Source: Alistipes timonensis (GTDB lineage: Bacteria > Bacteroidota > Bacteroidia > Bacteroidales > Muribaculaceae). Taken from it: a stretch of 64,000 nt of DNA. The notes beneath the pieces are model-generated. The model searched no databases. It saw only the letters and a list, made by a program, of their open reading frames with translations, and was not told where the DNA came from. Location of the stretch: positions 1 through 64,000 of the forward strand of contig JAMPHO010000002.1 of the NCBI GenBank assembly GCA_023663385.1, written 5' to 3'. The translations under genes were made by a program, and so were the position numbers. Shown in pieces: positions 1 through 64,000 of the stretch (the stretch's first letter is position 1; every line of letters starts with the position of its first letter).

Positions 1-169
1 CATGCCCAAGTCGCTCGAAGGCTACTATCAGGAAACCGGCCGGGCCGGACGCGAAGTGACGGTGCGCCTCCTCGGAGGCAACCTCCGCATACGCTGGGAC
101 GAGGCCACGAACCATATATTTATGACCGGCCCCGCCACCATCGTGTTCGACGGGGTATATTATCTGTAA
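1..169 (+). CDS. dapF: DapF C-terminal fragment joined in frame to a RecQ motif (partial, chimeric)
   Basis: The frame is open from the window edge to the TAA at 167-169. From codon 18 (position 53) it matches the C-terminus of Bacteroidales diaminopimelate epimerase, which ends in the pattern WxEATxHIxMTGPATxVFDG. That identity fits dapL starting 27 nt downstream. The first 17 codons instead read [17 protein letters not shown], the conserved motif VI of RecQ helicases, which is foreign to DapF. The switch sits at GCC GGA CGC GA (44-54), where RecQ GRAGRD and DapF GLAGRE would share bases. Sequence and family match are seen; a misassembly across this microhomology is inferred. The DapF identity of the 3' part is confident; the 5' part should not be read as a real fusion without reads. 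Confidence 0.75.
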
Positions 170-196
170 ACGCGAAAAGCAACCACCCACCCGACG

Positions 197-1429
197 ATGT
201 TCAAAATCAACGATAACTTCTGCCAGCTCGCCGAGAGCTACCTTTTCTCGGAAGTGGCACGCCGCATAGCCGCCTTCAAGGAGGCCAACCCCGAGGCCGA
301 GATCATACGTCTCGGAATCGGCGACGTCACCATACCCCTCTGCCCCGCCGCCATCGAGGCGATGCACGCCGCCGTCGACGATGAGGCCAACGCCGCCACC
401 TTCCGCGGCTACGGACCCGAGCAGGGGTACCCCTTCCTCCGCGAGGCGATCGCCGAGCACGACTACCGCGCCCGCGGCGTCGAGATAGCCCCCGACGAGA
501 TTTTCGTCAGCGACGGGGCCAAGAGTGACACCGGCAACATCGGCGACATCCTCGCCGCCAGCAACCGCGTGGCCGTAACCGACCCGGTATACCCCGTATA
601 CGTCGACACCAACGTTATGGCCGGCCGCGCCGGAGCACCCCTCGTCGGAGGTAGCTTCAGCAAGGTCGTATATCTCCCGGTGACCGCCGAGAACGGCTTC
701 GTGCCCGCCCTCCCCGAGGAGAAGGTCGATATGATATACCTCTGCTACCCCAACAACCCCACCGGCACGGCGCTCACCCGCGAACAGCTCAAAGCCTGGG
801 TAGACTACGCCGCCGCCAACGGCGCGCTGATACTCTACGACTCGGCCTACGAGGCGTTTATCCGCCAGGAAGGTGTGCCCCACTCCATCTATGAGATCGA
901 GGGAGCCAAGAAGGTTGCCATCGAATTCCGCAGCTTCTCGAAGACCGCCGGATTCACCGGCGTGCGCTGCGGCTACACCGTGGTGCCCAAAGAGCTCAAA
1001 GGGGTCGACTCCGAAGGGCGCGAGGTTGGGCTCAACCACCTCTGGAACCGCCGCCAGTGCACCAAGTTCAACGGTGCGTCATACATATCCCAGCGCGGCG
1101 CAGCCGCCATCTACACCCCAGAGGGGCGCCGCCAGGCCCGCGAGGCTGTCGACTACTACATGGCCAACGCCGCACTGATGCTCTCCGAGCTCCGCAAAGC
1201 GGGTTTCGAGGTGTTCGGCGGCGAAAACGCCCCCTATGTATGGCTTAAGACTCCCGACGGCATGGACTCCTGGGCCTTCTTCGACCTGCTCCTCCGCGAA
1301 TGCCAGGTAGCGGGTACCCCCGGCTCCGGCTTCGGCCCCGCCGGCGAGGGCTACTTCCGCCTCACGGCCTTCAACACGCTTGAAAACACCCGCGAAGCCC
1401 TGCGCCGCATCGTAGGCCGCTTCGCCTGA
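197..1429 (+). CDS. dapL: LL-diaminopimelate aminotransferase
   Basis: This 410-residue fold-type I PLP aminotransferase converts tetrahydrodipicolinate directly to LL-diaminopimelate, using glutamate as amino donor, for lysine and peptidoglycan synthesis. It opens with the DapL-typical [11 protein letters not shown] and has [11 protein letters not shown] at residues 38-49, YPNNPTGT at 184-191, the cofactor aspartate in YDSAYEAF (about 215) and the PLP lysine in [10 protein letters not shown] (Lys249). Its length is typical for the family. It follows the dapF end by 27 nt and precedes glnN, a gene order known in Bacteroides. DapF acts on the DapL product, so the two neighbours catalyse consecutive steps. 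The start at 197 matches the family N-terminus. Confidence 0.95.
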
Positions 1430-1505
1430 CCCCCGTTCACACCCTCTCCACCATTCACTCTCCAACCATCACTCTCCACCCCCTTGGTTTCTAATAAGTA
1501 AATAT

Positions 1506-3695
1506 ATGTCGTTATTAAGATTTGAAGCGGTCCGCGAAGCCTCCGGCCGCAAAGCCGTTGGTGTTGAAACTCCGGCAGAACGCCCCGAAAAGTACTACGG
1601 CGAGCTGGTTTTCAACCGCCAGAAAATGTTTGAGTACCTCCCCAAGAAGGTCTACGACGAACTGGTCTACGCCATCGACAACAAACAGCCCATATCGCTG
1701 AAACTCGCCGACAGCATCGCCGAGGGGATGAAGCAGTGGGCCATCGACAACGGCGTGCGCCACTACACCCACTGGTTCGCGCCCTTGACCGGGGGCACCG
1801 CCGAAAAACACGACGCCTTCGTTGAGCATGACGGCAAAGGGGGCGTGGTCGAGGAGTTCAAAGGCAAGCTGCTCGTGCAGCAGGAACCCGACGCGTCGAG
1901 CTTCCCCAACGGCGGAATACGCAACACTTTCGAGGCCCGCGGCTACTCGGCCTGGGACATCTCCTCGCCGGTGTTCATCCACAACAAGACACTCTGCATA
2001 CCCACCATATTCATATCCTACACCGGCGAGTCGCTCGACTACAAGACCCCGCTGCTCCGCGCCCTCAACGCTGTTGACAAGGCCGCGACGGGTGTCGCTC
2101 AGTACTTCGACAAGGACGTGCGCCACGTCAACTGCTTCCTCGGATGGGAACAGGAGTACTTCCTGGTCGACGAGGCCCTCTACGCCGCACGCCCCGACCT
2201 GGTGATGACGGGCCGCACTCTCATGGGCCACGAGAGCGCCAAGAACCAGCAGCTCGAAGACCACTACTTCGGCGCCATCCCCTCGCGCGTCGAAGCCTTC
2301 ATGCTCGACCTTGAGCTCGAATGCCACCGCCTCGGCATCCCCGCCCACACCCGCCACAACGAGGTGGCCCCCAACCAGTTCGAGCTGGCCCCCGTATACG
2401 AGGAGTGTAACCTCGCCAACGACCACAACCTGCTGCTTATGAGCATTATGTCGGAAGTGGCCAAGCGCCATAACTTCCGCGTGCTCCTCCACGAGAAACC
2501 CTTCTCGGGCGTAAACGGCTCGGGCAAGCACAACAACTGGAGCCTCGGCACCGACACCGGCTCGCTCCTATTCGCCCCCGGCAAGACTCCCCGTGAGAAC
2601 CTCCGCTTCATAGCCTTCGTGGCTAACGTGATGGCCGCCGTGCACCGCCACAACGCCCTGCTCAAAGCCTCCATCGCCTCCGCCACCAACGCCCACCGCC
2701 TGGGCGCCAACGAGGCTCCCCCCGCCATCATCTCGATTTTCACCGGTTCGCAGATCGCCGAGATTTTCGAGCGCCTCGAAAACAGCACCGACGACGAGCT
2801 GATCGAGTTCTCGGCCAAGGAGGGTATCACCGTCGGCGTGTCGCAGATTCCCGAAATCATGCTCGACAACACCGACCGCAACCGCACCTCCCCCTTCGCC
2901 TTCACCGGCAACCGCTTCGAGTTCCGCGCCGTGGGCTCGTCGGCCAACTGCGCCGCCGCCATGATCGCCCTCAACGCAGCCGTGGCCGAGCAGCTCGCCG
3001 AGTTCAAGCAGCGCGTCGACGCCCGCGTCGAGCGCGAGGAATCGCTCTACCACGCCATCCTTGAGGAAGCGAAGGAGTTGATTGCCAAATCGAAAGCCAT
3101 CCACTTCGACGGTAACGGCTACTCCGACGAGTGGAAAGCCGAGGCCGAGCGCCGCGGCCTCGACTGCGAGACCTCCGTGCCGGTGATTTTCGACGCCTAC
3201 CTCCGCCCCGAGTCCATCGAGATGTTCACCAAGTCGGGCGTGCTCACCGAGCTTGAGCTCCGCGCCCGCAACGAGGTGAAGTGGGAGATGTACACCAAGA
3301 AGATACAGATTGAAGCCCGAGTGCTCGGCGACCTCGCCCTTAACCATATCGTGCCCGTGGCCACCCGCTACCAGTCGATCCTCGTTGACAACCTGGTGAA
3401 GCTCCAGAGCCTCTTCCCCGCCGACAAGGCCGCCGAAATGAGCGCCTGCGACCGCGACGCCATCGAGGCCATCTCGAAGCACATCGCCGCCATCCGCACC
3501 TATGTGAAGCAGATGACCGATGCCCGCAAAGCCGCCAACCGCATCGAAAACGAGCGCGAAAAGGCCGTGGCATACCACGACAACGTAGTACCCTCGATGG
3601 ACACTATCCGCTACCACATCGACAAGCTGGAGCTGATGGTCGACAACGAGATGTGGCCCCTGCCGAAGTACCGCGAGATGCTCTTCATCCGCTGA
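1506..3695 (+). CDS. glnN: glutamine synthetase type III (GlnN)
   Basis: The 729-residue length and N-terminus are those of the large GSIII class, the main ammonium-assimilating glutamine synthetase of Bacteroidales (glutamate + NH4+ + ATP to glutamine). Visible landmarks are THWFAPLTGGTAEKHD (about residues 84-99), ESxKNQQLEDHYFG in the middle, RHNEVAPNQFE and the ATP/metal-site segment GSGKHNNWSLGT. It lies 76 nt after dapL. The spacer is C/T-rich and almost G-free, so it may be co-transcribed with dapL or separated by a Rho-type site. It is followed by a GC-rich hairpin at 3719-3751 and a PurF-like enzyme that uses glutamine. Confidence 0.96.
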   Translation: MSLLRFEAVREASGRKAVGVETPAERPEKYYGELVFNRQKMFEYLPKKVYDELVYAIDNKQPISLKLADSIAEGMKQWAIDNGVRHYTHWFAPLTGGTAEKHDAFVEHDGKGGVVEEFKGKLLVQQEPDASSFPNGGIRNTFEARGYSAWDISSPVFIHNKTLCIPTIFISYTGESLDYKTPLLRALNAVDKAATGVAQYFDKDVRHVNCFLGWEQEYFLVDEALYAARPDLVMTGRTLMGHESAKNQQLEDHYFGAIPSRVEAFMLDLELECHRLGIPAHTRHNEVAPNQFELAPVYEECNLANDHNLLLMSIMSEVAKRHNFRVLLHEKPFSGVNGSGKHNNWSLGTDTGSLLFAPGKTPRENLRFIAFVANVMAAVHRHNALLKASIASATNAHRLGANEAPPAIISIFTGSQIAEIFERLENSTDDELIEFSAKEGITVGVSQIPEIMLDNTDRNRTSPFAFTGNRFEFRAVGSSANCAAAMIALNAAVAEQLAEFKQRVDARVEREESLYHAILEEAKELIAKSKAIHFDGNGYSDEWKAEAERRGLDCETSVPVIFDAYLRPESIEMFTKSGVLTELELRARNEVKWEMYTKKIQIEARVLGDLALNHIVPVATRYQSILVDNLVKLQSLFPADKAAEMSACDRDAIEAISKHIAAIRTYVKQMTDARKAANRIENEREKAVAYHDNVVPSMDTIRYHIDKLELMVDNEMWPLPKYREMLFIR

Positions 3696-3718
3696 TACTC
3701 ACCGCCTAACGAAAAGGT

Positions 3719-3751
3719 ACCGCCGCGCTTCCCCGACGGACGGCGCGGCGG
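3719..3751 (+). terminator. GC-rich hairpin after glnN
   Basis: CCGCCGCGC (3720-3728) pairs with GCGCGGCGG (3743-3751) around a 14-nt loop, in the 142-nt gap between glnN and the PurF-like gene. No T-run follows, so it may be a processing or attenuation hairpin rather than a full intrinsic terminator. The rest of the gap shows no clear TAnnTTTG promoter. Confidence 0.4.
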
Positions 3752-3837
3752 CATCCACCACTCAATATTAAATCAGATAACACCACACCCTCTCTCCGAT
3801 TCTCCAAGAGAGACCTTAACACCAGAAACACCCCTTT

Positions 3838-5730
3838 ATGGAGCAACTCAAACACGAGTGCGGCGTAGCGATGATACGCCTGCGCAAGCCTTTGGAGTAC
3901 TACCGAAAGAAATACGGAACCTACGCCTACGCCCTCAACCGCCTCTACCTGCTCATGGAAAAGCAGCACAACCGCGGCCAGGAGGGTGCCGGAATCGGCG
4001 TTGTGAAACTCCACAGCGTTCCCGGCCATGAATACATATTCCGCGAGCGCGCCCTCGGCGCCGGAGCCATCTCCGACATATTCTCCTCGGTGCTGCCCGC
4101 CCTCAAGGCCGACGACGTCGACTCTAAGCCCGCCGGCGAGGCCGAGGCCCTGACCCCCTTCTTAGGCGAAATCTATATGGGGCACCTCCGCTACTCGACC
4201 ACCGGCAAGTCGGGCATCTCGTACGTCCACCCCTTCCTGCGCCGCAACAACTGGCGCTCGCGCAACCTCATCATGTGCGGCAACTTCAATATGACCAACG
4301 TCGACGAGGTTTTCCGCTCCATAGTTGAGAAGGGGCAGCACCCGAGAATCTACTCCGACACCATCGTGCTGCTCGAACAGCTCGGCTACGCCCTCGACAG
4401 CGAGAACCACCGCCTCTACCGCGAATTCCGCGACCGCCTGCAGGACCCCGAGCTCGGCATAGCCATCGAGGACAACATCGACATCAAGCGCGTGCTCACC
4501 AACGCCTCACCCTCCTGGGACGGCGGCTTCGTGATCTGCGGCGCTACCGGCTCGGGCGATATGTTCGCCCTTCGCGACAAAAACGGCATCCGCCCGGCGT
4601 TCTACTACATCGACGACGAGGTCGTGGTGCTCACCTCCGAGCGCCCCGTGATTCAGACGGTATTCAACGTGCGCCGCGCCGAAGTCAAGGAGCTGGAGCC
4701 CGGTTCGGCACTGATTGTCAGCAAGAACGGCGACATCCAGGTAACCGACATCCTCGGCAAGGGGGAGAACGCCCGCTGCTCGTTCGAGCGCATCTACTTC
4801 TCGCGCGGCTCCGACGCCGACATTTACCGCGAGCGCAAGGAACTCGGGCGCCGCATTGCCCCCGAAGTGCTCCGCGCCGTAGGCAACGACGTGAACCACA
4901 CCGTCATTTCCTTCATCCCCAACACCGCCGAGGTAGCCTTCATCGGTATGGTCGAAGGGTTCGAGAACTATCTCAACGACCTGAAGGTAAAGCAGATTAT
5001 GGAGCTCAGCCGCCGCGGCACGCTATCAGCCGGCAACGTCCGCGAGATTATGGACCGCAAACTGCGCGTCGAGAAAGTGGCCATCAAGGACATCAAGCTC
5101 CGCACCTTCATCGCCGAGGGTGAGTCGCGCAACGACCTCGCCGCCCACGTCTACGATGTGACCTACGGATGCGTGACCAACGATGTCGACAACCTCGTGG
5201 TTATCGACGACTCCATCGTGCGCGGCACCACCCTCAAGCAATCCATCATCGGAATGCTCGACCGCCTGCACCCCAAGAAAATCGTAATCGTCAGCTCCTC
5301 GCCCCAGGTGCGCTACCCCGACTATTACGGCATCGATATGTCGCGTATGGCCGAATTCATCGCCTTCCGCGCCGCCGTAGAGCTCCTCAAAGAGCGCGGC
5401 ATGGCCGACGTGCTCGAAGAGACATACCGCCGCTGCAAGGAGCAGTCGCTCCTCCCCGCCGACCAGCAGGTCAACTGCGTCAAGGCCATCTACGCCCCCT
5501 TCACCGACGCCGACATCTCCCGCAAGATGGTTGAGATGCTCACCCCCGCCGGCACCAAGGCCGAAGTGGAGATTGTCTACCAGACCCTCGACGGCCTCCA
5601 CGCCTCCGTGCCCGGATGCCCCGGCGACTGGTACTTCTCCGGCGACTACCCCACCCCCGGCGGCACCCGCCTGGTGAACCTCGCCTATATCAACTACTAC
5701 GAAGGCAATACCACCAAGCGCGACGCCTGA
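3838..5730 (+). CDS. amidophosphoribosyltransferase-like protein (PurF family, 630 aa)
   Basis: An N-terminal class II glutamine amidotransferase domain is joined to a C-terminal phosphoribosyltransferase domain. The sequence begins MEQLKHECGV, so the Ntn nucleophile is Cys8 and must be exposed by removing a 7-residue leader, as in B. subtilis PurF. EKQHNRGQEGAG and GEIYMGHLRYSTTG are amidotransferase motifs. VVIDDSIVRGTTLKQS near residue 455 is the PRPP loop. At 630 residues it is about 130-160 longer than ordinary PurF, with long inserts in both domains. Bacteroidales carry this long paralogue beside glnN/dapL, so it may not be the housekeeping purine enzyme. Family certain; exact substrate uncertain. 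Confidence 0.85.
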   Translation: MEQLKHECGVAMIRLRKPLEYYRKKYGTYAYALNRLYLLMEKQHNRGQEGAGIGVVKLHSVPGHEYIFRERALGAGAISDIFSSVLPALKADDVDSKPAGEAEALTPFLGEIYMGHLRYSTTGKSGISYVHPFLRRNNWRSRNLIMCGNFNMTNVDEVFRSIVEKGQHPRIYSDTIVLLEQLGYALDSENHRLYREFRDRLQDPELGIAIEDNIDIKRVLTNASPSWDGGFVICGATGSGDMFALRDKNGIRPAFYYIDDEVVVLTSERPVIQTVFNVRRAEVKELEPGSALIVSKNGDIQVTDILGKGENARCSFERIYFSRGSDADIYRERKELGRRIAPEVLRAVGNDVNHTVISFIPNTAEVAFIGMVEGFENYLNDLKVKQIMELSRRGTLSAGNVREIMDRKLRVEKVAIKDIKLRTFIAEGESRNDLAAHVYDVTYGCVTNDVDNLVVIDDSIVRGTTLKQSIIGMLDRLHPKKIVIVSSSPQVRYPDYYGIDMSRMAEFIAFRAAVELLKERGMADVLEETYRRCKEQSLLPADQQVNCVKAIYAPFTDADISRKMVEMLTPAGTKAEVEIVYQTLDGLHASVPGCPGDWYFSGDYPTPGGTRLVNLAYINYYEGNTTKRDA

Positions 5731-5763
5731 CCTCCGCCGTCACCCCGTGACATAAAGCATCAT

Positions 5764-5812
5764 AGGGCTGTGCTATAATCAGGGGAATCTCCCTCGATTA
5801 TGACACAGCCCT
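5764..5812 (+). terminator. terminator-like hairpin with GCTGTGTCA-type stem
   Basis: The arm at 5764-5780 and the arm at 5796-5812 form a 17-bp stem with two mismatched positions, around a 15-nt loop, 34 nt after the PurF-like stop codon. The core sequence resembles that of the terminator at 14895-14931. A weak T stretch follows. Confidence 0.7.
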
Positions 5813-5906
5813 ATTCGCATTCATTGAAATGACTGAATTTCAATGCGAAAAAGCTAAAAGTCAAAAAAACTTAAAATAATTTATCGAACATTCAGGAAAT
5901 AATTCA

Positions 5907-5914
5907 TATATTCG
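5907..5914 (+). promoter_or_regulatory. candidate -7 element TATATTCG
   Basis: TATATTCG fits the Bacteroidetes sigma-A -7 consensus TAnnTTTG at 7 of 8 positions, 44 nt before the beta-barrel gene. No convincing -33 TTTG is seen at the usual 19-21 nt spacing, in an AT-rich stretch (5825-5920). Confidence 0.35.
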
Positions 5915-5958
5915 CGTCAGCAAGCCTCTAAACGACCAATAAATCCCATTCATAACCA

Positions 5959-8319
5959 ATGCGTCTGCCAATCCGAAATTCTAATACATCATCGCTTCGC
6001 CATACACATTTACCTAAGAGCAGCCGAAACAGACTATTGCTCGCCGTATTGGCATTCGTATGGTTTACCATTAACGCTGATGCCGCGGTGATTCAGGGAG
6101 TTGTCCGCGACGGCGTAAATATGTCGCCCGTTGAATACGCGCGAGTTGAATTGGAGGAATTGAACCGGGCGAAAATCATCGCCGGAGCCTACACCGACTC
6201 GCTCGGCAGGTTCCAATTTGACGTGACCGCACCCGACTCCTGCCGGATAACAGTGAACGCGTTTGGATACCACCCATCGGTAAAAACAATCGCCAAAGGA
6301 ACCAACACCAACCCGATAACGATAACCCTTGAAGCTAATTCAAAAGCGTTGGACGAGGTTACCGTCACCGCCGAGGCCGTTACGAGAATCGACGGCGGCT
6401 ATAGGCTCATTCCGAGCAAGAACCAGGTGAGTCACTCGGTCGGAGGTTACAACCTGCTCAACAGCCTAATGATACCCGGTGTTGATGTCGACAGGGAGAA
6501 CGGCACCGTGTCGGCCCGGGGCTCACAAACCAAGTTATATATAAACGGAATCGAAGCATCGACCCGCGAAGTACAGTCGCTAAGAGCGAAAGATGTGCTC
6601 CGCGTCGAATATTTCGACTCCCCCAAAGGACAATACGCCTTGGACGGAACCGCCATCAATTTCGTCCTCAAAGAACGAACATCCGGCGGATATGTCGACG
6701 CCGTGGCCCGGCAGACAATAGGTTTCGCCAAAGGGACCCTCGACCTTACCGCCCGATTCTTCAACAAAAACACGCGGTTCACCCTCTACGGCGGAGCGGG
6801 ATATAACGCTTACAGCGGCAGCTCGTCACACTCAACGGACACTATAAACTTCCCTGACTCCCGGGTGATTCGCGAAAAGAAGTCAAAACTCGCCAAACTG
6901 CGCTCCAACTCGGAATACCTTCAGTTTCAAGTGCAGAACTCCAACAAAAAGCGCACACTGAGGGGCGACATAATTTTCGGGCGCGACGCGACCCCGCGCA
7001 ACGAGACCAATGGGTCAACGAAATACTCCATAGATGAATCGAGGAATTTCACCACCACGACCGAAACCACTAACCGCTCTACAACCGGCACCCTGAAACT
7101 TTACGGCAAATTCAACATCGCCTCCAACCATATGCTTGAGGCTTCCGTGCTCGCTCGATACGGCCACAACAAATATAACTATGCCTATCTACAGTCGGAA
7201 ACGCCGGGCATCGAATCCAATGTGTCGGAAGACAATTTCAACCAGCGCGCGAATCTGAAATACGTCTGGAACGCCGACAAAAAGAACACGCTTTCAGCCG
7301 TAGCCACATACTCAAGCCAGATCAACGACGCCGAATACAGGGGCACAATCACGAACAATCAGCACATATTCATAGGGTTAGGCACAGGAGGCGTCTCCTG
7401 GCAGCATCGCTTCGGCAAATGGACCACCAACCTCATGCCCGGTATCGCTGCATCGCTATACCACACTCGTGGCTATAAGACGACACAGAACTACTCTCCG
7501 AGCCTCACCATCAGTCTTGACGGCCAGCCCGGCAAAAACGATTTCATATTCTTCGAGGGGTATATGGGTGTCTCCTACCCCCCGACCAGCTTTATGACCT
7601 CCGCCATCCAGTATATCGATCCGCTGGAAGTCTCCGTTGGTAATCCCGAGCTCGATGTGACCCGTATGTATATGGGCACGCTCGTTTACGGCATCGGCAT
7701 CGGCAAGGTCAATCTGCAATGGTTCGCGAGATACCTGTTGCAAAACAACGCTATCGCTTACCGATACGACACCGAGGGGGAACTCCTCGTGCGCGCTTTG
7801 CGGTCCGACACCAAAAACCATATTTTCGTGACCAACATCAGCGGTACCTGGCGCCCCAACAACAAGTTCAGCATTTCAGGCTCCGCATCCTACTCCTATC
7901 AGGGGAACAAGGTGCCCGGCGAGACAACTCCCTGGGTGAACCTGTTCATCGGCCGCGCCCAGGCATCGTATTACATAGGCAAGTTCTCAATCAACGCCAA
8001 CTACGAATCGCCCAACGAAATCAGCAGCTATGGTCTGACGCGCATACGCACATCGCACAAATATGGAGCGTCGGCCTCGTTCGCCACAAGCGGTTGGCTG
8101 CTTGAGGCCGGCTTCAACAACCTGTTCCTCAAACCAGCGACCGATAGTTGGACCTACTCGCGCTCCTTTAGCGGCCTCTCCACCCGCAAGGAGAAAACCG
8201 ATATGTCGCACGGGTATATACGGGTGTCATACTCCGTAGATTTCGGCAAGAAGATGAGGCATACCAAGGAGGGTCCCGACCGCTCGACATCCGAATCTGC
8301 CATCCTGCGAGCCAACTGA
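5959..8319 (+). CDS. outer-membrane beta-barrel protein with CarboxypepD-regulatory-like and plug domains
   Basis: This 786-residue protein starts with a long basic leader and a hydrophobic signal segment (about residues 25-43, ending ADA). A carboxypeptidase-regulatory-like beta-sandwich follows (VIQGVVRDG to about residue 125), then a plug-like region (LDEVTVTAEAV; GSQTKLYINGIEA; VLRVEYFDSPKGQY) and a long C-terminal beta-barrel rich in aromatic/polar alternation. This is the Omp_b-brl_3 family of TonB-receptor-like proteins, shorter than SusC (about 1000 aa) and with no adjacent SusD. G+C is visibly lower (near 50%) than in flanking genes, suggesting later acquisition or relaxed codon use. 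Substrate unknown. It stands alone between a terminator and a REPIN-like repeat. Confidence 0.8.
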   Translation: MRLPIRNSNTSSLRHTHLPKSSRNRLLLAVLAFVWFTINADAAVIQGVVRDGVNMSPVEYARVELEELNRAKIIAGAYTDSLGRFQFDVTAPDSCRITVNAFGYHPSVKTIAKGTNTNPITITLEANSKALDEVTVTAEAVTRIDGGYRLIPSKNQVSHSVGGYNLLNSLMIPGVDVDRENGTVSARGSQTKLYINGIEASTREVQSLRAKDVLRVEYFDSPKGQYALDGTAINFVLKERTSGGYVDAVARQTIGFAKGTLDLTARFFNKNTRFTLYGGAGYNAYSGSSSHSTDTINFPDSRVIREKKSKLAKLRSNSEYLQFQVQNSNKKRTLRGDIIFGRDATPRNETNGSTKYSIDESRNFTTTTETTNRSTTGTLKLYGKFNIASNHMLEASVLARYGHNKYNYAYLQSETPGIESNVSEDNFNQRANLKYVWNADKKNTLSAVATYSSQINDAEYRGTITNNQHIFIGLGTGGVSWQHRFGKWTTNLMPGIAASLYHTRGYKTTQNYSPSLTISLDGQPGKNDFIFFEGYMGVSYPPTSFMTSAIQYIDPLEVSVGNPELDVTRMYMGTLVYGIGIGKVNLQWFARYLLQNNAIAYRYDTEGELLVRALRSDTKNHIFVTNISGTWRPNNKFSISGSASYSYQGNKVPGETTPWVNLFIGRAQASYYIGKFSINANYESPNEISSYGLTRIRTSHKYGASASFATSGWLLEAGFNNLFLKPATDSWTYSRSFSGLSTRKEKTDMSHGYIRVSYSVDFGKKMRHTKEGPDRSTSESAILRAN

Positions 8320-8399
8320 TTCATTGAGCCCTTTGCTTTAAATAGGTTTACAAACAGCGCCACCCCTGCCCGTTGTCGTTGGCCGCGGAGGCATCCAAC

Positions 8400-8490
8400 G
8401 TAGGGACATGCCTTTGGCATGTCGGATTGGATTCCTGTTGGTCATACAAACCGTTCCCGCCTTTGCAACGTGCCAAAGGCACGTCCCTAC
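8400..8490. repeat. REPIN-like pair of inverted palindromic repeats
   Basis: The unit at 8400-8423 (GTAGGGACATGCCTTTGGCA, then TGTC) is mirrored by an inverted copy at 8468-8490 ending GTCCCTAC. Each unit is itself a hairpin (GACATGCC/GGCATGTC; ACGTGCC/GGCACGT). The two copies differ by an A/G exchange that occurs on both sides of each hairpin, so internal pairing is kept. This is the layout of REP doublets. The rest of the 251-nt gap (8320-8570) holds nothing else recognisable. Confidence 0.7.
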
Positions 8491-8570
8491 AAAATTACAA
8501 TATTATCCTAACTGTGCCGGGGGGAGGGAGAGTCCGGCAGGGGTGGCGGCGTGTTGTGGGGAGGCGCGGG

Positions 8571-9446
8571 TCAGATGCGGTCAAGGACGGTCGCGATGAG
8601 GTCGCGGATGGCGGTCTTGTAGTTGGGGGTCGCGTCGTGGCGCATGCGGTTGGCGATAATCGAGCATACGGTCATAGCGCGGTGCCCCATCAGGCGGCTT
8701 AGGCCCTGGAGGGGTGCCGACTCCATCTCGTAGTTGGTGACTTTGCGGTCGCCGAAGCGGAACTCCTCGATGCGGCGGTTGAGGTCGGGATTGGCCAGCG
8801 GGAGGCGCAGCTCGCGTCCCTGCGGACCGTAGAAGCCCACAGCGGAGATGGTATTGCCGCGCACCATATCGTCGCGGCCGATCTGGTCGACCAGGGCGCT
8901 GTTGGCGTCAACAACGTAGGGTTTGGCCCAGAGGGGGTTCCAACCGGTGTGCTCGCAGAAGGCGCGCTCGAAATCGAGGTCGGCCACCTCGTCGCGGCCG
9001 GCGTAATAGTTGAGCACGCCGTCGAAACCGATAGCCTTTTCGGCGATAACGGGTGTACCGAGCTTCAGCTCGGGCTGGAGGGCGCCGGAGGTGCCGATGC
9101 GCACCATGGTGAGCTCGCGGTGGTTGTCGCGCACCTCGCGGGTGGCGAAGTCGATGTTGGCCAGCGCGTCGAGCTCGTTGATCACGATGTCGATGTTGTC
9201 GGGTCCGATGCCGTGGCTGAGGCACATAATCGGCTTACCCTTGTAGGTACCACCGATGGTGTGGAACTCGCGCGACGACACTTCGAAGTCGCGGGTATCG
9301 AAATGCTCGGCCACGATGTCAACACGACCCGGATCACCGACGAGGATTATTCGGTCGGTAAGCTGCTCGGGAAGGAGGTGGAGGTGGAATACCGACCCGT
9401 CGGGGTTGATGATCAGTTCGGAAGGTGCTATGATTTTCTTTTCCAT
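8571..9446 (-). CDS. udp: nucleoside (uridine-type) phosphorylase
   Basis: A 291-residue member of the PNP/UDP phosphorylase family, catalysing phosphorolysis of a (probably pyrimidine) nucleoside to base plus ribose-1-phosphate. LVGDPGRVD near residue 37 and MVRIGTSGALQ near 115 are the phosphate-binding elements. YEMESAPLQGL near 240 holds the ribose-binding Glu-Met-Glu. The Bacteroidales form is longer than E. coli Udp (253 aa) because of N-terminal and mid-domain insertions. It lies 49 nt downstream of dprA on the same strand and could be the last gene of that operon, although a short GCGAAGC hairpin sits between. Substrate choice (uridine versus other) is inferred. Confidence 0.85.
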   Translation of the reverse strand: MEKKIIAPSELIINPDGSVFHLHLLPEQLTDRIILVGDPGRVDIVAEHFDTRDFEVSSREFHTIGGTYKGKPIMCLSHGIGPDNIDIVINELDALANIDFATREVRDNHRELTMVRIGTSGALQPELKLGTPVIAEKAIGFDGVLNYYAGRDEVADLDFERAFCEHTGWNPLWAKPYVVDANSALVDQIGRDDMVRGNTISAVGFYGPQGRELRLPLANPDLNRRIEEFRFGDRKVTNYEMESAPLQGLSRLMGHRAMTVCSIIANRMRHDATPNYKTAIRDLIATVLDRI

Positions 9447-9495
9447 GGTTGTTGTGTTGGTGTATTATTGTTTACGCTTCGCGTAACGTGAAAGT

Positions 9496-10626
9496 TCAGT
9501 TCGCGCGGTAACGCGCTCCGGGGAGGGCCATCACGAGGTCGTTGAACTCCATCTCGACCAGCAGGGCCATCAGCTGCCCGGCGGGGATGCCGAGCGCGCT
9601 CTGCAGGTGGTCGACGGTGGCCTCGCCGTGGTGCGTCAGGTAGTCGAGCACCTTGGCCTGCGGTTCGGGCAGCGGGGCGAAGAGCTCGGCTTGGTCACCC
9701 TCCGCGGGGCGCGGGGTCCACCCCATAGCACGGATGATGTCGTCGGCATTCTCGACCATCGCCGCCGTCTGCTCCTTGATGAGCATATTGCACCCGGCGC
9801 TGAAGCGGTCCGACGTGCGCCCCGGGAGGGCGAACACCTCGCGGTCGTAGGCGCGGGCCACGCGGGCCGTGTTCAGGGCGCCCCCGCGGTCGGCCGCCGA
9901 CTCAACTACCACAACGGCGTCGGACAACGCCGCGACTATGCGGTTGCGAGCCAGGAAATTGCCGCGATGTGGCCGGGTACCGTGCACATAGTCGGTAAGG
10001 AGTGCGCCAGCGCCGCGGGCCATGCGGGCGGCGTCGTTGCGGTGCTCGGCGGGGTATATCGTGTCGAGGCCGTGGGCCACAACGGCGACCGTCGGCACCC
10101 CCGCGGCCATGGCGCGACGGTGGCCGAGAATGTCGCACCCGATAGCCAGACCGCTCACCACGAGCAGGTCGTCGAGCTTCTCGGCGAGGTCGCCGATGAG
10201 CTTGTTTATGAACTGCGCTCCGTAGACAGTCGCGTTGCGGGTGCCAACCACCGCTAACACATGCCGGGCGTTGAGGTCGCAGTCACCCTTGGCGTAGAGC
10301 ATCACCGGGGCGTCGTCGCAGGCGGCGAGCCGCCGGGGGAAATCGTCGTCGCGGAAATAGAGACATCTGATTCCGTTCTTCTCGATGAAGGGGAGCTCCT
10401 CGCGGGCCGCGTCCATCGCGGCGTCAAGGTCGGCGCTCGAAAGCGACACGCGCCTCCCGGTGCCCACCTCGCGGAAAACCTCGGTGCCGTTTTCAAACAG
10501 CGCCTTCTCCGACCCGAACAGCTCCAGGAGCCGCTCGGCCCGGCCAATGTTCATACCGCGCAGCTGGGAGAAGGCCACCCGGTAGAAGAGTTCCGGCATA
10601 TCGGTTCGCGACGGTTGTATAATCAT
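9496..10626 (-). CDS. dprA: DNA-processing protein DprA
   Basis: 376 residues in the usual DprA order: an N-terminal helical region with a helix-hairpin-helix-like QLRGMNIGRAERLLELFG; a Rossmann-like core with VVGTRNATVYG, SGLAIGCDILGHRRAM and GGALNTARVARAYDREVFALPG; and a C-terminal winged helix (PEPQAKVLDYLTHHGEATVDHLQ). DprA loads RecA on incoming single-stranded DNA; many non-competent bacteria also keep it. The first variant from canonical SGLAxGID is the Cys in IGCDILGH. The start overlaps the stop of the thioesterase gene by 4 nt (ATGA at 10626-10623), so the two are probably translationally coupled from the promoter at 11141-11111. Confidence 0.93.
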   Translation of the reverse strand: MIIQPSRTDMPELFYRVAFSQLRGMNIGRAERLLELFGSEKALFENGTEVFREVGTGRRVSLSSADLDAAMDAAREELPFIEKNGIRCLYFRDDDFPRRLAACDDAPVMLYAKGDCDLNARHVLAVVGTRNATVYGAQFINKLIGDLAEKLDDLLVVSGLAIGCDILGHRRAMAAGVPTVAVVAHGLDTIYPAEHRNDAARMARGAGALLTDYVHGTRPHRGNFLARNRIVAALSDAVVVVESAADRGGALNTARVARAYDREVFALPGRTSDRFSAGCNMLIKEQTAAMVENADDIIRAMGWTPRPAEGDQAELFAPLPEPQAKVLDYLTHHGEATVDHLQSALGIPAGQLMALLVEMEFNDLVMALPGARYRAN

Positions 10627-11054
10627 TTGGAGGGTGTTTCAGCTGTCGTTATCGACCCGGCAAACGCTTCGGCGAGCTCCTCGCCGCGACTCAGGCGACC
10701 ATTGGAGGTCGATACTATGGTCACAAGGGCCTTCACCACCTGCTGCCCGGCCTCGTTGAAAATATCCTGGTGGAAGATGAACCTCGCGCCGCGGCGTTCG
10801 AGCCAGAGGCAGCTCGTCATCCTTTCGGCCAGGCGCAGGGGACGCAGATAGGAAATCTCAATCTTGCTCACCACGGGATCGACCCCGCGGCGCTGCATGT
10901 CGCGGAAGCTCACCCCGCGGCTCTCGCAGAACTCGTGGCGGGTGTGCTCAAGGTAGTGCAGATAGTTGGCGTTATTGACAATCCCCTGCGAGTCAACCTC
11001 GTAGTCGCGCACCTTCATAGGCAGTTCAAACGTGTATCGGGTTTCCCGGGTCAT
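10623..11054 (-). CDS. acyl-CoA thioesterase, YbgC/4HBT hot-dog family
   Basis: 143 residues with the hot-dog signature of YbgC-type thioesterases: VRDYEVDSQGIVNNANYLHYLEHTR at residues 16-40, where Asp/Asn near 29 take the place of the catalytic Asp region, and the characteristic SKIEISYLRPLRL. It hydrolyses short acyl-CoA or acyl-ACP thioesters; the exact substrate cannot be read. It is first in an operon with dprA, overlapping it by ATGA. A good sigma-A promoter (TTTG-N19-TAACTTTG) lies 57-87 nt upstream. Confidence 0.85.
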   Translation of the reverse strand: MTRETRYTFELPMKVRDYEVDSQGIVNNANYLHYLEHTRHEFCESRGVSFRDMQRRGVDPVVSKIEISYLRPLRLAERMTSCLWLERRGARFIFHQDIFNEAGQQVVKALVTIVSTSNGRLSRGEELAEAFAGSITTAETPSK

Positions 11055-11110
11055 ATGGCGGTATTATGCTCAGATGTTTGTAATGATGTATCTTGTGTTG
11101 TTGATAAAAC

Positions 11111-11141
11111 CAAAGTTAGGGGTTTTCGGGGAATCTTCAAA
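11111..11141 (-). promoter_or_regulatory. promoter of the thioesterase-dprA operon
   Basis: On the minus strand, TTTG (11141-11138), a 19-nt spacer and TAACTTTG (11118-11111) make a full match to the Bacteroidetes sigma-A promoter. The predicted leader before the start at 11054 is about 50 nt. Confidence 0.7.
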
Positions 11142-11151
11142 ACAAAATTAG

Positions 11152-11159
11152 TAATTTTG
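11152..11159 (+). promoter_or_regulatory. -7 element TAATTTTG ahead of the Ntn-hydrolase
   Basis: A perfect TAnnTTTG lies only 8 nt before the first ATG of the next gene (11168). With a transcription start 4-8 nt downstream, the mRNA would be nearly leaderless, or translation would begin at the in-frame ATG at 11177. No clear -33 element at the standard spacing. Confidence 0.5.
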
Positions 11160-11167
11160 CACCGAAT

Positions 11168-12256
11168 ATGCGTATAATGAGAGAAGTGTCAAAGAAGTGG
11201 CTCGCGGCAACGTGCGCGGCCATGGTCGCCGCCGGTGGCTGGGCGTGCACTTCGGCCCTCGTGGGAGCCGAAGCCTCGGCCACAGGGCGCTGGATGCTGT
11301 GGAAGCACCGCGACTCGGGCCATCCGCACAACATTGTCGACCGCGTGGAAGCCACCGACTCGACCCTCGCCTTCGTCGCGCTCTTCAACGCCGACGACCG
11401 CGACCGCAGCGAAGCCTGGATCGGGTTCAACTCGGCGGGTTTCGCGGTGATGAACACCGCGAGCTACAACCTCGCGCCCGACACCGCCCGGCTGAAGGAC
11501 CGCGAGGGATTCGTGATGAGCCGCGCCTTGGGCGTTTGCCGCTCGATTGAGGATTTCGACTCGCTTCTGCGCTCGCTCCCCCGCCCGATGGGGGTACAGG
11601 CCAATTTCGGAGCCGTCGATGCCGCGGGCAACGGCGCGTTCTTCGAAACCGACGACAATGGCTTCACGCGCTTCGACCTGACTGACGCCACCGACGGTAT
11701 GATTCTGCGCACCAACTACTCGATGTCGGGGGGCGCCGCGAACCGCCTCGGAGTCGAACGCTACGACAACGAGCGGTACATAATCGATACCATTACCGCC
11801 AGCGGGAAACTCGCCCCGTGGCACTTTACCGAGACCCTTTCGCGCTCGTTCCGCCTCCCTACGGGTTCCGACCCCTATGCCCGGGGGAACGCTTCGGCAC
11901 CCGACCGCGGAAAGTGCATCGCCCGGGGGAGCTCCTGTGCCTCCGTGGTGATCGAGGGGCCGCTCCCCGGCGAGGATCCTGGCCGGGGCATAGTGATGTG
12001 GACCGCCATAGGCTTCCCAACCCTTTCGAGCGCGCTCCCGGCCACTCTCGACTCCATAGCGCCCCCGCTGCTCGATGACGGGAACGGGCGCTCGCCCCAG
12101 TGCGACCGCGCCAACGCCCTGAAAGCCAAAGCGATTTACGGTAGCGGCAAACAGCGACGCTTCAACCTCGCGTTCATAAGGAAACATATCGACGCCTGCC
12201 GCCGCGACGCGCTCGCCCAATACCGCTCGCGCCATCCGCAGGCTCCAAAGAAATAA
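11168..12256 (+). CDS. secreted Ntn-hydrolase of the C45/AAT (carcinine hydrolase / isopenicillin N acyltransferase-like) type
   Basis: 362 residues. A signal-like leader (MREVSKKWLAATCAAMVAAGGWA) ends directly before Cys27. The following CTSALVG...GRWMLWKHRDSG matches the start of C45-family Ntn-hydrolases, where an exposed N-terminal Cys is both base and nucleophile. VMNTASYNL, NFGAVDAAGNGAFFETDDNG and LRTNYSMSG fit the family core. Such enzymes cleave or transfer amide-linked acyl groups; relatives act on peptides, penicillins or bile-salt-like amides. The substrate cannot be told. Signal cleavage itself would expose the nucleophile. The start may be the ATG at 11168 or 11177. The C-terminus is basic (RHPQAPKK). 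A small membrane protein follows after 22 nt. Confidence 0.7.
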   Translation: MRIMREVSKKWLAATCAAMVAAGGWACTSALVGAEASATGRWMLWKHRDSGHPHNIVDRVEATDSTLAFVALFNADDRDRSEAWIGFNSAGFAVMNTASYNLAPDTARLKDREGFVMSRALGVCRSIEDFDSLLRSLPRPMGVQANFGAVDAAGNGAFFETDDNGFTRFDLTDATDGMILRTNYSMSGGAANRLGVERYDNERYIIDTITASGKLAPWHFTETLSRSFRLPTGSDPYARGNASAPDRGKCIARGSSCASVVIEGPLPGEDPGRGIVMWTAIGFPTLSSALPATLDSIAPPLLDDGNGRSPQCDRANALKAKAIYGSGKQRRFNLAFIRKHIDACRRDALAQYRSRHPQAPKK

Positions 12257-12278
12257 CAACCAAGTTTTTATCTCAGTG

Positions 12279-12650
12279 ATGAATCCGGCATTACTCACCG
12301 TAGGGCTGCTCGTTGTGGCCAATATTTTTATGACCGTGGCCTGGTACGGCCACCTCAAGCTCCAGAGCACAGGCGTGTCGACCAACTGGCCCGTGTTCGT
12401 AATCATACTCGTATCCTGGGGGATAGCGCTGGTGGAATACTGCTTCCAGGTGCCCGCCAACCGTCTCGGCTTCGAGGGCAACGGCGGCCCGTTCTCGCTT
12501 ATGCAGCTCAAAGTGATGCAGGAAGTAATCACGCTGGTGGTATTCGTGATATTCAGCGTGATAGCTTTCAACGACTTCCAGCTGCGGTGGAACCACTTCG
12601 CCGCGATGCTTCTGCTCATCGGCGCCGTTTACCTCGTGTTTATGAAGTAA
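12279..12650 (+). CDS. DMT-family small membrane protein (DUF486)
   Basis: About 123 residues with four hydrophobic helices (roughly residues 5-25, 38-55, 75-95 and 103-121). VANIFMTVAWYGHLK and WGIALVEYCFQVPANRLG are the conserved DUF486 segments. DUF486 proteins resemble half-size drug/metabolite transporters; the transported compound is unknown. The ATG at 12279 is preferred over a GTG one codon upstream. It lies 22 nt after the Ntn-hydrolase gene on the same strand and is probably co-transcribed. Confidence 0.82.
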   Translation: MNPALLTVGLLVVANIFMTVAWYGHLKLQSTGVSTNWPVFVIILVSWGIALVEYCFQVPANRLGFEGNGGPFSLMQLKVMQEVITLVVFVIFSVIAFNDFQLRWNHFAAMLLLIGAVYLVFMK

Positions 12651-12675
12651 TTTTGCATTATTTCACCACTATTAG

Positions 12676-12707
12676 TTTGAATATAGGGCGCCAAACGCGT
12701 AACTTTG
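12676..12707 (+). promoter_or_regulatory. promoter of the M3 peptidase gene
   Basis: TTTG (12676-12679), a 20-nt spacer and TAACTTTG (12700-12707). The element excludes an upstream ATG at 12705 as the start, because transcription would begin after it, and supports ATG 12726. Confidence 0.72.
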
Positions 12708-12725
12708 TATAACCAACTACATTAT

Positions 12726-14876
12726 ATGAAAAAAGTAATTCCGGCGCTTACTGCCGCCATCGCACTTATGACACAGACAACGCCTATGCAGGCGGCCTCC
12801 GCCCCGGGGGCGGTGTTCGCCAAGCCGTTCACTGAAACCGTTCACGGCACGGCTCCGTTCGCCAACATCACCAATGCCGACTACGAGCCGGCCATCGACC
12901 GCGGTATCGACCTGGCACGCAAGGAAATCCAGGCTATCGCGACAAACCCCGAAGCCCCGACCTTCGAGAACACCATAGTCGCGCTCGACCGCTCAGGCAA
13001 GGACCTCGACCGCGTGCTCAACATCTTCTACAACCTCCTCGAAGCCGACTCCGACGACGAGATGATGGAGATTTCGATGCGCGTTACCCCCAAGCTCTCC
13101 GACTACTCCACCTCGATCATCCTCAACCAGGACCTCTGGAAGCGCGTTAAGGCCGTTTACGATGGCCGCGGCGCCCTCAAGCTCACCCCCGAGCAGCAGA
13201 CCCTCCTCCAGAAAACCTACGACAGCTTCGCCCTCTCCGGCGCGAACCTCGAAGGGGCTGACCGCGAGGAATACCGCAAACTCAGCTCCGAACTCTCCGA
13301 GCTGACAACCAAGTTCGGGCAGAATGTGCTCAAGGAACTCAACACCTACGAAATATGGCTGACCTCCGACGACCTCGCCGGGCTCCCCGAAGGGGTTGTG
13401 GCCGAAGCCGCCCAGCTCGCCGAGCAGAAGGGGCGCAAGGGTGAGTTCCTCTTCACCCTCGCCCAGCCTACCTATATGGCGTTTATGAAGTACAGCGAGC
13501 GCCCCGACCTCCGCGAGCGCTTCTACCGCCTCTACACCGGCCGCAACACCAAGGGTGAATACTCCAACATGGAGAACATCAAGCGCATCTCCAAGCTTCG
13601 CCTTAAAATAGCCAACCTCCTCGGTGCGAAAACCTACGCCGAGCACTCGCTGCGCCGCACGATGGCCCAGAACCCCGAGAGCGTGTACAAACTGCTCGAC
13701 CAGCTGCGCGACGCCTACCGCCCCGCCCTCGACAAGGAGATGGCCGAACTTACCGAATTCGCCTCGCAGGCCGAAGGGAAGCCCGTAACCATCAACGCCT
13801 GGGACTACAGCTACTGGGCCAACAAACTGAAGAACGCCCGCTACGCGTTCGACGAGGAGGAGCTCCGCCCCTACTTCGAGCTTGACAACGTGATCAACGG
13901 CGTGTTCGGCCTCGCGACCAAGCTCTACGGCCTCCAGTTCACCCAGAACGACTCCATCCAGCCCTACCACCCCGACGTGAAGGCTTTCGACGTGACCGAC
14001 GACAAAGGCAACTTCATCGGCGTGATTTACACCGACTTCTTCCCCCGCGCCTCGAAGCGTCCCGGCGCGTGGATGACCGAGTTCAAAGGCCAGTCGATCA
14101 ACGAACAGGGCGTTGACGAGCGTCCCCACGTCTCGATCGTGATGAACTTCACCAAGCCCACCGCCGACAAGCCCTCGCTCCTTACCCCCTACGAGGTCGA
14201 GACCTTCCTCCACGAGTTCGGCCACGCCCTCCACGGCCTGCTGACCCGCTGCACCTACGGCTCCCTCTCCGGCACAAGCGTTTACCGCGACTTCGTGGAG
14301 CTCCCCTCGCAGTTCAACGAGAACTACCTCACCGAGCAGCTCTTCCTCGACTCCTTCGCCAAGCACTATAAGACCGGCGAGAAGATTCCCGCCAACCTCG
14401 TTGAAAAAATCGTGAAGTCGTCGCAGTTCGGCGCCGCCTACGCCTGCATGCGCCAGCTCGGCTTCGGCTACGCCGACATGGCATGGCACACCATCACCGC
14501 CCCGGTCGACGACCCCGCCGCCTTTGAAAGCGCCGCCATCGAGCAGGTGCGCATCTTCCCCGACGTCGAAGGCTCGCTCCACTCCCCCCAGTTCAGCCAC
14601 ATCTTCGCCGGAGGCTACGCTGCCGGATATTACTCCTACAAATGGGCCGAGGTGCTCGACGCCGACGCTTTTGCCAAATTCAAGGAGAACGGCATCTTCG
14701 ACCGCGCCACCGCGGACTCCTTCCGCACCAACGTGCTTGAGCGCGGCGGCACGGAGAACCCCTCCGTACTCTACAAGCGTTTCCGCGGCCAGGATCCCAC
14801 CATCGACGCCCTCCTGATCCGCGACGGCATCCTCCCCGCCCCCGCCCCCAAGAACCTCACCCCCGCCAAAAACTAA
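12726..14876 (+). CDS. dcp: peptidyl-dipeptidase Dcp, M3 family, exported
   Basis: About 716 residues. The start at 12726 (MKKVIPALTAAIALMTQTTPMQA) gives a signal peptide and fits the promoter. The zinc site HEFGH is at about residues 496-500, inside the M3 motif FLHEFGHALHGLL. Typical M3A blocks are present (FENTIVALDRSGKDLDRVLNIFYNLL; SYWANKLKNARYAFDEEELRPYF; ASKRPGAWMTEF). The enzyme removes C-terminal dipeptides from peptides; the signal peptide places it in the periplasm or on the envelope. Monocistronic, with its own promoter and a perfect 15-bp terminator at 14895-14931. Confidence 0.92.
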   Translation: MKKVIPALTAAIALMTQTTPMQAASAPGAVFAKPFTETVHGTAPFANITNADYEPAIDRGIDLARKEIQAIATNPEAPTFENTIVALDRSGKDLDRVLNIFYNLLEADSDDEMMEISMRVTPKLSDYSTSIILNQDLWKRVKAVYDGRGALKLTPEQQTLLQKTYDSFALSGANLEGADREEYRKLSSELSELTTKFGQNVLKELNTYEIWLTSDDLAGLPEGVVAEAAQLAEQKGRKGEFLFTLAQPTYMAFMKYSERPDLRERFYRLYTGRNTKGEYSNMENIKRISKLRLKIANLLGAKTYAEHSLRRTMAQNPESVYKLLDQLRDAYRPALDKEMAELTEFASQAEGKPVTINAWDYSYWANKLKNARYAFDEEELRPYFELDNVINGVFGLATKLYGLQFTQNDSIQPYHPDVKAFDVTDDKGNFIGVIYTDFFPRASKRPGAWMTEFKGQSINEQGVDERPHVSIVMNFTKPTADKPSLLTPYEVETFLHEFGHALHGLLTRCTYGSLSGTSVYRDFVELPSQFNENYLTEQLFLDSFAKHYKTGEKIPANLVEKIVKSSQFGAAYACMRQLGFGYADMAWHTITAPVDDPAAFESAAIEQVRIFPDVEGSLHSPQFSHIFAGGYAAGYYSYKWAEVLDADAFAKFKENGIFDRATADSFRTNVLERGGTENPSVLYKRFRGQDPTIDALLIRDGILPAPAPKNLTPAKN

Positions 14877-14894
14877 GCGAGCGACAATAAACGA

Positions 14895-14931
14895 AAAGGC
14901 GCTGTGTCATGAATTCTGACACAGCGCCTTT
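14895..14931. terminator. bidirectional terminator hairpin
   Basis: A perfect 15-bp stem (14895-14909 with 14917-14931) around the loop TGAATTC, flanked by A-rich and T-rich sides. It lies between the convergent dcp and the 14952-15425 gene, so it can serve both. The stem core GCTGTGTCA/TGACACAGC recurs in the hairpin at 5764-5812. Confidence 0.88.
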
Positions 14932-14951
14932 CTGTTTATTAGTGGCTACTT

Positions 14952-15425
14952 TTAGCGGGCGGCCTTGATTTCCTCGGGGGTGTAGGTGAGGGTCACGGTG
15001 TCGTCGCCTTCAAGCGGGCCGATGATGAAGGTGAAGCCTTTGCCCGACTTGCGGAGCGCCTTGAAGAACTCGCGGGTCTCGGGGTCGTTGGCCGCTGCCA
15101 TCTGCGAGATGAACATAGGCTTCATCTCTGCGGCGTGCTGGTTGAGCTGCCCTATACCCTCGGCGGGAATCGGGAGACGGGTCTTCATGAACACATTGTT
15201 CTCCACGATCATGACGGTTTCGAGCACAGAGCCGTCGGCCTCCTTATCGGGGCATTTTGCCGCCATCTCGGCCACGATTTCCTCGATGGGGCGCACTTTC
15301 TTTTTCTCTTTCTTCTTAGCGGGAGCCTCGGTGGCGGGAGCGGCGGCATTGTCCTGAGCCGAAATTTCGGGAGCCGCCACGGCAAGAGCGAGCAGAAGAC
15401 TGAAAACAGTGATTAATTTCTTCAT
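14952..15425 (-). CDS. secreted small protein of unknown function, Lys-rich linker
   Basis: 157 residues, not recognised as a named family. A clear signal peptide (MKKLITVFSLLLALAVAAPEISA, then QDNAAAPATEAP) is followed by a basic stretch (KKKEKKKVRP, about 37-46) and a soluble domain of about 110 residues with mixed helix/strand character (ETVMIVENNVFMKTRLPIP; FFKALRKSGKGFTFIIGPLEG), ending in TYTPEEIKAAR. No lipobox, cysteine pair or catalytic motif is evident. It is alone on the minus strand between two terminators, so it is probably monocistronic. Real gene by signal peptide, codon use and position; function unknown. Confidence 0.75.
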   Translation of the reverse strand: MKKLITVFSLLLALAVAAPEISAQDNAAAPATEAPAKKKEKKKVRPIEEIVAEMAAKCPDKEADGSVLETVMIVENNVFMKTRLPIPAEGIGQLNQHAAEMKPMFISQMAAANDPETREFFKALRKSGKGFTFIIGPLEGDDTVTLTYTPEEIKAAR

Positions 15426-15492
15426 TTAGATTGATTGTTAACAATTTTATGGGCGCAATTTACGAAATTTTTTCCGAACGGCAATAACAAAA

Positions 15493-15516
15493 TCGCACGC
15501 GCCGCGGCGCGTGCGA
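15493..15516 (-). terminator. terminator of the rplY-pth-S4 operon
   Basis: A perfect 24-bp palindrome, TCGCACGCGCCG followed by its reverse complement, lies 38 nt past the S4-protein stop on the minus strand and is followed there by TTTTGTTATT. This is a strong intrinsic terminator. The remaining intergenic DNA (15426-15492) is AT-rich. Confidence 0.8.
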
Positions 15517-15553
15517 AGTCTTAGAAACTGCTTACCAATTTTTAAACGGTTTC

Positions 15554-16036
15554 TTACTCTTCGAAGTCCTCCTCGTCGAAGTCCAAGTCGTAGGGGTCCG
15601 AATCGACGAAAAACGGATCGTCGGCATCGTCGGGCATCTCGGCATACATCTCGCCTGTAAAGCGGGCCAGGTCGCGCCCCTCGCGCTTCGTCGGGCGTCC
15701 GAGACCCTTGCGGCGGTCGATGAAGCCGCTGATGCGTATCACGTCGAGAAGGTCGTACTGCTCTTTGGGGGTTATATTCTCCATATATTCCGGCACCAAC
15801 TTCGCGCCGAGGCGGTTCTCGGTGAGCGCCTTGACGCGGAACGAATAGGTCACCGGGGGCTTGCGCACCCCGATCACATCGCCCACCTTGATCATGCGCG
15901 ACGGCTTGGCCACAATGTCGCCACCCGGCGTGCGGAGCGTCACGCGTCCCTTCTTGCAGGAGTCAGTGGCCACGGTGCGCGTCTTGAACACTCGCATCGC
16001 CCAGAGCCACTTGTCAATTCTAACTTCCGTCTTCAT
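15554..16036 (-). CDS. hslR: S4-domain RNA-binding protein, Hsp15 (HslR)-like
   Basis: 160 residues. The N-terminal S4 fold is clear (VRIDKWLWAMRVFKTRTVATDSCKKGRV, residues 5-32; then GDVIGV). E. coli Hsp15 binds free 50S subunits carrying nascent chains and helps recycle them. The C-terminal third is basic (RRKGLGRPTKREGRD) and ends in a very acidic tail (DDADDPFF...DFDEEDFEE), giving a longer protein than E. coli Hsp15 (133 aa). It lies 6 nt after pth and forms the end of an L25-pth-S4 translation operon. Confidence 0.85.
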   Translation of the reverse strand: MKTEVRIDKWLWAMRVFKTRTVATDSCKKGRVTLRTPGGDIVAKPSRMIKVGDVIGVRKPPVTYSFRVKALTENRLGAKLVPEYMENITPKEQYDLLDVIRISGFIDRRKGLGRPTKREGRDLARFTGEMYAEMPDDADDPFFVDSDPYDLDFDEEDFEE

Positions 16037-16042
16037 AAGCGG

Positions 16043-16606
16043 TTACTTGTTGTTGAAGTCACACATCGCATGCTGGAGCCCGGCGAGCACGAACGTCTGC
16101 ACGGCGTCGACCGCCACCTCGACCCTTACGGGGAGCTCCTGACGCTCCTCGGGGGTGAACTGGCCGAGAACGTAATCAATCTGGCACCCGCGCGGATAGT
16201 TGTCGCCGATGCCGAAGCGGAGCCGCGGGTAAGCCTGCGAACCGAGCATCTGGGCGATGTTCTTCAGGCCGTTGTGCCCGGCGTCGCTCCCCGACGGCTT
16301 CATGCGTATCGCGCCGAAAGGGAGGGCGATGTCGTCGACCACCACGAGGATATGCTCCATCTCGATACCCTCCTTCTCCTTCCAGTAACGCACGGCGTTG
16401 CCGCTGAGGTTCATATAGGTCGAGGGTTTGAGAATCACGATCTGCTTGTTTTTCAAGCGTCCGCGGGCCACGTCGCCGTAGCGTTCGGTCGAGAATTGCA
16501 GCCCCCGGGCCTCGGCGAGCGCGTCGGCCACGCGGAAACCGATGTTGTGGCGGGTTCCGGTATACTCGGCTCCGATGTTTCCGAGACCCACTATAAGGTA
16601 TTTCAT
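16043..16606 (-). CDS. pth: peptidyl-tRNA hydrolase
   Basis: 187 residues from the ATG at 16606 ([12 protein letters not shown]), the family N-terminus; the open frame further upstream is not used. The enzyme releases peptides from peptidyl-tRNA that has dropped off the ribosome. Catalytic His20 is in [20 protein letters not shown] and [30 protein letters not shown] are the other signature blocks. Second gene of the operon rplY-pth-hslR, an order widespread in Bacteroidetes; the 131-nt gap to rplY shows no promoter of its own. Confidence 0.95.
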
Positions 16607-16737
16607 AGAAATTGTCGCAAAACAGCTATCTGATAGATAAAAACAGCTACTTAGTAGATAAAAGAGAAGCGGCACCGGGGCGCGCTATGGCATCCCGAGG
16701 CCGCTTCAAAGCGTTGTCAGCGTTGCTGCGAGGTCGC

Positions 16738-17394
16738 TTACTTGCCTGCGGCGGCAGCTGCGGCGGCACCGCGAGCGGCGCGGGTGAGCTGAACGGCGCA
16801 AACGACTGCTTCCTTCGGAGTAACGAGTTCGAGACCATCGAAGTGGAGGTCGCCGACCTGCATGGTCTTGCCGAGGCCGAGGTTGTCAACGTTGATCACA
16901 AGACGCTCGGGGATGTCGTTGTAGAGAGCCTTAACCTTGATGCGCTTCATAGCGAGGGTGAGCTTACCACCGGCCTTCACACCTTCGGCGTGGCCTTCAA
17001 CCTTGACGGGAACCGACATAACGACGGGCTTCTTGTCGGTAACCTCCAGGAGGTCGATGTGGAGGATGGTGTCCTTCACGGGGTGGTACTGCACTTCGCG
17101 GAGCACGGCCATCTTCTTCTCGCCGTTGAGAGCGAGCTCGATAGCGAAGATGTCGGGGGTATAGATGAGCTTGCGCACAGCCTCGTTGGTAACGGTGAGG
17201 TCGGTGGTGATGATACCGCGGCCATGTTCGATTTCAACGAGCTTTTCGCCGGGCTTGAGGGCGCCGGTGAAGGGGAGGGTCACGATTTCGCCGCCGTTGA
17301 GAACCACGGGAATCTTGCCTTCTGCACGGAGGGTCTTGGCTGCCTTCTTACCGAGGTCGGTACGAGGCTCGGCAGCGAGCTGGAAAGTCTTCAT
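16738..17394 (-). CDS. rplY: 50S ribosomal protein L25 (general stress protein Ctc)
   Basis: 218 residues: the N-terminal L25 5S-rRNA-binding domain (MKTFQLAAEPRTDLGKKAAKTLRAEGKIPVVLNGG; VQYHPVKDTILHIDL) plus the C-terminal Ctc/TL5 beta domain (VPVKVEGHAEGVKAGG), followed by an Ala-rich tail (RGAAAAAAAGK). It is the long Ctc form, not the 94-residue E. coli L25. First gene of the operon with pth and hslR; promoter candidate at 17511-17481, giving a leader of about 80 nt. Confidence 0.95.
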   Translation of the reverse strand: MKTFQLAAEPRTDLGKKAAKTLRAEGKIPVVLNGGEIVTLPFTGALKPGEKLVEIEHGRGIITTDLTVTNEAVRKLIYTPDIFAIELALNGEKKMAVLREVQYHPVKDTILHIDLLEVTDKKPVVMSVPVKVEGHAEGVKAGGKLTLAMKRIKVKALYNDIPERLVINVDNLGLGKTMQVGDLHFDGLELVTPKEAVVCAVQLTRAARGAAAAAAAGK

Positions 17395-17480
17395 TTTCTG
17401 TTTGTTTTAAATGTGTTACTCAAAAATAATGTGTAATTATTTTCCCATCACACTGGGGGAACCATCATTGATTCCGGGCG

Positions 17481-17511
17481 CGAAGTTACGCGAAATTCCC
17501 GTAATCTCCAA
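17481..17511 (-). promoter_or_regulatory. promoter of rplY-pth-hslR
   Basis: On the minus strand, TTG (17511-17509), a 20-nt spacer and TAACTTCG (17488-17481), 7 of 8 to TAnnTTTG. Correctly spaced and the only such pair in the gap. Confidence 0.55.
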
Positions 17512-17552
17512 CATTTCAGCCCCCGACTTTTCCCAACCCCGCCATTTTCCGC

Positions 17553-17607
17553 AAAAATCAGGTCGGAGACCTCGCGCGGCATTAATGTCGTACGGGATCT
17601 CCGGCCT
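17553..17607 (-). terminator. terminator of the CoA-transferase gene
   Basis: Read on the minus strand, the arm at 17607-17595 pairs with 17572-17560 (about 11 pairs including one wobble, one internal mismatch), with a 22-nt loop and a following GATTTTTG run. It lies 25 nt past the stop at 17632. Confidence 0.6.
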
Positions 17608-17631
17608 TTGTATCGGGAGTCGCTATGCTGT

Positions 17632-19125
17632 TTAGGCGAACTTCGAGAAGTCGGCTTTCTGCATATCGCCGAGGTTGGAGAACGCGCGGTGGAACTCGAA
17701 CGCGGCGTCGGTAACCAGCGGGGTCTGGCCGCCGCGGCCGATTTTGAGGTAGTCGTTGAGGAGTTCGCGGTACATCGGGTGGGCGCAGTTGTCGATTATC
17801 TCGCGGGCGCGCTGCACGGGGTCCTTGCCGCGGAGATCGGCGATACCCTGGTCGGTGATGAGAATGTCGACCGAGTGCTCCGAGTGGTCGACGTGGGACG
17901 CCTGGGGCACGATGTTGCTTATCAGGCCCTCCTTGGTGATCGACGGGCAGGAGAAGATCGAAATATAGGAGTTGCGGCAGAAGTCGCCGGAACCGCCGAT
18001 GCCGTTCATCATGCGGGTGCCAAGAACGTGGGTCGAGTTGACGTTGCCGAAGATGTCGGCCTCAAGCGCAGTGTTCATGGCGATCACACCCAGACGGCGG
18101 ATTACCTCGGGGTTGTTCGATATTTCGGCCGGACGGAGGAGGATCTTGTCGTGGAAGAAGTCCAGGTCGGCGAAAAGCTGGCTCTCAACCTGGTCGGAGA
18201 AGGTCATCGAGCAGGTGGAGGCGAAGGTGCACTTGCCCAGGCGCAGCAGTTCGAGCACGGAGTCCTGCACCACCTCGGTGTACATCATGAAGTTGGGGAG
18301 CTCCTTATCCTCGCCGAGGTAGTTGAGCACGGCGTTGGCCACGTTGCCCACACCGCTCTGCAGCGGCAGGAACTCCTTGGGGATGCGACCCTTGCGGTAC
18401 TCGCTCACCAGGAAGTTGACCACGTTGGCGCCGATGCGCTTCGACACCTCGTCGGGCTGGGTGAAAGGCTTCACGCCGTCGAACGCCTTGGTGCGCACGA
18501 TACCGACGATTTTCGACGGGTCGACCTTGAGGGTCGGCACGCCTATGCGGTCGTTGGGGGCGAAGATGGGTATCTCGCGGCGGCGGGGCGGGTCGAGGGG
18601 CTTGTAGATGTCGTGCATCCCGTAGAGGCTCTTGGGGAGCTCCTCGTTAAGCTCGATGAAGATTTTCTTGGCCATCGGGGCGTAGGTGGGGATGTTGCCC
18701 ACGCCGCAGCCGAGAAGGATCTCGCCGCTGTCGGAGACGTCGGCCGCCTCGATGATGGCATAGTCGATATCGCCGTAGAACCCGTAACGCACCTCCTGGG
18801 CCATCTCCGAGAGGTGGCGGTCGAAGTAGTGCGCGTCATGGGAGTTGATGCGCTTGCGCAGGTCGGGGGTGTTCTGGTAGGGGGCGCGCATATTGATCGC
18901 GTTGTTGCGGGCCAGAATGCCGTCGACGTGGTCGTTGGTCGAGGCGCCGGTGAAGATGTTCACCTTGAACTCGCGTCCCTGCTCGTGTTCCTTGGCGGCT
19001 TTCTCAGCCACCGCTTCCAGAATGATCTTCGGGTTGCCGGGTGCGGTAAAACCGGAGAGACCGAGGGTATCGCCGTTTTTGATGTGCTCGGCGGCTTCCT
19101 GCGCCGATATGAAATTGAATGCCAT
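17632..19125 (-). CDS. acetate/succinate CoA-transferase (acetyl-CoA hydrolase/transferase family)
   Basis: 497 residues from the ATG at 19125 (MAFNFISAQEAAEHIKNGDTLGLSGF), chosen over an upstream frame because family members begin there and the promoter lies between. It moves CoA between succinyl-CoA and acetate (or propionate). The catalytic glutamate is Glu284 in YTEVVQDSV; GSGGSGDF-type glycine loops (MNGIGGSGDF) and the final SDQGIADLRG-like DQGIADLRGKDP are conserved. In Bacteroidales such enzymes belong to succinate/propionate/acetate fermentation. It has its own promoter and terminator and is divergent from miaB. Confidence 0.9.
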   Translation of the reverse strand: MAFNFISAQEAAEHIKNGDTLGLSGFTAPGNPKIILEAVAEKAAKEHEQGREFKVNIFTGASTNDHVDGILARNNAINMRAPYQNTPDLRKRINSHDAHYFDRHLSEMAQEVRYGFYGDIDYAIIEAADVSDSGEILLGCGVGNIPTYAPMAKKIFIELNEELPKSLYGMHDIYKPLDPPRRREIPIFAPNDRIGVPTLKVDPSKIVGIVRTKAFDGVKPFTQPDEVSKRIGANVVNFLVSEYRKGRIPKEFLPLQSGVGNVANAVLNYLGEDKELPNFMMYTEVVQDSVLELLRLGKCTFASTCSMTFSDQVESQLFADLDFFHDKILLRPAEISNNPEVIRRLGVIAMNTALEADIFGNVNSTHVLGTRMMNGIGGSGDFCRNSYISIFSCPSITKEGLISNIVPQASHVDHSEHSVDILITDQGIADLRGKDPVQRAREIIDNCAHPMYRELLNDYLKIGRGGQTPLVTDAAFEFHRAFSNLGDMQKADFSKFA

Positions 19126-19174
19126 AATGAAAGGGTTAATATTCTGCTCTGTCGGCCAAATTTCAGTCGGGCGA

Positions 19175-19204
19175 TTGAAATAAGGCGCATTTTTTGTAAT
19201 TTTG
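19175..19204 (+). promoter_or_regulatory. promoter of miaB
   Basis: TTG (19175-19177), a 19-nt spacer and TAATTTTG (19197-19204), followed by AAATTAG at 19209-19215. Its -7 element is the left half of an 18-bp palindrome shared with the opposite-strand promoter. Confidence 0.6.
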
Positions 19205-19206
19205 CG

Positions 19207-19238
19207 CAAAATTAGGCCATTTGCGTATCACGGGCAAA
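19207..19238 (-). promoter_or_regulatory. promoter of the CoA-transferase gene
   Basis: On the minus strand, TTTG (19238-19235), a 20-nt spacer and TAATTTTG (19214-19207), a full consensus match. The leader before ATG 19125 is about 75 nt. Confidence 0.7.
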
Positions 19239-19311
19239 TTTTTCCGTCTGTTTTATAGCACACTTTTCCGCAGCGTGCGCGGTTGGCCAGTGATAATCGG
19301 CCATTGATAAT

Positions 19312-20649
19312 ATGGAAAAAGAAAAGAAACTCTTCATAGAAACTTACGGCTGCCAGATGAACGCGGCCGACAGCGAGGTGGTGGCCTCGATCATGGAAAT
19401 GGCCGGTTACGGCGCCGCCGAAACCCCCGAGGAGGCCGACGCCGTTCTGCTCAACACCTGCTCGATCCGCGACAACGCCGAGCAGAAAATCATAAGCCGC
19501 CTGCAGTACCTCGGTTCCGTGCGCCGCAAGCGCCGCGACAACCCCTATATAATAGGCGTGATCGGGTGTATGGCCGAGCGCGCCAAGGAGGAGCTCATCG
19601 AAGGGCACGGGGTCGACCTCGTGGCGGGCCCCGACTCATACCTCGACCTCCCCAACCTCTTCGCCGCCGCCGAAAACGGCCAGAAGGCCATCAACGTGGA
19701 GCTCTCCACCACCGAGACCTACCGCGACGTGATCCCCTCGCGCATCTCCGGCAACCGCGTCAGCGGCTACATCAGCATCATGCGCGGATGTAATAACTTC
19801 TGCTCCTATTGCATCGTGCCCTACACCCGCGGTCGCGAACGCTCACGCGAGGTGCGGAGCATCCTCAACGAGCTGGCCGACCTCCGCGCCCGCGGCTTTA
19901 AGGAGGTGACCCTCCTGGGGCAGAACGTCAACTCCTACCGCTACACCGACCCCGAGGGGAACACCACCGGCTTCGCCGAGCTGCTCGCCGCCGTGGCCGA
20001 GGCCGCGCCCGATATGCGAGTGCGCTTCACCACCTCCCACCCCAAGGATATGTCGGACGAGACCATCGACGTGATCGCCCGCTACCCCAACATTTGCAGC
20101 CATGTGCACCTCCCGGTGCAGTCGGGCTCCGACAAGGTGCTCAAGGCAATGAACCGCAAATACACCCGCGAGTGGTACCTCGGGCGCGTCCGCGCCATCC
20201 GCGAGCGCATACCCGCTTGCGGACTCTCGACCGACCTATTCACCGGCTTCCACGACGAGAGCGAGGAGGATTTCCAGCAGACCCTCTCGCTTATGCGCGA
20301 GGCAGCTTTCGACTCGGCCTTTATGTTCAAGTACTCCGAGCGTCCCGGCACACTCGCCTCCCGCGAGATGCCCGACAACATCCCCGAAGAGGTGAAAATC
20401 GACCGCCTCAACCGTATGATCGCCCTTCAGAACGAGCTGTCGGCCGAATCGAACCGCCGCGACGAGGGGAAGGTGTTCGAGGTGCTCGTCGAAGGGGTGT
20501 CGAAGCGGAGCACCGACCGCTGGATCGGGCGCACCGAGCAGAACAAGACCTGTGTGTTCCCCCGCGGCGACTTCCGCGTCGGCGACCTGGTGAAGGTCCG
20601 CGTGGTCTCCAGCTCCTCGGCAACCCTCCTCTGCGAGCTGGCCGACTGA
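19312..20649 (+). CDS. miaB: tRNA-2-methylthio-N6-dimethylallyladenosine synthase MiaB
   Basis: 445 residues. Radical-SAM methylthiotransferase that adds the 2-methylthio group to i6A37 in tRNAs reading UNN codons. N-terminal UPF0004 domain with Cys14, Cys50 and Cys86 (TYGCQMN; LNTCSIR; GCMAER) for the auxiliary [4Fe-4S] cluster; radical-SAM CNNFCSYC with Cys160, 164 and 167; C-terminal TRAM domain (about 380-445, VLVEGVSKRSTDRWIGRTEQNK). Length and motif spacing are standard. Leader of about 100 nt; no co-transcribed neighbour is obvious, as a new promoter follows. Confidence 0.96.
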   Translation: MEKEKKLFIETYGCQMNAADSEVVASIMEMAGYGAAETPEEADAVLLNTCSIRDNAEQKIISRLQYLGSVRRKRRDNPYIIGVIGCMAERAKEELIEGHGVDLVAGPDSYLDLPNLFAAAENGQKAINVELSTTETYRDVIPSRISGNRVSGYISIMRGCNNFCSYCIVPYTRGRERSREVRSILNELADLRARGFKEVTLLGQNVNSYRYTDPEGNTTGFAELLAAVAEAAPDMRVRFTTSHPKDMSDETIDVIARYPNICSHVHLPVQSGSDKVLKAMNRKYTREWYLGRVRAIRERIPACGLSTDLFTGFHDESEEDFQQTLSLMREAAFDSAFMFKYSERPGTLASREMPDNIPEEVKIDRLNRMIALQNELSAESNRRDEGKVFEVLVEGVSKRSTDRWIGRTEQNKTCVFPRGDFRVGDLVKVRVVSSSSATLLCELAD

Positions 20650-20696
20650 CGCACGCCGCCTATTCGCCTAATTTATTGGTCAAAAAGGCTTATTTG

Positions 20697-20727
20697 TTGC
20701 CGATTCCGCATTTTTTGACTAACTTCG
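20697..20727 (+). promoter_or_regulatory. promoter of the 20799-23952 envelope operon
   Basis: TTG (20697-20699), a 20-nt spacer and TAACTTCG (20720-20727), 7 of 8 to consensus. The leader to ATG 20799 is about 65 nt and A-rich. Confidence 0.55.
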
Positions 20728-20798
20728 CCGACGCTGAATGGCAAACAGACAGCCAAAAACAACATAACAATAAGATAACCAATCAATTATTACCAATA

Positions 20799-22076
20799 AT
20801 GAAATTTATGAACTTTAAGAAAGCCGCCCTTATGTTCGCGGCCACTACCGTTGCGCTCGGGTTCGCCGCTTGCAGCGACGACGACGACAACAACGACGGC
20901 AACGGTTCCGACGACAACGGCACCGAAGTTGTCGATATGTGGGGCGAAGTGCTCCGCGGCGACAATATGACGCTCAAATTCTTCCCTGACCACTTCGCCT
21001 ACTACTGGGAATACACCTTCGACGCCGAGGCAAATCCCGAAACCGGCCTGGTGATCACCGGCTCGTTCCCCGACTCCCGCTTCCTGAGCTACAACGTCTA
21101 TGACGACGACGAGCAGACAAGCTACTGCGAGAACGGCTTCAGCCTGATGGATGTGGAAATCGTGCCCAACGACGGCTCCGTAAACCCCTTCCTCGGCGCG
21201 ACCGGTTCCAAGCGCGACTACACCATCTACGTTCTTCCCACCGACGCGCCCAAGAGCATCAGCGCCGGCAAGGACAACATCATCTGGTTCGACACCGATG
21301 TTAAGAAGGTGTGCACCATCCTCCGCTACTACATCCCCGAAGGTGGTATCCTCGGCGGCGTCGATATGCCCGTGATCAAGGGTCTCGACCTCGCCACCGG
21401 CAAGACCAAGGCGGCTCCCGAGCGCCAGCTCAGCGGCCTCCGCGGCGATATGAGCATCCCCGGCGGCGCCTTCGCCTCCAGCCCCAACCTCCCCTTCTTC
21501 CGCGCGCCCTTCTCCTACGCCTACCCCAACGGCCCCGCTGAATACTGCTACGCCCGCAACGTCGTAGAGAAGGAGAACGTGCTGGTGTTCAACTTCAAGG
21601 CTCCCTCTTACCCCAAGAACGCCTCAGAGTTCGGCACGACCGATATGCGCTACTGGTCGGTATGCGTGGGCAACCAGGAAACCTACACCCCGCTCGCCAT
21701 CAGCGACTACCAGACCAAAATCGACGCTGACGGCTTCGCCAACTACATTGTGGCCGACAAGAACGGCGCCAACTACGCCAAGGTCAAGAGCCTCGCCGAG
21801 GCCAACGGCTACAACGTCCTCGAATGGGACGGCGACAGCTGGGGCGACGGTGTGATGATTCTCTACCGCAACATGGTGTTCGCCGACGACTACGAGCACT
21901 CACTCCGCAAGCTCGACCCCGTGGGCCCCGGCGTGAACCCCATGGATAACCCCGCCCAATTCATCTGCGCCATGGCTCTCGGCCAGTGGGGCGCTGCCGG
22001 CAAGAAAGTATCTGTAGCCGACTACATCGCGGCCGACGGCAAGGTGAATCCCCGCCAGCCCAACGCGGCCAACTGA
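20799..22076 (+). CDS. surface lipoprotein of unknown function with Asp/Asn-rich export signal
   Basis: 425 residues from ATG 20799 (or 20808). A signal peptide (MKFMNFKKAALMFAATTVALGFAA) ends at Cys25. The next residues, SDDDDNNDGNGSDDNG, are a strong acidic lipoprotein export signal of the Bacteroidetes type, so the protein is probably surface exposed. The mature region has a motif TTDMRYWSVCVGN near residue 285 that resembles the RYWS segment of DUF1254/DUF1214-type proteins, but I cannot assign a family. NPAQFICAMALGQWG lies near the C-terminus. First gene of a three-gene operon with a PCMD lipoprotein (26 nt gap) and an outer-membrane barrel. Confidence 0.75.
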   Translation: MKFMNFKKAALMFAATTVALGFAACSDDDDNNDGNGSDDNGTEVVDMWGEVLRGDNMTLKFFPDHFAYYWEYTFDAEANPETGLVITGSFPDSRFLSYNVYDDDEQTSYCENGFSLMDVEIVPNDGSVNPFLGATGSKRDYTIYVLPTDAPKSISAGKDNIIWFDTDVKKVCTILRYYIPEGGILGGVDMPVIKGLDLATGKTKAAPERQLSGLRGDMSIPGGAFASSPNLPFFRAPFSYAYPNGPAEYCYARNVVEKENVLVFNFKAPSYPKNASEFGTTDMRYWSVCVGNQETYTPLAISDYQTKIDADGFANYIVADKNGANYAKVKSLAEANGYNVLEWDGDSWGDGVMILYRNMVFADDYEHSLRKLDPVGPGVNPMDNPAQFICAMALGQWGAAGKKVSVADYIAADGKVNPRQPNAAN

Positions 22077-22102
22077 TCTGACAACTCCATCCATCTCTCT
22101 TG

Positions 22103-23203
22103 ATGAAGAAATCATTTTTCCAACTCCTTTCGCTTCTCATCCTTGTGGGCCTCTCGGGCTGCATCAAGGATGAGAAGCCTAATATTGAGGTTGACATACT
22201 CAAAGTCAGCTCCCCGGAGGGGAACATCCTCAACGTTGTTTTCAGCAGCGACCTGATTGACATTTTCGTGACTCCGGGCACCGACCTCGCCACGCTCGAC
22301 CTCGACTTCGCGATTTCCGAAGGCGCCACCATTACCCCTAAGCCCGAGGAGGTTACCGACTACACCACCGACCGCCGGTTCACCGTGACCAGCGAGGACA
22401 GGGCGTGGTCCAAGGCTTACACCGTGAGTGTGCGCCCCGCCAACCTACCGACGCGGTTCCGCTTCGAAAGCTGGCGCCAGCCCGAACGCATGCGCTACCG
22501 CATACCGTTCGAGTCCACGACCGATGCCGAAGGAAACGAAACCACCCTCAACATATGGGCCTGCGGCAACGAGGCTTACAACTTCCTCACCGACAAGTTT
22601 GACGACTACACCGTGTTCCCCACCCAGCCTACATCCGAGGCCGCCGAGGGGAGCCTCGCCGCCAAACTCATCACGCGTCTCACCGGGCAGATCGACCGCC
22701 CGATAGCCTCCGGCAACCTTTTCATAGGCTCTTTCGACGCCTCGCTCCGCGATCCGCTGGAATCGACCCAGTTCGGCCTCCCCTTCATGCTCAAGCCCCT
22801 GCGCTTCACCGGGAAATACAAATACCGCTCCGGGGGCGCGACGCTGAAGTCCGGCAAGCCCGACTGCTGCAAGATTCAGGCGGTGCTCTACCGCACATCG
22901 CCCGGCGTGAGCCATCTCAACGGCTATTCCATCAAGAACAGCCCCAACATCGTAGCCAGGGCCGAGCTCCCCGAAACCGATGGCGACGACACCCCGGGCG
23001 ACGGTTTCGCGACATTCGACATCCCTTTCGCCTACACCGCCGCCATCGACCCCGCCGCGCTCAGCTCCGGCGGCTACAACCTGGCTGTAATCTTCTCCGC
23101 GAGCCGCAACGGCGATGTCTACGACGGCGCGCCCGAGAGCGTGCTGCTTGTCGACGACGTTGAAATCATCTGCGAACAACCCACCGACACCGACCAGTTA
23201 TGA
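22103..23203 (+). CDS. PCMD-domain lipoprotein
   Basis: 366 residues from ATG 22103. MKKSFFQLLSLLILVGLSGC gives a lipobox with Cys20, followed by IKDEKPNIEVD. Residues about 30-110 form an Ig-like domain with the phrase RFTVTSEDRAWSKAYTVSV common in Bacteroidetes N-terminal modules. Residues about 115-360 match the putative carbohydrate metabolism domain (RFRFESW; LFIGSFDA; FGLPFMLKPLRFTGKYKYRSG; VLLVDDVEI). PCMD proteins are surface lipoproteins with a jelly-roll fold, probably glycan-binding or processing. Overlaps the next gene by 4 nt (ATGA), so the two are coupled. Confidence 0.82.
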   Translation: MKKSFFQLLSLLILVGLSGCIKDEKPNIEVDILKVSSPEGNILNVVFSSDLIDIFVTPGTDLATLDLDFAISEGATITPKPEEVTDYTTDRRFTVTSEDRAWSKAYTVSVRPANLPTRFRFESWRQPERMRYRIPFESTTDAEGNETTLNIWACGNEAYNFLTDKFDDYTVFPTQPTSEAAEGSLAAKLITRLTGQIDRPIASGNLFIGSFDASLRDPLESTQFGLPFMLKPLRFTGKYKYRSGGATLKSGKPDCCKIQAVLYRTSPGVSHLNGYSIKNSPNIVARAELPETDGDDTPGDGFATFDIPFAYTAAIDPAALSSGGYNLAVIFSASRNGDVYDGAPESVLLVDDVEIICEQPTDTDQL

Positions 23204-23952
23204 GCCTTTCAACAATCAAGAAACTAAGCATCGGCGCGGCGCTCCTCGGCATTTCCGCCGCGGCTCCCGCGGCCTACGCCGGAGGGCTCGACTACACGTT
23301 TGCCGCCGGCTACAACATCGGAGGCACCACCCCCATGGGGCTCCCCGCCGAAATACGCTCGATCAACGGCTATAACCCCGGCTTCAACTTCTCCGTTGGA
23401 GCCTACGGCGCGAAAATGTTCACCGGTGCCTGGGGTCTCGGGCTCGGAGTCGCCTACGAGACCGTCGGTATGAAAACCAAGATTTCGGCCCGCAACTACC
23501 ACCTTACGATGAACATCCTCTCGGGCGAGGGTACCGGCACCCGCACCGGCTACTTCACCGGCGACATCAAGAACACCACCAAGATAGGCTACATCTCCGT
23601 GCCCGTCTACGCCGTGTTCCGCCCCTCAGCCGCCTGGGAGTTCGACGCCGGACTCTACTTCGCCGCCGCCGTCGACCGCAAGTTCACCGGCGAGGTCGCG
23701 GGGGGCAAAATCCGCGAAACCCCGCTCCACGCCGCCGTCGGCATCGACCGGGCCGAATACGACTACTCCTCCGACATCAACCGCTTCGACACAGGCGTGA
23801 TCATTGCCGCCACGCGCCGCGTTTTCCGCGGCCTGGGTGTGCGGGCCTCCCTGAAATGGGGGTTCCGCAGCGTCCTCAACGAATCGACCCGCAAAGTCGA
23901 CATGGACACCTACAACGTCTACCTCAACGTTGGCCTCACCTACACACTCTGA
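23200..23952 (+). CDS. outer-membrane beta-barrel protein (PorT/OMP_b-brl_2-like)
   Basis: 250 residues. Signal peptide (MSLSTIKKLSIGAALLGISAAAPAAYA), then about eight amphipathic strands typical of small outer-membrane barrels (GLDYTFAAGYNIGG; FNFSVGAYGAKMFTGAWGLGLGVAYE; IGYISVPVYAVFRP; final VYLNVGLTYTL ending in a hydrophobic Leu). No catalytic motif. Translationally coupled to the upstream PCMD lipoprotein, so it may anchor or partner it in the outer membrane. It is followed by a 13-bp GC-rich hairpin. Confidence 0.78.
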   Translation: MSLSTIKKLSIGAALLGISAAAPAAYAGGLDYTFAAGYNIGGTTPMGLPAEIRSINGYNPGFNFSVGAYGAKMFTGAWGLGLGVAYETVGMKTKISARNYHLTMNILSGEGTGTRTGYFTGDIKNTTKIGYISVPVYAVFRPSAAWEFDAGLYFAAAVDRKFTGEVAGGKIRETPLHAAVGIDRAEYDYSSDINRFDTGVIIAATRRVFRGLGVRASLKWGFRSVLNESTRKVDMDTYNVYLNVGLTYTL

Positions 23953-23974
23953 CCCAACGCCTAACCCCTCTTCG

Positions 23975-24008
23975 CCGGGCGCGCCACAATGTTGAGTGGC
24001 GCGCCCGG
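23975..24008 (+). terminator. hairpin ending the envelope operon
   Basis: CCGGGCGCGCCAC (23975-23987) pairs perfectly with GTGGCGCGCCCGG (23996-24008) around an 8-nt loop, 22 nt after the stop at 23952. No T-run follows. The remainder of the 293-nt gap holds the ftsX promoter. Confidence 0.6.
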
Positions 24009-24111
24009 ACCGCTACCATTCCCCCTCAGCATTCCAAATACCGATACGCTACGGCGCCCTTTTCGATCAAGGCTCCAGCTGGATTTTTAGGGAATTTTAA
24101 GATAAAAATCA

Positions 24112-24142
24112 TTGACAAGGGGGCGCTGATGTTGTAATTTTG
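24112..24142 (+). promoter_or_regulatory. promoter of the ftsX run
   Basis: TTG (24112-24114), a 20-nt spacer and TAATTTTG (24135-24142), followed by AAATTAG at 24147-24153. The leader of about 95 nt is GC-rich and contains GTGCCG-CTT-CGGCAC (about 24205-24220), a small hairpin. Confidence 0.62.
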
Positions 24143-24245
24143 CACGAAATTAGAGCGAGAACGGCCCGCGAGGCGCTCCGGCTCGGGCTCGACGGCCCGG
24201 AGGGGTGCCGCTTCGGCACGTTTCCCATATGCTCCTGATATAAAT

Positions 24246-25118
24246 ATGGAGAATCAAAACCACAACCGCTCGGCCGGAATTGGCGACCGCGTGACATCGA
24301 CTATCTCTGTGATGCTCGTTCTGTTCATTCTCGGACTCGTGGCGGCTATCAACATAACGTACAGCGGCATTGACCGCCAGGTAAAAGAGAAAATGGGTTT
24401 CACGGTTATGCTCCGCGACAGCGTCGCGCCCGGAGCGGCCGAACGGCTCCAGGCTGAATGCGCCGGAGCGCCTTACATTTCCTCGTTCAAATACCTCACC
24501 GCCGACCAGGTGATGGCCGAAGAAACCCAGGGCGAGGGTGCCGAGCTCGTGGAGCTTCTCGGCGTGAACCCCTACGCGCCGATGATCGACATCCGCGTCA
24601 CCTCGGTCTACGCCGATGTCGACAGCATCTCCCGGCTGGCAGCTTCCTGGGAGAGCAAGCCCGAAGTAGAGGAGGTGTCGGTCAACAAGGAGATGGTCGG
24701 TAACCTGGCACGCAACGCCCGAATGCTCAACACAATACTGCTCATTATCGCCGCCGCCCTGCTGCTGATTAGTTTCGTGCTGATCAACAACACCGTGAGG
24801 CTCACCGTATATTCCCGCCGCTTCCTCATACACACGATGAAGCTCGTCGGGGCCAAAGGCTCGTTTATCCGCCGTCCCTTCTTGGTTTCCAATATGTTGC
24901 AGGGGCTGATTGCCGCCGCGCTCGCTTGCGGACTGCTCGCTCTCCTCACCGGCTGGGCCAAGAGCCTCGACCCGGCTATGGACTCCCTGCTCCCGTGGGG
25001 CGCCCTCGCCATCGTGTTCGGCGCCGTCGTAATAGTGGGAGTGGCCATCTGCGCCCTCGCCGCCGTGATAGCCACCAACCGCTATCTCCGCGCCAGCTAC
25101 GACGATATGTTCAACTGA
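24246..25118 (+). CDS. ftsX: cell-division protein FtsX
   Basis: 290 residues with the FtsX layout: a cytoplasmic N-terminus, TM1 (about 17-38), a periplasmic loop of about 130 residues (GFTVMLRDSVAPGAAERL... SRLAASWESKPEVEEVSVNKEMV), then three TM helices (about 160-180, 210-235 and 255-280) with LVGAKGSFIRRPFLVSNMLQGLIAA between. FtsX with the ATPase FtsE transmits a signal that activates peptidoglycan hydrolases at the septum; ftsE is not in the window, as is usual in Bacteroidetes where it lies elsewhere. First gene of a long co-directional run with envelope genes (uppP). Confidence 0.93.
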   Translation: MENQNHNRSAGIGDRVTSTISVMLVLFILGLVAAINITYSGIDRQVKEKMGFTVMLRDSVAPGAAERLQAECAGAPYISSFKYLTADQVMAEETQGEGAELVELLGVNPYAPMIDIRVTSVYADVDSISRLAASWESKPEVEEVSVNKEMVGNLARNARMLNTILLIIAAALLLISFVLINNTVRLTVYSRRFLIHTMKLVGAKGSFIRRPFLVSNMLQGLIAAALACGLLALLTGWAKSLDPAMDSLLPWGALAIVFGAVVIVGVAICALAAVIATNRYLRASYDDMFN

Positions 25119-25164
25119 TTTCTCCATCACCGTTTCCACGGTACTATCCAACTAACGCGAAACA

Positions 25165-25446
25165 ATGTCTGCGAAAGAAAACCGCATTGAGCGCGAGAGC
25201 GCTTCGCAATTCCCCCTGGGAAAACGCAACTTCATAATGATGGGTGCCTCGGCCCTGATGATCGTGCTCGGCTTCCTGCTGATGCTCGGCGGCTCCTCCA
25301 CCGAGGCCCAGTTCAACCCCGACATATTCTCGGCAAGGCGCATCGTGGTCGGCCCGACCATCGCCTTCCTCGGCTTCATAGCCCTCGGGGTGTCTATCGT
25401 GCTCCGCCCCGGCCGCCAGGCCAAGGAGGGGGAGGAGAAGAACTGA
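25165..25446 (+). CDS. DUF3098 membrane protein
   Basis: 93 residues with two transmembrane helices (about 25-43 and 64-82) and the DUF3098 pattern FPLGKRNFIMMGASALMIVLGFLLM plus FSARRIVVGPTIAFLGF. Function unknown. The DUF3098 gene sits between ftsX and uppP in many Bacteroidetes, so a link to division or wall precursor recycling is plausible. Spacers of 46 nt (to ftsX) and 77 nt (to uppP). Confidence 0.88.
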   Translation: MSAKENRIERESASQFPLGKRNFIMMGASALMIVLGFLLMLGGSSTEAQFNPDIFSARRIVVGPTIAFLGFIALGVSIVLRPGRQAKEGEEKN

Positions 25447-25523
25447 TCCCCGACACCCCCGCTAAACCGCGCGGCCGCGCCGCGCCCACCTGACTTCAAC
25501 TATTTCCAAGCTCTTACTTACAC

Positions 25524-26357
25524 ATGGACTGGTTAGACGCCCTCATCCTCGGCATCGTGCAAGGCCTCGCCGAGTACCTCCCCATAAGCTCCAGCGGACA
25601 CCTTGAGATTTTCCGCGAAATCCTCGGACTCGACCTTTCGGGTGCCGACTCCCTGCAATTCGACGTGGTGCTACACGTCGCGACGGTGCTCTCCACCATC
25701 GTGATTCTCTGGAAGCGTTTCGTGCCCCTCTGCACGTCGTTCTTCACCCTGCGCCGCGACGAAAACACCACCTACGTCTGGAAAATCCTCCTTTCTTGCA
25801 TCCCCGTGGGCATCGTCGGCGTGTTCTTCAAGGACTATGTCGAGCAGTTCTTCGGCGGAGGGCTCCAGATTGTCGGCATATGCCTCTGCGTTACCGCCGC
25901 GCTCCTCGCCTTCGCCTACTTCTCGCGCACCTATGTGTCCGGGCCTAACGGCTCCGGCGTTGTATCCGCCGAGAAAGGGCGCTCCATTAGCTGGACCGAC
26001 GCCTTCGTCATAGGTTGCGCCCAGGCGGTGGCCGTGCTCCCCGGCCTGTCGCGCTCCGGCACCACCATCGCCACGGGCATCATGCTCGGCGACAAGCGCT
26101 CCGAGGTGGCCCAGTTCTCTTTCTTCATGGTCATAATCCCGATTCTCGGCGAGGCGCTGCTCGACCTGCTCAAACTCCTCGGCGGCGAGGGGGCAGACTC
26201 CCCTATCGGCTTCCTTCCTATGGCCGTGGGCTTCATCGCCTCCTTCGTGGTAGGGTGCCTGGCCTGCAAATGGATGATCGCGCTCGTCAACCGCGGCGGC
26301 CTCGTGTGGTTCGCCCTCTACTGCGTGGTGGTCGGCGTGCTCTGCATCTGCTGGTAA
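25524..26357 (+). CDS. uppP: undecaprenyl-diphosphatase UppP (BacA)
   Basis: 277 residues, about eight TM helices. It dephosphorylates undecaprenyl pyrophosphate to recycle the lipid carrier for peptidoglycan and surface glycans. The two BacA signatures are clear: GIVQGLAEYLPISSSGHLEI (residues 10-29, catalytic Glu17) and VLPGLSRSGTTIATGIMLG with the phosphate-binding Ser/Arg. Standard length. Runs with ftsX-DUF3098 upstream and truB-queA downstream, a conserved Bacteroidetes order. Confidence 0.95.
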   Translation: MDWLDALILGIVQGLAEYLPISSSGHLEIFREILGLDLSGADSLQFDVVLHVATVLSTIVILWKRFVPLCTSFFTLRRDENTTYVWKILLSCIPVGIVGVFFKDYVEQFFGGGLQIVGICLCVTAALLAFAYFSRTYVSGPNGSGVVSAEKGRSISWTDAFVIGCAQAVAVLPGLSRSGTTIATGIMLGDKRSEVAQFSFFMVIIPILGEALLDLLKLLGGEGADSPIGFLPMAVGFIASFVVGCLACKWMIALVNRGGLVWFALYCVVVGVLCICW

Positions 26358-26420
26358 CCCGCTCCAACACATCTCTTAAAAGATTCCTCCGAAGAAAAAA
26401 CAACCCCGCCCCTGTCAGAA

Positions 26421-27266
26421 ATGAATCCGCTCGAAGGTGAAATAATGGTGATCGACAAGCCGCTCGGCTGGTCGTCGTTCCATGTGGTCAAAAAACTCCG
26501 TTCCGCCCTGCTGACGCGCCTGCGCCGCGCCGGGGTGCGCAAACTGAAGGTAGGCCACGCCGGAACCCTCGACCCGCTCGCCACCGGCGTGATGATTATC
26601 TGCTCCGGCAAGGCTACAAAGCGCATCGACGAGCTTCAGAGCGGCGTGAAGGAATACATCGCGACAATGGCCCTCGGTGCCACAACCCCCTCCTTCGACC
26701 TCGAAACACCCGTCGACGCGACATTCCCCACCGACCATATAACCCGCGAACTCGCCGAGGAAGCCCTCTCCCGATTCCGCGGACGCATTGAGCAGGTCCC
26801 CCCTGCCTACTCGGCCTGCAAGGTCGACGGCAACAGAGCCTACAAGATGGCCCGCACGGGGCAGGAAGTCGAACTGAAGCCCAAAGTGCTCGTAATCGAC
26901 GAGCTGGAGCTGCTCTCGTTCTCCCCGACAGAGCTCACCATGCGCGTCGTATGCTCCAAAGGCACCTACATCCGAGCCCTGGCGCGCGACATCGGCCTGG
27001 CGCTCCAAAGCGGCGCCCACCTCACCGCCCTGCGCCGCACCCGCGTAGGGAGCCACTCGATAGCCGACGCCCTCCCGCCCGACCGCGCCGCCGACATCAT
27101 CCTCACCGCCCCGATGGAAATCACCGGTGAAAACGGGGAAACAATCGCCGTCGAGCCCCTCGAACTCCGCGACCGCCCCGACGACCCCGACTCCGCCCGC
27201 CACCGCGCCGACATCCTCTCCTTCGACCAGCGCGCCGGACGCACCAACTCTGAATCCGAAGAATAA
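26421..27266 (+). CDS. truB: tRNA pseudouridine-55 synthase TruB
   Basis: 281 residues. It makes pseudouridine 55 in the T-loop of tRNAs. Motif I ([19 protein letters not shown]) is at the N-terminus and motif [16 protein letters not shown] at 43-56, with catalytic Asp51. [19 protein letters not shown] and [17 protein letters not shown] are further TruB blocks. The C-terminus (about 240-281) is Asp/Arg-rich and low in complexity ([19 protein letters not shown]) and lacks a clear PUA domain. 63 nt after uppP and 26 nt before queA. Confidence 0.95.
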
Positions 27267-27292
27267 ACAACACCATCATAGCTTACACCGAC

Positions 27293-28345
27293 ATGAAACT
27301 TTCACAGTTCAAATTCAAACTTCCCGACGAATTAATCGCGCAACGCCCCGCCACAGCACGCGACGAATGCCGCCTGATGGTCGTACACCGCAAGACCGGC
27401 GAAATCGAACACAAGGTGTTCAAGGATATTCTCGGCTACTTCGGCGAGGGAGACGTGATGGTGTTCAACGATACCAAGGTTTTCCCCGCGCGCCTCTACG
27501 GCAACAAGGAGAAAACCGGCGCCAAAATCGAGGTGTTCCTCCTCCGCGAACTCAACCCCGAGCACAAGCTCTGGGACGTGCTCGTAGAGCCCGCGCGCAA
27601 AATCCGCATCGGAAACAAGCTCTACTTCGGCGACGACGAGTCGATGGTGGCCGAGGTTATTGACAACACCACCTCCCGCGGCCGCACCCTCCGCTTCCTC
27701 TACGACGGCTCACACGAGGAGTTCAAGGCCAACCTCTTCAAACTCGGCATGACCCCGCTCCCCGAATACATCCAGCGCGAACCCGAGGAACAGGACGCCG
27801 AGGACTATCAGACCATCTTCGCCCGCAACGAGGGTGCCGTCGTGGCCCCCTCGGCCGGAATCCACTTCAGCCGCGAGCTCCTCAAGCGCCTTGAAATCCG
27901 TGGCGTGGAGCAGGGCTTCCTCACCGTTCACAGCGGTCTCGGCGCGTTCCGCGAAATCGACGTCGAGGACCTCACCAAGCACCGTATGGACTCCGAGGAT
28001 ATGAACGTCAGCGAGGAGCTGGTCGAACTGGTCAACAAGGCCAAGGACGCCGGCAAGAACGTATGCGCCGTGGGCACCTCCACCCTCCGCGGCATCGCGA
28101 GCGCCGTAAGCATGGGCGGACATATGAAGACCTACACCGGCTGGACCAACAAATTCATCTTCCCCCCCTACACCTTCACCGTGTCGACCGCCCTCGTCAC
28201 CGGCTTCCACCTCCCCTACTCCACGATGCTTATGATGACCTGCGCCTTCGGCGGCTACGACCTGGTGATGCGCGCCTACCACGAGGCCGTAAAGGAGGGC
28301 TACCAGTTCGGCGCCTACGGCGACGCCATGCTTATCGTCGACTAA
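27293..28345 (+). CDS. queA: S-adenosylmethionine:tRNA ribosyltransferase-isomerase QueA
   Basis: 350 residues; transfers the ribosyl part of SAM to preQ1 in tRNA, forming epoxyqueuosine. Starts with the conserved [31 protein letters not shown]; has [61 protein letters not shown], and the end [30 protein letters not shown]. Standard length. Directly follows truB, so two tRNA-modifying enzymes are side by side; DUF2148 follows after 14 nt. Confidence 0.96.
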
Positions 28346-28359
28346 TCTCTTTGACACTT

Positions 28360-28890
28360 ATGGTTATAAACGAACGTGAAAGCCGCCGCCGACGCGTGCT
28401 CGCTGCCGCCGACGCCATGATTACCGCCGCCCGCACCGCGCCCAAAGCCCGCGGGGTGGATATTCTGGAATGCTGCGTGGTCGAGGGGGACGACATCAAG
28501 CGCCTGTCGGACACCATGCTCCAGCTCTTCGCCGAAACCGGGCGCCCGGTGTTCGAGCGCGACGCGGCCAACATCCTCAAGGCCGACGCGCTGGTGGTGA
28601 TCGCCACCCGCTCCCAGCCGATGGGCCTCAACTGCGGCCATTGCGGATCGCCGACCTGCGGCGCCAAACCCGCGGAAGTGCCCTGCGTGTTCAACAGCGT
28701 CGACATCGGCATCGCCCTCGGCTCGGCGGCAGCGGCGGCAGCCGACTGCCGCGTGGACACCCGCGTGATGTACTCTGCCGGTATGGGCGCGCAGCGTCTC
28801 GGGCTGCTCGACACCCCGGAGGGAGCTTGCCGCCAGTATTTCGCGATTCCCGTCTCCGCCTCCTCCAAGTCACCGTTCTTCGACCGCTGA
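28360..28890 (+). CDS. ferredoxin-like domain protein, DUF2148
   Basis: 176 residues from ATG 28360 (MVINERESRRRRVLAAADAMITAARTAPKARG). The DUF2148 cysteine cluster is NCGHCGSPTCG near residues 88-98, with another Cys in EVPCVFN. The domain likely binds an iron-sulfur cluster. No partner enzyme is known for sure. RVMYSAGMGAQRLGLL and FAIPVSASSKSPFFDR at the C-terminus are typical. Close spacing to queA (14 nt) and to comF (7 nt) indicates one operon. Confidence 0.85.
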   Translation: MVINERESRRRRVLAAADAMITAARTAPKARGVDILECCVVEGDDIKRLSDTMLQLFAETGRPVFERDAANILKADALVVIATRSQPMGLNCGHCGSPTCGAKPAEVPCVFNSVDIGIALGSAAAAAADCRVDTRVMYSAGMGAQRLGLLDTPEGACRQYFAIPVSASSKSPFFDR

Positions 28891-28897
28891 CCCCCCT

Positions 28898-29644
28898 ATG
28901 GCCTCGGCTCAACAGGGTGTCGCAGCGACTCCGGGTGTCGCCCGGACGGTCAAGGGTTGGTTCGACGACCTCGGACGGCTCCTCTTCCCCCGGGTGTGCG
29001 AGGTGTGCGGCCGCACCCTGGTTAAGGGTGAGCGGCTTATGTGCCTACGCTGCCGGGGCGAAATGCCCTATACCGGCTATCATGCCATCCCCGACAACCC
29101 GCTGGCCATCAAGCTCGCGAGCCGCAAGGCTCCGCTGATGACCGCCGCCGCGATGTTCCACTACCACAGGGACTCACCCTACGCCCGCCTGATCCAGCGC
29201 GCCAAGTACAGCGACCGCCCCGAAATCGACCACCAGCTCGCAAGGGAATACGCCGCGACGCTCCTCGACGCCGGGTTCTTCGACGACATCGACCTCATCG
29301 TGCCGGTGCCTATGGCTACCGCGAAGCAACTCCGCCGAGGCTACAACCAGGCGGTGGAAATCGCCGAGGCTATCGGCGAAACCGCCGGAATTCAGGTTGG
29401 CGAATACCTCTCGGCCCGCGCCCACTCCACCCAGACCCGCAAACAGGCCGCCGAGCGCGAGCGCAACGTCAGCGAGGTCTATTCGGCCATACCCGAAGCC
29501 GTGGAACTCGGCGGGTGCCATATCCTCGTTATCGACGACGTGATCACCACCGGTGCAACCATTCTCGCCTGCTGCGCAGCCCTCCACAAAGCCGCCCCCT
29601 CGGCCCGACTCACCGCCCTCGCCCTCGCCGCGACTCATCGTTAA
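28898..29644 (+). CDS. comF: ComF-family phosphoribosyltransferase-like protein
   Basis: 248 residues. An N-terminal double zinc ribbon (FPRVCEVCGRTL; MCLRCRGEMP, about 33-56) is followed by a type I PRTase domain with the PRPP loop HILVIDDVITTGATILACC near 208-226 and LIQRAKYSDRPE and RRGYNQAVEIA. ComF proteins aid DNA uptake in competent bacteria; in Bacteroidetes the role is unknown. dprA is also present (9496-10626), so two natural-competence-linked genes occur in this window. 7 nt after DUF2148. Confidence 0.9.
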   Translation: MASAQQGVAATPGVARTVKGWFDDLGRLLFPRVCEVCGRTLVKGERLMCLRCRGEMPYTGYHAIPDNPLAIKLASRKAPLMTAAAMFHYHRDSPYARLIQRAKYSDRPEIDHQLAREYAATLLDAGFFDDIDLIVPVPMATAKQLRRGYNQAVEIAEAIGETAGIQVGEYLSARAHSTQTRKQAAERERNVSEVYSAIPEAVELGGCHILVIDDVITTGATILACCAALHKAAPSARLTALALAATHR

Positions 29645-29673
29645 AACATCCCTCACCAAGAAAACCTGCCACT

Positions 29674-30720
29674 ATGAGCGAAAAGACATACAACATACTG
29701 GTTCCGAACGACGACCTCGACCTCGTGACGCGCAACACGCTCGAAGCGGTCAACCGCGACCCAGCCCTGAACATCATCATCGCCGGCCCTGACGAGAAGG
29801 AACGGGGTGGCATCGAGGCTCCGGCAATCCGCTCCAAACTCGACTTCAAGGCGATACGTTTCTACCGCCGCCTGATCCGCGACCTCGGCATCGACGCTAC
29901 TTTCTCACCGAGCACTTCGGGTCTCGCCACCATGATAGGCGCCACCTTCGGCCGGCGACGCGTGAAGCACATCGGCTACCGAGGCACCCAGGCCAAGGTA
30001 CACCGCTCCGACCCGGCTAACCATCTCGCCCTGCTCAACCGTAGGGTGAGCCACGTCATATGCGAGACGCCCGACATCATTTCGTACCTCACCCCGCTCA
30101 TAGGCGCGTCGAAACTCAGCGGCACGCCCAAGCCCTTTATGCTCTCCTGGGTCGAGGGAGCCCTCGCATCGCCGAAAAAAGTCGAAGGCCAATCCGCCGA
30201 CGCGCTCAAACTCATATACATCGGCATGGCTAAAGGGCGCCCCCACAAGGGTCTGCGCCATCTGATTGACGCTATGACGCTCCTGAAGGGTGAGCCGGTG
30301 GCGCTCACCGTGATCGGCAGCGCCGACGAGGCCGATATGGCGGCGGCTCCCGACTCGGTCACCTTCCTCGGCCCGAGGCGCGACGCGGTCGACTTCATAC
30401 CCACCCACGACCTGTTGATGCTCACCTCGACCCGCGACGCCTCACCCCGCGTGGTGCGCGAGGCCCAGGCTTGCGGCGTGCCCTGCGTGGTCACCGATAT
30501 TCCCGGAGCACGCGACCTTATCGCTCCCGGCCAAACCGGCCTCCTCATCGAGCCGGGGAGCCCCGAAGCCATAGCCGCCGCGGTAAGGCGACTACTCGCC
30601 AACCCCGCCGAGCGCGAGGCTATGGCTTCACGCACCCGCCGCTACATCGAGGATAACTTCTCATTCGACAAGTACGTCGGTTACTACACCGAACTCTTCA
30701 CCAAAACCTGCACGGAATGA
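29674..30720 (+). CDS. glycosyltransferase family 4
   Basis: 348 residues from ATG 29674. A GT-B fold: the N-terminal half is degenerate (YNILVPNDDLDLVTRNTLEAV) and the C-terminal half is a canonical GT4 donor domain (KLIYIGMAKGRPHKGLRHLIDAM near 182-205; VTFLGPRRDAVDFIPTHDLLMLTSTRDASPRVVREAQACGVPCVVTDIPGARDLI). The EX7E motif appears as a variant in SPRVVREAQACG. Donor and acceptor sugars are unknown. Its stop overlaps the start of the LTA-synthase-like gene (ATGA, 30717-30720), so the two are coupled and may build one surface glycan. Confidence 0.85.
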   Translation: MSEKTYNILVPNDDLDLVTRNTLEAVNRDPALNIIIAGPDEKERGGIEAPAIRSKLDFKAIRFYRRLIRDLGIDATFSPSTSGLATMIGATFGRRRVKHIGYRGTQAKVHRSDPANHLALLNRRVSHVICETPDIISYLTPLIGASKLSGTPKPFMLSWVEGALASPKKVEGQSADALKLIYIGMAKGRPHKGLRHLIDAMTLLKGEPVALTVIGSADEADMAAAPDSVTFLGPRRDAVDFIPTHDLLMLTSTRDASPRVVREAQACGVPCVVTDIPGARDLIAPGQTGLLIEPGSPEAIAAAVRRLLANPAEREAMASRTRRYIEDNFSFDKYVGYYTELFTKTCTE

Positions 30721-32522
30721 AATCGCTCAATCTGTCAGCCGGACGGATATTCGCCTGGTTCATAGGTACGATATACTTCAAATTCCTCCTCTTCGACCTC
30801 ATTTGGGCATTTGCCACCACCTTTTCAGGCTTCCAGTTCCCGCTGGGCTACCTCACAAAGCTGATGTTCGCCACCCTGCTGGCCGCGCCGCTCTTAGCCG
30901 TGCGCTCGCGGTGGTGGATCGTGGGTGTCTGCGTGGCTTTGGACGCGTGGCTGGTGGCCAACCTGATGTATTTCCGCACCTACTACACCGTAATACCCCT
31001 TTCGAGCTACCTCCTGGCCGGAAATCTCGCCGACTTCACCGACAGCGTCACCGAATCGCTCCGTTGGACCGACCTTCTGTTCCCGCTCACCACGGCGGCT
31101 CTCGCCGCCCTCGTATGGCGCGCCCCCTTCAAGAGCCTCTTCAAAGGGCATATAAAGCCCCTGGCGCGGACCCTCTCCCTTCTGTTCCTCATCCCGGCAG
31201 CGATTGTGGCTTTGTGGATCACGGTGAAGGGTGGCTACAAGAAAGCCTACGAGGATCTGCTCTACGACTACTCGACCTGCGGGGCGGCGGTGTACACAAT
31301 CCCCGGCACCTGGGTCTACGAACAGGTGTCAGGAGCCTCGGAGCTCACGCCCGAGGTGCGGGAGCATATTGAGTCGTGGCTTGACAAGCGCCCCGGCTCC
31401 GCGCTCCCCGACTCCGTAAGGAACTCCATCAAGGCCCCCGACAACATTATCATCATCCTGGCCGAGTCGCTGGAGAGCTGGGTGATAGGCACTAAGGTCG
31501 ACGGCATAGAAATCACACCCCACCTCAACCGTCTCGTGGCCGAGGACAGCACCCTCTACGCCCCGAATATGCTCACCCAGGTGCGCGGCGCCCGCTCGAT
31601 TGACGCCCAGCTCCTTATGCACACGGGGCTGTTCCCCGTGGCCTACGGCGCTTACAGCTACCGCTTCCCGCACACCACCTACCCCTCGCTCGATAAAGCC
31701 TGGAAGGAGCGCCACCCCGACGGCGTGAGCGCCAGCTTCACCGTCGACAAGAAAATCGTATGGAACGCCGTGATCGCCGCCCAGGATTTCGGCATCGACA
31801 TCCTCCTCGACAAACCCCACTTCACCCTCGACGCCGCCACCGGCCCGCGCCACCGCCTCGGCGACCACTCGCTGCTGCGCCAGAGCGCCGAGCGCATCGA
31901 AGGGGAGGAGATTCTCAAAACCGGGGGGCACACGCTGCTCCAGATTGTGACCTACTCGGGCCACACCCCGTTCATTATTCCCGACTCGCTTCGCCATATC
32001 ACCATCGACGAGCGCTTCCCCAAACGGCTGAAGCGATACCTCGAAGTGGCCAACTATACCGACTCGGCAATCGGCGCTTTCGTTGACCGCGTGCGCTCCA
32101 ACCCCAAGATGGCCAACACCATGATCGTGATTACCGGCGACCACGAGGGTATCGGGGCCGACAGGGCCGAATGGCTCACTAATCCCGAAATAGCCTCCTT
32201 TATGTCGGCCGGGCAGTTCACGCCCCTCATAGCGGTAAACTCCCCCGTTGGGCTAAAGTACGACAAAGTGTTCGGCCAGATTGATATGTACCCCACCCTG
32301 CTCGACATCGCCGGGCTCGACAGCTACCCCTGGCGCGGAATGGGGCGCAGCATTCTCGACCCGGGAAAGAAGCCTTTCGCGGTGACCCCGGCGGGCGAAA
32401 TCATAGGGGATGCCTCCGAAGCCTCGACCGAAGAGATCGAACACGCCAAGGAGGGCTACACCGTGGCCGACGTGATTATTTCCACAAATTACTTCAAATC
32501 CAACGACATCAAAGCCGAGTAA
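30717..32522 (+). CDS. LTA-synthase-family membrane sulfatase/phosphotransferase
   Basis: 601 residues. Five TM helices within the first 170, then an extracytoplasmic alkaline-phosphatase-superfamily domain. NIIIILAESLESWV (Glu250) matches the metal-binding LES motif, MIVITGDHEG the Asp-His metal pair, and QVRGARSIDAQLLMHTGLFP aligns with the LtaS nucleophile segment. In that alignment the nucleophilic Thr is replaced by Ser294. Gram-negative homologues transfer phospho-groups such as glycerophosphate or phosphoethanolamine to envelope glycans; the substrate here is unknown. Translationally coupled to a GT4 gene. Confidence 0.85.
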   Translation: MKSLNLSAGRIFAWFIGTIYFKFLLFDLIWAFATTFSGFQFPLGYLTKLMFATLLAAPLLAVRSRWWIVGVCVALDAWLVANLMYFRTYYTVIPLSSYLLAGNLADFTDSVTESLRWTDLLFPLTTAALAALVWRAPFKSLFKGHIKPLARTLSLLFLIPAAIVALWITVKGGYKKAYEDLLYDYSTCGAAVYTIPGTWVYEQVSGASELTPEVREHIESWLDKRPGSALPDSVRNSIKAPDNIIIILAESLESWVIGTKVDGIEITPHLNRLVAEDSTLYAPNMLTQVRGARSIDAQLLMHTGLFPVAYGAYSYRFPHTTYPSLDKAWKERHPDGVSASFTVDKKIVWNAVIAAQDFGIDILLDKPHFTLDAATGPRHRLGDHSLLRQSAERIEGEEILKTGGHTLLQIVTYSGHTPFIIPDSLRHITIDERFPKRLKRYLEVANYTDSAIGAFVDRVRSNPKMANTMIVITGDHEGIGADRAEWLTNPEIASFMSAGQFTPLIAVNSPVGLKYDKVFGQIDMYPTLLDIAGLDSYPWRGMGRSILDPGKKPFAVTPAGEIIGDASEASTEEIEHAKEGYTVADVIISTNYFKSNDIKAE

Positions 32523-32534
32523 CCGCGAACACGC

Positions 32535-33128
32535 TCACAGCAGCGACACCCCGGAGATTCCGCCCAGGCGCCCCGATAGCTCCGGGGCGAGGTCGGCTCT
32601 CACGGATAGCGTCATGGAGCAGGAATTGTCGAATTCCTGCGAGAGGATGGTTACTTCGGGATTCTTCACCACCTTCATAACATCGTTCATCGCCAGATAC
32701 GGGAACGTGAAGCTGATGGTCTCCTTCTTGTGGCACTCAATAATCTCCCCCGCCTCGATAGCGAGCCGGGCAGCCTCGCGGTAGGCCGCGATCAGTCCCG
32801 GGGTGCCGAGCTTGATGCCGCCGAAGTATCTCACCACCACTATCAGCAAGTCGGTAAGTCCGAATGAGTTGATCTGCCCTAAGATAGGTTTGCCCGCCGT
32901 TCCCGACGGCTCCCCGTTGTCGTTGCTCAAAAACTCCAGGCGGTCTGCCCCGAGCATATAGGCCCAGCACACATGGCGGGCGTCGAAGTACTCCTTGGCG
33001 AAGCGCTTCACCTCCTCGCGGGCCTCGGCGGCGGTGGTCACGGGTATGGCGAAACTCAGGAAGCGGCTCCGCTTCTCAGTCAGCGATGCCTCGGAGGGTG
33101 CCGCGAGCGTATGGTATGTGTCAGCCAT
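32535..33128 (-). CDS. yigZ: YigZ/IMPACT family protein
   Basis: 197 residues with the UPF0029 signature: EKRSRFLSFAIPV, ARHVCWAYMLG, SNDNGEPSGTAGKPILGQI and VVVRYFGGIKLGTPGLIAAYREAA (about 92-115), then the C-terminal DUF1949-like ferredoxin-fold domain. Bacterial YigZ binds nucleic acid-like ligands; its cellular role is unclear, and the eukaryotic homologue IMPACT regulates GCN2. Convergent with the LTA-synthase-like gene (13 nt apart) and 23 nt after the glycosyltransferase-like gene on the minus strand, so the two may be co-transcribed. Confidence 0.92.
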   Translation of the reverse strand: MADTYHTLAAPSEASLTEKRSRFLSFAIPVTTAAEAREEVKRFAKEYFDARHVCWAYMLGADRLEFLSNDNGEPSGTAGKPILGQINSFGLTDLLIVVVRYFGGIKLGTPGLIAAYREAARLAIEAGEIIECHKKETISFTFPYLAMNDVMKVVKNPEVTILSQEFDNSCSMTLSVRADLAPELSGRLGGISGVSLL

Positions 33129-33151
33129 GCCGTCAGTGGTGGGTTATCAGG

Positions 33152-34003
33152 TTAGTTTTCAGGGAGAGGGGCGCGCTCGAAAGCGTCGATAAACGAGCCG
33201 GGGGTCGAGTTGTACACCGCGGCCCCTATCGAGCGGGCGTAAGGCTCGATCGTGTGGTACGACTTGAACGCCAGGTAGAAACCGCGGAGCACCTCGTGGA
33301 GCGGGCGCTTGATGTAGTCGGCCTTGATGCGCGAAAGTTCCCGCTCATCCTCTTTATAGAAATGGGGCTGCACTGTGGCCACCCGGTTCTGCTCGTCGAC
33401 CGACAGCATCCCGAGCCACGAATGGTCGGCCCCCAGCAGATATATCCGCTTGAACCCCATCCACAGCCCGAGCATCACCGAGGGCACCAGCACGTTGCGC
33501 GGCCGCGGCATCCCGCGGTGGTGGCGGAAAGCGAGCCGCTCCAGCCAGCCGAAACCCTCCACCCCGACGCAGTTGTAAGGGGTGACGATAACGTTTTCCG
33601 CCCCCCTTAACGCCTCGGGCACCTTGACCCCGGAGGGGATGAATAGGGTCAGCGGCCAGGTCGCCCCGGCGAGGTTGCGCATCAGCAACGCCACGTTGGG
33701 GTCATCCGGGTTGCGGAAGAAATGCGGGTCGGCCAGCACATAAAACTCCGGCTTCAACTCGCTGAATTCCGGCGTGTTGCCGAAGAAGTTAACAGCCATA
33801 AGCCTGTGGCGCCGCAGCAGGTCGGGCGAGCCGTCGAGCGCTCCGCGCAGCGAGGGGCCGTTGCCGAGCACCACGAGCGCCTGGTTGTCGATCGCGCTGC
33901 GGGGTATTCGGTGATGCTTGGTCTGCAACACTATCTTGACCAACGATTTAGCCGAAGCGCCGAGCGCCCCGGCCCACGAAGCGAGTTTGTCGTTAATACT
34001 CAT
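33152..34003 (-). CDS. DUF115/GT42-like glycosyltransferase
   Basis: 283 residues from ATG 34003 (MSINDKLASWAGAL); a frame extending to 34033 would leave almost no leader after the -7 element at 34053-34046. LVVLGNGPSLRGALDG near residue 42 is the nucleotide-sugar (CMP) binding GNGPSL motif of DUF115 and CstII (GT42) sialyltransferases. MAVNFFGNTP corresponds to their CNQF segment, VPSVMLGLWMGFKRIYLLGADHSW to the GVYMCAVAIALGYKEIYLSGIDFY block, and YNSTPGSFIDAFERAPL to the C-terminal block. These matches are by eye. A role in adding a nonulosonic acid would fit neuB 6 kb away. Divergent from glsA. Confidence 0.65.
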   Translation of the reverse strand: MSINDKLASWAGALGASAKSLVKIVLQTKHHRIPRSAIDNQALVVLGNGPSLRGALDGSPDLLRRHRLMAVNFFGNTPEFSELKPEFYVLADPHFFRNPDDPNVALLMRNLAGATWPLTLFIPSGVKVPEALRGAENVIVTPYNCVGVEGFGWLERLAFRHHRGMPRPRNVLVPSVMLGLWMGFKRIYLLGADHSWLGMLSVDEQNRVATVQPHFYKEDERELSRIKADYIKRPLHEVLRGFYLAFKSYHTIEPYARSIGAAVYNSTPGSFIDAFERAPLPEN

Positions 34004-34045
34004 CGGCTGGCATTTATGGCTGATTATTATCAACTATTCTTTATG

Positions 34046-34053
34046 CAAATTTA
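34046..34053 (-). promoter_or_regulatory. -7 element TAAATTTG for the DUF115/GT42-like gene
   Basis: A perfect TAnnTTTG on the minus strand, giving a leader of about 35 nt to ATG 34003. No recognisable -33 TTG at 19-21 nt. Confidence 0.45.
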
Positions 34054-34096
34054 GCAATTCGGCGGCTAATTACATCGCGGTTACAGCAAAATTTAG

Positions 34097-34104
34097 TAAT
34101 TTTG
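34097..34104 (+). promoter_or_regulatory. -7 element TAATTTTG for glsA
   Basis: A perfect TAnnTTTG only 4 nt before ATG 34109, so transcription would start at or within a base or two of the start codon. -33 not evident. Confidence 0.5.
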
Positions 34105-34108
34105 CCGT

Positions 34109-34996
34109 ATGTTAGACCGGAGCAGCATAAAAATCGACGTGGACGCGGTAATCTGCGACCGCGTGCCGGGGCTGGCGCGCTTCATTCCGAAGTGGGCCAC
34201 GGGCTGGCTCGCCCGCGTCATTTGCCAGGACCGCATGAACCGGCTCCTGGAGGAGAACCGCGGCCTCGAAGGGGCCGACTTCTGCCGCGGCGTGCTCGCC
34301 TCGCTCCGAATCTCGACCGAACTCACCAACGCCGGAAAGCTCCCCCCGAAGGAGGACCGCCGGGTGGTGTTCGTCTCCAACCACCCCCTCGGAGGGCTCG
34401 ACGGCATGGCGCTCATCGACATCATACAGGCCCACTTCGGAGGCCAGGTATGGTTCATCGTCAACGACTTGCTGATGGCCGTCAAGCCCCTCAACAACGT
34501 TTTCCTCCCCATCAACAAACACGGCGCGCAGTCGCGCAAGGCCGCGGCCGACATAGAGAGGGCCTTCGCCGGCGACGACCCGGTGATTATCTTCCCCGCC
34601 GGACTCTGCTCGCGGCTCAAGAAAACATCATTCTTAGGCAAGCGCTGCCGCCAGATCGCCGACCTGAGATGGAACAAGATGTTCGTCAACAAATGCATCC
34701 AGCACCGACGCGACGTGATCCCCCTCTTCTTCAGCGGCCAGAACTCCGACCATTTCTACCGAGTGGCCCTCAACCGCAAACGGCTCCGCATCCCCTTCAA
34801 CCTGGAGATGATATATCTCCCGCAGGAAATCTTCATGGCCGAGGGGAAGAGCTTCCGGGTGATAGTGGGCGACCGCATACCCCACGACACCCTGGCCGGG
34901 GGGAAGGAGGCCCAGGGCTCGGCCGACACCATACGCTCGATGACCTACCTGCTCGACAAGGAGTCGATCGACGCGCCACTCTTCCATAAATCCTGA
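34109..34996 (+). CDS. glsA: glycine-lipid O-acyltransferase GlsA (PlsC family)
   Basis: 295 residues. PlsC-type acyltransferase: motif I NHPLGGLD (His92, Asp98), motif III FPAGLCSR (162-169, in place of FPEGTRS). In Bacteroides, GlsA O-acylates N-acyl-3-hydroxy-fatty-acyl glycine made by GlsB, giving diacyl glycine lipids needed for stress survival. The next gene is a clear GlsB homologue, which fixes this assignment. The N-terminal IKIDVDAVICDRVPGLARFIPKW matches the family. A second, overlapping frame (34102-34989) is a shadow. The start is possibly leaderless, see the -7 element at 34097. Confidence 0.88.
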   Translation: MLDRSSIKIDVDAVICDRVPGLARFIPKWATGWLARVICQDRMNRLLEENRGLEGADFCRGVLASLRISTELTNAGKLPPKEDRRVVFVSNHPLGGLDGMALIDIIQAHFGGQVWFIVNDLLMAVKPLNNVFLPINKHGAQSRKAAADIERAFAGDDPVIIFPAGLCSRLKKTSFLGKRCRQIADLRWNKMFVNKCIQHRRDVIPLFFSGQNSDHFYRVALNRKRLRIPFNLEMIYLPQEIFMAEGKSFRVIVGDRIPHDTLAGGKEAQGSADTIRSMTYLLDKESIDAPLFHKS

Positions 34997-35027
34997 ACCT
35001 TATCCATCATCATTCCCGACACCAGTA

Positions 35028-35975
35028 ATGGCAGCAGACATCATACCCCCCGTTGACCCGTCGATTATCGAAAAGGCTATGACGAGCGACCGCTTCCTGC
35101 GGCACACCAATAAGGGGGGCAACGAAATTTACATATTCGACGGCCGGGAGGCCCCCGAGGTAATGCGCGAGATAGGCCGTCTGAGAGAAATCGCGTTCCG
35201 CACCGCCGGGGGCGGCACAGGCAAGGAGTGCGACATCGACCAGTACGACCTGATGGATCCCCCCTGCCGCCAGCTCGTGGTGTGGGACCCCGTTGAGAAG
35301 ATAATCACCGGGGGGTACCGCTACATACTCGGCAAGGACATACGCTTCAACCCCGACGGGTCGCCCCGCATCGCGACCTCGCATATGTTCGACTTCTCCC
35401 CCCGGTTCATCAACGAGATGCTCCCCTCGACCATCGAGCTGGGGCGCTCGTTCGTAAGGCTCGAATACCAGTCGTCGCGCGCCGGCGCCAAGGCCATCTT
35501 CGCCCTCGACAACCTCTGGGACGGCCTCGGGGCGCTCACGGTGCTCCACCCCGAAATCAAGTACCTCTTCGGGAAGTTCACCATGTACCCCAGCTACGAG
35601 CGCGAATGCCGCGACCTGCTGCTCTACTTCCTCAACAAGCACTTCCCCGACCCCGACAACCTCGCCCGCCCCTTCCACCCCCTGGAGACACACCCCGATA
35701 CGGAGCGCTTCGCCGCCATACTCAACGGTGAAAACTTCCACGACGACTACCGCGTGCTCAACAACGAAATACGCCGCCACGGCATTAACATACCCCCGCT
35801 GGTCAACGCCTATATGACCCTCTCCCCGACGATGAAAATCTTCGGAACCGCCATCAACGACGAGTTCGGCGACGTCGAGGAGACCGGCATCTTCCTCACC
35901 ATCGACGATATTTTCGAGGAGAAGAAGCGCCGGCACATTGAAACTTTCTGTCACGATGAAAATCTCCCTCAGTAA
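35028..35975 (+). CDS. glsB: glycine N-acyltransferase GlsB (GNAT/hemolysin-like)
   Basis: 315 residues. It resembles the Bacteroides GlsB enzymes that N-acylate glycine with a 3-hydroxy fatty acid: RHTNKGGNEIYIF, EIGRLREIAFRTAGGGTGKECDIDQYD (about 47-73), QLVVWDPVEKIITGGYRY, ELGRSFVRLEYQSSRAGAKAIFALDNLWDGLGALTV and PPLVNAYMTLSPTMKIFGTAIN. The fold is GNAT-like (autoinducer synthase/hemolysin family). 31 nt after glsA; its last 20 nt overlap the start of the Wzi-like gene, so all three are probably one transcript. Confidence 0.9.
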   Translation: MAADIIPPVDPSIIEKAMTSDRFLRHTNKGGNEIYIFDGREAPEVMREIGRLREIAFRTAGGGTGKECDIDQYDLMDPPCRQLVVWDPVEKIITGGYRYILGKDIRFNPDGSPRIATSHMFDFSPRFINEMLPSTIELGRSFVRLEYQSSRAGAKAIFALDNLWDGLGALTVLHPEIKYLFGKFTMYPSYERECRDLLLYFLNKHFPDPDNLARPFHPLETHPDTERFAAILNGENFHDDYRVLNNEIRRHGINIPPLVNAYMTLSPTMKIFGTAINDEFGDVEETGIFLTIDDIFEEKKRRHIETFCHDENLPQ

Positions 35976-37494
35976 AACCATATTCATAGCCGCGGCCGCC
36001 ATACTGGGCGCGGCTTCGTCCAAGGCCGAATACGCCGTCGACTACCACGGCTCGCTGCTCGGCACTTTCGCCGGGGGCGACTTCGCACCCTACTATATGT
36101 CGGCCAACCGCTACGGCACCGTCACCCAGAGCGCCAACGCCCTGCTGCGCCTCGGCGCGAGCCGCGACATCGACCGCTCAAAACGCTTCTCCTACGGCTT
36201 CGGGGCCGACTTCATAGGGGGTTACGGCAGCTCAACCGACTATCTCAATTACCTTCCAGGGCGCCCCGAGGCACCCTGGGACCGCGCCCCCGAGAGCCCG
36301 GCCCCGGTGTGGGTGCAGCAGCTCTACGGCGAGGTCAAATACCGCTCGCTGTTCCTCTCCGCGGGTATGAAGGAACGCGGCTCGGCGATGCTCGACAACT
36401 CCCTGTCGAGCGGCGATATGACCCACAGCGCCAACGCCCGACCCATACCCGAGGTGCGCGTCGGATTCATTGACTTCACCGACATCCCCTGGATCAACGG
36501 CTGGGTGCAGCTCCAGGCCGAACTATCCTACGGCAAGATGATGGACAAGAAGTACAACGAGCGGCGCTACAATTATTACAACTACCACATAAACGTTGGC
36601 GCCCTCTACACCTACAAGCGCCTCTATTTCCGCACCAAGCCCTCGATGCCCTTCTCGGCTACCTTCGGCATGCAGGCCGCCGGGTTCTTCGGCGGCACAA
36701 CCACCTCGTACATCGACGGCCAGGTGTTCCGCGTGACCTCGGCCTCACGAGGACTGAAAATGTTCCTCAAAATGCTCATCCCGACCGACGGCGGCGCGGA
36801 ATACTACGCCGGAAGCTCGCTCGGCTCCTGGGACGTGGCCCTGCGCTACCGCCTCCCCGGCGGCGACCAAATCAGGGCCTATATGCAGAAACCGTTCGAG
36901 GACGGCTCCGGCATCGGGTTCATGAACGGCTTCGACGGACTCTGGGGCCTGGAATACAAAGCGGCGCGCAAAGGCTGGATCAGCGGGGCCGTAATCGAAT
37001 ACATCGACCTCACAAACCAAAGCGGACCCAACCACTGGGACCCTGACGACTTCCCCGGCTCGACCATGGGGGGCAACTCCAGCGGGGCCGACAACTATTA
37101 CAACAACTTCGAATACAACTCATTCGCCAACTACGGTATGTCGCTCGGCACGCCGTTCGTTCCCTCCCCGATCTACAACACCAACGGCTGCCTCCAATTC
37201 CTCAACACCCGGGTGCGCGGCTTCCATATCGGCATCGAGGGTGAGGCCGGGGGCAAGTGGGCCTACCGCGCCCTCGGAGGCTACCGCAAAGGCTGGGGCA
37301 CCCACTTCCAGCCGCTGCTCGAACCCACGAGTTCCACCTCGGTGATGATCGAGGGGAAATACCGCCCGGCGGCTGTCAAAGGTCTGGAGGTATGCCTGCA
37401 GCTCGCGGGCGACAAGGGTTCGATGTTCGGCGACCATTTCGGCGCCCTCCTCGGGGTGCGCTATTCAGGAACCTTCATATTCGGTAAGAGATGA
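35956..37494 (+). CDS. capsule-assembly Wzi-family outer-membrane protein
   Basis: 512 residues from ATG 35956; the signal peptide MKISLSKTIFIAAAAILGAASSKA supports this start over the frame beginning at 35938. The mature protein is a beta-barrel rich in Tyr/Gly with Wzi-type phrases (YMSANRYGTVTQ; LYGEVKYRSLFLSAGMKERG; SGDMTHSANARPIPEVRVGF; IEYIDLTNQSGPNHW). Wzi anchors or assembles capsule at the outer membrane in enterics; Bacteroidetes members occur in surface-glycan loci. Overlaps glsB by 20 nt and the next gene by 4 nt (ATGA), linking lipid, barrel and lipoprotein in one unit. Confidence 0.85.
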   Translation: MKISLSKTIFIAAAAILGAASSKAEYAVDYHGSLLGTFAGGDFAPYYMSANRYGTVTQSANALLRLGASRDIDRSKRFSYGFGADFIGGYGSSTDYLNYLPGRPEAPWDRAPESPAPVWVQQLYGEVKYRSLFLSAGMKERGSAMLDNSLSSGDMTHSANARPIPEVRVGFIDFTDIPWINGWVQLQAELSYGKMMDKKYNERRYNYYNYHINVGALYTYKRLYFRTKPSMPFSATFGMQAAGFFGGTTTSYIDGQVFRVTSASRGLKMFLKMLIPTDGGAEYYAGSSLGSWDVALRYRLPGGDQIRAYMQKPFEDGSGIGFMNGFDGLWGLEYKAARKGWISGAVIEYIDLTNQSGPNHWDPDDFPGSTMGGNSSGADNYYNNFEYNSFANYGMSLGTPFVPSPIYNTNGCLQFLNTRVRGFHIGIEGEAGGKWAYRALGGYRKGWGTHFQPLLEPTSSTSVMIEGKYRPAAVKGLEVCLQLAGDKGSMFGDHFGALLGVRYSGTFIFGKR

Positions 37495-37958
37495 GTAAGA
37501 AAGCATTCCGCCATATCGCGTTCCTGACCCTGATGGTCGGCGCGCTCCTCGCCGCATGCACCCGCAACGACGGCGACATCGGTTCGAAATTCGGCGAGTG
37601 GAAACTGACCGCCATGACCATCGACGGCCAGGAAAACCCGGCCTATGCCCGCAACATATTTTGGGGCTTCCAGAGCGGCTCTATGAGCTTCCGCCTGGTC
37701 ACATACGTCGAGGGGATTCCCGAATACAACGAGACGTTCGCCCAGTGGAGCGAATCCGACGGCTACATAGTGCTGGACACCGACTACTCCGACGACCAGG
37801 GCACATTCCGCTACTCCCCGCCCGAGGTGCTCCTCATCCCCTGGCAGACCTCCGGCATACGGCTCAAAATCATCTCCGAGACATCGTCCTATATGGTATT
37901 GGAGTACGCCGCGGCCGACGGAAGCGCGATCCGCTACCACCTGCAGAAATGGGGCTGA
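37491..37958 (+). CDS. lipocalin-like lipoprotein (DUF4847-like)
   Basis: 155 residues. Lipoprotein signal MSKKAFRHIAFLTLMVGALLAAC with Cys23. The rest is a beta-rich domain resembling the small lipocalin-like Bacteroidetes lipoproteins (FGEWKLTAMTIDGQEN; GFQSGSMSFRLVTYVEG; RLKIISETSSYMVLEY). Family naming is tentative. Coupled to the Wzi-like gene by ATGA overlap, suggesting the two partner in the outer membrane. The next gene follows after 43 nt. Confidence 0.7.
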   Translation: MSKKAFRHIAFLTLMVGALLAACTRNDGDIGSKFGEWKLTAMTIDGQENPAYARNIFWGFQSGSMSFRLVTYVEGIPEYNETFAQWSESDGYIVLDTDYSDDQGTFRYSPPEVLLIPWQTSGIRLKIISETSSYMVLEYAAADGSAIRYHLQKWG

Positions 37959-38001
37959 CAATTCTTTTGAAACGCCCTTTAAAACTCATTGAATCAAAGC
38001 T

Positions 38002-38991
38002 ATGGCAAGAACGATAAAGAAAGCGTTAGTCACCGGCGCCGACGGTTTTATCGGCTCACACCTCGTTGAGGAACTCCTCTCGCGGGGTATCGAAGTCAGG
38101 GCCCTCAGCCAGTACAACTCGTTCAACAACTGGGGATGGCTCGAAGGCATGAAGCGCGACGGCCTCGAAATCGTGTGCGGCGACGTGCGCGACGCTGCCT
38201 ACTGCCGCCACATAGCCAAGGGGGTCGACACCATATTCCACCTCGCGGCCCTCATAGCGATTCCCTACAGCTACGAGGCCCCCGGCAGCTACGTCGAAAC
38301 CAACATCAACGGCACCCTCAACATCTGCCAGGCCGCGCACGACAACGAGGTTGACCGCCTCGTGGTGACCTCAACGTCGGAGGTCTACGGCACGGCACTC
38401 TACGTCCCCATCGACGAGAAACACCCCCGCCAGCCCCAGTCGCCCTACTCGGCCACCAAAATCGGCGCCGACGCCATCGCCAACAGCTTCCACAACGCCT
38501 TCGGGCTCCCGGTGGTGACAGCCCGCCCCTTCAACACCTACGGCCCGAGGCAGAGCGCCCGAGCCATCATCCCGACCATCATTAGCCAGATCGCGTCCGG
38601 CATGAGGGAGATAAAGGTGGGCGACCTCACCCCGACCCGCGACTTCAACTACGTTGCCGACACCTGCCGCGGCTTCCTCGCCCTGGCAACCGCCGAGGGT
38701 ATCGAGGGGCGCGACATAAACATCGCTACCGGCACCGAAATATCCATGGGCGACACCCTACGCGCCATCGCTGAAATCATGGGAGCCGACGTGCGCTACG
38801 TCACCGACCCGGCGCGCCTGCGCCCCGCCGGGAGCGAGGTCATGCGCCTCTGCGGCGACAACACACTCATAACGTCGCTCACCGACTGGCGCCCCCGCGT
38901 CACCCTCCGCGAAGGGCTCGCCAAAACTATTGAGTGGTTCACCAACCCGGAGAACCTCAAACGCTACAAGCCCGACATCTACAACCGATGA
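38002..38991 (+). CDS. legB: NAD-dependent 4,6-dehydratase LegB-like
   Basis: 329 residues of an extended short-chain dehydrogenase: NAD motif ALVTGADGFIGSHLVEEL at 8-25, catalytic STSEVYGT and SPYSATKIGADAIANSFH (Tyr-x-x-x-Lys), RPFNTYGPRQSARAIIPTIISQI. ALSQYNSFNNWGWLEG is characteristic of LegB, which makes the 4-keto-6-deoxy sugar at the start of legionaminic acid synthesis. A UDP-glucuronate/UDP-GlcNAc epimerase-like role is the alternative. Its stop overlaps the next gene by ATGA, in an operon legB-neuD-neuB. Confidence 0.82.
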   Translation: MARTIKKALVTGADGFIGSHLVEELLSRGIEVRALSQYNSFNNWGWLEGMKRDGLEIVCGDVRDAAYCRHIAKGVDTIFHLAALIAIPYSYEAPGSYVETNINGTLNICQAAHDNEVDRLVVTSTSEVYGTALYVPIDEKHPRQPQSPYSATKIGADAIANSFHNAFGLPVVTARPFNTYGPRQSARAIIPTIISQIASGMREIKVGDLTPTRDFNYVADTCRGFLALATAEGIEGRDINIATGTEISMGDTLRAIAEIMGADVRYVTDPARLRPAGSEVMRLCGDNTLITSLTDWRPRVTLREGLAKTIEWFTNPENLKRYKPDIYNR

Positions 38992-39596
38992 AGTTCACGC
39001 TCATAGGGGGCGGAGGCCACTGCCAGTCGCTGCTGAAAGCGCTCCCCGAAGGACTGGAGCCCGCCGGGTACACCGACCTCGCCCCGGTCGACGGGATGCC
39101 TATCCCCTGGCTCGGCACCGACTCCGAGGCCCGGGGTCCCGTACACATAGCCCTGGCGCTTGGCCGCGGCGATACCCTCGGCGCCCGCCGGGCCTTAATC
39201 AACCGCTTCGCCGGGGCCGAGTTCGTAAGCGTCATAGCCCCCACCGCCATTGTCACTGAGGGGTCGGTAATAGGCCCGGGGTGCGCCCTGCTCCACCGCG
39301 CGGTGGTAAACGGCGCCACCATTGGCCCCAACACAATAATTAATACTGGCGCCATCGTCGAGCACTCGGCCACCATCGGCGAAAACTGCTTCATCGGCCC
39401 GGGAGCCGTGGTATGCGGCGGGGTGACGATAGGCGACGACACGCTCATCGGGGCCGGGGCGGTTGTCCGCAACGGCGTCACCATATGCGGCGGTGCGGTA
39501 ATCGGTATGGGCGCGGTAGTCACCGCCGACATCACCTCCCCCGGCACCTACCTCGGATGCCCGGCCAGAAAAATTGAAAAACAATGCCGAAAGTGA
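38988..39596 (+). CDS. NeuD/PglD-type sugar O- or N-acetyltransferase (left-handed beta-helix)
   Basis: 202 residues from ATG 38988 (MKFTLIGGGGHCQSLLKALPEG). An N-terminal Rossmann-like domain (GGGGHCQSLL) binds the sugar nucleotide; from about residue 85 hexapeptide repeats form a left-handed beta-helix (VTEGSVIGPGCALLHRAVV..., IGPNTIINTGAIVEHSATIG, IGDDTLIGAGAVV), ending GTYLGCPARKIEK. In nonulosonate loci such enzymes are NeuD (sialic O-acetyl) or LegH/PglD (N-acetyl on the 4-amino sugar). Position between LegB and NeuB favours the LegH role but also leaves NeuD possible. Overlaps both neighbours (4 and 13 nt). Confidence 0.8.
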   Translation: MKFTLIGGGGHCQSLLKALPEGLEPAGYTDLAPVDGMPIPWLGTDSEARGPVHIALALGRGDTLGARRALINRFAGAEFVSVIAPTAIVTEGSVIGPGCALLHRAVVNGATIGPNTIINTGAIVEHSATIGENCFIGPGAVVCGGVTIGDDTLIGAGAVVRNGVTICGGAVIGMGAVVTADITSPGTYLGCPARKIEKQCRK

Positions 39597-40591
39597 TAAT
39601 CATAGCCGAAGCCGGAGTTAACCACTGCGGCTCGCTCGAAAGGGCGCTCGCGATGGTCGACGCTGCCGCCGAGGCCGGGGTAGACTATGTTAAGTTCCAG
39701 ACCTTCAAGGCCGCTAAGCTCGTGAGCGCCAACGCCCCGAAAGCGGGCTACCAGGAGGCTAACGACCCCTCCTCCGGCTCCACCCAGCTCGAAATGCTCC
39801 GCCGCCTGGAGCTCTCGGCTGCGGATTTCGCGACCCTCGCCGCTCGGTGCCGCGAAAAAGGGATCGGATTCCTATCGACCCCCTTCGACCTCGACAGCAT
39901 ACGCGACCTCGCCCCCCTTGGCATGGACTACTGGAAAATACCCTCCGGCGAGATTACCAACCTCCCGTACCTTAGGGCCATAGGTTCCCGCGGCGAGTCG
40001 GTGATACTCTCCACCGGTATGTCGGACCTTGATGAGGTCGAGGCAGCGCTCCGCGCGCTGGAGGAGGCTGGCACCCCCCGATCCAAGGTAATCCTGCTGC
40101 ACTGCAACACCCAGTACCCCACCCCGATGGCCGACGTCAACCTCCGCGCTATGGAGCCGCTCCGCACCCTCGGAGCCGCCTCCGTAGGCTACAGCGACCA
40201 TACCCTTGGCACCGAGGTGCCGGTTGCCGCCGCAGCCCTCGGCGCGAGCGTCATCGAGAAGCATTTCACTCTTTCGCGCGACCTCCCCGGGCCCGACCAC
40301 AAAGCGTCGCTCACACCCGCCGAACTCGCCCTGATGGTCAGCCAGATACGGAATATCGAGCTGGCGCTCGGCGACGGCTCAAAACGCGTCAGCGACTCCG
40401 AGCGCCCCAACATCGCGGTGGCCCGCAAAAGCATCGTGGCCTCCCGCCCCATAGCCCGCGGTGAAACCCTCTCCAGCGAGAACCTCGCCGTGAAGCGCCC
40501 CGGCACGGGGCTCTCGCCAATGCTCTGGGACTCGGTCACCGGCACACAGGCGGTAAAAGACTTCGCCCCCGACGAACCTATAACACTCTGA
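39584..40591 (+). CDS. neuB: N-acetylneuraminate/legionaminate synthase NeuB (LegI)
   Basis: 335 residues. NeuB TIM barrel with IIAEAGVNHCGSLERAL at 5-21, YVKFQTFKA, GFLSTPFDLDSI, KIPSGEITNLP, LSTGMSDLDEV, LLHCNTQYPTP, VGYSDHTLGTEVPVAAAALGASVIEKHFTLSRDLPGPDHKASL, and a C-terminal SAF/antifreeze-like domain (SIVASRPIARGETLSSENLAVKRPGTGLSP). It condenses PEP with a hexosamine-derived sugar to make a nine-carbon nonulosonic acid. With LegB upstream, the product is more probably a legionaminic-type sugar than sialic acid (inference). 13-nt overlap with the acetyltransferase gene; 1-nt gap to prmC. Confidence 0.92.
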   Translation: MPKVIIIAEAGVNHCGSLERALAMVDAAAEAGVDYVKFQTFKAAKLVSANAPKAGYQEANDPSSGSTQLEMLRRLELSAADFATLAARCREKGIGFLSTPFDLDSIRDLAPLGMDYWKIPSGEITNLPYLRAIGSRGESVILSTGMSDLDEVEAALRALEEAGTPRSKVILLHCNTQYPTPMADVNLRAMEPLRTLGAASVGYSDHTLGTEVPVAAAALGASVIEKHFTLSRDLPGPDHKASLTPAELALMVSQIRNIELALGDGSKRVSDSERPNIAVARKSIVASRPIARGETLSSENLAVKRPGTGLSPMLWDSVTGTQAVKDFAPDEPITL

Positions 40592-40592
40592 T

Positions 40593-41456
40593 ATGGCCGA
40601 CGAAACCACCCTCAACGAACTCACGCGCCGTATGCGCGCCATTATCGAGCCCGCCACCGGGTCCCGCGAGGCCGCGGCCATAAGCCGCGAAATCATGTAC
40701 GACCTCAAAGGGTGGGACCTCACCCAGCTCGCCATCCGCGGTTCCGAACCCGTCAGCGACTTCATAGCCGCGAAAGCGCTCGACGCCGCCCGACGCGTGG
40801 CAGCCGGAGAGCCCGTGCAGTATATCTTCGGGAGCGCCGGATTCTACGGGATGCGCTTCAAAGTCACCCCCGACACCCTGATACCCCGCCCCGAGACCGC
40901 CGAACTCGTCGACCTTATAGTAAAGCGCTACGCCGACAGCAAAGACCTCCGAGTGCTCGACGTCGGCACAGGCTCCGGCTGCATCGCCATAGCGCTCAGC
41001 CGCTTCCTCCCCTTCCCCGAAGTCACCGCCGTGGACATCAGCGATGCCGCTCTGGCCGTGGCCCGCGAGAACGCCGCCGCGCTGAAGGCCCGAGTCACAT
41101 TCCGCCGCGAGGACATCCTCACCGCCGCACCCGGCCCCGACCGCTACGACATAATCGTGAGCAATCCCCCATACATCGCCCAAAGCGAGAGCGCCGCGAT
41201 GGATAAGAACGTGCTCGACCACGAGCCCCACTCGGCCCTCTTCGTACCCGACAGCGACCCGCTCCTCTTCTACCGTGCCATACTGCGCTACGCCGCCGAC
41301 GGCGCCCTGGCCCCCGGCGGAGCGGTCTATTTCGAGATCAACCCCCTCTTTGCCGACGACCTGCGCCGACTGGCCGCCACCCTCGGCTTCACCGCCGAGA
41401 TTCTCCCCGACGCCCAGGGGCGCTCCCGCTTCGCCATAGCCCGACAGACCGACTGA
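40593..41456 (+). CDS. prmC: peptide chain release factor N5-glutamine methyltransferase PrmC
   Basis: 287 residues. It methylates the GGQ glutamine of RF1/RF2. An N-terminal helical domain recognises the release factor (AGEPVQYIFGSAGFYGMRFKVTPDTLIPRPETAELVD, about 71-107); a Rossmann methyltransferase domain has VLDVGTGSGCIAIAL (121-135) and the NPPY motif at 191-194. It starts 1 nt after neuB, so despite its housekeeping role it is probably read from the nonulosonate transcript. recX follows after 47 nt. Confidence 0.95.
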   Translation: MADETTLNELTRRMRAIIEPATGSREAAAISREIMYDLKGWDLTQLAIRGSEPVSDFIAAKALDAARRVAAGEPVQYIFGSAGFYGMRFKVTPDTLIPRPETAELVDLIVKRYADSKDLRVLDVGTGSGCIAIALSRFLPFPEVTAVDISDAALAVARENAAALKARVTFRREDILTAAPGPDRYDIIVSNPPYIAQSESAAMDKNVLDHEPHSALFVPDSDPLLFYRAILRYAADGALAPGGAVYFEINPLFADDLRRLAATLGFTAEILPDAQGRSRFAIARQTD

Positions 41457-41503
41457 GAAACCGCTTAGAACTTGTTTAAAAACAAGATTTTAACCACCCA
41501 CCA

Positions 41504-41983
41504 ATGCGCCGCGAACCGCTTTCACCCGAAATGGCCCTGAGCCGCCTGGCCACCCTCTGCGCACGCGCCGAGCGGTGCCGCCACGAACTCGAACAGAAGC
41601 TCTACGCCTGGGGGGTGCCCCGGGCCGAAGGGGAGCGCCTACTGCGGCGGCTCGAAGAGGAACGCTATTTCGACGACTCGCGCTTCGCCGCCGCCTTCAC
41701 CCGCGACAAAGCGCTCTACGCCCGATGGGGGCGCCGCAAAATCGAGGCCGCGCTGCGCCTAAAGCGCATCCCCGCTGCCGACATCCAGGCCGCTTTCGAC
41801 GAACTCGACGAAGAAGAGTACCTCGCCGCGATGCACGACGCCCTCGCCGCCAAAGCCCGCTCCATAAAGGAGGGCGACACCTACGAGGGGCGCACCAAAC
41901 TATACCGCTTCGGCCTCTCCCGCGGCTACGAACCCTCCCTCCTCTCCGAAGCCATCCGCTCCCACCGCCCCTTCCGCCCCTAA
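41504..41983 (+). CDS. recX: regulatory protein RecX
   Basis: 159 residues, rich in Arg/Glu/Leu, with the three-helix RecX repeats: ALSRLATLCARAERCRHELEQKLYAWGVP, RLLRRLEEERYFDDSRFAAAFTRDKALYARWGRRKIEAALRLKRIP (about 46-91) and a third repeat. RecX inhibits RecA filament growth. In Bacteroidetes it often follows prmC, as here. Standard length. No hairpin terminator follows; instead there is a C/T-rich, G-poor tract. Confidence 0.9.
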   Translation: MRREPLSPEMALSRLATLCARAERCRHELEQKLYAWGVPRAEGERLLRRLEEERYFDDSRFAAAFTRDKALYARWGRRKIEAALRLKRIPAADIQAAFDELDEEEYLAAMHDALAAKARSIKEGDTYEGRTKLYRFGLSRGYEPSLLSEAIRSHRPFRP

Positions 41984-42080
41984 CCTATAACCTCATAACT
42001 CTGACCTCATCCCTCCCTAACCTCTTAACCCTCCACTTCTTTCACTCTTTCACTCTTTTCACTTTTTCACTTTTTCTCCG
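41984..42080 (+). repeat. G-poor pyrimidine tract with imperfect TTTCAC repeats
   Basis: From the recX stop to about 42080 the + strand is almost free of G and rich in C and T, with tandem imperfect units (TTTCACTC, TTTCACTC, TTTTCAC, TTTTTCAC) at about 42040-42076. C-rich, G-poor RNA is what Rho factor binds, so this may be a Rho-dependent terminator. This is the first part of a 370-nt gap. Confidence 0.45.
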
Positions 42081-42088
42081 CCCCGCTA

Positions 42089-42118
42089 TTGCGTTTTGCG
42101 AATTTATTTATATCTTTG
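42089..42118 (+). promoter_or_regulatory. promoter of the 42354 gene
   Basis: TTG (42089-42091), a 19-nt spacer and TATCTTTG (42111-42118), followed by AAATTAG at 42121-42127. It predicts an unusually long 5' leader of about 230 nt. Confidence 0.62.
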
Positions 42119-42124
42119 CAAAAT

Positions 42125-42353
42125 TAGAGGATAATTAGTTGTTTTTATGCGCTTTCGTGGAATAACTATGCGGCCTCTATGAAATATACACATTTTTTAT
42201 TCAATCTATATTTATAACCGAAGGGTACCACCACAGTCCCGCGCAAGTAACATCTCCAATAAATGCCGCGACACCTACAATGGCGGCGCGACAAAGGCGG
42301 TAACATTCCGCGGGCCTTTAATGGCATCCCTGCTAATCAATCAAATCTTGCGT
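42125..42353 (+). other. long 5' leader of the 42354 gene
   Basis: About 230 nt between the predicted transcription start and ATG 42354. The first half is AT-rich, the second GC-rich with several CGCG-containing segments that could pair (CCGCGACA near 42265; GGCGGCGCGAC near 42282; CCGCGGGCC near 42308). I see no box of a known riboswitch. It may be a structured regulatory leader. Confidence 0.35.
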
Positions 42354-45300
42354 ATGAAAAAAGCAAACTACTTGCTGCTCGCGCTCGGTTTGGCGGCCAC
42401 ATCGTCGTTCACGGCGATGGCGGAAACAGTTGCGCCGTACACGGTCGACTTCAACACGCCGATCGCGACCGTATCGCCCGACTTCCGTGTGGCCTCCAAC
42501 TGGCGCCACATCGTCGACTCCTATGAGAGCTACGGGCGTTCGTACTACGTCGATTACTACTACGACGCCGAAAACGGCGTAGACCAGAGCGGCTGCCTCC
42601 GCGCCGGAAGCCAGGTAATCGGCGACCCTTACGACTACGACGACCAGCTGGCCGTCAACGACCTTCTGGTGACCCCGATGATCAGCGGCGAGCTCACCTT
42701 CGCCGCGCAGCTCACCAACTATGCCGGCTACGTCACCCTCTACGCCATCAACGACGACGGCTCCCGCGGCTCGCAGCTCAACCGCTTCAGCAGCTCCGAG
42801 CTCTCGCAGAGCGAGTGGCGAGTGATGACCGTGGCGCTTGAGAAACCGATGCGCGTAGGCTTCAAGCTCTCGCAGGCCCGACTCGACAACCTCACCGCCA
42901 CCTCGGCCGACATCACCGTTGAGAAGAGCATCACGGTTGAATCAGCCCTCCCCAACGACTGCGACTACACCGGCAACGGCGCGACCGGCACCATCTACTG
43001 GTACCAGCAGCCCGAAGGACCCGTGAAGGTTTCCTATATGGTGACAGTCACCAACAACGGCGAGGCCGACATCGCCCTTGGCGAGGAGAACTTCACCGTG
43101 TCGATCATCAACCGCAAAAACAAGGAAGCGTTCGTTACCGTGCCCGTGCCCCAGGCGCTCGCCATCGGCGAGACCTCCGAGCCGTTCGAGGTTACAGCCA
43201 TGGTTCCCGCGACTAACTGGACCAGCTCCTACTCCTATCTCAATATGGACGTGCGGGAGAATCTCCAGGGGAGCTCTCTGAACCGCGCGCAGTCCAACTA
43301 CCGCGCCTACGAGCCTAAATTCGTGCTCCGCGAGGCCGGCTCGACCACTACCAGCTCGCTGTCGAGCGCCATCGCCTTCGGCATGGTGAAAGAGGCAACC
43401 ACCAAGTCGTTCGAAATCTACAACGACGGCGCCGCCCCGATGACCATCAAGAGCGTCACCCTCCCCGAAGGGTTCACCACCGACCTCGAACAGACCAGCA
43501 ACTTCGTGCTCGCCAAGAAAACCGGCGTGCCCTTCAACGTGACCCTCACCACCGACGCCCTCGGCACCTTCAGCGGTGACATCACCATCGTGTATCTCGA
43601 CAAGAACGGCGAGGACGTCACCAAGACCCTCCCCGTTTCGGGCACCGTGCTCGGAGCCAACACCTGGTTCACCACCTTCGACAACCCCGACGGCACCAGC
43701 ACCGTGGCCTTCCCCGCGGGTTCCGTGGCCGAGTCAGGCATCCAGAGCGACTACACCTACAGCTCCAGTACCAAGGTTTACGACATCTTCCTGAAGTCGT
43801 ACACCGCCTCCTCCTACAAGGATGAGAACAACAAGTTCATCACTCCCAAGCTCCGCGCCGCTGCCGGCGACAAGCTCTCCTTCGACGTGGCCCGCGACGG
43901 CACAAACGCCACCTACTTTATGAATGTGTATCTGTCGACCGACCGCGTGAACTGGGGCGAGCCCGTGGCTACCTTCACCCCCTCCGACATGGGTGGCAGC
44001 GCCTTCGAGAACCGCTCGATCACCATCGCCGAGGCCGGCGACTACTATGTAGCGTTCGCCATCTTCGGCATGCGCCTCAACAACGTGGCCGGACTTGAGA
44101 AGGTTCCCGTCGACCGCGACATATATATTAAGAATGTGCGCCAGGACGAGAAAGTGCAGGGTGGCAAGGAGGTTTCCTCGACCCTCGTGATTGTTCCCCT
44201 GTCGGACGCTGACTCCTTCGAGTACACCGTTGGCTTCTTCGCCGACGGCGAGCAGGTTGCCACCGTGGCCCCCATCTCGCTTACCGCCTCCGCCAACCGC
44301 GAAACCCAGTTCGTAGCGAAGTGGACCCCCGAGGTAACCGCCACCACCACCTTCTCGACCCACTTCGAGGTCACCTTCACCGACGGCACCAAGTTCGTAT
44401 CGCAGCCCAAGGACCTCACCATCGAATACCAGGCTGAGTTCGTGTTCTTCAACCGCGACGGCTACGCCAACCCCAACTACAAGCCCGACAACCGCAAGGA
44501 AGCCATCCGCTTCGGCAAAGTCAACGAAACCGGCCTCACCCAGAGCTTTGACATCTACAATTGGGGCGCCGCTCCGCTGACCGTCAAGAGCGTCACCGTG
44601 CCCGAAGGGTTCACCGCCGTTTACCCCGTGGCCGAAGGCGAGCCTCAGCCAGCCGGTGAGACCACCGTGGCCGCCAAGGAGCGCCAGCCGCTCGACATCG
44701 TGCTCTCCGCCACAGAGGCCGGCACCTACAGCGGCAACATGGAGGTAACCTTCCTCAACAACGAAGGCCGCGACTCCGTGTTCTCCCTCCCCATCAGCGT
44801 GGTCATGCTCGACCCCTCGAAGTGGTACGCCTCGTTTGACGACGGCACCACCAACGGCGCATGGCCCGCCGGCTCCGTTCACGAATCCGGCGTGTCGCTC
44901 TACAATTCCGGCACCTACGCCGCTCCCGACATGGCCATTTACGGCTATAACACCTCCAACAACCTCTTCGTAACCCCGAAGCTCACCGCCGCTGCCGGTG
45001 AGGCGCTCACTTTCGACTCGAAGCTCTACGGCTCCTACAGCTCGTCCGGCTCGATCAAGGTATACGCCGCCGCCACCCGTGCCGAACTCTTCGACACTGA
45101 AAACCGCACCGCCGTGGCCGAGTTCTCGATCGACAGCGAGGACCCCGACAAGAAGATTGGAGCCGATTACAAGACCTTCTCCGTGACTTTCCCCGAAGCC
45201 GGCGACTACTATGTAGGCTTCGCGAGCACCGACCGTGCGATGATCAACGACATCTACGGCCTCAGCCTCGCGCCCGCTGCCCATGACCTGGAACTCGCCG

Positions 45301-47117
45301 CCACCCTCATCCCCGCTTCCGCGATGCAGAACGTGACCAAGATTGCCAACCTCGCCGTGCGCAACTTCGGTCTCAAAGCCGAGGAAGCCGGCAGCTACAC
45401 CCTGACCGCTTACGTCAACGGCGTTGCCCAGACCATCGAGGGGGACAAGGTGATTCCCACCGTGGACACCCCCACCGCCGCCACCACCTCGTTTGAAGTC
45501 CCCTTCCGCTCCCCGAAGGCCGGCACATTCCCCGTTTACCTTGAGTTCAAGGCCGGCGACTTCGTGCTGACTTCCGAGCCCCAGGACGTAGTGTTCGCCG
45601 AGGAGACCCTCGCCAGCGAAATCGTGGTAGGCACCCCCAGCGGCACCAGCGCCCGCATCCCCGTGAACCTGTACTACAAGGACAGCGAGTCGATCCTCCT
45701 CTACACCCAGAACGACCTCGGCATGAGCGGTGGTGAGAAAATCTCGAAGATTGCCATCCGCGGCCTTATGAAGAAAGAGTACACCTCCAACTTCAAGTTC
45801 TACTACCAGTGGACCGACGACACCGAGCTGACCCGCCCCGAATCCTCCGGCGCGTTCCCCTACGAAGACCTCGGCATGACACAGGTTATCGACCAGGAAG
45901 GCTACGAATGGCACGCCGCTGGCTCTGAGTCGGACCTCGCCGAAATGTTCGTGATCAACTTCCCCGAACCCGCCGTATACCAGGCCGGCAAGTCGCTCCG
46001 CCTCTTCTTCCGCTCCAACGCCTCAAAAGACGCCGGCAACAACCAGCTCCTCATCGAGCAGTCCAACATAAAGAAGAACTGCTTCAATCACCAGGACGAC
46101 GGTACTTGGAACGAGTTCACAGGCGCTTGGACCGCTGCCAACGAGCAGGCACTCCCCGTGCTCCGCATCAGCCTCGTGGCCGAGCCCATCAGCCTCTCCG
46201 GCTCCGTGACCGACACCGAGGGTAACGCCGCCGAAGGCGCCACCGTGACCCTCGTCAGCACCGACGGCGACAACATCCAGTACGAAGGCACCACCGACGC
46301 CACCGGCGCTTACACCGTGAATGTGATCCAGTCGAGCCGCGTTTACGACGTGCTCGTCACCAAGGACGGCAAGGAAGACTACGCCGACGCCGTTGAATTC
46401 CCCGAATCGAAGACCAACGACTTCACCCTCTACACCGTGGCCAACCTCAACGACGCCACCGAAGGCGTTACCGCCATTGAGAGCGCCCTCGTGAAGATTG
46501 ACCTCGGCCTCAAGCCCGGCTTCAACGCCATCGCCCTCCCCGTGGCCCTCACCACCGACGAGGTTACCGCCCTCTTCGGCGAGGACGCCAAGGTTTACGA
46601 GTTCGTAAGCGTTGACGGCGAAATCGACGCCCTGGCCCACTTCTACGCCAAGACCGACGGCATGGACGCAGGCGTGCCCTACCTCCTTGAGATCGCCGAA
46701 GAACCCGCGCCCATCAAGGTCAAGGGCCGCGCCGTGGTAACCGACACCCCCTCGGTAGCCCACTACGCCGTTGACTTCACCGCGACCTACGCCCCCGTGG
46801 CAGTCACCGAAGGCATGTTCTTCCTGACCGCCGACAACTACGAGGCCACCACCGCCGCCGCCACCCACGGCGTAAGCTTCATGGCCGATGAAACCGCAGA
46901 GACCCTCCCCGCTTTCCGCGCCTACGTCAAGCAGCGCGAAGGCCGCGAGCTGCAGTCTCTCCGCTTCGACATACTCACCGAGTACACCGGCATCGAGAAC
47001 GTTGCCGCAGAGTATGGCGAGGACGCTGAGATCTACAACCTCCAGGGTATCCGCGTCAAGAACCCCTCCGCCGCCGGTGTTTACATCGTCAACGGCCGCA
47101 AGGTTCTCGTGAAATAA
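42354..47117 (+). CDS. very large secreted modular protein with type IX-like C-terminal tail
   Basis: 1587 residues from ATG 42354; signal peptide MKKANYLLLALGLAATSSFTAMA. An N-terminal domain is followed by two homologous modules of about 330 residues, each with an Ig-like part (FEIYNDGAAPMTIKSVTLPEGFT; FDIYNWGAAPLTVKSVTVPEGFT) and a jelly-roll-like part (TWFTTFDNPDG...AGSVAESG; KWYASFDDGTT...AGSVHESG). Near the C-terminus is a carboxypeptidase-regulatory-like domain (ISLSGSVTDTEGNAAEGATVTL), and the last 40 residues (EIYNLQGIRVKNPSAAGVYI...KVLVK) resemble a type IX sorting tail. Probably a surface or matrix protein; ligand unknown. Has its own promoter, long leader and strong terminator. 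Confidence 0.8.
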   Translation: MKKANYLLLALGLAATSSFTAMAETVAPYTVDFNTPIATVSPDFRVASNWRHIVDSYESYGRSYYVDYYYDAENGVDQSGCLRAGSQVIGDPYDYDDQLAVNDLLVTPMISGELTFAAQLTNYAGYVTLYAINDDGSRGSQLNRFSSSELSQSEWRVMTVALEKPMRVGFKLSQARLDNLTATSADITVEKSITVESALPNDCDYTGNGATGTIYWYQQPEGPVKVSYMVTVTNNGEADIALGEENFTVSIINRKNKEAFVTVPVPQALAIGETSEPFEVTAMVPATNWTSSYSYLNMDVRENLQGSSLNRAQSNYRAYEPKFVLREAGSTTTSSLSSAIAFGMVKEATTKSFEIYNDGAAPMTIKSVTLPEGFTTDLEQTSNFVLAKKTGVPFNVTLTTDALGTFSGDITIVYLDKNGEDVTKTLPVSGTVLGANTWFTTFDNPDGTSTVAFPAGSVAESGIQSDYTYSSSTKVYDIFLKSYTASSYKDENNKFITPKLRAAAGDKLSFDVARDGTNATYFMNVYLSTDRVNWGEPVATFTPSDMGGSAFENRSITIAEAGDYYVAFAIFGMRLNNVAGLEKVPVDRDIYIKNVRQDEKVQGGKEVSSTLVIVPLSDADSFEYTVGFFADGEQVATVAPISLTASANRETQFVAKWTPEVTATTTFSTHFEVTFTDGTKFVSQPKDLTIEYQAEFVFFNRDGYANPNYKPDNRKEAIRFGKVNETGLTQSFDIYNWGAAPLTVKSVTVPEGFTAVYPVAEGEPQPAGETTVAAKERQPLDIVLSATEAGTYSGNMEVTFLNNEGRDSVFSLPISVVMLDPSKWYASFDDGTTNGAWPAGSVHESGVSLYNSGTYAAPDMAIYGYNTSNNLFVTPKLTAAAGEALTFDSKLYGSYSSSGSIKVYAAATRAELFDTENRTAVAEFSIDSEDPDKKIGADYKTFSVTFPEAGDYYVGFASTDRAMINDIYGLSLAPAAHDLELAATLIPASAMQNVTKIANLAVRNFGLKAEEAGSYTLTAYVNGVAQTIEGDKVIPTVDTPTAATTSFEVPFRSPKAGTFPVYLEFKAGDFVLTSEPQDVVFAEETLASEIVVGTPSGTSARIPVNLYYKDSESILLYTQNDLGMSGGEKISKIAIRGLMKKEYTSNFKFYYQWTDDTELTRPESSGAFPYEDLGMTQVIDQEGYEWHAAGSESDLAEMFVINFPEPAVYQAGKSLRLFFRSNASKDAGNNQLLIEQSNIKKNCFNHQDDGTWNEFTGAWTAANEQALPVLRISLVAEPISLSGSVTDTEGNAAEGATVTLVSTDGDNIQYEGTTDATGAYTVNVIQSSRVYDVLVTKDGKEDYADAVEFPESKTNDFTLYTVANLNDATEGVTAIESALVKIDLGLKPGFNAIALPVALTTDEVTALFGEDAKVYEFVSVDGEIDALAHFYAKTDGMDAGVPYLLEIAEEPAPIKVKGRAVVTDTPSVAHYAVDFTATYAPVAVTEGMFFLTADNYEATTAAATHGVSFMADETAETLPAFRAYVKQREGRELQSLRFDILTEYTGIENVAAEYGEDAEIYNLQGIRVKNPSAAGVYIVNGRKVLVK

Positions 47118-47143
47118 GCCGCCTCGAAAGCGCGATCCGCGCG

Positions 47144-47177
47144 GCGCCGCGCCTGGCCCAGTGCCATGGCGCGGCGC
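47144..47177 (+). terminator. intrinsic terminator of the 42354 gene
   Basis: GCGCCGCGCC (47144-47153) pairs perfectly with GGCGCGGCGC (47168-47177) around a 14-nt loop, then TCTTTTTTTAATT. Strong stem plus T-run. Confidence 0.9.
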
Positions 47178-47196
47178 TCTTTTTTAATTATTGATT

Positions 47197-47213
47197 ATAT
47201 GCAAATTGCATAT
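47197..47213. promoter_or_regulatory. palindrome ATATGCAA-A-TTGCATAT, possible operator
   Basis: A perfect 8-bp inverted repeat around a single base, in AT-rich DNA about 200 nt before the 47404 gene. It is not followed by a T-run and is separate from the terminator, so it is a candidate protein-binding site. Confidence 0.35.
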
Positions 47214-47314
47214 TTATTCACAATTTTAAGCGTCTTTTCAATATCCAGCGCATATCCATAAATTTTTTCGAGTTAAATTTTTGGAAAAATGTTTTTCGGA
47301 TTGAAATATTTCCG

Positions 47315-47322
47315 TATATTTG
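47315..47322 (+). promoter_or_regulatory. -7 element TATATTTG for the 47404 gene
   Basis: A perfect TAnnTTTG, 81 nt before ATG 47404. No clear TTG at 19-21 nt upstream, but the region is strongly AT-rich. Confidence 0.5.
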
Positions 47323-47403
47323 TCAAGCACATAAGCCAATTTTTAGCAATTCGTTTTTTTAAGACCAAAAATCACGAATTATCAATCACCAAATATTAAA
47401 CCA

Positions 47404-50400
47404 ATGAAGAAGTATTACCTGCCATTAGCGGCGCTGACTCTTGCAATCGGAGCTCAGGCGCAGACGATCCTCTCCGAGGACTTCGAGACAGGGAACACCG
47501 GCAACAATCCGCAACCGGTAGCCGCAGGCCCCGGGTGGACAACGGTGAACAGTTACAACGGACCTACCGAGAAGTACAACTGGTCGAACTATTACTCCGA
47601 CCCCACTTCAAAATACGGCCCCTACATCCAAGGCGCTTGCTGCGCCACGGTTACCGGCCCCCTCTCGGTCAATCCCACCGACGGCGGCGGCCCCCGCGAG
47701 GAAATCCTCCTCTCGCCCGAACTCAACCTCGACGACACATACCAGCTCCAGTTCTCCTTCAAGGTGAGCCCCGTGAACTGCTCCGACAACAGCCGATATG
47801 ACTTCCAGGTGCGCGTCGTAACCGGCGACAACCTCAACGGCGCCGAAACCATTTTCTCCATCCAGAACGAGAAGATGCTCCGCGAGAGCGGCATCCTCGG
47901 TTTCCCCATCCAGGACTGGGCGGTGCGCACCGCCAAGGTCGACCTCAGCGACTTCAAGGGTGAGAAAGTAAAGCTCGCCTTCGTTTACAAGATGATGGCC
48001 GAGAGCGGCAACTCGCTCGACCTCGACGACATCACCGTGAAGAAATTCACTCCCGCCACCGGCCCCGTGGCCAGCATCACGATGGACCGCTACACCTTCC
48101 CCGCCATGTATATCGGCGAGAAGATGTACTCAGACCCCATCACCCTGGTAAATATGGGTAAGGACGGCCTCCGCATAACCGGCATCGACTGCCCCGAAGG
48201 GGTCACCACCACCCTCGACCAGTCGATCAACCTCCAGTCGTACCGGAGCACGATGTTCAACGTTGCCTACACCGCCTCGCTGACCTCCCCCGCTTCCGGC
48301 AAGGTTACAATCCACACCACCGGCGGCGACGTGAGCATCGACATCAACGCCTCCAAGCAGTTCCTCCCCGAAGGGGCATACCTGGAGACTTTCGAAGGTT
48401 TCTTCCCCCCTGCCGGTTGGACCAACCGCGGCTGGGCGGCCAACGCCAACGCTTTCGAGGGTGACCAGTGCGCCTACCAGGGTGGCGACTTCTCGCTGAC
48501 TACCTTCACCACCCCCCGCCTCGACCTCCTCGACGGCGGCTCGATCTCCTTCACCTACTACAACGCCTACGACGGCGAGACCGCTCCCGAGTACGACATC
48601 ACCCTCAAGCTCTCGACCGACGGCGGCCAGACATTCGGCAAGACCCTCTGGACCTCCGACTGGCAGAACGGCCTCAACCAGCTCCTCACCGAGACCATAA
48701 CCCTCGACCCCGCCACTGACAACTGCTACCTCCGCTGGGAATATCCCGCCGTTGAGAGCGACGACGAAGGCGCCTTCGAGCACTCGGCCTTCTACCTCGA
48801 CCGCGTGGTGCTCCCGAAGGTCTACGGAGCCGACGGCGTGCCCATGGCTGCCACCAACCCGACCCCCGCGGCCGGCACCGCCAACATCTACCCCAAGGGT
48901 ATCGTGCTTAGCTGGAACCCAGCCCAGTTCGCCGAAGGCTACAAGCTCTACCTCGGCACCACCTCGGCTTGCAACGAGGTAATCGACGGCCAGGATCTCG
49001 GCGACGCCCTCTCGATCAATCTCCCCGACCTCGCCTACGAAACCCGCTACACATGGAAGGTCATCCCTTACAACAGCAAGGGTGACGCCAACAACAACGT
49101 GACCACCTGGACTTTCACCACTCAGAAGGACGCCGCGATCGTTGAATTCCCCTACGAGCAGAACTTCACCGACACCGCCGACGACCTCCCCACGGGCTGG
49201 ATTTCCACCCCCTCGAAGGACTACAACCGCACCTGGTATGTGAACACCCTCAAGAAGTACGAGAACGACGGCAAATCATATGGTGTGGCCGGTACCATCT
49301 GGCTCAACACCGGCGACTCCAACGCGATGCTCTCGCCCGACGTGACCCTCCCCGCCGACAAGCCCATGAGCATCTCCTTCATCTGGGGCGACGATCACCC
49401 CTCCAGCCTCGTGGTTGACCCCACCGGCATGGTTCAGAAGAACAACGTAGTGCCCAACAACGGCGTCAGCGAAATGCTTTTCGAAATCTACGCTGACGGC
49501 GAGTGGACCACCCTCAGCACCATCTCCGAGAAATCCTACAACGACGAGAACAAGTACTGGATCAACGAGCGCCACGACCTCACCACCTATGCCGGTAAGA
49601 AAGTACAGTTCCGCTGGGTTCACAAGAGCTACAGCGGCCAGGACGCCGGCGGTTCCGTGACCCACATCGTGATCGAAGAAGCCAAGGGTGACTACGCCGC
49701 TTTCAACCGCGCGCGCTGGACCACCGGCAAAATCAACTATGAGAAGAGCATCTCCTCGGGCGACCTCCTGACCGTGTTCAACCTCGGCAAGAACGACCTC
49801 ACCGTGAAGAGCGCTACCTTCGCCAACCCCAACTTCACCACCTCGCTGAAGGCCGGCGACGTGCTCCCCGCAGGGTCCACCACCCCCTTCACCATCCAGT
49901 TTGACGCCCTCCAGACCGCCAGTCAGGTAAGCGACAACCTCACCCTCGAATTCGAAGGGGGCCACATCGCGACCCTTGCCGTTGAAGGCGAAGCCCTCCC
50001 AGCCAACACCCGCTACTTCTCCTTCGAGCCCAACGACCTTGACCTCGACTGGACCCAGGAGTTCACCATGATCGACGCCGACAAGGCTCCGAACTACTCC
50101 TTCTCCTCCTACTGGATCCACTACTCCGCCGACGGCGTACGCGGCGCCTTCTCCGTTGAGAGCGACTCCAAGGAGAACGGCCTGTACGGCATGATGGCCC
50201 CGATTTCCGGCATGCACGCCCTCGTCGGTTCCTCCGGCGCGGCCGTCAACGCCGACAACTGGATTATCTCCCGCAAGCTCATCGCCGGCGAGAACGCCAA
50301 GTTCAGCTTCTACGCCCGCAACTGGGAATCGCTCCAGAGCGTCCTCCCCGACCCCAAGCACTGCGTGAGCGTGCTCGTAAGCACCGGCGGCAACACCGAC

Positions 50401-50781
50401 ACCAAGGAGTTCACCGCCGTGCTCCGCACCACCGAGATTCCCTTCCTCGACAGCTACCAGTGGCAGCACTACGAGGTTGACCTCAAGGAGTACGCCGGCC
50501 AGAGCATCTATGTGGCACTGCGTCACTCGACCACCAGCCCCTCGAACCTCGCGTTCTTCGACGACTTCACCCTCACCGACTTCCATGTCGACGCTTCCGG
50601 CATCGAGAACGTATCGACCGAGGATAACGGCACCATCTCCGAAAACGCCCGCGTCGAAGTGTACAACATCAACGGCGTGCTCGTGGCAGCCGGCTACGGC
50701 CCCGCCACCCTCGACAAGCTCGCCAAAGGCTTCTACGTTGTGAAGGCCGAAGGCTCCAAAGCTTTCAGCATCCTTAAATAA
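47404..50781 (+). CDS. secreted protein with several choice-of-anchor J modules and type IX-like tail
   Basis: 1125 residues; signal peptide MKKYYLPLAALTLAIGAQA. At least four jelly-roll modules of the choice-of-anchor J/cleaved-adhesin type can be seen: ILSEDFETGN...SLDLDDITVKKF (about 20-220); YLETFEGFFPPAGWTNRGW...FYLDRVVLP (about 320-475); FPYEQNFTDTADDLPTGW...VIEEA (about 580-760); and FSFEPNDLDLDW...LAFFDDFTLTDF (about 875-1060). A fibronectin-like stretch (GIVLSWNPAQFAEGYKLYLGTTS) lies near residue 500. The tail ARVEVYNINGVLVAAGYGP...KAFSILK resembles a sorting domain. Adhesin or glycan-binding role is inferred. Confidence 0.8.
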   Translation: MKKYYLPLAALTLAIGAQAQTILSEDFETGNTGNNPQPVAAGPGWTTVNSYNGPTEKYNWSNYYSDPTSKYGPYIQGACCATVTGPLSVNPTDGGGPREEILLSPELNLDDTYQLQFSFKVSPVNCSDNSRYDFQVRVVTGDNLNGAETIFSIQNEKMLRESGILGFPIQDWAVRTAKVDLSDFKGEKVKLAFVYKMMAESGNSLDLDDITVKKFTPATGPVASITMDRYTFPAMYIGEKMYSDPITLVNMGKDGLRITGIDCPEGVTTTLDQSINLQSYRSTMFNVAYTASLTSPASGKVTIHTTGGDVSIDINASKQFLPEGAYLETFEGFFPPAGWTNRGWAANANAFEGDQCAYQGGDFSLTTFTTPRLDLLDGGSISFTYYNAYDGETAPEYDITLKLSTDGGQTFGKTLWTSDWQNGLNQLLTETITLDPATDNCYLRWEYPAVESDDEGAFEHSAFYLDRVVLPKVYGADGVPMAATNPTPAAGTANIYPKGIVLSWNPAQFAEGYKLYLGTTSACNEVIDGQDLGDALSINLPDLAYETRYTWKVIPYNSKGDANNNVTTWTFTTQKDAAIVEFPYEQNFTDTADDLPTGWISTPSKDYNRTWYVNTLKKYENDGKSYGVAGTIWLNTGDSNAMLSPDVTLPADKPMSISFIWGDDHPSSLVVDPTGMVQKNNVVPNNGVSEMLFEIYADGEWTTLSTISEKSYNDENKYWINERHDLTTYAGKKVQFRWVHKSYSGQDAGGSVTHIVIEEAKGDYAAFNRARWTTGKINYEKSISSGDLLTVFNLGKNDLTVKSATFANPNFTTSLKAGDVLPAGSTTPFTIQFDALQTASQVSDNLTLEFEGGHIATLAVEGEALPANTRYFSFEPNDLDLDWTQEFTMIDADKAPNYSFSSYWIHYSADGVRGAFSVESDSKENGLYGMMAPISGMHALVGSSGAAVNADNWIISRKLIAGENAKFSFYARNWESLQSVLPDPKHCVSVLVSTGGNTDTKEFTAVLRTTEIPFLDSYQWQHYEVDLKEYAGQSIYVALRHSTTSPSNLAFFDDFTLTDFHVDASGIENVSTEDNGTISENARVEVYNINGVLVAAGYGPATLDKLAKGFYVVKAEGSKAFSILK

Positions 50782-50793
50782 GCAATAACCGGT

Positions 50794-50841
50794 AAAAGGC
50801 CATTCAAGTCAACCCGAGCCGGGAACTTGGATGGCCTTTTT
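50794..50841 (+). terminator. intrinsic terminator of the 47404 gene
   Basis: A 16-nt arm at 50794-50809 (AAAAGGCCATTCAAGT) pairs with 50825-50840 with one mismatch; a T-run follows. 13 nt after the stop codon. Confidence 0.88.
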
Positions 50842-50879
50842 CCTATCGAACCAATCACAGAAAAAAAGGACAGATTTGC

Positions 50880-53363
50880 ATGAAAACTACCCGCATTCTG
50901 TTTACCCTGCTGGCCATGCTGCTCTTCGCGAGCGGCGTGGCTCAGCAGCGTAATACGCGCCTTACCATAAAGGTGGGCACCGTCGAGGGTGACGTACTCA
51001 CCGGCCAGGCCGTGAGCCTCACGCAGACCGACTACGCCGTGGGCTACGGAGCGCTCAAACTCAACGCCTCCGGCGAGTGCTCGCTCAACGTGTTCGCCGG
51101 GAACCACCGCCTCGAAATCGAGCGCAACGGCTTCAACCCCGTCGACTACACGTTCAGCGTGGCCGAGGGGGAGACGGAGAAAACCGTCACCGTGAACCTC
51201 ACCGAGAAAACCCGCGACCCCTTCGCCGTGACCGCCGAGGCCACCCGCGACCCCTTCACCGGCCGCCGCGACATAGCCCTGAGCTGGAACCGCGAGAAAC
51301 CCGCCTTCTTCGATGACTTCGAGAGCCACGAGCCCTTCGCCCTCACTTTCGGCGAATGGACCGGCATCGACGCCGACGGCGAGGCTACGGCGCCCCTCGT
51401 CGGCACCTACCCCAACCGCGGCATGATGCAGTACGCTCAGATCATCAACCCGCTGACCGTAACCCCCACCTGGTGGTACGAATACCCCATCCTGCGACCC
51501 TACAGCGGCCAGCAGTATGTAGGCTTCATACGCACCAACTCGGGCAACGCCAACGACGACTGGCTGATAACCCCCGCGATTACCGTCGGAACCGACAACA
51601 TCTTCTCCTTCAAGGCCAAGGCCGCCGACCGCTACGACGAGCGCTTCATGGTGTACTACACCACCAAGCTCGACAACCCCGCGACCACCGACTTCATCCG
51701 CCTCGACACCGGCAACTACGAGAGCGTCGACTACCGCGGCTGGAAAACCCTCAGCTACGACGTTGCGTCGCTCGCCGGACAGCAGGTTAAGTTCGCCATC
51801 CGCTACATCAGCAACACCAAGCTCTACGGCGCCTTCATGCTCATGGTCGACGACGTGTATGTGGGCCAGCCCGTCGATGAGGAGGCCGAAGCCTCGCTCG
51901 TAAAGCGCGCCCGCCGCGTGGCAAAGTCGCCCGCCAACCGCTTCGAGAAGTTTGAAATCTATCTCGACGGCGTGAAGAAAGCCACCGTTGAGGACTACAA
52001 CTGCCTGCTCACCGACGTTCCCGCCGGAGCGCACACCATCGGCGTGAAAGCAGTCTACCTCCAGGCCTCCAGCGCAACCACTGAAATCAACGTGGACCTC
52101 CCCGAGGAGGGTTACGCCGACCTCACGGTGAACGTCACCGCCCAGAGCAAGCTCTCCCCCGAAGGGATGACCATCGACCTGCTCGACCTCGCCTCGGCCG
52201 GCACCCTGGCCCTTACGGTGAAGGACGGCAAGGTGCGCGTCCCCTACCTCCCCTATGGCAAATATGAGCTCGGCGTGGCCGAAGGCGCCTACGAGGCCGT
52301 CCGCCGCGAAATCGAGGTCAAAGCCGACGCGGCGATCGACCTCAAGCTCACCGACCGCGTGATCACCCCCTACAACATCACCGCCACCCCCGGCGCCAAC
52401 GGCTCTATGGTGATCAACTGGAACCAGGAGCTCGCCTTCACCGACAGCTTCGAGGATTACGACGACTTCGCCGTGAAGAATTTCGGCGGTTGGGTGTCGC
52501 TCGACGTCGACAAGCTCCCCGTATACCCCATCGCCCTCGGCTCGCAGAGCAACGTGGTATCGTTCCCCGGCTCGGGCAACGCCAACAACCCGGTTGCCCT
52601 CGCGCCTATCGTGTTCAACCCCTACAAGACGGTGCCCGCGATGCTCCCCACCGACCCGGCCATCGCCGCCGCTACGGGCGACAAGTCAGTGATGTTCTGC
52701 TCCGCCCAGATGGGCAAGTCGGACAAATGGCTCATAACCCCCGAGCTTACCATCCGCGACAACTTCCGTTTCAGCTTCAAGGCCAAGGGTTACACCTCGA
52801 TGTACACCGAGTCGATGGAACTGCTGATCTGCACCGTTGAGGGCAGCGTGGATCCGGCCGACTTCACCCTCCTAAGCTCGATCGACGCCCTCACCTCGGA
52901 ATACTGGTCGCTCTACTACCACGACCTCGACGACTACGCCGGGCAGAAGGCCCGCCTTGCCGTACGCTACACCAGCTACGACGCGTTCCTGGCCCAGGTT
53001 GACGACGTGACCGTAGGTCCCCAGAGCGGTCAGGGCGAGGTTATCGACTACGGCAACGTGGTGCGCTTCGAAATCTACCTCGACGGCGTAAAGGTCGGCG
53101 AGTCTGAGACCCCCGAGTACACCCTGCCCGCCCTCACCGACGGCGATCACACCGTAGGCATCAAGGCTATCTACCAGAACGGCGCTTCCGAGATGGCTAC
53201 CTACACCATCTCCACCTCCGGCATCTTAGAGATCGAGGGTGACAGCTCCGACGCTCCCGCCGAGCTCTTCGACCTCTCGGGCCGCCGCGTCAACGCCGCC
53301 GACGCTCCCGCCGGGGTCTACATCCTCCGCCGAGGCGCCAAGGTTACCAAAGTAATCCTCTGA
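50880..53363 (+). CDS. gingipain-adhesin-like secreted protein with two cleaved-adhesin modules
   Basis: 827 residues; signal peptide MKTTRILFTLLAMLLFASGVAQ. An N-terminal carboxypeptidase-regulatory-like domain (about 22-110) is followed by two cleaved-adhesin/choice-of-anchor J modules (FFDDFESHEPFALTFGEWTGIDAD...GAFMLMVDDVYVG; FTDSFEDYDDFAVKNFGGWVSLDVD...FLAQVDDVTVG). Each is followed by the short repeat FEIYLDGVKxA...AGxHTIGVKAxY. The tail ELFDLSGRRVNAADAPAGVYILRRG...KVIL is a type IX-like sorting signal. 29 nt separate it from the next secreted protein gene, so the two form an operon. It resembles P. gingivalis haemagglutinin/adhesin repeats in layout, not necessarily in ligand. Confidence 0.82.
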   Translation: MKTTRILFTLLAMLLFASGVAQQRNTRLTIKVGTVEGDVLTGQAVSLTQTDYAVGYGALKLNASGECSLNVFAGNHRLEIERNGFNPVDYTFSVAEGETEKTVTVNLTEKTRDPFAVTAEATRDPFTGRRDIALSWNREKPAFFDDFESHEPFALTFGEWTGIDADGEATAPLVGTYPNRGMMQYAQIINPLTVTPTWWYEYPILRPYSGQQYVGFIRTNSGNANDDWLITPAITVGTDNIFSFKAKAADRYDERFMVYYTTKLDNPATTDFIRLDTGNYESVDYRGWKTLSYDVASLAGQQVKFAIRYISNTKLYGAFMLMVDDVYVGQPVDEEAEASLVKRARRVAKSPANRFEKFEIYLDGVKKATVEDYNCLLTDVPAGAHTIGVKAVYLQASSATTEINVDLPEEGYADLTVNVTAQSKLSPEGMTIDLLDLASAGTLALTVKDGKVRVPYLPYGKYELGVAEGAYEAVRREIEVKADAAIDLKLTDRVITPYNITATPGANGSMVINWNQELAFTDSFEDYDDFAVKNFGGWVSLDVDKLPVYPIALGSQSNVVSFPGSGNANNPVALAPIVFNPYKTVPAMLPTDPAIAAATGDKSVMFCSAQMGKSDKWLITPELTIRDNFRFSFKAKGYTSMYTESMELLICTVEGSVDPADFTLLSSIDALTSEYWSLYYHDLDDYAGQKARLAVRYTSYDAFLAQVDDVTVGPQSGQGEVIDYGNVVRFEIYLDGVKVGESETPEYTLPALTDGDHTVGIKAIYQNGASEMATYTISTSGILEIEGDSSDAPAELFDLSGRRVNAADAPAGVYILRRGAKVTKVIL

Positions 53364-53392
53364 AACAAAATAGACTCTAATACAGACACAAT

Positions 53393-55234
53393 ATGTTTCG
53401 CAAAATAACATCCCTGTTACTCCTGGCAGCGGCGGTATTCACCGCCGCCGCCCAGGACAACGATATGGGCCTGGCCGCCAATGAGCGCGTAATCGGCTAT
53501 ACCGTCACCAACGACATCTATCCCCAGTCGGCCTACTTCGGCCAGGCGGGCACATACCCCATCGGGGCCTATCTCCCCTCCGACCGTCTGCGCCACTACG
53601 TCGGTTGCCGCGTCGTTGGCATGCGAGTTGCCGTAGGTGCCGGAGCGGGCCGCGTCAACACCTGGTTCCACGCCGTGAACGACGAGGGGATCACCACCGT
53701 CAACCAGCAGCGCCAGCGCCTCTACGAAGGGTGGAACAACATCATCTTCAACGGCAACGGCTACACAATCAAAGAGGGTGAGGACCTTCTGTTCGGATAC
53801 GATTACGAGGAAACCGCCGAAATGGTCGCCGCCGAACAGGGCTACATAGCCTTCACCCAGGAAGGGGACTCCTATTCCGAAGGTTGCGCCATAATCTTCC
53901 AGAACAACACCGTGAACACCCTCTCAGGCATAGGTGCGATCTGCGTACAACTTATCGTCGATGCGACCAATATGCCCGCCGGAGCCATCGAGTTCGTCAC
54001 CAAGATGACCGTGCCCCACTACCGCCAGAAGAAGGACATTTTCGAGGCTATGGCGACTCTGCAGAACGTCGGGCGAGAAACGATAACGCAGATGACCCTT
54101 GGCTACCAGATCGACAACGAGGAGCCCGTATACGTGGAATGCCCCAACGCGATACCCTCCGGCGGCACATACCTCTGGAATCCCACCAATATTTCCATGC
54201 AGCACTTGGCCATCGGCAACCACTCGGCCCGGCTCTTCGTGGCGAAAATCAATGGTGCCGACGTCGAGCCTGACGAATACAACCAGTTCACTGACTACAT
54301 CGCCATCTACGAAAACTCCGTACCCCGCCAGGCTGCCCTGGTCGAGGGATACCCCGACCAGACCTCCGTTCAAAGTGTTGACCTATACAACCGTCTGGCC
54401 CAGGCCGGCGATTACGACGGCAAAGTGTGCAAAGTCAACACCTACGCTCCCGGCAACACACTGGCTTGCAATGCGTCGGCCGACCTCAGCGAATGGTATG
54501 CCGCCTATGGCCCATACTCGTTCGTATCCAACCGATGCGCCGATATGGGCGAGCCGAACATCGCGGTCGACATCTCGGCACTCAACAGCCTCCCCGGCGA
54601 TTTCGGCGCTACAGTGTTCGAGGGACTGATCGAGGAAGACATCATGGCCCTCGCCTTCGCCACCCTCGACATCAAACGCCTCTATGACGGGGCCTCCAAC
54701 AGCGTGAACGTGACTATCGACGTCGACGCCCTCCCCGAAGCAACGGCCATTTGCGGCGACATCGCGCTCCACATCGTGCTCACCGAGGATAACGTAAACG
54801 CGCCTCAGATGGTTACCGGCTTCGGAGGCCGACCCACCGAGCGCATCTACACCCACAACAACGTGGCACGCCTCTACTACAACGGAGCGAAGGGCACCCG
54901 CCTCGAAATGAACGGCGACAAGGGATCCTTTAACGCCAACATCCCCCTCGAAGCCGGCTGGAACCCCTCCAATATGAAGGTGATCGCCTACCTCACCAAA
55001 TGGACCGACGAGGAGAAACCCTCCGTGCTCAAAATCCATGACGTGATCGCCTGTGCCTGGCAGCCCGTCGGCGATCCCGCGGGTGTCGAGGAAGTATCGG
55101 CCGACAGCACCGCCGGCGGCCCCTCGACCTACTTCACCATCGGCGGCGTGGAGGTCGGCTCCGACAACCTCGCCCCCGGCCTCTACATCGAGCGCCGCGC
55201 CGACGGCACCACCCGCAAAGTCCTCATCAAGTAA
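53393..55234 (+). CDS. Omp28-like secreted protein lacking the Cys-x-x-Cys motif
   Basis: 613 residues; signal peptide MFRKITSLLLLAAAVFTAAA. The layout follows Bacteroidetes Omp28-related proteins: an N-terminal jelly-roll-like domain (about 25-190), a beta domain, then a thioredoxin-like segment beginning near 305. In relatives that segment carries FTGxxCxxCP; here the aligned stretch reads RQAALVEGYPDQTSVQSVDLYNRL and has no such cysteines. C-terminal LAPGLYIERRADGTTRKVLIK is a type IX-like tail. Operon partner of the adhesin-like 50880 gene. Function unknown; any oxidoreductase activity is probably lost. Confidence 0.72.
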   Translation: MFRKITSLLLLAAAVFTAAAQDNDMGLAANERVIGYTVTNDIYPQSAYFGQAGTYPIGAYLPSDRLRHYVGCRVVGMRVAVGAGAGRVNTWFHAVNDEGITTVNQQRQRLYEGWNNIIFNGNGYTIKEGEDLLFGYDYEETAEMVAAEQGYIAFTQEGDSYSEGCAIIFQNNTVNTLSGIGAICVQLIVDATNMPAGAIEFVTKMTVPHYRQKKDIFEAMATLQNVGRETITQMTLGYQIDNEEPVYVECPNAIPSGGTYLWNPTNISMQHLAIGNHSARLFVAKINGADVEPDEYNQFTDYIAIYENSVPRQAALVEGYPDQTSVQSVDLYNRLAQAGDYDGKVCKVNTYAPGNTLACNASADLSEWYAAYGPYSFVSNRCADMGEPNIAVDISALNSLPGDFGATVFEGLIEEDIMALAFATLDIKRLYDGASNSVNVTIDVDALPEATAICGDIALHIVLTEDNVNAPQMVTGFGGRPTERIYTHNNVARLYYNGAKGTRLEMNGDKGSFNANIPLEAGWNPSNMKVIAYLTKWTDEEKPSVLKIHDVIACAWQPVGDPAGVEEVSADSTAGGPSTYFTIGGVEVGSDNLAPGLYIERRADGTTRKVLIK

Positions 55235-55291
55235 TCCCACCCCGAATTTATGCCTTGTAAAGCATAAGAGCCCCAAGGCTTACCCCACACC

Positions 55292-55327
55292 ATCCCCGCC
55301 AACCGCCCCCCAGCGCTTGGCGGGGAT
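55292..55327 (+). terminator. terminator of the 50880-55234 operon
   Basis: ATCCCCGCCAA (55292-55302) pairs with TTGGCGGGGAT (55317-55327), followed by T/C-rich sequence. A nearly identical hairpin occurs at 56664-56695. Confidence 0.8.
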
Positions 55328-55408
55328 TCCTTTTCCCTCTTATCTTTTCCCCTTCACTTTCACCCCTTTTTTCCATCCCGGAAATTTCCGTTTTACGGCT
55401 GAAACGCG

Positions 55409-55416
55409 TAAATTTG
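55409..55416 (+). promoter_or_regulatory. -7 element TAAATTTG ahead of the structured RNA
   Basis: A perfect TAnnTTTG; transcription would begin near 55421-55424. A weak T-rich element lies about 20 nt upstream. Confidence 0.5.
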
Positions 55417-55420
55417 CCGT

Positions 55421-55680
55421 CGGATGAGGCCGGAGGGCCAGTCCGAAGCACATACTGAAAAGCGTTTTTGCTTTATCCCTGATTCGAAAATCGCCAAAAA
55501 CTTCTGACACGGGAAAAGGCAGTCTGAAAAACGCTCATGCTTGTCGTATATCCGCTCCCCGACAAGGGGCTTATCGATATTCGATTAGGCGTGGGAGCGG
55601 GCTGTTTGTCGTGTCACGGGCGTTTGGCGATGCCTCGAATCAGACAATCGGCGAAACACCGTCCTGCGCTTTTCTTTTAC
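55421..55680 (+). ncRNA. candidate structured non-coding RNA, 6S-like rod
   Basis: In the 508-nt gap 55235-55742, nested arms pair across about 165 nt: CTGATTCGA (55479-55487) with TCGAATCAG (55635-55643); ATCGCCAAA (55490-55498) with TTTGGCGAT (55623-55631); TGACACG (55505-55511) with CGTGTCA (55610-55616); CCGCTCCC (55552-55559) with GGGAGCGG (55593-55600). The apex is a hairpin around GCTTATCGA. Between the third and fourth stems the 5' strand bulges by about 40 nt against about 9 nt, like the central bubble of 6S RNA. A 5' hairpin (CGGA...TCCG, about 55421-55445) and a 3' T-rich end (CGCTTTTCTTTTA) frame it. 6S identity is inference; a structured leader of the 55743 gene is the alternative. 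Confidence 0.5.
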
Positions 55681-55742
55681 CCATACATAATTCTTTTCGC
55701 CAAAGGGAGCGGACGGCCGAGGCTCAATCAAACACACCAATC

Positions 55743-56612
55743 ATGCGAATCTCAACAATCACGCTCTCGCTGGCCGCCCTGGCCTCCGCGCTCACAGCGA
55801 CCGCCAACACGTTTATCACCGAAAAGAACTCGACCCGGTTCAGCGTCATTCCGGCGCAGTTAACCTCCGACGACCAACCCAAATGGACCTTCTTCAATCG
55901 CGGGGCCGACCGCCGCTATGGCAAAGGGTGCTCTTTTGAAATCACCAACCGCGACTTCACACAGTCGAAAAAAATCACCCCGGTTCTGGCTGAAAACGCG
56001 ATGCTGGTAGTTGCCGAAGGTCTGTACGACTACTACAACGGAAGTTATGACTCTTCTTACTTCTACGCCACACAGACCCTCTTCAACAACGACGACAAGT
56101 ATGAATACATGGTCGAGACCCTCAACGCCGCGGGGCGTCCCACCTCGGTTACAGTGCTCAACGAGGACGGAGCCGCTGTAAGCGTGTTCGACTTCAAGGA
56201 CAAGGCTCTGATGGATATGGAAGGGGACGGCCAATGCATAATCATCGGCGGCGGCGACAAAACAATTCTCCTGTTCTACCTCCAGGAAATCAACGAACCG
56301 TGGGGTGAATACCTCGCCGCGTATGCCGTTGACAAAGCCACCGGCGCGGTAGAGCACCTGCGCACCACACCCTCCGGGGCGACAGTGGCCCCCACCCTCG
56401 TGAGCGGTGGCGAACCAGTTGAAATCAAGCTCGGCTCTCCCGCCGCCACCCCGCTGGCCGTCGCCGTCAGCAACGTCAACGGCGCGCTCGCCCTCAATGC
56501 CGAAATCCCCGCCGGAAGCGACTCGTTGAGCCTCCCCGCCGGCAACCTCCCCGCCGGCATCTACATCGTCAGCGTCGCCGGCAAAGAACACACCAAAATC
56601 ATCGTCCGCTAA
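55743..56612 (+). CDS. secreted protein of unknown function with type IX-like tail
   Basis: 289 residues from ATG 55743 (MRISTITLSLAALASALTATA signal peptide). The middle region (about 25-200) is not recognised: beta-rich with aromatic repeats (YDYYNGSYDSSYFYATQTLFNNDDKYEYMVETL). The last 80 residues look like a sorting domain (VEIKLGSPAATPLAVAVSNVNGALAL...GNLPAGIYIVSVAGKEHTKIIVR). It is the smallest of five neighbouring secreted proteins with such tails. It is flanked by two near-identical terminators, and it may share the transcript of the structured RNA upstream. Confidence 0.72.
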   Translation: MRISTITLSLAALASALTATANTFITEKNSTRFSVIPAQLTSDDQPKWTFFNRGADRRYGKGCSFEITNRDFTQSKKITPVLAENAMLVVAEGLYDYYNGSYDSSYFYATQTLFNNDDKYEYMVETLNAAGRPTSVTVLNEDGAAVSVFDFKDKALMDMEGDGQCIIIGGGDKTILLFYLQEINEPWGEYLAAYAVDKATGAVEHLRTTPSGATVAPTLVSGGEPVEIKLGSPAATPLAVAVSNVNGALALNAEIPAGSDSLSLPAGNLPAGIYIVSVAGKEHTKIIVR

Positions 56613-56663
56613 CCTCACTACCCCTAATTATCCTTAGGGGCAATCGTTGACACATCCCCATAC

Positions 56664-56695
56664 TCCCCGCCAACCGCCCCCGCGCTTGGCGGGGA
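56664..56695 (+). terminator. terminator of the 55743 gene
   Basis: TCCCCGCCAA (56664-56673) pairs with TTGGCGGGGA (56686-56695). Stem, loop and the following ATTCCT are nearly the same as at 55292-55327. Confidence 0.78.
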
Positions 56696-56708
56696 TTCCT
56701 CTTAGGTA

Positions 56709-56739
56709 TTGGATAATACGTCGAATATTGCTAACTTTG
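56709..56739 (+). promoter_or_regulatory. promoter of the ATPase/nuclease-like cassette
   Basis: TTG (56709-56711), a 20-nt spacer and TAACTTTG (56732-56739), a full match to the sigma-A consensus. Leader of about 80 nt to ATG 56826. Confidence 0.7.
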
Positions 56740-56825
56740 CGACTGTATGACGCTTGGATAAAACTTAGTCCGTATCTATTCGCATAGCATTTTGCCGCAT
56801 TTAAAAGAGTTCAACGCAGCCGTTT

Positions 56826-57974
56826 ATGATAAAGCACTTTAACATCAGTAACTTCGGACCGATAGGAGAAGTTGATATTAATTTTGGCGACCTTACGTTT
56901 TTTGTGGGGCCACAAGCGAGCGGCAAGAGCATCACTCTTGAAGCCATAAAGCTCATAGCCGACCGCGACAGCATTATCGAAACGCTCGACCGATACAACT
57001 ATATCCTCGGCCACGACTCAAAGCGCATTCTCAACGTGTACTTCGGCGAAGGCATGGAAGGGATGTGGAACCCGCGTACAAAAATGGCTCTCGATGGCGA
57101 GACGCTTACTCTCTCCAAGTTGTCAAAGAAATCATCAGGGGAGGAAAGTTCCGTATTCTATGTTCCCGCTCAGAGAATTGTGTGTATGGGCGACGGCTAT
57201 CCCAAATTCTTCAGTGACTTTTCTTTCACAACGCCTTACGTTCTTAGAGAATTTACCGAAACACTGCGCACTTTCGTGCAATTCGGACTCGGCGACAAGA
57301 AAACTATTTTTCCAATCAAGGAGCGCCTTAAAAACATTCAGAAACAGTCGTTTGACGACAGCATCTTCCATAAAGGTGAGGTCGTGATGGCCGAAGTGGC
57401 GGGACAAAAGAAAATGCAGCTGTCGGTCGACGGGATGAATATCCCCTTTATGGCCTGGAGCGCCGGACAAAAGGAATTCATGCCTCTGCTGCTGGCGTTC
57501 TACTGCCTGTCGGGACCCCCATCGAAGGTTATCAAGCGCAGCGCGTATAAAACCGTAATAATCGAAGAGCCTGAAATGGGGCTCCACCCGCAAGCCATTG
57601 TAAACGTGCTGCTCCAAATTTGCGAACTGATCACGAGCGGTCACCAGGTAATAGTGTCGACCCACTCGCCGTTACTGTTGGAATATGCCTGGGCATTCAA
57701 CACCCTGCGGGATAATTGCGACAATTTCCACGAAGCATTGTGCGCACTCTTCAAAATCCAAAGCGATTCATCTGTAGGCAAAATGCTTGAAAAAATGGTC
57801 GGGAAAGAGATACGCACATACTTTTTCTCGCGCAACGGCTCCGCCGCTAAAGTCAGCGCCAAGGACATCAGTTCGCTCGATGTGGCATCCGACGAGCAAT
57901 CACTCGCCGAGTGGGGCGGCATATCGGAATTCTCCGCCCGAGTCAACAGCGTTGTTTCCGACTATTTGAACTGA
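56826..57974 (+). CDS. AAA (SMC/ABC-like) ATPase of an unassigned two-gene cassette
   Basis: 382 residues. FNISNFGPIGEVDINFG leads to Walker A GPQASGKS (28-35). SAGQKEFMPLLLAF (212-225) is an ABC-signature-like loop, VIIEEPEMGLHPQ (244-256) is Walker B with the glutamate pair, and VSTHSPLLLEY (277-287) carries the switch His280. A middle insertion (about 90-205) replaces the long coiled coil of SMC proteins. There is no TOPRIM or HNH domain in the 95-residue C-terminus, which separates it from OLD and Gabija GajA. G+C is clearly lower than in neighbours (near 45% in sampled stretches), a sign of transfer. The partner gene begins 1 nt after the stop. Many such ATPases act in phage defence; this is inference. 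Confidence 0.8.
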   Translation: MIKHFNISNFGPIGEVDINFGDLTFFVGPQASGKSITLEAIKLIADRDSIIETLDRYNYILGHDSKRILNVYFGEGMEGMWNPRTKMALDGETLTLSKLSKKSSGEESSVFYVPAQRIVCMGDGYPKFFSDFSFTTPYVLREFTETLRTFVQFGLGDKKTIFPIKERLKNIQKQSFDDSIFHKGEVVMAEVAGQKKMQLSVDGMNIPFMAWSAGQKEFMPLLLAFYCLSGPPSKVIKRSAYKTVIIEEPEMGLHPQAIVNVLLQICELITSGHQVIVSTHSPLLLEYAWAFNTLRDNCDNFHEALCALFKIQSDSSVGKMLEKMVGKEIRTYFFSRNGSAAKVSAKDISSLDVASDEQSLAEWGGISEFSARVNSVVSDYLN

Positions 57975-57975
57975 T

Positions 57976-58491
57976 ATGGCTCGGAAACAACCACAACAGC
58001 CAAAAGCTGAGTCAAAGCCATTGGCCGACGCATGCGACTCGGCCCAAGCCCTGAAAGAGTTCTTTTCAGCGGGACTCGGTGCGATGAAAAAGATTGAGCG
58101 GAAGTCAATCAAAGTTCCTGATACAGCACTGATTGGAGGCTCTGTCGCATTGGACGAAGCGGCCAAAGAGTCCTTTCCCCAAAGCAACCGCTGGGACTAC
58201 GCGATAGAGTATGACGGGCACACTTTCTTCATTGAAATCCATCCCGCCGCCACATCGGAGATTGACTGCGTGATTCAAAAAGCGATATTCGCCAACAAAT
58301 GGCTGAAGGATAACGCGCCGGAGCTGCTGAAACTACCGAAAAAGGAGAATGGAGCCCGCTCGTTTTATTGGGTATCATCCGGCAACACCGACATACGCGT
58401 AACCCCCGGCTCACCACAAGCCAAGAAACTCGCCTTGCATCATATCAAACCCGTAGGCCGTATTTGGGATTACGCCAAACTGTTCAAATAA
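57976..58491 (+). CDS. small partner protein of the ATPase, possible divergent PD-(D/E)XK nuclease
   Basis: 171 residues, no family name recognised. The first 35 residues are charged and polar. A core near 70-110 reads NRWDYAIEYDG...FFIEIHPAATSE, i.e. Asp74-x12-Glu87-x-His89, followed by a helix (IDCVIQKAIFANKWLKDNAPELLKL). That spacing recalls the (P)D-xn-(D/E)-x-K active site with His in place of Lys. The C-terminal half has FYWVSSGNTDIRVTPGSPQAKKLA and ends GRIWDYAKLFK. Starts 1 nt after the ATPase stop, so coupled. Its stop abuts the stop of the convergent LRR gene with no spacer. A nuclease or toxin-like effector is inferred, not shown. Confidence 0.7.
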   Translation: MARKQPQQPKAESKPLADACDSAQALKEFFSAGLGAMKKIERKSIKVPDTALIGGSVALDEAAKESFPQSNRWDYAIEYDGHTFFIEIHPAATSEIDCVIQKAIFANKWLKDNAPELLKLPKKENGARSFYWVSSGNTDIRVTPGSPQAKKLALHHIKPVGRIWDYAKLFK

Positions 58492-60063
58492 TCACGGAAG
58501 TCTTTCGTGCTTCATGGAGGCGGGTTCGCCGGGGTAGTACCAGCCGTAGCCAAGGTCGTTGTAGGTGCCGGTTTCGGGGCGGTATTCGTAGCGGCGGTCA
58601 TATTCAAACTCCAGGCATTTGTCGAAATGCTCGGGTATCTCGCCGCCGATACGGTTGCCCTGGCACCACAGTCGCGACAACCTGTAGTCGGTTATGTGCT
58701 CCACCTCGCGCAGTCGGTTGTAGGAGCAGTCGAGCCGCTCGAACACATCGTCGAACCCCGCGAGGTCGAGTGTCTCCAGGCGGTTGTATGAGCAGTAGAG
58801 CCAGCGCAGCTTGCGGCATCCGGCCACGGTGAGCGACGTCAGGTCGTTGTCGGAGCAATGCAGCTCCGAGAGGTTGCGATAGCCAGTCATATCGAGCGAG
58901 GTCAGGCGGTTCGAGAAGCAATAGTAACAGGAGAGCGCGTCCATCTGGTCGGAGGTGTCGAGTTCCGTCAGGCGGTTGTTGTAGCAATAGATCCAGCGAA
59001 GCCGCGGCGACCCTTTGACGTTGAGCGACTCCAGCTCGTTGTCGCCGCAGTTAAGTATTTCCATTATAGGCGCGTTCCCTACGTCGAGCGTGCGGATTTC
59101 GTTCTCATAGCAGAACACATCTTTCAGCCTCTGGCGGTGGGGTATTTCGAATTTCGTAAGGCGGTTTGTGAAACAGTCGACAGTCTCCAACATCACGCAC
59201 TCCGACAGGTCCAACTCCGTCAGTCGGTTATGATTGGCGTAGAGCCGCGTGAGGGTCTTGCTCCATCCGATGTCGAGCCGCTGGAGATTATTGTAGGGCA
59301 CACTTACGTCCGTCAGCGATAGGCACCCCTCGAAGTTAATCTCTTCCATTGAATTGTTGGTGCAGTCAATCTCCTTGAGGAGGCGGCACCCCGAAACGTC
59401 GATTTTCGATATCTGGTTCTTGGCGCACCGCAGACTCACCAGGGCGTCGCACCCCGAGAGGTCTATCTCCCCCTTGAGGTAACGCTCGCCGAGATTGAGC
59501 GAGAGCAGCCCGTTCTCATAACGCACCTCCGAGCCCCACTTGTCGAGCGGGAGGTCAGAACCCCAGTTCCCCTTGAAGCGCCAGTTGGGCCCGTCGGTCA
59601 TCTCATAGAGCCGCATCAGGTAGGCCCTCACCTCCGCTTCCGAGGGGAGCGTCACCCCCGCGTCCTCCTGGCGCACCACCACCGTCGCCGATGCGCGCCC
59701 GGCGGTAATCTTTATGGTAGTGGAGCGGGGCGCGCCGGAAGTGTTCGGCAGCGCCACATAGCCCACCCGCAATGCGCCCGCCTTGCCCGAGCGCTCGGTA
59801 ATCTGGCCTTGGAAATGCTCGTTGGTGTTCGGCACCTCCATAGCCCAGTCGGTATTGGCGTTGAAAACAATCGTCACCTCGCCCCCTTCGGGCAGCGCGG
59901 TGAGTTCGGGGGTCTCCACGACCACCGCGTCGGGTTCCTTCGGCTTCGGCACCTCCTCGGCATCGTCGGCACAGGAAACCACCAAAAACAAGCACGAAAG
60001 CACCAACAAACCCGCGGCCATCGGCCACAGCCGCTGAATAATTGGAAAGAGACGCATATTCAT
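58492..60063 (-). CDS. BACON and leucine-rich-repeat surface lipoprotein
   Basis: 523 residues. Start MNMRLFPIIQ or the Met at residue 3. The lipoprotein signal ends LVVSC (Cys31), followed by an acidic ADDAEEVPKPKEPD. Residues about 47-140 form a BACON-type beta domain (ELTALPEGGEVTIVFNANTDWAMEV...SATVVVRQEDAG). From about 145, YEMTDGPNWRFKGNWGSDLPLDKWGSEV leads into some twelve LRRs of the form LxxLxCxxNxLxxLDxSxCxxL. The Cys-containing consensus is of the bacterial LRR_BspA-neighbour type. Likely a surface binding protein. Divergent from the ECF sigma gene. Confidence 0.85.
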   Translation of the reverse strand: MNMRLFPIIQRLWPMAAGLLVLSCLFLVVSCADDAEEVPKPKEPDAVVVETPELTALPEGGEVTIVFNANTDWAMEVPNTNEHFQGQITERSGKAGALRVGYVALPNTSGAPRSTTIKITAGRASATVVVRQEDAGVTLPSEAEVRAYLMRLYEMTDGPNWRFKGNWGSDLPLDKWGSEVRYENGLLSLNLGERYLKGEIDLSGCDALVSLRCAKNQISKIDVSGCRLLKEIDCTNNSMEEINFEGCLSLTDVSVPYNNLQRLDIGWSKTLTRLYANHNRLTELDLSECVMLETVDCFTNRLTKFEIPHRQRLKDVFCYENEIRTLDVGNAPIMEILNCGDNELESLNVKGSPRLRWIYCYNNRLTELDTSDQMDALSCYYCFSNRLTSLDMTGYRNLSELHCSDNDLTSLTVAGCRKLRWLYCSYNRLETLDLAGFDDVFERLDCSYNRLREVEHITDYRLSRLWCQGNRIGGEIPEHFDKCLEFEYDRRYEYRPETGTYNDLGYGWYYPGEPASMKHERLP

Positions 60064-60105
60064 AGCAAAAAATTGACAACCGATTGATTAACAATAACCT
60101 TTCCG

Positions 60106-60113
60106 CAAAAATA
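60106..60113 (-). promoter_or_regulatory. -7 element TATTTTTG for the LRR lipoprotein
   Basis: A perfect TAnnTTTG on the minus strand, 43 nt before the start at 60063. The -33 position holds TTTA rather than TTTG. Confidence 0.45.
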
Positions 60114-60135
60114 GCAATTTCCCCGAATTAAACCC

Positions 60136-60149
60136 TCGACATATGTCGA
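60136..60149. promoter_or_regulatory. 14-bp palindrome TCGACATATGTCGA between divergent promoters
   Basis: A perfect palindrome midway between the two -7 elements (60113 and 60197) of the LRR and sigma-factor genes, where a regulator could act on both. Confidence 0.4.
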
Positions 60150-60173
60150 AAAATGCCGGGTCCAAATAATTTT

Positions 60174-60204
60174 TTTGGCCGATAACAGAAAAAACGTAAC
60201 TTTG
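60174..60204 (+). promoter_or_regulatory. promoter of the ECF sigma operon
   Basis: TTTG (60174-60177), a 19-nt spacer and TAACTTTG (60197-60204), a full match. It overlaps an upstream TTG codon (60175), which therefore cannot be the start; transcription begins near 60211. Confidence 0.75.
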
Positions 60205-60234
60205 CCGGGAACTTTCACGGAGGGATACATACCA

Positions 60235-60798
60235 TTGGCTGATTCGCAGCGACATAAGGATAACGGCAAACGGGAGCGCCATTTGATCGAGCGCCTCCGC
60301 GGCGACTCGCGGGAGGCGTTCGACGAAATTTACCGAATGTACGCGGGGCGCCTGTTGTCATATTGCCGGGCGATCACCAAGGACAAGGAAACCGCGAAAG
60401 AGATTACCCAGATAGCCTTCATAAAACTATGGGACGCGCGCCGCTCCATCAGGACCGACGACAATATCGGCTCGCTGATATTCCGTATGGCCCGCAACGA
60501 GGTGATCGACGCCTTCAGGGCCCAGCTGCGCCGCGGCGCTTACGAGGACTATCTGGAATACATCGACCAAGTACCCGCCAACGACTCTTCAACGTCGCGG
60601 ATCGAATATCACGAGTTCGTGGAAAAGCTTATGAAGGCCCTCGACTGCCTACCCCCGACACAACGACAGGCCATAACCCTATGCCGGCTCCAGGGCCTCG
60701 GCAACCAGGAAGCGGCCCGGAGGCTGAATCTCAGCGAGCAAACCGTGCGCAACCAGCTATCGCTCGGGCTCAAACGGCTCTACGAACTACTGCGGTGA
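60235..60798 (+). CDS. ECF RNA-polymerase sigma factor (FecR-paired)
   Basis: About 187 residues from TTG 60235, set by the promoter and by a GGAGGG at 60219-60224 (10 nt upstream). No in-frame ATG occurs before region 2. Region 2 is DEIYRMYAGRLLSYCRAITKDKETAKEITQIAFIKLWDAR; region 4 is CLPPTQRQAITLCRLQGLGNQEAARRLNLSEQTVRNQLSLGLKRLYELL with a helix-turn-helix. It belongs to the Bacteroidetes FecI-like group that switches on the adjacent SusC-type transporter when FecR is signalled. 41 nt before fecR. Confidence 0.9.
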   Translation: MADSQRHKDNGKRERHLIERLRGDSREAFDEIYRMYAGRLLSYCRAITKDKETAKEITQIAFIKLWDARRSIRTDDNIGSLIFRMARNEVIDAFRAQLRRGAYEDYLEYIDQVPANDSSTSRIEYHEFVEKLMKALDCLPPTQRQAITLCRLQGLGNQEAARRLNLSEQTVRNQLSLGLKRLYELLR

Positions 60799-60839
60799 CC
60801 ACCTAAAATAACGCGTTTCAACTATCATACATCACACAT

Positions 60840-61733
60840 ATGCGTCCCTCCATCAGCAAACTATTAAAAAAATACCGCCGCGACGAGATTTCGCGCGATG
60901 AGATGCGCGAACTGCGCGAATCGGTCGACGCCATGGCCGACTCCGACCTTGAGCGACTCCTGACGGACGACTGGGACGAATTCAACTCGGCCTACGCGCC
61001 CCCGGCGCGGCGACGCTGGGTGCCCGCGCTGCTCCGCGTGGCCGCCGCGGCGGCTGTGGTGCTTCTGGCAGGTACGGCATGGCATCTCCACCGCGAGCTC
61101 TCGTCAATCGGCTCGGCAACCGCCACAATCGCGTCGACCCCCGACAACAACTCGCTGGTCACCCTGCCCGACGGCACCGCCGTGATCCTCCGCCAGTCGT
61201 CGCGGCTTACCTACGCCGCCGCTGACTTCGCCGGAAAGCGCCGCGAGGTAACATTCGAGGGTGAAGGGTTCTTCGACGTGAAGTCCGACGCCTCGCACCC
61301 GTTCGTAATCAGCGCGCCCGGATTCCAGGCCATAGTCAAAGGCACCAGTTTCAACCTCTACGGCTCCCCCGCCGACAGTATCGCCGAGCTATCGCTGGTG
61401 AGCGGATCGGTCGAGCTCCGCACCGCCGATGGAGCGGTCACGCCCCTCAAACCAAGTCAGAAAGCCGTGATAAACCGGCTCACGGGCAGCGTGACACTCG
61501 CCACCTGCGGCGGCATCAAAGAGGTAACGGCTTGGCAGCGAGATGAAATCGCGCTCGAAAACGCCACCTCGGCCGACATAGCCCGTGCCTTCAACCGCTA
61601 CTACGGCGTGAACGTAACCATCGGATGCGACAGCGGCGAAACCTTTACCGGCACCCTGCCCATATCCTCCATGCCCTTGGCTATGAAGGTAGTGCAGCTC
61701 GCTTTGGGTTGCGAGGTCACCGCCCAGCCCTGA
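60840..61733 (+). CDS. FecR-family anti-sigma factor
   Basis: 297 residues. A short cytoplasmic N-terminal part (1-60, rich in charged residues), one TM helix (about 64-80, LLRVAAAAAVVLLAGTA), then a periplasmic FecR domain (SLVTLPDGTAVILRQSSRLTYA...REVTFEGEGFFDVKSDASHPFVISAPGFQAIVKGTSFNLYG) and the C-terminal DUF4974-like domain (IALENATSADIARAFNRYYGVNVTI). It holds the sigma factor inactive until the STN domain of the downstream SusC-like receptor signals substrate binding. Lies 41 nt after the sigma gene and 157 nt before susC. Confidence 0.92.
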   Translation: MRPSISKLLKKYRRDEISRDEMRELRESVDAMADSDLERLLTDDWDEFNSAYAPPARRRWVPALLRVAAAAAVVLLAGTAWHLHRELSSIGSATATIASTPDNNSLVTLPDGTAVILRQSSRLTYAAADFAGKRREVTFEGEGFFDVKSDASHPFVISAPGFQAIVKGTSFNLYGSPADSIAELSLVSGSVELRTADGAVTPLKPSQKAVINRLTGSVTLATCGGIKEVTAWQRDEIALENATSADIARAFNRYYGVNVTIGCDSGETFTGTLPISSMPLAMKVVQLALGCEVTAQP

Positions 61734-61890
61734 CTTTTGCCAAGGGGGCGCGTTGACATTTCCCAAAATATGTTATAAAACATCAAAAATATTCGGTATA
61801 AAACGCGACGTTATTCGTCAATCTAATGTGGCCGGCCAACGCGCCGACCGCCGCGCGACGAATCTTATCACATTTTAATACCACTTTTTG

Positions 61891-64000
61891 ATGTTTAACC
61901 CCTTTTCTCTTTTGAAGAAATCCCTGCTGGCGATACTGCTGGTATTCAGCGGATTCTGCCTGAGAGCGGCCGACAGCGGCGTTACCGTCAACGTCAACGG
62001 CGCCAAGCTCCAGGAGGTGTTCCGCATAATCGAGCAGCAGACCGACTACAGGATTTCATATCGCACGCAACTCGTCGACGGGGTCGCCCCAGTGACGCTC
62101 CATAAAACCGGGGCAAGCGTGGAAAGCGTGCTCGATGCCGCCCTGTCGGGCAGCGGACTTTCGTTCAAGAAACTTTCCGACAAGGCCATCGTCATTGTCG
62201 GGGGCAAGGATAGCAGGCCGGGGCCGACCGAGCGCAAACGCGCTATCACCGGCCGCGTGACCGACAACTCCGACGAACCCGTGATAGGCGCCAACGTCGC
62301 GGTGACGGGTATGAAAATCAACACCGTAACCGACTACGACGGGCGCTGGAGGCTCGAAGTGCCCGACAACGCCGAGAGCGTGAAAATCTCATATGTCGGC
62401 TACGAACCCCAGACCCTGAAAATAGCCGGGAAAAGCCACTTCGCCACCGTGCTGGCCGAGGACGCCCTGCAGCTTGACCAAGTGGTCGTCATAGGCTACG
62501 GCGTGCAGAAGAAGAGCGTCGTCACCGCCGCCATCAGCAGCGTCAAAAGCGAGGATATGAAGGTAATGACCCCGACGCGCGTCGATAATGTGCTCAAAGG
62601 CATGGTGTCGGGCGTAAGCATCACCGCCTCCTCCGGCCAGCCTGGCGACGGCAACAAAATACGCATCCGCGGCACAGGCACCATCAACGACTCAAACCCA
62701 CTGTACATCGTCGACGGCACCCCGGTTAACGGCGGCATCGACTTCATAAATCCCTCCGACATCGAGTCGGTCGAGGTACTCAAGGACGCCGCCTCCGCGG
62801 CCATCTACGGCTCGCGCGGCGCCAACGGCGTAATACTCGTGACCACCAAGCGCGGCACCGAAGGGAGGGCCACCATCTCCTACGACTTCTCCTACGGCTG
62901 GCAGAACGCCGAGCGCAAGATTCCGATGCTCAACGCGGCCGAGTACGCCACCCTCATGAACGAGATGTATATGAACGACGGCAAAGCCCCCGTCTACGAC
63001 AACCCCGCCGCCATCGGCAAGGGTACCGACTGGCAGAGCGCCGTGTTTCAGAAGAACGCCCCCGTGATCAACCACCAAATCAGCGTCTCCGGCGGCACCG
63101 GGAAGGTAAACTACTATGTGTCGGGCAGCTACCTCTACCAGGAAGGGATCATCGGCGGCAAGCAGCAGCACTCCAACTACGAGCGCTTCACCATAAGGAA
63201 TAACAACAACTACGAGCTTTTCGACTCCTCGGCCAAGCGCGACTGGCTCCGCTCGCTGCGCATGGGCACCAACATCGCCTACTCCCACGACACCTCCCGC
63301 GGCATAAGCAACAACAGCGAGCGCGGCTCGGTGCTCGGGAGCGCCCTGGCCATGACCCCCACCCTCCCCGTCTACGCCACCGATCCCGAGGCAACACTGC
63401 TCGAACACCCGACAGCCGTTGTCGACAATAACGGGCGCCCTTTCACCATCCCCAGCGTCGACTTCGCCGCCATGCCGAACCCTATGGCGCTCCTCTACCT
63501 CCCCTGCGACAAGAACACCAGCGACCGCGCTATGGGCAACGTCTTCGCCGAGCTGGAAATCTACAAGAACCTCAAATTCAAGTCGTCCCTGTCGGGCGAC
63601 CTCCAGTTCTACACCAACGACGGCTACACCCTCCCCTACTATCTTAACAGCACCCGCAACGAGCCCAACTCCTCGGTATGGTCGACCCTCACCCGCTCAT
63701 GGTCGTGGCAGATTGAGAACACGCTTTCATACACGTTCGACATCAAGGATAAGAACCACTTCACAGTGCTCGTAGGCCAGAGCGCCTCTTCGGCCTCCGA
63801 CCAGTACGTTTCGGGCACGAGCTACAAAATACGCGACGCCGCCCAGCCCTGGATCGACGCCACCGACCAGGACGCCAACCTCCGCAGCGCCTCCGCCTCC
63901 CCCTCCCCCCTTGGGCGGCTGGCGTCGTATTTCGGTCGTATAGGCTACGATTTCGACGGGCGCTACATGGTTGAGTTCACCATGCGCCGCGACGGCTCCT
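61891..64000 (+). CDS. SusC-like TonB-dependent transporter with STN domain (5' part only)
   Basis: The first 703 residues are present; the gene runs past the window end, since SusC proteins are usually 1000 or more. Signal peptide to about residue 26 (ending LRA). STN domain about 30-105 (VTVNVNGAKLQEVFRIIEQQTDYRISYR). Carboxypeptidase-regulatory-like domain 118-185 (ITGRVTDNSDEPVIGANVAVTG). Plug with TonB-box-like DQVVVIGYG (196-204) and the SusC signature DIESVEVLKDAASAAIYGSRGANGVI (290-315). Then barrel strands. The STN domain pairs it with the upstream FecR/ECF sigma system. A SusD gene is expected just beyond the window. Substrate, probably a glycan, is unknown. Confidence 0.93.
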   Translation, partial: MFNPFSLLKKSLLAILLVFSGFCLRAADSGVTVNVNGAKLQEVFRIIEQQTDYRISYRTQLVDGVAPVTLHKTGASVESVLDAALSGSGLSFKKLSDKAIVIVGGKDSRPGPTERKRAITGRVTDNSDEPVIGANVAVTGMKINTVTDYDGRWRLEVPDNAESVKISYVGYEPQTLKIAGKSHFATVLAEDALQLDQVVVIGYGVQKKSVVTAAISSVKSEDMKVMTPTRVDNVLKGMVSGVSITASSGQPGDGNKIRIRGTGTINDSNPLYIVDGTPVNGGIDFINPSDIESVEVLKDAASAAIYGSRGANGVILVTTKRGTEGRATISYDFSYGWQNAERKIPMLNAAEYATLMNEMYMNDGKAPVYDNPAAIGKGTDWQSAVFQKNAPVINHQISVSGGTGKVNYYVSGSYLYQEGIIGGKQQHSNYERFTIRNNNNYELFDSSAKRDWLRSLRMGTNIAYSHDTSRGISNNSERGSVLGSALAMTPTLPVYATDPEATLLEHPTAVVDNNGRPFTIPSVDFAAMPNPMALLYLPCDKNTSDRAMGNVFAELEIYKNLKFKSSLSGDLQFYTNDGYTLPYYLNSTRNEPNSSVWSTLTRSWSWQIENTLSYTFDIKDKNHFTVLVGQSASSASDQYVSGTSYKIRDAAQPWIDATDQDANLRSASASPSPLGRLASYFGRIGYDFDGRYMVEFTMRRDGS

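Follow-up and report, generated by a model that had tools for sequence, protein, structure and literature searches.

The two genes at 56826-57974 and 57976-58491 of the window (the whole stretch of 64,000 nucleotides analysed here) form a pair that is already catalogued as the candidate system PDC-M56 and is of a published kind, composed of an OLD-type ABC ATPase and a PD-(D/E)XK-type nuclease. We consider it probable that the pair is a two-gene anti-phage system, in which the larger protein, A, senses infection and the smaller, PD-(D/E)XK-like protein, B, cuts essential nucleic acid, thereby aborting the infection. The observation made in the initial annotation is real and its guess of a defence function is likely right. 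By contrast, its description of the pair as undescribed and matching no system that could be named is not supported, because both proteins match PDC-M56 and the plan has been published as WonAB and relatives (PMC12137116, PMC12839542). With PADLOC-DB 2.0.0 (2023) as the reference, A (382 aa, an OLD/SMC-like ABC ATPase) matches PDC-M56A with an E-value of 1e-152 over residues 3-381, and B (171 aa) matches PDC-M56B with an E-value of 1.7e-39 over residues 13-162. Both models are matched over nearly their full length, no difference was found, and the pair is therefore identified with the catalogued candidate. PDC-M56B is the sole PADLOC match of B at E <= 1, and the second-best match of A is AriA (2.6e-25). 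A full-text literature search found no paper that names PDC-M56, and the term PDC is absent from the PADLOC web-server paper (PMC9252829). What is added here is the tight co-occurrence of A and B, the E-x-H site of B and the insertion of copies of the pair into operons for DISARM and type I restriction.

The layout of the locus agrees with what was first reported for it, namely two genes with a 1-nt gap, a promoter of their own, a G+C content below that of both flanks and a location between a terminator and a convergent gene. Both open reading frames are on the + strand, with a single nucleotide between the stop codon of A and the start of B. The 5' neighbour of A ends at 56612 and is followed by a terminator-like hairpin (56665-56694, + strand; arms CCCCGCCAA...TTGGCGGGG, then ATTCCTCTTA), recognised by consensus match, while the 3' neighbour of B is a convergent LRR/BACON gene (58492-60063, − strand). 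Upstream of A lies a promoter candidate matching the Bacteroidota-type consensus, TTGG-N20-TAACTTTG (56709-56739, + strand); a sigma-70 scan gave no site at this position, and TAACTTTG occurs in four copies in the window versus 0.71 expected. G+C is 0.499 for the pair, compared to 0.602 for the window and 0.597 and 0.591 for the flanks, placing the pair among the lowest 0.3% of 624 segments of 1666 bp. Identical hairpin arms are also found at 55294-55325, each of the two hairpins following one of two neighbouring genes, and CCCCGCCAA is present in four copies on the + strand of the window. Beside the LRR/BACON gene, positions 60175-61733 contain a sigma-factor-like gene and then an anti-sigma-looking (FecR-type) gene, both labelled by eye. 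An empty insertion site could not be demonstrated in the genus of the window, the flank genes matching 13 congeners poorly (best identity 51% for the LRR gene, in G001, and 31-34% for the sigma-factor-like gene).

A carries intact ABC-ATPase motifs, including all four that had been read from its sequence in the initial annotation: the Walker A motif GPQASGKS (residues 28-35; 56907-56930), the ABC signature SAGQK (57459-57473), the Walker B/D-loop EEPEMGLHP (57564-57590), part of EEPEMGLHPQ, and the H-switch STHS (57657-57668), part of STHSP, all on the + strand. Residues G28, Q30, G33, K34, G214, Q215, E247, E248, H254 and H280 are each invariant in the 34 aligned sequences (34/34). The same holds for W289, I348, L351, W363, G364 and G365 of the C-terminal region (57690-57971, + strand), which may represent a dimer and B-docking surface by analogy with that of WonA (PMC12137116). 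Pfam domains found in A are AAA_15/AAA_21, a TOPRIM match is absent from its 382 residues in Pfam, and no NCBIfam model (June 2026) scored above its cut-off for either A or B. Sequence scans revealed family similarity of A to RecF/RecN/SMC, its structure model is Rad50-like and the best structural matches of this model are DNA-clamping ATPases.

The AlphaFold2 model of B (pLDDT 93.3) is PD-(D/E)XK-like, which supports the proposed pairing of an ATPase with a nuclease-like protein. It resembles PD-(D/E)XK nucleases at modest Z-scores, up to 6.4. Of 50 rows of its VIA list, we take 45 to be PD-(D/E)XK nucleases, 2aee not to be one, and do not vouch for 9wuf, 9ykj, 3fov and 4zqu; most of the neighbours are presumably DNases. 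As judged from 216 aligned rows (214 distinct), Asp74, Glu87 and His89 are conserved beyond chance: D74 and E87 are present in 215/216 rows, the lone exception being a fragmentary row with a gap; H89, a histidine where lysine is usual, is present in 216/216. Asp74, likely the first metal ligand, belongs to an NRWDY motif (58186-58200, + strand), in which W73 and Y75 are likewise found in 215/216 rows (one gap) and N71 in 207/216. Glu87 and His89 form an E-x-H motif (58234-58242, + strand) at the place of E-x-K. Two further residues may contribute to the site, namely Asp60 (58153-58155, + strand; Asp in 214/216 rows, one Glu, one gap) as an extra acidic residue and Lys102 (58279-58281, + strand; 214/216, two Glu), located in the next helix of the model (residues 93-113), as a displaced catalytic lysine. 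Accordingly, the three residues initially singled out as a PD-(D/E)XK-like site stand, whereas the motif itself is only approximate, D...(D/E)-x-K not being present as such.

Sequence searches with B gave no match in Pfam (E <= 1), NCBIfam or PHROGs, and nothing credible against PDB sequences, where the two matches obtained were at chance level (E 0.67 and 0.77) and the profile gave none. Weak Pfam matches of single relatives of B (39 relatives) did not converge on a common plausible family and included no HNH family, and Foldseek against viral models returned no match at E <= 0.001. Can2/Card1/Cdn1 nucleases differ from B, since four Card1-family relatives have E-C-K whereas B has E-x-H, with neither a Pfam match nor a second domain. 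The B profile showed no significant similarity to the nuclease domains of four Card1 proteins; in the one local alignment obtained, NRWDY lies opposite NEFDV of Card1 and EIH opposite ECK.

An operon of the type 'OLD-ABC ATPase + Novel REase' was reportedly described by Krishnan et al. in 2020. WonAB, encoded by the WASA-1 prophage of Vibrio cholerae, aborts infection and stops translation, as stated in the available sections of its description (PMC12137116). According to the same sections, WonA is an OLD-type ABC ATPase in which K34, R182, E300 and H333 are needed, and WonB is a 16.1 kDa PD-(D/E)xK variant in which K71 is needed, which is toxic only together with active WonA and the overproduction of which leaves genomic DNA intact. 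WonAB is linked there to the operon of Krishnan et al., to PD-T4-4 and to a larger, uncharacterised family, a statement repeated in the available part of PMC12409358. The window pair fits this plan of an OLD-type ATPase and a nuclease. Compared by description, WonAB, the 'OLD-ABC ATPase + Novel REase' operon and the A-B pair are all two-gene operons of an ABC ATPase and a small nuclease-like protein, with neither TOPRIM nor HNH on the side of A-B. K34, E248 and H280 of A are invariant (34/34), and WonA needs K34, E300 and H333; by our reading of both proteins, Lys34 is the Walker A lysine in each. The presumed Walker B glutamate and H-loop histidine are at 248 and 280 in A versus 300 and 333 in WonA, so that A is some 52 residues shorter between Walker A and those residues. 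B has E-x-H (216/216), with Lys102 in 214/216 rows; WonB needs Lys71, which may be the lysine of E-x-K. A published wonA primer had no match in the viral contigs. PD-T4-4, described in the available part of PMC10952713 as an ATPase with a PD-(D/E)XK-type nuclease, has the same plan, but A matches PD-T4-4_A only at 5.7e-11, as opposed to 1e-152 for PDC-M56A, and B does not match the PD-T4-4 nuclease model, its only PADLOC match at E <= 1 being PDC-M56B.

The two families co-occur tightly. With the pattern PxxNRWDY[AV][IL], we collected 40 B loci from public genomes, in which the residues of the NRWDY region are fixed because the pattern selected them. A is located upstream on the same strand in 37 of these 40 loci, being in pieces in L039 and cut by the contig end in L025. 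The remaining three (L005, L022 and L034) start at contig ends, and in the genome of L034, a separate contig ends with A and approximately the first 40 residues of B. The A-B spacing was measured in 34 loci and falls between -20 and +18 nt in 33 of them, the exception being L003 with 197 nt; three of the 37 loci are omitted from this count, namely L039, and L011 and L029, in which the ATG rule picked an internal start. Four of 61 relative genomes contain A at E <= 1e-40, and B at E <= 1e-3 is found in exactly these four. Of 296 genomes from the phylum of the window, six have B and five have A (E <= 1e-50), all five in common and adjacent. In one genome, G118, the N-terminal part of B appears disrupted, with A adjacent, and the sixth B, without A (G244), lacks its N-terminus. 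When searched from the side of A, the phylum of L041 (record labelled Myxococcales; 188 genomes) yielded five genomes with A, four of them with an adjacent B, both genes being broken in the fifth. Among 72,556 plasmid records, one contains A and the same one contains B; this plasmid is typed as mobilizable. Overall, records with the pair carry the labels Bacteroidota, Planctomycetota, Acidobacteria and Myxococcales, and none of the loci examined convincingly showed an intact A that lacks B. Relatives of A number 4957 at E <= 1e-40 in a single-sequence search versus 346 relatives of B at E <= 1e-5 in a profile search, with limits that differ and both searches depending on shared words; some relatives of A may thus have other partners.

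Phage records yielded neither B at E <= 1e-3 nor A at E <= 1e-15; at E <= 0.01, weak matches of A were obtained in three, two of which are the P2 Old gene. In viral contigs, the first B alignment found no B, and searches with A retrieved three loci. An intact pair is present in L128 (5112-6799), the other genes of which are phage-like by eye, whereas L129 (5989-7212) has A and a B truncated after some 35 residues, and L130 has only the C-terminal part of A, at a contig end, with no B found. A C5 methyltransferase and a type II restriction enzyme are encoded near A in L129.

This distribution bears on two readings that we rank low. Patchy spread (4/61 and 6/296 genomes) would also be compatible with a toxin-antitoxin arrangement, as would a small effector-like protein that shares its operon with a larger one; B would then be the toxin and A merely its antidote or sequestering partner. 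Such a role for A is very unlikely, given that its ABC catalytic motifs are kept in 34/34 sequences, which an inert antidote would not need, and that the toxicity of WonB depends on active WonA (PMC12137116, available sections). Housekeeping DNA repair by a RecF/Rad50-like ATPase and a repair nuclease would account for the similarity of A to RecF/RecN/SMC and for its Rad50-like model; we nevertheless give it hardly any credence, because the pair is as rare and patchy among relatives and within the phylum as just described, has low G+C, is carried by a mobilizable-typed plasmid and a viral contig (L128), and occurs in decayed copies.

The position in defence islands envisaged in the initial annotation was found for part of the loci (DISARM, type I restriction, Septu), while many neighbours are ordinary genes. 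In L041 (1337-15674), DrmD, DrmMI, A, B, DrmA and DrmB are encoded on one strand, which places the pair inside a DISARM operon. HsdS and HsdM of a type I restriction system flank it in L015 (5400-10000). The order HsdS, A, B, HsdM recurs in the genome of L034, where it is split over two contigs (L135 5830-8311 and L034 23-1954), with an HsdS-like gene (5830-7029, E 6e-40) ending about 30 nt before A on contig L135 and HsdM directly following B in L034. Septu PtuA and HEC-07 are encoded near the pair in L093, PtuA being accompanied by a protein that looks HNH-like by eye. An AbiLi-like ATPase adjoins the pair in L013, and in L033 (3085-4771) the pair is immediately preceded by a PDC-M29A ATPase gene (E 7e-50) and an overlapping 182-aa gene that has no match in PADLOC, the two possibly forming another two-gene system. 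The neighbour scan covered two genes per side where present (123 of 132 scanned); nine neighbour genes above 800 aa were set aside, six of which were scanned with PADLOC and three left out. Among the first 25 of 114 PADLOC and the first 25 of 119 Pfam neighbour families, none matches more than two members, and many of those listed have metabolic or surface functions. Only ordinary domains, or no domain at all, were found in picked neighbours from L010, L011, L017, L019, L020, L024, L028, L030, L035, L038, L084, L085, L086 and L092. The association with defence genes is qualitative, describing the neighbours of these loci and not any enrichment over those of random genes.

In two loci of one genus (L093 5081-12883 and L094 2764-4821), a UvrD-like helicase of 686 aa (73% identity between the two) begins 8-10 nt past the stop codon of B, and the L094 copy matches GajB with an E-value of 1.5e-23; these loci possibly represent a three-gene, Gabija-like version of the pair. 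Together with the copies located inside operons of DISARM and type I restriction, the DNA-clamping ATPases among the best structural matches of A and the presumed DNases around B, this helicase would agree with DNA-targeting restriction, in which A would act as a Rad50/SMC-like clamp that is loaded onto incoming DNA and guides its cleavage by B, the host surviving as in Septu or Gabija. We regard this as a conceivable but distinctly weaker explanation. A relative of the helicase is absent from the other loci above 3 kb examined, except for shorter cuts of the L093 and L094 genomes (tblastn E <= 1e-5), and in WonAB, the closest described kind, translation was arrested and genomic DNA remained intact (PMC12137116, available sections).

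Individual ATPase-nuclease systems were also compared with the pair. The PtuB subunit of Septu (PtuAB) is an HNH protein; B has no HNH match and its predicted fold differs, and Septu was therefore rejected. PARIS (AriAB) and Gabija (GajAB) likewise combine an OLD-type ATPase with a nuclease, as stated in the available part of PMC12839542. A matches AriA models at 2.6e-25, but the nuclease in both systems is TOPRIM, for which B gave no match. PARIS was rejected as B has no AriB or TOPRIM match, and Gabija as A lacks a TOPRIM match and the pair in the window, unlike those of L093 and L094, has no adjoining UvrD gene. The absence of TOPRIM and HNH from the pair, asserted in the initial annotation, is in line with the Pfam and PADLOC scans, which gave no such match.

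Under the preferred reading of an anti-phage system that aborts infection, A would sense phage infection and would presumably dimerise on ATP, with B docking on its conserved C-terminal region. A phage-induced change would then make A license B, and licensed B would cut essential nucleic acid, so that the infection is aborted. The likeliest target of B may be RNA of the translation machinery, ranked first because of the analogy with WonAB, with DNA second. OLD-ABC ATPases paired with HNH, PD-(D/E)XK or PIN nucleases near BREX are considered likely backup effectors in the available part of PMC12839542, and the position of PDC-M56 copies inside operons for DISARM and type I restriction suggests a backup role for this pair as well. 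A more specific proposal is that PDC-M56 is a distinct branch of OLD-ATPase and nuclease systems, with an Asp-Glu-His site and a lysine in the next helix, which serves as a fail-safe nested in DISARM and type I systems and cuts tRNA or rRNA once a phage has disabled restriction; in this full form we hold it to be unlikely. If the anti-phage reading is correct, the pair would provide a compact two-gene model for the family of ABC-ATPase sensors with nucleases, which is larger and as yet uncharacterised according to the available sections of PMC12137116. It would open two questions to direct experiment, one on the signal sensed by such ATPases and one on the activity of a PD-(D/E)XK-like enzyme in which histidine replaces the usual lysine.
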